NCBI GenBank assembly: GCA_017934845.1
Contig: JAGBIR010000077.1
Location: 1-13,309 of the forward strand
DNA length: 13,309 nt
Source: Alistipes sp.
GTDB lineage: Bacteria > Bacteroidota > Bacteroidia > Bacteroidales > Rikenellaceae
Direction: 5' to 3'
The notes below the pieces were generated by a model. That model had not been told where the DNA came from, ran no database searches, and saw nothing but the letters and a program-made list of their open reading frames with translations. Each line of letters opens with the position of its first letter. The first letter of the stretch is position 1. Of the stretch, positions 1 through 13,309 are shown one piece after another. The position numbers and the translations under genes are program-made.

Positions 1-17
1 CAGGAGGATATTATTTT

Positions 18-54
18 AATTCAAAATTCAAAATTACGAGGAGTAAATCCTCGT
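18..54. repeat. Small hairpin repeat, copy 1
   Basis: An AT-rich leader made of repeated TTCAAAA is followed by a perfect 7-bp stem (36-42 with 48-54) closed by the loop GTAAA. The same leader-plus-hairpin design recurs at 125-150 and 1260-1294. The stem sequences differ, but each still folds. A further 5-bp hairpin follows at 79-93 (CCAAG/CTTGG). There is no sign that this is coding. It is probably an interspersed intergenic repeat of the genome. Confidence 0.6.
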
Positions 55-124
55 TTCCTCCTCGCGGCTCGGCATAATCCAAGCAAGACTTGGCTTCTGC
101 TCTCGCTCCGCAGCGTCGGTTCAT

Positions 125-150
125 AATTCAAAATTCAGCCGTAACGGCTG
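125..150. repeat. Small hairpin repeat, copy 2
   Basis: The shortened leader AATTCAAAATT leads directly into a 6-bp stem (136-141 with 145-150) with a TAA loop, followed by TTTCCTG. Copy 1 is likewise followed by TTTCCTC. The rest of the gene-free stretch 1-338 holds copy 1, this copy and the MITE-like element at 209-321. Confidence 0.5.
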
Positions 151-208
151 TTTCCTGAAGCATTATGGCGGTAATTACAGCGGCAATAGCTTGCAGGGCG
201 TGAATAGT

Positions 209-321
209 TATACCCCTCTGTCCTGCGGACATCTCCCCTATATTAGGGGCGAAGTTTTTAGGTAGTACAGGAAATTTCTCCCCTTAAGATAGGGGGAGTC
301 CCCTTTAGGGGGAGGGGGTAT
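209..321. repeat. MITE-like palindromic intergenic element
   Basis: The ends form an imperfect inverted repeat (TACCCCTC near 211 against GAGGGGGTA at 312-320). Between them lie several C-run/G-run hairpins: TGTCC/GGACA near 219-231, CCCCTA/TAGGGG near 235-249, and CCCCT/AGGGG near 301-312. It has no coding potential and lies just past the 3' end of era. The design fits a non-autonomous miniature element or an interspersed palindromic repeat. No clear target-site duplication was found by eye. Confidence 0.5.
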
Positions 322-338
322 GACATAATTCCCCAACC

Positions 339-1220
339 TTACTCCTGCTCGTAGCCGAAGCGGCGTAGCTGGCGGGTGTTGTTGCGCCAATCCTCCTGCA
401 CCTTCACAAAGAGCTGAAGAAAGACCTTCTTGCCGAGGAACTGCTCCATATCCAATCGTGCCTGCTGGCCCACGCGCTTTAGTCGCTCGCCCTTGTGGCC
501 TATGACGATGCCCTTCTGCGACTGACGCGACACATAAATCGTTGCCGATATGCGGTCGATGGTTGGCTCCTCCTTGTAGCTATCTATCTCAATCTCACAG
601 CAATAGGGTATCTCCTTGTCGTAGTTCAAAAGTATCTTCTCGCGGATAATCTCCGAGGCAAAGAAACGCAGCGTCTTGTCCGTCAGCGTATCCTTGTCGT
701 AGAACGGCTCACCCTCGGGCAATCGCTCCAAGATGGCCGCCAAGACACCCGCAATGCCCGCCTTCTCCTTTGCCGAGCAGGGTATGATGACCGCCTCGGG
801 AAGTCGCTCCGCCCAGCGTGAGGCTATCTCCTGCAGTCGCTCGGGCGTGGTGAGGTCCAGCTTGTTGATTACCACGATGGTAGGTATGCCCGTACGGATA
901 ATGCGCTCGATGATGTTATCTTGTCGTGAGCTATCCTCCACAGTATCAGTCACATACAAAATCACATCGGCATCATCCACCGCACCCGTCACAAAGTCCA
1001 TCATCTTCTCCTGCAGCTTGTAGGCAGGCTTGAGAATGCCCGGTGTGTCGGAATATACAATCTGAAAATCGTCGCCATTGACGATGCCCATAATGCGATG
1101 ACGCGTGGTTTGAGCCTTCGACGTAATGATAGACAAACGCTCGCCCACCAGCGCGTTCATCAGCGTTGACTTACCCACATTGGGGTTGCCGATAATATTT
1201 ACAAATCCCGATTTATGCAT
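339..1220 (-). CDS. era: GTPase Era
   Basis: Era is an essential GTPase that binds the 3' end of 16S rRNA and helps mature the small ribosomal subunit at the inner face of the membrane. The 293-aa protein has the usual length and domain order. The GTPase domain shows G1 GNPNVGKS (11-18), the QTTRHRI switch I region (about 37-43), G3 DTPG (58-61), G4 NKLD (119-122) and G5 SAK (149-151). The C-terminal KH domain carries the RNA-binding GHKG loop (241-244). The ATG start leaves 10 residues before the P-loop, as expected, and sits about 24 bp downstream of a near-consensus promoter. The gene is divergent from the patatin-like gene. No anomaly is seen in the coding sequence. Confidence 0.97.
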   Translation of the reverse strand: MHKSGFVNIIGNPNVGKSTLMNALVGERLSIITSKAQTTRHRIMGIVNGDDFQIVYSDTPGILKPAYKLQEKMMDFVTGAVDDADVILYVTDTVEDSSRQDNIIERIIRTGIPTIVVINKLDLTTPERLQEIASRWAERLPEAVIIPCSAKEKAGIAGVLAAILERLPEGEPFYDKDTLTDKTLRFFASEIIREKILLNYDKEIPYCCEIEIDSYKEEPTIDRISATIYVSRQSQKGIVIGHKGERLKRVGQQARLDMEQFLGKKVFLQLFVKVQEDWRNNTRQLRRFGYEQE

Positions 1221-1243
1221 CTTACCTTTAGTATATAATCGCG

Positions 1244-1275
1244 CAAAGATAGTGTATGGAATTCAAAATTCAAAA
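1244..1275 (-). promoter_or_regulatory. Promoter of era
   Basis: On the minus strand the Bacteroidetes -7 box TATCTTTG (1251 to 1244) is preceded at exactly 19 bp by a TTTTG -33 box (1275-1271). The ATG lies 24 bp beyond the -7 box. The -33 box falls inside the TTCAAAA leader of the neighbouring hairpin repeat, so the repeat appears to supply part of this promoter. Confidence 0.7.
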
Positions 1276-1294
1276 TTACGAAGAGTAAACTCTT
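1260..1294. repeat. Small hairpin repeat, copy 3
   Basis: Its first 22 bases match copy 1 at 18-39 exactly. The hairpin is AAGAG/CTCTT (1281-1285 with 1290-1294) around a TAAA loop. Both arms differ from copy 1 and a stem is still kept. The element lies between the divergent era and patatin-like promoters and overlaps the upstream boxes of both. Confidence 0.55.
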
Positions 1295-1323
1295 GTGATT
1301 CTTAATTAGGAATTATACCTTTG
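1293..1323 (+). promoter_or_regulatory. Promoter of patatin-like gene
   Basis: TTG at 1293-1295 and the -7 box TACCTTTG at 1316-1323 are separated by 20 bp. The -7 box ends only 5 bp before the ATG at 1329, so the predicted transcript would start at or almost at the start codon. Confidence 0.55.
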
Positions 1324-1328
1324 CACCT

Positions 1329-2186
1329 ATGCGACGAGAATTTACCATAAACAATCGCTCGAGCCTTATCCTCGAGGGCGGAGGTATGCGCGGTGTGTTT
1401 ACCTGCGGTGTGCTGGACAACCTTATGGATCGCGGCATACGCTTTGCCTACACCATTGGCGTTAGTGCGGGCGCGTGCAACGGCCTGTCGTATATGTCCG
1501 AGCAGCGTGGACGTGGTAAGTTCAGCAATATCGACCTGCTGGAGAAGTATCACTACATTGGGCTTAAGCAGCTCATTACCAAGCGCAATATTATGGACTT
1601 CGACCTGCTGTTCCACACCTTTCCCGAGCAGATTATACCCTACGACTACGAGCGTTATGCCCGTTGCCGCGAGCGTTTCGAGATGGTCACCACAAGCTGC
1701 CTGACGGGCAAGGCCTGCTACTACGAGGAGAAGCACGACCCAAAACGTATTATCGACATCGTTAAGGCCTCAAGCTCGCTGCCCTTCGTCTGCCCCATTG
1801 CCTATGTCGATGGCACTCCAATGCTCGATGGTGGCATCGCCGACTCCATACCCCTTGGGCGCGCCCACTCGTTGGGATATACCAATTCGCTGGTCGTACT
1901 CACCCGCAACCGAGGCTACCGCAAACCCGACAAGGAGGGCATTGTGCCGCCACTCTTCTATGGTAAGTACCCCGCCCTGCGCGAGGCCATACGCAGCCGT
2001 AATCGTCTCTATAACGAGCAGATTTCACTGGTTGAAGCCGAGGAGCAGGCAGGCCGCATTATGGTCATTCGACCCGAGAAACCCATCGCCGTTGACCGTA
2101 TGGAGCGCAACACGCAAAAGCTACTCGACCTCTATAACGAGGGTTACGCCCTTGCCGCCGAGATAGATTTCCACCCCGCCAAGTAA
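1329..2186 (+). CDS. Patatin-like phospholipase family protein
   Basis: A serine lipid acyl hydrolase of the patatin fold, most like the bacterial YjjU-type subfamily. The expected Ser-Asp dyad is present. The glycine-rich oxyanion segment GGGMRG is at 17-22, the nucleophile elbow GVSAG at 44-48 (Ser46), and the DGG motif at 167-169 (Asp167). The protein is 285 aa with no signal peptide or membrane segment, so it is probably cytosolic or peripherally membrane-bound. The first ATG is used, because the next in-frame ATG lies inside the oxyanion loop. The gene is alone in its transcription unit, closed by the bidirectional terminator at 2216-2248. Family assignment is secure; the lipid substrate is unknown. 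Confidence 0.9.
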   Translation: MRREFTINNRSSLILEGGGMRGVFTCGVLDNLMDRGIRFAYTIGVSAGACNGLSYMSEQRGRGKFSNIDLLEKYHYIGLKQLITKRNIMDFDLLFHTFPEQIIPYDYERYARCRERFEMVTTSCLTGKACYYEEKHDPKRIIDIVKASSSLPFVCPIAYVDGTPMLDGGIADSIPLGRAHSLGYTNSLVVLTRNRGYRKPDKEGIVPPLFYGKYPALREAIRSRNRLYNEQISLVEAEEQAGRIMVIRPEKPIAVDRMERNTQKLLDLYNEGYALAAEIDFHPAK

Positions 2187-2215
2187 CAGCACATAAATAT
2201 TACCCGCCCAACAAC

Positions 2216-2248
2216 AAAAAAGCCTCCCGACAATTCGAGAGGCTTTTA
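2216..2248. terminator. Bidirectional rho-independent terminator
   Basis: A stem pairs 2218-2226 with 2239-2247, continues after one C-A mismatch with CGA/TCG, and closes on a CAAT loop. An A-run on the left arm and a T-run on the right arm let it work on both strands. It serves the convergent patatin-like gene (plus) and fimbrillin-type gene (minus). Confidence 0.85.
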
Positions 2249-2267
2249 TTATTAAAGTATCTAAAGT

Positions 2268-3871
2268 TTAGAAGTTGTGCTGAACACCGTATAACTTCAA
2301 CTCAGCGATTGAAGTTGTTGTTGTATCGTAAGCACCATTATTTCGGTCGGCAACAGCCTTGAAACGAACATAACGGCAAGGCTTAGTGCGGTTATCAAAC
2401 TGAACCTCATAGCCATTAACATAGCCTGTATTATAATCCCAAGCAACTCCTGCTGATACACGAGCATCATGCTCACATACCTTTACCCAGCCATCGAGAA
2501 TACCATTTTCGGGAGTGCTATCATCACTTACCCAAATCTCAAACTGACCCGGAGTATTCTTATCCAAACGACCACCACGGCAGAACAAACGCAAAGCATC
2601 AATCTGAACTACCGAGCCTAAATCAATAAAGATTGAGAATGGATATGTCTGACCATCGGGACTATTCCATGCAGAGTCCATATAAGTATAAACGCCATTA
2701 TTACCGCTATCAGGAGTTGTTACATTATCCCAAATTTTCTCCAATGCAGAGGTACCATTTGAGTGTGCTCCAGCCTGCTTAAAGCTGCTCTCTGAATATG
2801 TTACATCGGGATATGCTGTCTGCAAAGCCTCGGTAGGAGATGAACCACCCCAATAAGAACCATAAAGCTGTGCATCGGTCATTGCAGTCCAAGATGTAGA
2901 TGGCAACTCCGCTGACTTAGAGTTTGTTGTAGGAGCAATATCCTCATTGTCCAAATTAACATCCTCCCAATCTGTGATTACAACATCAAGATTAACCTTA
3001 GTTGCATTAACAGTAACGGTGAAGTTATGCTTCTTGCATGGCTCAAATGTAAAGCCCTCCTCAACAACAAGAGGATAAACTACGCCATTAACACTAACTG
3101 AAATCAAGGTCTTACCTGCCTCGATAGTCTGAGGGATAATCATTGCGCGATAGATCTCCTTAGTCTCGGTTACAGCCTCCTCGCCTTCACCGGTAGTAGT
3201 TGTTACCTCTGTCTTCCAAGGAGTAACTACAGTAGCATTACCTGCCGGAGTAACAGCACCGGTTGCCAAATCAATTGTACCAGCTGTCTTTACACCATAG
3301 AAGAACAACTCTACATTTGCACTCTCCAAATTAGGATCGCTCTCAAAACCTGTACCACCCACAAGAGTAACAGTAGCATTACTCAAGATATGCTTCATAT
3401 TCAAAGTCACAGCAGCAGTTGTAGGAGTAACATCTTCCTTCTTTGTCCACAAGAAATCGCCTGCCCAATAGTCAGCCTCGTTGCTCTGGATGGTCTTAAC
3501 CTCCCAAGGCAATGCGTTTACATCGGTGATAGGTGTAGTATAAGGATAGTAAGCATAGAAATCTGCGTGAGTTACCATATCTCTCCAGAAAATCTCCTCA
3601 CTGGGAGTCCACGCAGAGCCATCGAAAGTGAAATCCACGTTATTCACATGGTTAGCATCTGCAGTAAGAGCGTGTGCAGAGCCATTATAATTTACAACAT
3701 ACAAACCAATCTGGTCGTCTGCCTCAAACTCGGTGTCGGTTGCACGTGTAATTGTTGTAGAAATGTTGATCGGATTTTTAGAGTCGGGATTTACCCCCCC
3801 AATTCTGACTTTGAACAGCCCGCCAAAAGCGTTACAAGGGCCATAGAAAGCATTAAAAGATTCTTTTTCAT
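2268..3871 (-). CDS. Fimbrillin-family lipoprotein with C-terminal discoidin-like domain, frameshifted at a G7 tract
   Basis: A putative surface adhesin or pilus component, anchored as a lipoprotein. From the ATG at 3871 the first frame reads a textbook lipoprotein signal, with lipobox LAGC at residues 16-19 (Cys19). It then stops after 26 residues, immediately past seven consecutive G (3794-3800). The remaining 508 codons are in the next frame, starting VNPDSKNP. One extra G (or loss of two) would join them into a 534-aa protein. Residues of about 30-315 are fimbrillin/Mfa-like (ITRA near the start, a WRD...DFYAYYPY segment, a closing ITDW). Residues of about 318-534 resemble a galactose-binding-like (F5/8 type C, discoidin) domain, with FIDLG, RLFCRGG, FEIWVS, CRYVRFKAV and AELKLYG. 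A TTG at 3878 would keep one frame open but loses the signal peptide. Phase variation, pseudogenisation and a sequencing error are all possible. Confidence 0.8.
3794..3800 (-). other. G7 homopolymer, candidate phase-variation tract
   Basis: Seven C on the plus strand give seven G in the coding strand, at codons 24-26 of the fimbrillin-type gene, just after the lipoprotein signal. With seven G the ribosome meets TAA at once. With eight it reads L-G-G-V and continues into the mature domain. Confidence 0.65.
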
Positions 3872-3910
3872 AGTTCAAATAGGTTTAGTAAATAAAGGTT
3901 TATAATCTAT

Positions 3911-3918
3911 CAAAAATA
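3911..3918 (-). promoter_or_regulatory. Possible -7 box of the fimbrillin-type gene
   Basis: TATTTTTG on the minus strand fits TAnnTTTG and lies 40 bp upstream of the ATG at 3871. No good -33 box is seen at the normal distance. The rest of 3879-4191 holds a 7-bp inverted repeat (CAATATC/GATATTG, 3967-3973 and 3988-3994), the tricorn gene terminator and a 16-bp tandem duplication, with no gene. Confidence 0.35.
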
Positions 3919-4086
3919 AGCAATAATAAGGTCACACGAAATACCGACAAATGAGGTCAAAGATTACAATATCCGTTGACTCATTTTGATATTGTGCTCA
4001 AAAACACTAACTTCTATACAATTAACATTCAGGAATTAAGATGAACAAATCTTTTACAAAGCTAAATACAATATTTGAAAATTCAA

Positions 4087-4132
4087 AATAAAAAGGGTGT
4101 ATTTTTGAAAATTAACCAAAAACACACCCTTA
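4087..4132 (-). terminator. Rho-independent terminator of the tricorn-type gene
   Basis: An 8-bp stem (4093-4100 with 4124-4131), one mismatch and a further 6-bp stem (4102-4107 with 4117-4122) close on a 9-base loop. Read on the minus strand, the hairpin is followed by TTTTTATTTT. Confidence 0.85.
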
Positions 4133-4152
4133 TTCATCATTTTTTAATTATA

Positions 4153-4184
4153 TGTCAGCTGCATTATGTGTCAGCTGCATTATG
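4153..4184. repeat. Perfect 16-bp tandem duplication
   Basis: TGTCAGCTGCATTATG occurs twice without a gap, 8 bp past the stop codon of the tricorn-type gene, and a degenerate CCGGCTGC follows. Each unit contains the palindrome CAGCTG. Confidence 0.6.
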
Positions 4185-4191
4185 CCGGCTG

Positions 4192-7100
4192 CTACCAACC
4201 CAAATCCTTCATCGTACGATCCTTCGGGGTCTTGGGCAGAGGCTTACGATCCTTGAGCTGCTCCAGAGCCACCTCGATAGCCTTATTGAGCTGCTCGTCA
4301 ATGCCCTGCTGCTCCTTAATCGGATCGTTGTCGATAAGGATGTCGGGGTCAACACCGTGATTCTCGACAATCCACTCGCCCGTTGCTGCGTCGTAGTTGG
4401 TAAAGAACGGCACACGCACGTCGGTACCATCCATATAGGGCAGTGAGCCACTGATACCCACAATACCACCCCAAGTACGCGTTCCCACAACAGTACCAAT
4501 CTTATTGGCCTTGAAGCTCCACGGGAACAGATCGCCATCCGATGCCGAATACTTGTCGATCAATAGCACCTTCGGGCCGTGATGTGTAGCGTCGGGGATA
4601 GTACCGTTGTTCTCACGTCCACGCGCCATAGTCATACGATAGGTCTTACGCAACAGACGCTCGATAAGCATAGGCGAGATGTTACCACCACCATTGGCGC
4701 GGTCGTCGATAATAAGGGCCTCCTTATCCAGCTGAGGATAGAAGTAACGTGCAAACTCGTTCAAGCCCTCGGGGCCCATATCGGGGATATAGATGTAACC
4801 TACACGACCATTCGAAGCCTCCTCGACCTTACGGATATTCTCCTGCACCCAATTATAGTGATACAACGGATGCTCGTTGTCGATGGGGTTAACAACAACC
4901 TTACGCGCACCCTCGGCCGTGGCTGTCGAGCTAACCATAAGCTCGGTAAGGACTCCCGCCTTACCTACCAGCAACTCGTAGATATTCTTCACGCTCGTTG
5001 TCGGCACACCGTCGATAGCAACAATGAAGTCGCCCTCCTTAACATCCATTCCCGGCTCTGCCAAAGGCGAACGCAACGTCTGGCTATACACGCCGCCGGG
5101 GAGTATGCGGTCGATGCGGAAGTAACCGCTCTTGTCGCGGCTAAGTTCTGCACCGAGCAAGCCCATAGGTATGCGCTTCGGCTGGGGCATCTCACCCGGG
5201 TTCACATAGGCGTGACCGCAACCCAACTCGCTAATCATCTCGCCGATGATGTAGTTCACATCCAGACGTGTCTTGGCATAAGGCACCATAACCTCATACT
5301 TCTTTTTTATAGCCTTCCAGTCCAGACCGTGCATATTCTCGACATAGAATCCATCGCGGAACGCACGCCACACCTCGTCGAAGAGCTGCGCCCACTCCTC
5401 GCTGTAATCGACTTTAGCCACCATATTGCTCAAATCCACGCGCTCCTTGAGGTTAGCCTTCTGCGCGGGGAAGTCACAAACGTAAATCTCGCCGCGCTTC
5501 GAGAACACAGCCTTCTTGCTGCCATAAGTGGCGGTAAACATAGCACCCTCGGCAACAGTTTCGCTCTTCTGAGTCTTGAAGTCAAAGACCTTAGTGTCGC
5601 GACCACTCGCATACCAGAGTTTCTTGCCATCGGAGTAGAAGTTACGATACATACCCACCGGCAAAGGCAACTTCACAAGGCGTGCAGGCAGACCATCGGT
5701 GTCGATCTTAACCTCAACGGCCGCATCAGCCTCCTTTTTAGGCTCTGCCACTGCGCCATCGGTTGGCAACAGGGGCGAAGGTGTCGAAGCCTCGAGCATA
5801 GCCATATAGATGCCATTCGAGCGTGTATAGGCGTGATTCCACTCCGTAGAGCTGTAAATCGGGTTGAAATCGCGAGCCGAAGTGAAGATAAGGTAACGAC
5901 CATCGGCACTAAACGCAGGCGATGAAGAGTCATACCAATCCTCCGTTACGGGGAACTCCTTGCCGCTTGCTATGTTGTACACATAGACCACACTCATATT
6001 ATTCTCGGCACCCTTCGTATAGGTAATCCATCGGCTGTCGGGCGAGAAGCTGACGCCATAGAACTCGCCATTGGGGTTATGCAGCAGCGTCCTTTGGGCT
6101 TTCGTAGCGATGTTTACCTCCACAACGCGATTCTTGCGGTCGGTATAGAGCAGAGTCTTGCTGTCGGGGCTCCAAACCACCTGACGGATATAGCTCTTGC
6201 TGCCCTTTGTAAGTTGCTGTGGCTCGCCATCCTGCGCCTGCAACCAAACCTCTGTTTCGCCCGTCGCATCGCCAATATAAGCTATATACTTACCATCGGG
6301 ACTGAACTTCGCACCACGGTCGTTAGAGCCCGCCGAACGGGTAATATTGCGTGTTACACCCTTGTCTGCCGGCACGTTAAACACCTCGCCACGAGCCGTC
6401 ACTGCTAGACGCTTTCCATCGGGCGATAGGCTAACCGAAGTGACCTTGTTCTTCACGTTCATAAGCTCCGTACGCGCATACTGATTCTCGCCTCCAAGTG
6501 TGATTGTAATCTTCTCCGACTTACGTGTTGCGGGGTCGAACTTAAAGATATAACCACCCTTCTCGAAGACAATAATCTTACCATCTGTGCTGGGGAACTT
6601 CACGTCGTAGTCGCTGAAGAAAGTAACCTTCTCGGTCTGCTTCGTTACGGTGTTGTAGGCAAACAGATTCATCGTCATATCGCGGTCGCTCGCATAGAAG
6701 ATCTCGTCGCCAATCCACATCGGGATAACATCCTGCGAGGGGTTGTCGGTAATCTTCTCAACCTTCTGGGCTACAGCATCGTAGATCCAAATCTCGTCGG
6801 CCATACCGCCCTTGTAATACTTCCACGTACGGAACTCACGCATCGTGCGGTTGTAAGCCATCAACTTGCCATCGGGCGAGAATGAGCAGAAACCTCCCTC
6901 GGGCAACGGCAATGCCTCCGACATACCGCCATCCTTCGAGATGCTCCACAACTTACCCGTAAAGCCATCGCCAATGCGGTTACGATAGATGATACTCTTG
7001 CCATCGCGAGTCCACGTAAGCACAATGTTATTCGGGCCCATACGATCGCCCAAATCGTCGCGCGAGTTGGTTGCCGTATAGGTCAAACGCTGAGGTTCAC

Positions 7101-7383
7101 CACCCTCGGCAGGAATCATAAACACCTCGGTATTACCATCATACTGGCCCGTAAATGCAATCGACTTACCATCGGGCGAGTAACGTGCAAACATCTCGTA
7201 ACCCACGTGCGAAGTAAGACGATGAGCCTGTCCACCCGCCAGCGGAGCGGTGTAGAGATCACCCGCGTAGGAGAATACGACACTCTGGCCATTTGTTGCC
7301 GGAAAACGCAACAAACGAGCCTCATCGGCCTTGGCTATAACAGCCGTCGCGACCATAAGTAGTGTAAATAGAATCTTTTTCAT
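4192..7383 (-). CDS. Secreted tricorn-type S41 protease
   Basis: A large serine peptidase expected to trim peptides, exported in this organism. A Sec signal peptide covers residues 1-19 (hydrophobic ILFTLLMVATAVIA, then KAD). Two blocks of TolB/WD-like beta-propeller repeats follow, at about 25-345 and 345-640. Their blades are marked by recurring SPDGK or SPDS motifs (69-73, 169-173, 320-324, 361-365). Next are a tricorn core helical segment (about 660-735), a PDZ domain (about 740-830) and the S41 catalytic domain (about 855-1040). Likely catalytic residues are His724 (GCGHAYV), Ser948 in YSASDGD and Glu1007 in VENHGVDPD. Position 723 is Gly, where archaeal tricorn has a helper Ser next to the His. 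At 1063 aa the length is normal for the family. The gene is a single unit with its own terminator, divergent from the symporter. Confidence 0.93.
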   Translation of the reverse strand: MKKILFTLLMVATAVIAKADEARLLRFPATNGQSVVFSYAGDLYTAPLAGGQAHRLTSHVGYEMFARYSPDGKSIAFTGQYDGNTEVFMIPAEGGEPQRLTYTATNSRDDLGDRMGPNNIVLTWTRDGKSIIYRNRIGDGFTGKLWSISKDGGMSEALPLPEGGFCSFSPDGKLMAYNRTMREFRTWKYYKGGMADEIWIYDAVAQKVEKITDNPSQDVIPMWIGDEIFYASDRDMTMNLFAYNTVTKQTEKVTFFSDYDVKFPSTDGKIIVFEKGGYIFKFDPATRKSEKITITLGGENQYARTELMNVKNKVTSVSLSPDGKRLAVTARGEVFNVPADKGVTRNITRSAGSNDRGAKFSPDGKYIAYIGDATGETEVWLQAQDGEPQQLTKGSKSYIRQVVWSPDSKTLLYTDRKNRVVEVNIATKAQRTLLHNPNGEFYGVSFSPDSRWITYTKGAENNMSVVYVYNIASGKEFPVTEDWYDSSSPAFSADGRYLIFTSARDFNPIYSSTEWNHAYTRSNGIYMAMLEASTPSPLLPTDGAVAEPKKEADAAVEVKIDTDGLPARLVKLPLPVGMYRNFYSDGKKLWYASGRDTKVFDFKTQKSETVAEGAMFTATYGSKKAVFSKRGEIYVCDFPAQKANLKERVDLSNMVAKVDYSEEWAQLFDEVWRAFRDGFYVENMHGLDWKAIKKKYEVMVPYAKTRLDVNYIIGEMISELGCGHAYVNPGEMPQPKRIPMGLLGAELSRDKSGYFRIDRILPGGVYSQTLRSPLAEPGMDVKEGDFIVAIDGVPTTSVKNIYELLVGKAGVLTELMVSSTATAEGARKVVVNPIDNEHPLYHYNWVQENIRKVEEASNGRVGYIYIPDMGPEGLNEFARYFYPQLDKEALIIDDRANGGGNISPMLIERLLRKTYRMTMARGRENNGTIPDATHHGPKVLLIDKYSASDGDLFPWSFKANKIGTVVGTRTWGGIVGISGSLPYMDGTDVRVPFFTNYDAATGEWIVENHGVDPDILIDNDPIKEQQGIDEQLNKAIEVALEQLKDRKPLPKTPKDRTMKDLGW

Positions 7384-7509
7384 AGTTGCGATTATTAAGT
7401 TTTAACTTCATTTATTCTCTTCAATTCACTCCCCCGACAACAACTCATCACTCAAACCGATGTCCTGCACAGAGGCAATCACACCCCAAAAGGCGCAATT
7501 ATCGATTAA

Positions 7510-7517
7510 CAAATATA
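7510..7517 (-). promoter_or_regulatory. Possible -7 box of the tricorn-type gene
   Basis: TATATTTG on the minus strand fits TAnnTTTG and would give a leader of about 120 nt before the ATG at 7383. The nearest TTTG upstream is only 12 bp away, so the -33 box is not convincing. Confidence 0.35.
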
Positions 7518-7608
7518 GGGATTTTTACACAAACCGAGAAGCCTCATAGACAAAAATATTCTATCAAGACACAATTTTTATTCTTTCACAACCACACATC
7601 AACTTCAA

Positions 7609-7639
7609 TTGTAAAATCGGCGATTATATAGTATCTTTG
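7609..7639 (+). promoter_or_regulatory. Promoter of the symporter gene
   Basis: TTG at 7609-7611 is followed after 20 bp by the -7 box TATCTTTG (7632-7639). The ATG at 7663 is 23 bp downstream. Confidence 0.7.
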
Positions 7640-7662
7640 CCGCCAGAAAAACACACAATACT

Positions 7663-8832
7663 ATGAAAAAATTTTTTAAGAATACTATCGTACAACTACT
7701 TATCGCCGTGGGATTGGGTATCCTTGCAGGCGTGTATATCAACGGCACGGCATTGGATGTTGTGGTGAGTGTCAAGCACATAAGCGGCCAGATAATCTTC
7801 TTCCTCGTACCGCTCATCATCTTGGGCTTTATCGCCCCGTCGATTGCCCACCTGCGTAGCAACGCATCGAAGATGCTGCTCTTCGCCTTCGGAATAGCCT
7901 ACCTGTCGTCAATCGGTGCGTCGTTCTTTGGCGCAGCCGTAGGCTATCAGGTTATACCCCACCTCGACATCGCATCGGATGCCAACTCACTTAAGGCCCT
8001 GCCCGAGAATATGCTGCGCATCGACATCCCGCCCGTAATGAATGTTATGACGGCTCTGGTTCTGGCTGTGCTGATTGGCTTGGCCACGGCGTGGGTACGC
8101 TCCGACGAGGTTTCACGCCTTTTGGACACGTTCCAGAAGATGGTTCTGGAGCTGGTACGAAGAGTCCTGCTGCCCGTACTGCCCATCTTTATCTTCTCGA
8201 ATTTCTGCATATTGAGCTATCAGGGTGCTGTCACCAAACAGCTGCCCGTATTTATCTCTATCCTGTTGGTTGTCATCCTCTGCCACTATGTTTGGTTGGC
8301 TCTGCTTTATGGCATTGCGGCCCTATATTCGCGCAAAAACAGCTGGCAGGTACTGCGCCACTACGGTCCCGCATACCTCACCGCACTGGGTACTATGTCG
8401 TCGGCAGCGACACTTGGCGTGGCACTGAACTGCGCCCACAAAAGCCCTATCCTGCGCAAGGAGATTAGCGACGTCACCATACCTCTGTTTGCCAATATCC
8501 ACCTCTGCGGCTCGATACTTACAGAAACGGTGTTTGTGATGACCGTATCGCAACTGCTCTATGGCTCGATGCCCAACCTCTTTACGCTGACAATATTTAT
8601 TCTTATGCTTGGATTGTTTGCCATCGGCGCACCCGGAGTCCCCGGAGGAACAGTTCTGGCTTCGCTGGGACTAATCATTTCGGTGCTCCACTTCGACGAC
8701 ACAGGCACCGCTCTGCTGCTTACAATCTTCGCCCTGCAGGATAGCTTCGGCACCGCCTGCAACATCACCGGCGACGGCGCCCTCACCCTCATCACCGACA
8801 CCTACGAAAAAAAGATCTCACACGAAAAATAA
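7663..8832 (+). CDS. DAACS-family cation symporter with atypical binding site
   Basis: An inner-membrane secondary transporter of the dicarboxylate/amino acid:cation symporter family (GltP/SstT/EAAT fold). It has 389 aa and repeated hydrophobic segments throughout. The HP1 tip (LGTMSSAATLG, 242-252), HP2 (GAPGVPGGTVLASLG, 322-336) and the TM8 motif ending NITGD (367-371) are recognisable. Two signatures have changed. The NMDGT sodium-binding motif of TM7 aligns with HLCGS (280-284). In TM8 the Arg that pairs with the substrate's acidic side chain in GltPh (Arg397) aligns with Gly363. Its partners Asp360, Thr364, Asn367 and Asp371 are kept. An acidic amino acid substrate is therefore doubtful, and coupling may differ. 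The gene is single, with a near-consensus promoter, and converges on the aldo/keto reductase. Confidence 0.87.
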   Translation: MKKFFKNTIVQLLIAVGLGILAGVYINGTALDVVVSVKHISGQIIFFLVPLIILGFIAPSIAHLRSNASKMLLFAFGIAYLSSIGASFFGAAVGYQVIPHLDIASDANSLKALPENMLRIDIPPVMNVMTALVLAVLIGLATAWVRSDEVSRLLDTFQKMVLELVRRVLLPVLPIFIFSNFCILSYQGAVTKQLPVFISILLVVILCHYVWLALLYGIAALYSRKNSWQVLRHYGPAYLTALGTMSSAATLGVALNCAHKSPILRKEISDVTIPLFANIHLCGSILTETVFVMTVSQLLYGSMPNLFTLTIFILMLGLFAIGAPGVPGGTVLASLGLIISVLHFDDTGTALLLTIFALQDSFGTACNITGDGALTLITDTYEKKISHEK

Positions 8833-8860
8833 CCCGACTTCGTTAGCCGGGGAAGTCGTA
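8833..8860. terminator. Hairpin between symporter and aldo/keto reductase
   Basis: A perfect 7-bp stem (CGACTTC 8835-8841 with GAAGTCG 8852-8858) with a 10-base loop lies in the 41-bp gap between convergent genes. On the minus strand it is followed by GGTTATTTTT, so it fits best as the reductase terminator. On the plus strand the T-run is poor. Confidence 0.55.
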
Positions 8861-8873
8861 GATAATAAAACTT

Positions 8874-9878
8874 TTATCCCTTATAGACTCGTTCGATTGC
8901 TTGGAGATCTTCAGGGGTGAAGGGTGGACTTTGGAGAGCCATAAGATTCTGTTGCAATTGCTCGACCGAGCTGGAACCAATGATTACGCTGGTTACCCTC
9001 TTGTCGCTCAAGATCCAAGCCAACGACATCTCGGCCAATGTCTGACCGCGACGCTCGGCAATCTGATTCAACGCCCGTATCTGTTGCAATCGTTGTTCGG
9101 TAAGTGCCTCTGCTTTAAGATGGCCGCCGTGAGCTATTCGTGAGTCGCTGGGGATACCATTAAGGTAACGACCCGCCAGCAGGCCTTGCGCCAGCGGTGA
9201 AAAGACGATAAATCCGGCGCCATTTGCTTGCGCCTGGTCGATTATTCCAGCCTCTTCGGGTTCGCGGTCGATAATGTTATAACGTCCCTGATAAATCAGG
9301 CACGGCACATCGTGCGCCGCCAAATAATCATACGCCACCTGCGCAGCCTCCTTAGGCCAGCGCGAAATTCCAACATAGAGAGCCTTACCTTGGCGAACAA
9401 TATCCACAAGGGCTTGCAACGTCTCTTCGAGTGGCGTCATAGGATCATATCGATGGCTATAGAATAGGTCAACATACTCCAGATTCATACGTTGCAGACT
9501 CTGATCGAGGCTCGCCATAAGATTTTTTCGTGAACACCAGCTACCATACGGCCCGGGCCACATATCGTAACCCGCTTTTGTTGAGATAAATAGTTCGTCG
9601 CGGAATGGGCGAAGCGACTGACGCATTATGCGACCCAAGGTCTTTTCAGCCGAGCCGCTCGAGGGTCCATAATTGTTAGCAAGATCGAAATGGCACACCC
9701 CGCGATCGAAGGCATAATGCACCATACGCTCGGCATTCTCAAACGAATCGACATCACCAAAGTTGTGCCAGAAACCTAACGAAATCGCGGGCAGCAGGAT
9801 GCCGCTCCTGCCACAACGACGGTACTTCATACCATTGTCGTAACGCTGCGAATCGGGTGTATATGCGCTATTTGTCAT
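8874..9878 (-). CDS. Aldo/keto reductase, YghZ (L-glyceraldehyde 3-phosphate reductase) type
   Basis: An NADPH-dependent oxidoreductase with a TIM-barrel fold, close in sequence pattern to E. coli YghZ, which reduces L-glyceraldehyde 3-phosphate and related toxic aldehydes. The AKR tetrad is complete at Asp65 (FDLANNYG), Tyr70, Lys101 (STKAGYDMWPGPYG) and His142 (FYSHR). The cofactor end of the barrel shows SPLAQGLLAGRYLNGIP and the closing VIIGSSSVEQLQQN. I chose the ATG at 9878 (334 aa). Its N terminus, ending in MKYRRCGRSG, matches the YghZ layout, and a longer start at 9911 would fall inside the upstream repeat and overlap its promoter-like boxes. The activity is inferred from the family; the true substrate is not shown by sequence. 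Confidence 0.92.
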   Translation of the reverse strand: MTNSAYTPDSQRYDNGMKYRRCGRSGILLPAISLGFWHNFGDVDSFENAERMVHYAFDRGVCHFDLANNYGPSSGSAEKTLGRIMRQSLRPFRDELFISTKAGYDMWPGPYGSWCSRKNLMASLDQSLQRMNLEYVDLFYSHRYDPMTPLEETLQALVDIVRQGKALYVGISRWPKEAAQVAYDYLAAHDVPCLIYQGRYNIIDREPEEAGIIDQAQANGAGFIVFSPLAQGLLAGRYLNGIPSDSRIAHGGHLKAEALTEQRLQQIRALNQIAERRGQTLAEMSLAWILSDKRVTSVIIGSSSVEQLQQNLMALQSPPFTPEDLQAIERVYKG

Positions 9879-9899
9879 ATGCTGAAAAATTTTATTGCT

Positions 9900-9916
9900 C
9901 AAAGTTAACAAATATA
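9900..9916 (-). promoter_or_regulatory. Promoter-like boxes upstream of the aldo/keto reductase
   Basis: Two overlapping fits to TAnnTTTG occur on the minus strand, TATATTTG (9916-9909) and TAACTTTG (9907-9900), 22-31 bp before the ATG at 9878. Neither has a clear -33 TTTG. Both are unchanged in the right repeat copy (12499-12515). Confidence 0.4.
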
Positions 9917-9950
9917 TCGCGAAGTTGTGGTATTTGCCGATATAAAAACT

Positions 9951-9968
9951 CCAACACCCGCGCGTTGG
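9951..9968 (-). terminator. Weak terminator-like hairpin in the left repeat
   Basis: On the minus strand a 7-bp stem (CCAACGC with GCGGGTGTTGG, one G-T pair) closes on a 4-base loop and is followed by AGTTTTTAT. The identical hairpin stands at 12550-12567, where it follows the stop codon of the deoxyribosyltransferase-like gene. Confidence 0.4.
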
Positions 9969-9998
9969 GTTCTGTTTATTAATTATTGGTAAAATAGC

Positions 9999-10026
9999 CT
10001 AAACCCGCTCCAGATACTTTACACCA
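9999..10026 (-). pseudogene. 3' remnant of a deoxyribosyltransferase-like gene
   Basis: The last nine codons on the minus strand read GVKYLERV and stop, against GVKYLEQL in the intact gene at 12598-12912. The stop codons align exactly under the 2599 offset. Upstream of 10026 the frame stays open to about 10117 but no longer resembles the intact gene. This is a junction fragment created with the repeat, not a functional gene. Confidence 0.6.
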
Positions 10027-10205
10027 GCCCAACCTGCCAATACACGAATTGTAGCGTAATGCTTATTTGTAACTTTTAAGGAATATAAAAAAGAAGAATC
10101 TTTACAATAAAAAAAACGTTATCAACGTTGTTTATTCCGTAGTAATAAATCTATGTACGAAGAGACGTTTTTTGTAGTATTTGTACAATACAATTGCCAT
10201 TATTA

Positions 10206-11402
10206 ATGAGGAAGCTCCTACTTATAATCTCCACTGCATTGCTTGTTGCCTGTGATAGCGGCCATCGTTTTATAATAGATGGCGCGATAACAAATGCCGA
10301 AAATGGCGAAATGATATGTTTCTCATACCCCGTAAAGCGCGATGGCATTTGGCATAATCAGCGTGATACGACCTATATCAATGACGGGCACTTTCGCTTC
10401 GAAGGTAAAATCGATGGACTTGTACCTGCAGAGTTATCGTTTCAGAACATGGATTTTGCGGAGGTATTTATAGAGCCTTCGGAAATTAAATTTAGCGCAG
10501 AGCGAAATGCTTTGTATAACTATTCAATGTCGGGATTAAGTATCGACAACGAACTAAATGAGTATCGCAGGGCCTTTTCCGAATACGACAAGGCTGTTTA
10601 TCAGAAAAGCTACGAAGCGATGCGCAAAAATGAGGAGTGGATGAAAGCTAATCATGCCGGCCTTCCAAATACCGACGAACTTGGGGTTGAGTTCTACTCG
10701 TTGGTATTAGCGCATCACGAGATAAGTAACTTATGGCCCGATATGGCGATTAAATATATCGAGAGCCATCACAGCCAAACCATTATCCCATATTTAATCG
10801 ACAAGTTAATCAGTTTCAATTACGATATAACGACTATAGAGTCGCATATTAGCGCGCTATCGGAGCAACAAAGAAATAACCTTCTTGGTGAATTGATGCA
10901 AATTCGCTGCGACATTGCCAAGCTAAACGGCGGGAAGGTGGGTAGCAAAGCGTTGGATTTTACACTCCGTTCTGCCGATAGCAAACAGATTAAACTCTCG
11001 GAGCGCTACGCCAAAGGCTTTGTGCTACTTGATTTTTGGGCAAGTTGGTGCGTACCGTGCATCAACGAGATACCGAAGGTTCGGAAACTACACAAAGAGT
11101 CTGGCGACAAACTGCAAATTCTCAGTATCTCGGTAGATGAAAATGAAAATGATTGGCGTCATGCAGTTGAACGGCTAAATCTCATCGAGTGGCCACAACT
11201 GATTATAGACCTCCCAGAAGATACTGAAAGTTATTACTTTGCAGAGCTGGCAGACATGTCACTTGCTTACGGGATCGAGCAAATACCAAGCTTTATACTT
11301 ATCGATAAAAACGGTATCATTATAGGTCGTTGGTCGCATTTGACATCCGCAACTATCAAGAAGATAGAGCAGATAATCAATAATGAAATAGATTTAGAAT
11401 AA
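10206..11402 (+). CDS. DUF4369 and TlpA-like thioredoxin-fold lipoprotein
   Basis: A putative envelope-anchored thiol:disulfide oxidoreductase. From the ATG at 10206 (398 aa) a lipoprotein signal MRKLLLIISTALLVAC ends in a lipobox with Cys16. An upstream in-frame TTG at 10194 only adds four residues, so I reject it. Residues of about 20-105 look like the DUF4369 beta domain (FIIDGAITNA, GHFRFEGKID). A mainly helical linker covers about 110-240. The TlpA/AhpC-like thioredoxin fold covers about 245-390, with active site WCVPC at 281-285 and the cis-Pro in QIPSF (Pro361). DUF4369-TlpA proteins are common in Bacteroidetes; substrates are mostly unknown. It lies in the repeat-bounded block, is AT-richer than era or the tricorn gene, and its 3' end overlaps the opposing peptidase gene by 9 bp. 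Confidence 0.9.
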   Translation: MRKLLLIISTALLVACDSGHRFIIDGAITNAENGEMICFSYPVKRDGIWHNQRDTTYINDGHFRFEGKIDGLVPAELSFQNMDFAEVFIEPSEIKFSAERNALYNYSMSGLSIDNELNEYRRAFSEYDKAVYQKSYEAMRKNEEWMKANHAGLPNTDELGVEFYSLVLAHHEISNLWPDMAIKYIESHHSQTIIPYLIDKLISFNYDITTIESHISALSEQQRNNLLGELMQIRCDIAKLNGGKVGSKALDFTLRSADSKQIKLSERYAKGFVLLDFWASWCVPCINEIPKVRKLHKESGDKLQILSISVDENENDWRHAVERLNLIEWPQLIIDLPEDTESYYFAELADMSLAYGIEQIPSFILIDKNGIIIGRWSHLTSATIKKIEQIINNEIDLE

Positions 11403-12464
11403 GCTGCGAATATATTCAGATCGTTGATTATCGGTAATATTCAATAACTCAAATACTTGGTCGTAGGTTGTCGCCTTAAATAATCGCGATACTTCATTTT
11501 CGCCACCTCGCTTCAATACATCCTCTATTATAGCAGCAGCTACGACATTCGATAATTGGATGTCTTCGTTCAGCAAAGTGTTAAGGGACTCAATGCTACA
11601 AAAATCTACACTATGCTGCTCAATGAAGGCTTTTGCTATAGACTTAACTCCTTTGTAGTCATGTTTCGCCACGCCGCCGTAATATGTTGCAATACCTTCG
11701 TGAAGAAATAACGGAGCATTGGGATACAAAGGAAGCATGATAGCATGGATGATTTCGTGAATATGATCTAATCGTGTAGAGAGAACAATATTGTTTATTG
11801 TGCGCCCTGCGTATGATTTGTGAGAGCGTATTGGGGTATATGTAAGTCCAATCATAGCAGAACATTCGTCTATGCTGTTGGCCGCAACATAGATAATTCC
11901 ACCGCTATTCTCAATACCATAATTGCGAATAAATGCGTCAGCGAATTTTGCAGACTTCATCATAGCTCTATTATCAATAGCAACACCACTGCCAATATAG
12001 AACTCTACGCATCCTTTATTATATTGCACATATCGGCTCTTGGTGGCATCAAAATAGTTCATTAAACGCCAAGCGTCGCCAGTCTGTATTGCGCAGACTT
12101 TATAAATAGAATTGACCAAACCACCTTTTATGGCACTATCGGGATAGTATGCAATTGTATTGATCTCGTATATTTCATCAGAAAGTTTGCGGACATTATA
12201 TGTATTTAGCAGACCGTCCTTATGCAAACCAATATGTATGTCGTAATTACCATCGACCCAAAATTGTGAGATATCAGAACCTGTATCTATAGCATTTATA
12301 TACCCATTCCAGACTTGACTTATAGCAGACAGATTTTCATCATTGTTGAAATACCCCAATTCAGATGAAAAAGTTAACCGCTGAGCATTTACATCAAGGC
12401 TAAACAAAAGTGTAATTATGACTGTGTAAAATGAATATTGAACCCAATTCATCGTTGTAATCAT
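11394..12464 (-). CDS. Secreted putative zinc metallopeptidase (HExxH, gluzincin-like)
   Basis: I do not recognise a named family. The 356-aa product starts with a signal peptide (hydrophobic VQYSFYTVIITLLFSL, likely cut after VNA before QRL). An ATG at 12452 would equally keep it. Residues of about 35-160 form a beta-rich region of unknown type. Residues of about 170-270 look like a peptidase core, with HEIIH at 236-240 (His236, Glu237, His240) followed 16 residues later by Glu256 in FLHEGIATYYGG. This is the HExxH...E layout of clan MA gluzincins, in which the distal Glu is the third zinc ligand. The last 80 residues are helical. The right 138-bp repeat lies just upstream and carries promoter-like boxes. 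There is no terminator room, because the stop lies within the opposing TlpA-like gene. Peptidase function is inferred from the motif alone. Confidence 0.75.
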   Translation of the reverse strand: MITTMNWVQYSFYTVIITLLFSLDVNAQRLTFSSELGYFNNDENLSAISQVWNGYINAIDTGSDISQFWVDGNYDIHIGLHKDGLLNTYNVRKLSDEIYEINTIAYYPDSAIKGGLVNSIYKVCAIQTGDAWRLMNYFDATKSRYVQYNKGCVEFYIGSGVAIDNRAMMKSAKFADAFIRNYGIENSGGIIYVAANSIDECSAMIGLTYTPIRSHKSYAGRTINNIVLSTRLDHIHEIIHAIMLPLYPNAPLFLHEGIATYYGGVAKHDYKGVKSIAKAFIEQHSVDFCSIESLNTLLNEDIQLSNVVAAAIIEDVLKRGGENEVSRLFKATTYDQVFELLNITDNQRSEYIRSLF

Positions 12465-12498
12465 TTTTATTTGCCACTGCTAAAAACATTTTATTGCT

Positions 12499-12515
12499 CA
12501 AAGTTAACAAATATA
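12499..12515 (-). promoter_or_regulatory. Promoter-like boxes upstream of the putative peptidase
   Basis: The same two TAnnTTTG fits as in the left repeat, here 35-44 bp upstream of the ATG at 12464. If they are active in front of the reductase they should also drive this gene. The -33 region is weak. Confidence 0.4.
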
Positions 12516-12549
12516 TCGCGAAGTTGTAGTATTTGTCTATATGAAAACT

Positions 12550-12567
12550 CCAACACCCGCGCGTTGG
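12550..12567 (-). terminator. Weak terminator-like hairpin after the deoxyribosyltransferase-like gene
   Basis: A 7-bp stem with one G-T pair and a 4-base loop, followed on the minus strand by AGTTTTCAT, 31 bp past the stop codon at 12598. Confidence 0.45.
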
Positions 12568-12597
12568 GTACTGTTTATGAATTATTGGGGGAATAAC

Positions 12598-12912
12598 CTA
12601 AAGCTGCTCCAGATACTTTACACCAATGCCCTTCGATTCTGCATAGGCAATCTCGCTGCGAGTACTTTCGCCGATATATCCACCAACATTGATAACAAAA
12701 ATCTCATCAGCCATATCAATCTTGCGCTTGTGCATATCGTCGAGCATAGCTTTCGTACCTTCGGTCCATACCTCATCATCACCACTATGACCAAACAGTC
12801 CCACCGAGATTACGATATAACCTTCGAGCGTCAGTCGCTTCTGAACCTCCACGAACTGCTCCTTAAACCTCGTGCTACCACAAAGTGTTATCACCTTATA
12901 CTTACCCACCAT
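12598..12912 (-). CDS. Small nucleoside 2-deoxyribosyltransferase-like protein
   Basis: A 104-aa cytosolic protein of the nucleoside 2-deoxyribosyltransferase-like (DUF4406-type) fold, often found in phages and accessory regions. The nucleotide-binding N terminus shows ITLCGSTRF (8-16). A loop with GLFGHSGDDEVWTEG (38-52) and a helix with DDMHKRKIDMADEIFVINVGGYIGES follow. The C-terminal SEIAYAESKGIGVKYLE carries the conserved Glu87. At 104 aa it is shorter than true deoxyribosyltransferases (about 150 aa), so catalysis is uncertain. Its last nine codons lie in the right 138-bp repeat. No TAnnTTTG box was found just upstream of the ATG. That upstream DNA is the stem-loop region at 12931-12995, so the native promoter may have been displaced. 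Confidence 0.8.
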   Translation of the reverse strand: MVGKYKVITLCGSTRFKEQFVEVQKRLTLEGYIVISVGLFGHSGDDEVWTEGTKAMLDDMHKRKIDMADEIFVINVGGYIGESTRSEIAYAESKGIGVKYLEQL

Positions 12913-12930
12913 ACGATCTAATTATTAAAC

Positions 12931-12995
12931 AGAGTGCAATTTCACTTTCCGATGCAGAAAGTGTAGATGATTATCAATCAGTCATTTAGCACTCT
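12931..12995. repeat. Nested inverted repeats at the start of the right-hand gene-free region
   Basis: An outer 7-bp inverted repeat (AGAGTGC 12931-12937 with GCACTCT 12989-12995) encloses an inner hairpin (CACTTTC 12943-12949 with GAAAGTG 12957-12963, 7-base loop). It lies between the deoxyribosyltransferase-like gene and the GGTACAA site array. Confidence 0.5.
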
Positions 12996-13023
12996 AAAAG
13001 GTACAACTACTCATTTGGCAAGT

Positions 13024-13056
13024 CGTTGAGAATGTGTAAGTTAGTGATTCTCAACG
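13024..13056. repeat. Perfect 10-bp inverted repeat
   Basis: CGTTGAGAAT (13024-13033) pairs exactly with ATTCTCAACG (13047-13056) around a 13-base spacer. No T-run follows on either strand, so a protein-binding dyad is more likely than a terminator. Confidence 0.6.
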
Positions 13057-13173
13057 CACTTTTCGCCTTGTACCTCCATTTTGGAATGTAAAAGTAAGTG
13101 TAATTTCTTGAATATCAAAACCCGAGGTACAAAAACTTGCAAAAATTCGCATTTTTCACCCCGAAAAGGTACA

Positions 13174-13213
13174 AAAACGGCTCTGAAACCGAGGTTGGAG
13201 TCAGAGCTGTTTT
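13174..13213. terminator. Terminator-like stem-loop
   Basis: A 13-bp stem with one G-T pair (AAAACGGCTCTGA 13174-13186 with TCAGAGCTGTTTT 13201-13213) closes on a 14-base loop. The A and T runs at its base suit termination on either strand. It stands upstream of the outward promoter at 13273 and would insulate that promoter from readthrough. Confidence 0.6.
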
Positions 13214-13272
13214 ACTATTCAATTTTGAGTGTTTTTTTGCACTAATGGATAGTGTTGTTCTCACTAAATCGC

Positions 13273-13280
13273 TATCTTTG
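13273..13280 (+). promoter_or_regulatory. Outward-facing -7 box at the window end
   Basis: TATCTTTG is identical to the -7 boxes of era and the symporter. The nearest TTG upstream (13255-13257) is only 15 bp away, so the -33 box is weak. A GGTACAA-type site overlaps the box at 13278-13284, so a protein bound there could control it. No start codon follows inside the window. Confidence 0.5.
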
Positions 13281-13309
13281 TACCATAATAAACACTATAA
13301 AAAGTACAA

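Follow-up and report, generated by a model that had tools for sequence, protein, structure and literature searches.

A G7 tract separates a lipoprotein signal from its fimbrillin-like body in Alistipes: a candidate slipped-strand switch

Organization of the locus

The DNA analysed here (hereafter the window, 13,309 nucleotides) is contig C165 of a MAG of the GTDB genus Alistipes, which comprises 1.65 Mb in 242 contigs and is 70% complete. Genomes, loci and proteins are numbered with G, L and P, respectively, the window's own genome being G000. The gene under study lies on the minus strand and is divided between two reading frames, as follows.

2216..2247, minus strand: terminator-like hairpin followed by T6, just after the gene, recognized by eye (A6 on the plus strand at 2216-2221)
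2271..3791, minus strand: body of 507 codons in the other frame, without internal stop; stop codon at 2270-2268
2286..2693, minus strand: discoidin/galactose-binding-like domain (Pfam DUF5000), body residues 367-502, 40-41.5 bits against a cut-off of 25
2967..3749, minus strand: fimbrillin-like domain (Pfam Mfa_like_1, PF13149), body residues 15-275, 200.3 bits against a cut-off of 27
3791..3871, minus strand: short frame made of the lipoprotein signal, 6 residues past the lipobox Cys and a stop
3794..3800, minus strand: G7 tract (C7 on the plus strand), at the junction of signal and mature body
3815..3826, minus strand: lipobox LAGC, Cys codon at 3817-3815, GGCTGT at 3820-3815
3911..3918, minus strand: -7 promoter-like element TATTTTTG, 47 nt upstream of the ATG

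The ATG at 3871 opens MKKNLLMLSMALVTLLAGCSKSELGG, and the stop at 3793-3791 directly follows the G7 tract. By motif, the signal is that of a lipoprotein processed by signal peptidase II, with a basic start, a hydrophobic stretch and a lipobox ending in Cys. The first-pass annotation had proposed such a signal at this ATG, ending right after the tract, and the minus-strand reading confirms it. It had also assigned 508 codons to a fimbrillin/discoidin body in another frame; the frame and the domains hold, and the length is corrected to 507 codons. The frames at the tract likewise confirm that this copy is out of frame (OFF, as opposed to ON for a joined copy). The body frame is open farther upstream, as far as a TTG at 3878 (536 codons). 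TAnnTTTG is the Bacteroidales -7 promoter consensus, to which TATTTTTG was matched by script; a -33 element at the usual spacing from it was not found.

Profile searches with the first domain of the body matched 4k4k, 4eps and 3sy6, and fold searches matched 4k4k (E 3.6e-13), 3ufi, 3sy6 and the pilins Mfa3, Mfa4 and FimA. By profile and modelled fold, the domain is thus predicted to be that of Bacteroides cell-adhesion and fimbrial proteins. The structure model has a mean pLDDT of 62, with values mostly of 68-89 at residues 51-260 and a dip near 151-160; because the C-terminal half was modelled poorly, only the first domain was used. A marginal F5_F8_type_C match (28.7 bits, cut-off 28.2) appeared only when the C-terminal 210 residues were scanned alone, and an NCBIfam scan of the body gave no match. 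The lipobox and the fimbrillin-like fold together predict a surface lipoprotein.

In a Pfam scan of 8 window proteins, the genes beside the locus encode a tricorn-like protease, a patatin-like protein and a GTPase, which we take to be Era-like; no further fimbrial gene was found among the 8. All other window genes are open and unbroken, so the assembly is not generally indel-ridden. The 356-residue protein encoded at 11394-12464 (minus strand) matched nothing in Pfam or NCBIfam.

Length and placement of the tract

The G7 tract is the sole G or C run longer than 5 in the window, and by its position, its length determines the reading frame. The whole G000 genome contains 19 G tracts of at least 7 bases (merged from 46 overlapping matches), namely 2 G7, 9 G8, 7 G9 and 1 G11. 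Sampled stretches of this genome (62,760 bases) hold 177, 25 and 2 G runs of 4, 5 and 6 bases, respectively. Given this fall, a few G7 runs are expected per genome, and since G7 lies in the gap of the run-length distribution, its length by itself is not exceptional. The other G7 of this genome (L100, C196:4293-4299) belongs to the gene of a small secreted protein, where it is in frame and follows closely on the signal.

The placement of the tract, unlike its length, is remarkable. In 127 loci examined, 93 of 95 lipoprotein-like starts are free of G runs longer than 5 in the 75 nt past the Cys codon; the remaining two, both with G7, are the window gene and its relative in G145. Among the 264 Gly codons counted across eight genes of the window, 11 are GGG; the window body has none among 35 and the G145 body none among 34.

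A second species out of frame at the same tract

A match to the whole length of the body was found only in G145 among 180 genomes of the genus (own genome included), and a survey of 268 genomes of the family again yielded only G145 besides the window. G145 is Alistipes sp. RGIG8642, a MAG from the caecum of a water deer; it is the nearest genome relative of G000, and belongs to a different species. The genomes met in the searches included no further member of the species to which the window belongs. Many of the related loci found by name are in Alistipes or Rikenellaceae MAGs from ruminants and other herbivores. Searches of genome contigs with the body alone and of viral contigs with the body alignment gave no confirmed matches; in plasmid records, there was no DNA match to the query and one protein match (22.5% identity over 55%).

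In the G145 gene, a G7 tract likewise occupies the junction and leaves signal and body out of frame in the opposite sense; of the two wrong frames, its body uses the one that the window body does not. The first-pass annotation had looked to close relatives for a G8 copy; the one relative available as DNA does not have it. Its body is intact over 493-495 codons, so a tract fixed at G7 in relatives and accompanied by decay of the body, the outcome that was to speak against switching, is not what is seen. The signals of both genes are intact. The genes that neighbour the G145 locus, which are presumably sirtuin-like and TsaD-like, differ from those of the window.

The window and G145 bodies are 65% identical, with dN 0.23, dS 0.81 and dN/dS 0.28 over 490 codons. 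In this one pair, the bodies thus look constrained, as though kept by selection despite being out of frame; OFF periods may be short. The first-pass argument that a long body speaks against old decay gains from this ratio and from the second species being out of frame at the same tract.

Intact siblings and exchange of the second domain

A protein search with the body returned 78 proteins, 10 of which have both domains; a search with the alignment returned 52, including the same ten. Both searches scored only the approximately 7,990 candidates sharing most words, and the list of siblings may be incomplete. In eight of the 10 two-domain siblings found, the protein starts with a lipoprotein signal that continues into the body. 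In seven (P0002, P0003 and P0006-P0010), the signal is followed by 3-4 Gly residues at the junction, and in P0004 it is joined to the body without a Gly run. Since Gly-Gly-Gly can be encoded without a tract, as at L287, where the junction Gly-Gly-Gly has no G run longer than 2, the Gly runs seen among P0002-P0010 were rejected as proof of a poly-G tract.

P0010, known as a protein only, is 97% (first domain) and 92% (second domain) identical to G145 and reads intact. Thus, both species are OFF at the tract, and a sibling of the G145 protein is ON. The two siblings without a signal differ in context. P0001, whose first domain is 98% identical to that of the intact P0003, begins after the junction despite a longest contig of 167,893 bases; this is how an out-of-frame allele would be called. 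P0005 begins at the junction on a contig of 2,220 bases and may simply be cut by the contig end.

First and second domains do not vary together. Identities of the first and second domains are 97% and 75% between G145 and P0007, 98% and 76% between P0001 and P0003, and 100% and 64% between P0006 and P0009; the reverse holds for the window and P0007 (63% and 87%). Near-identical first domains paired with different second domains, and vice versa, suggest that the discoidin-like domain has been reassorted between siblings.

Poly-G tracts in Alistipes genomes

The median density of runs of at least eight G is 12.3 per Mb across 37 genomes of the genus (own genome included) and 1.95 per Mb across 24 genomes of other Bacteroidales families (p 4e-9), a difference of about 6-fold in which base composition is uncontrolled. 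In all three genomes sampled (G000, G145 and G091), G runs avoid lengths of 6-7 and pile up at 8-9; runs in G145 and G091 show a gap and pile-up similar to those in G000. For instance, lengths of 8, 9, 10 and 11 are represented in G091 by 5, 23, 3 and 1 tracts (32 distinct of 34 listed).

The pattern GGCTGT N0-30 G7 matched in 51 of the 180 genomes of the genus. The tract sites tested number 81; they include 77 among the matches listed, and the window and G145. A lipoprotein signal is present at 9 of these 81 sites, where GGCTGT is followed by at least seven G, compared with 13 of 476 GGCTGT sites without a tract across the loci examined (p 0.0019). A stop occurs within 60 codons at 4 of the 9 signal sites with a tract and at 0 of the 13 without one (p 0.017). 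Reversed controls of the pattern searches also match often, and only the fraction of sites that bear a real signal is used for inference.

With a looser signal filter, 18 of 119 tracts pass, 12 in frame and 6 out of frame. Two more loci come in addition: L266, in frame, and L377, out of frame, which was found on examining 68 additional loci with 81 tracts. The six out-of-frame cases are no evidence by themselves, because 409 of 1,607 random positions passing the loose filter are also out of frame, a share that 6 of 18 does not clearly exceed; only the strict lipobox test counts. In three genomes, only 5 of all 70 tracts are signal-proximal and followed by a long frame; the figure is 0 of 70 on the C strand, and random positions qualify in 2.9% of cases (1,607 of 56,000; p 0.05). 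L290 and L326, provisionally scored as out of frame, were discarded as script artefacts, having no tract and signal frames of 111 and 260 codons, respectively; L305 had been scored from a wrongly chosen Cys and is in frame.

The tract-bearing bodies are varied. They include DUF4493 (two), SusC-like receptors (three, one OFF), BACON, a subtilase (OFF), DUF4465, Fib_succ_major and DUF3575, and six have no Pfam family. Genes out of frame at G8-G9 past the signal encode lipoprotein L182, SusC-like receptor L185, secreted protein L200, subtilase L202 and the short lipoprotein L377. The homologues L182 (OFF) and L184 (ON) share 47.6% identity, and in each a similar signal precedes G9. Among 18 L184-type and 30 DUF4493-type loci, the tract is present in only four, all already in the set; the signal-proximal arrangement is sporadic and not a family trait.

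Most tracts of at least eight G in the three genomes lie outside long frames. Several precede lipoprotein genes. In G000, three loci (L092, L094 and L101, on contigs C62, C89 and C198) have G8-G9 with the ATG of paralogous DUF6562 lipoprotein genes 103-104 nt downstream, and the element TACCTTTG occurs 30-31 nt from the tract start at all three. Three DUF6562 paralogues of G138 (L358, L367 and L369) have G9 206-219 nt upstream, a DUF6562 lipoprotein gene of G145 (L244) has G12 539 nt upstream, and an Mfa_like_1 lipoprotein gene of G135 (L339) has G9 131 nt upstream. Judged by position, these tracts are candidate poly-G transcription switches. In G091, many intergenic G9-G10 tracts (e.g., L255, L279 and L281) belong to a repeated element in which they stand beside a C-rich stretch (cccctccccga...G9) that could pair with them as a hairpin.

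Two pairs of genomes allow a direct look at slippage. G176 and G177 (L212/L213) are 99.6% identical over 3.19 kb, with 10 substitutions and three one-base indels, and both G tracts in this stretch differ by one base. We rejected this pair as proof of slippage, because G177, a single-contig genome, has the shorter form at each of the three indels, and sequencing bias could therefore explain them. It was also rejected as an ON/OFF lipoprotein pair, there being no signal peptide before the tract. G135 and G138 share 2,994 identical bases, with G9 equal in both. From such comparisons, slippage at G tracts appears plausible.

Discussion

The window gene is best explained as a contingency locus in which a single-gene surface lipoprotein is switched by slipped-strand length changes of the G tract between signal and mature body; we put the probability of this reading at roughly 0.7. 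We prefer it because of the anatomy of the locus, the constraint on the body, the opposite shifts of the two out-of-frame alleles and the near-identical intact sibling. A tract length joining both frames would yield an exported, surface-anchored lipoprotein with fimbrillin-like and discoidin-like domains. At other lengths, translation would end just past the signal, giving no useful product. The window would carry an OFF allele and G145 an OFF allele in a different frame. Changes in tract length would presumably be frequent and reversible, the product may bind host or dietary glycans or other cells, and switching could help the cell to evade immunity or phage, or to bind a different target. 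Against this, seven bases are short for a hypermutable tract, the intact siblings are known as proteins only, the loose genome-wide tests are weak, the tract is absent from most homologues in two other families that include tract-bearing genes, and G9 is equal in the stretch shared by G135 and G138. The slipped-strand switch proposed in the first-pass annotation is thus partly supported: it gains from the second species OFF at the tract, the constrained bodies, the intact siblings and the recurrence of the arrangement in both states, and loses in that the relative with DNA does not have G8.

Old decay fits the evidence poorly. The next most probable reading, although unlikely, is a young pseudogene, in which a recent, fixed indel merely happened to fall in the tract. 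Only one allele per species is known, and a long frame can outlast a frameshift for a while; such a history would nevertheless need two independent losses at one 7-base site, as G145 is out of frame there too, with an intact body, intact signals in both species and a dN/dS of 0.28, and as P0010, nearly identical to G145, is intact. It is improbable that the population is in frame and the tract length of the MAG is a consensus error: homopolymers are the usual place of such errors and the MAG is fragmented and incomplete, but an independent MAG of another species is alike in the opposite sense, no other window gene looks broken, and errors of short reads usually need runs longer than seven bases.

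We regard as more improbable still that programmed ribosomal frameshifting or transcriptional slippage at a fixed G7 yields the full protein. In the signal frame, the tract forms the heptamer G GGG GGG directly before the stop, a shape that allows ribosomes to slip, yet the direction of the shift is not conserved. The window and G145 would need opposite senses, for which reason programmed frameshifting was rejected as a common mechanism, and 8 of the 10 siblings found need none. Least likely of all is a cytoplasmic body made without the signal, with translation beginning at the internal TTG at 3878 or farther downstream. The frame is indeed open that far, but the signal is joined to the body in those same eight siblings, and the fold of the first domain resembles that of exported adhesins and pilins.

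In Neisseria, the G tract of pilC lies in the signal-peptide region. Poly-G switching is known as a kind, for instance at Neisseria meningitidis contingency loci such as hmbR and hpuAB, going by the accessible text of PMC3786947. As in those loci, a homopolymeric G tract lies inside the frame of a surface protein and its length decides the frame; the window gene differs in belonging to another phylum and a herbivore-gut commensal, in encoding a fimbrillin-like lipoprotein, in having the tract exactly past the lipobox and in that switching is here proposed from sequence. By Pfam, profile and fold, the protein belongs with the Bacteroidales fimbrillin-like proteins (Mfa_like_1; 4k4k, 3ufi, 3sy6 and 4eps; Mfa3, Mfa4 and FimA). 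Unlike these, it has a C-terminal discoidin-like domain, which varies between siblings with near-identical first domains, and no further fimbrial gene was found next to its own in the window.

Phase variation in gut Bacteroidales has been described as DNA inversion, and in Bacteroides it affects capsule promoters and shuffles SusC/SusD genes (PMC12632263 and PMC11868660, in their accessible parts). Stochastic switching of surface proteins, SusC-like receptors included, is common to those systems and, as proposed, to Alistipes, a member of the same order; invertases and inverted repeats operate in the former, whereas slippage of a G tract is proposed for the window locus. In the open-access literature, we found no report of homopolymer or slipped-strand phase variation in Alistipes and nothing linking Bacteroidales, phase variation and slipped strand.

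A wider proposal, which we advance tentatively and hold to be slightly more likely wrong than right, is that poly-G tracts form a genus-wide phasome in Alistipes, in addition to inversion of the Bacteroides type or in its place. G8-G12 tracts before paralogous surface lipoprotein genes would switch transcription, and G7-G9 tracts past signal peptides would switch the translation of lipoproteins, SusC-like receptors and a subtilase. The window gene would be a member which, by exchange of discoidin-like domains between siblings, is reassorted as well as switched. Should the window locus and others of its type switch by slippage of a G tract, Alistipes would have switchable surface proteins that escape inversion finders, and annotation would be turning such genes into pseudogenes or truncated proteins.
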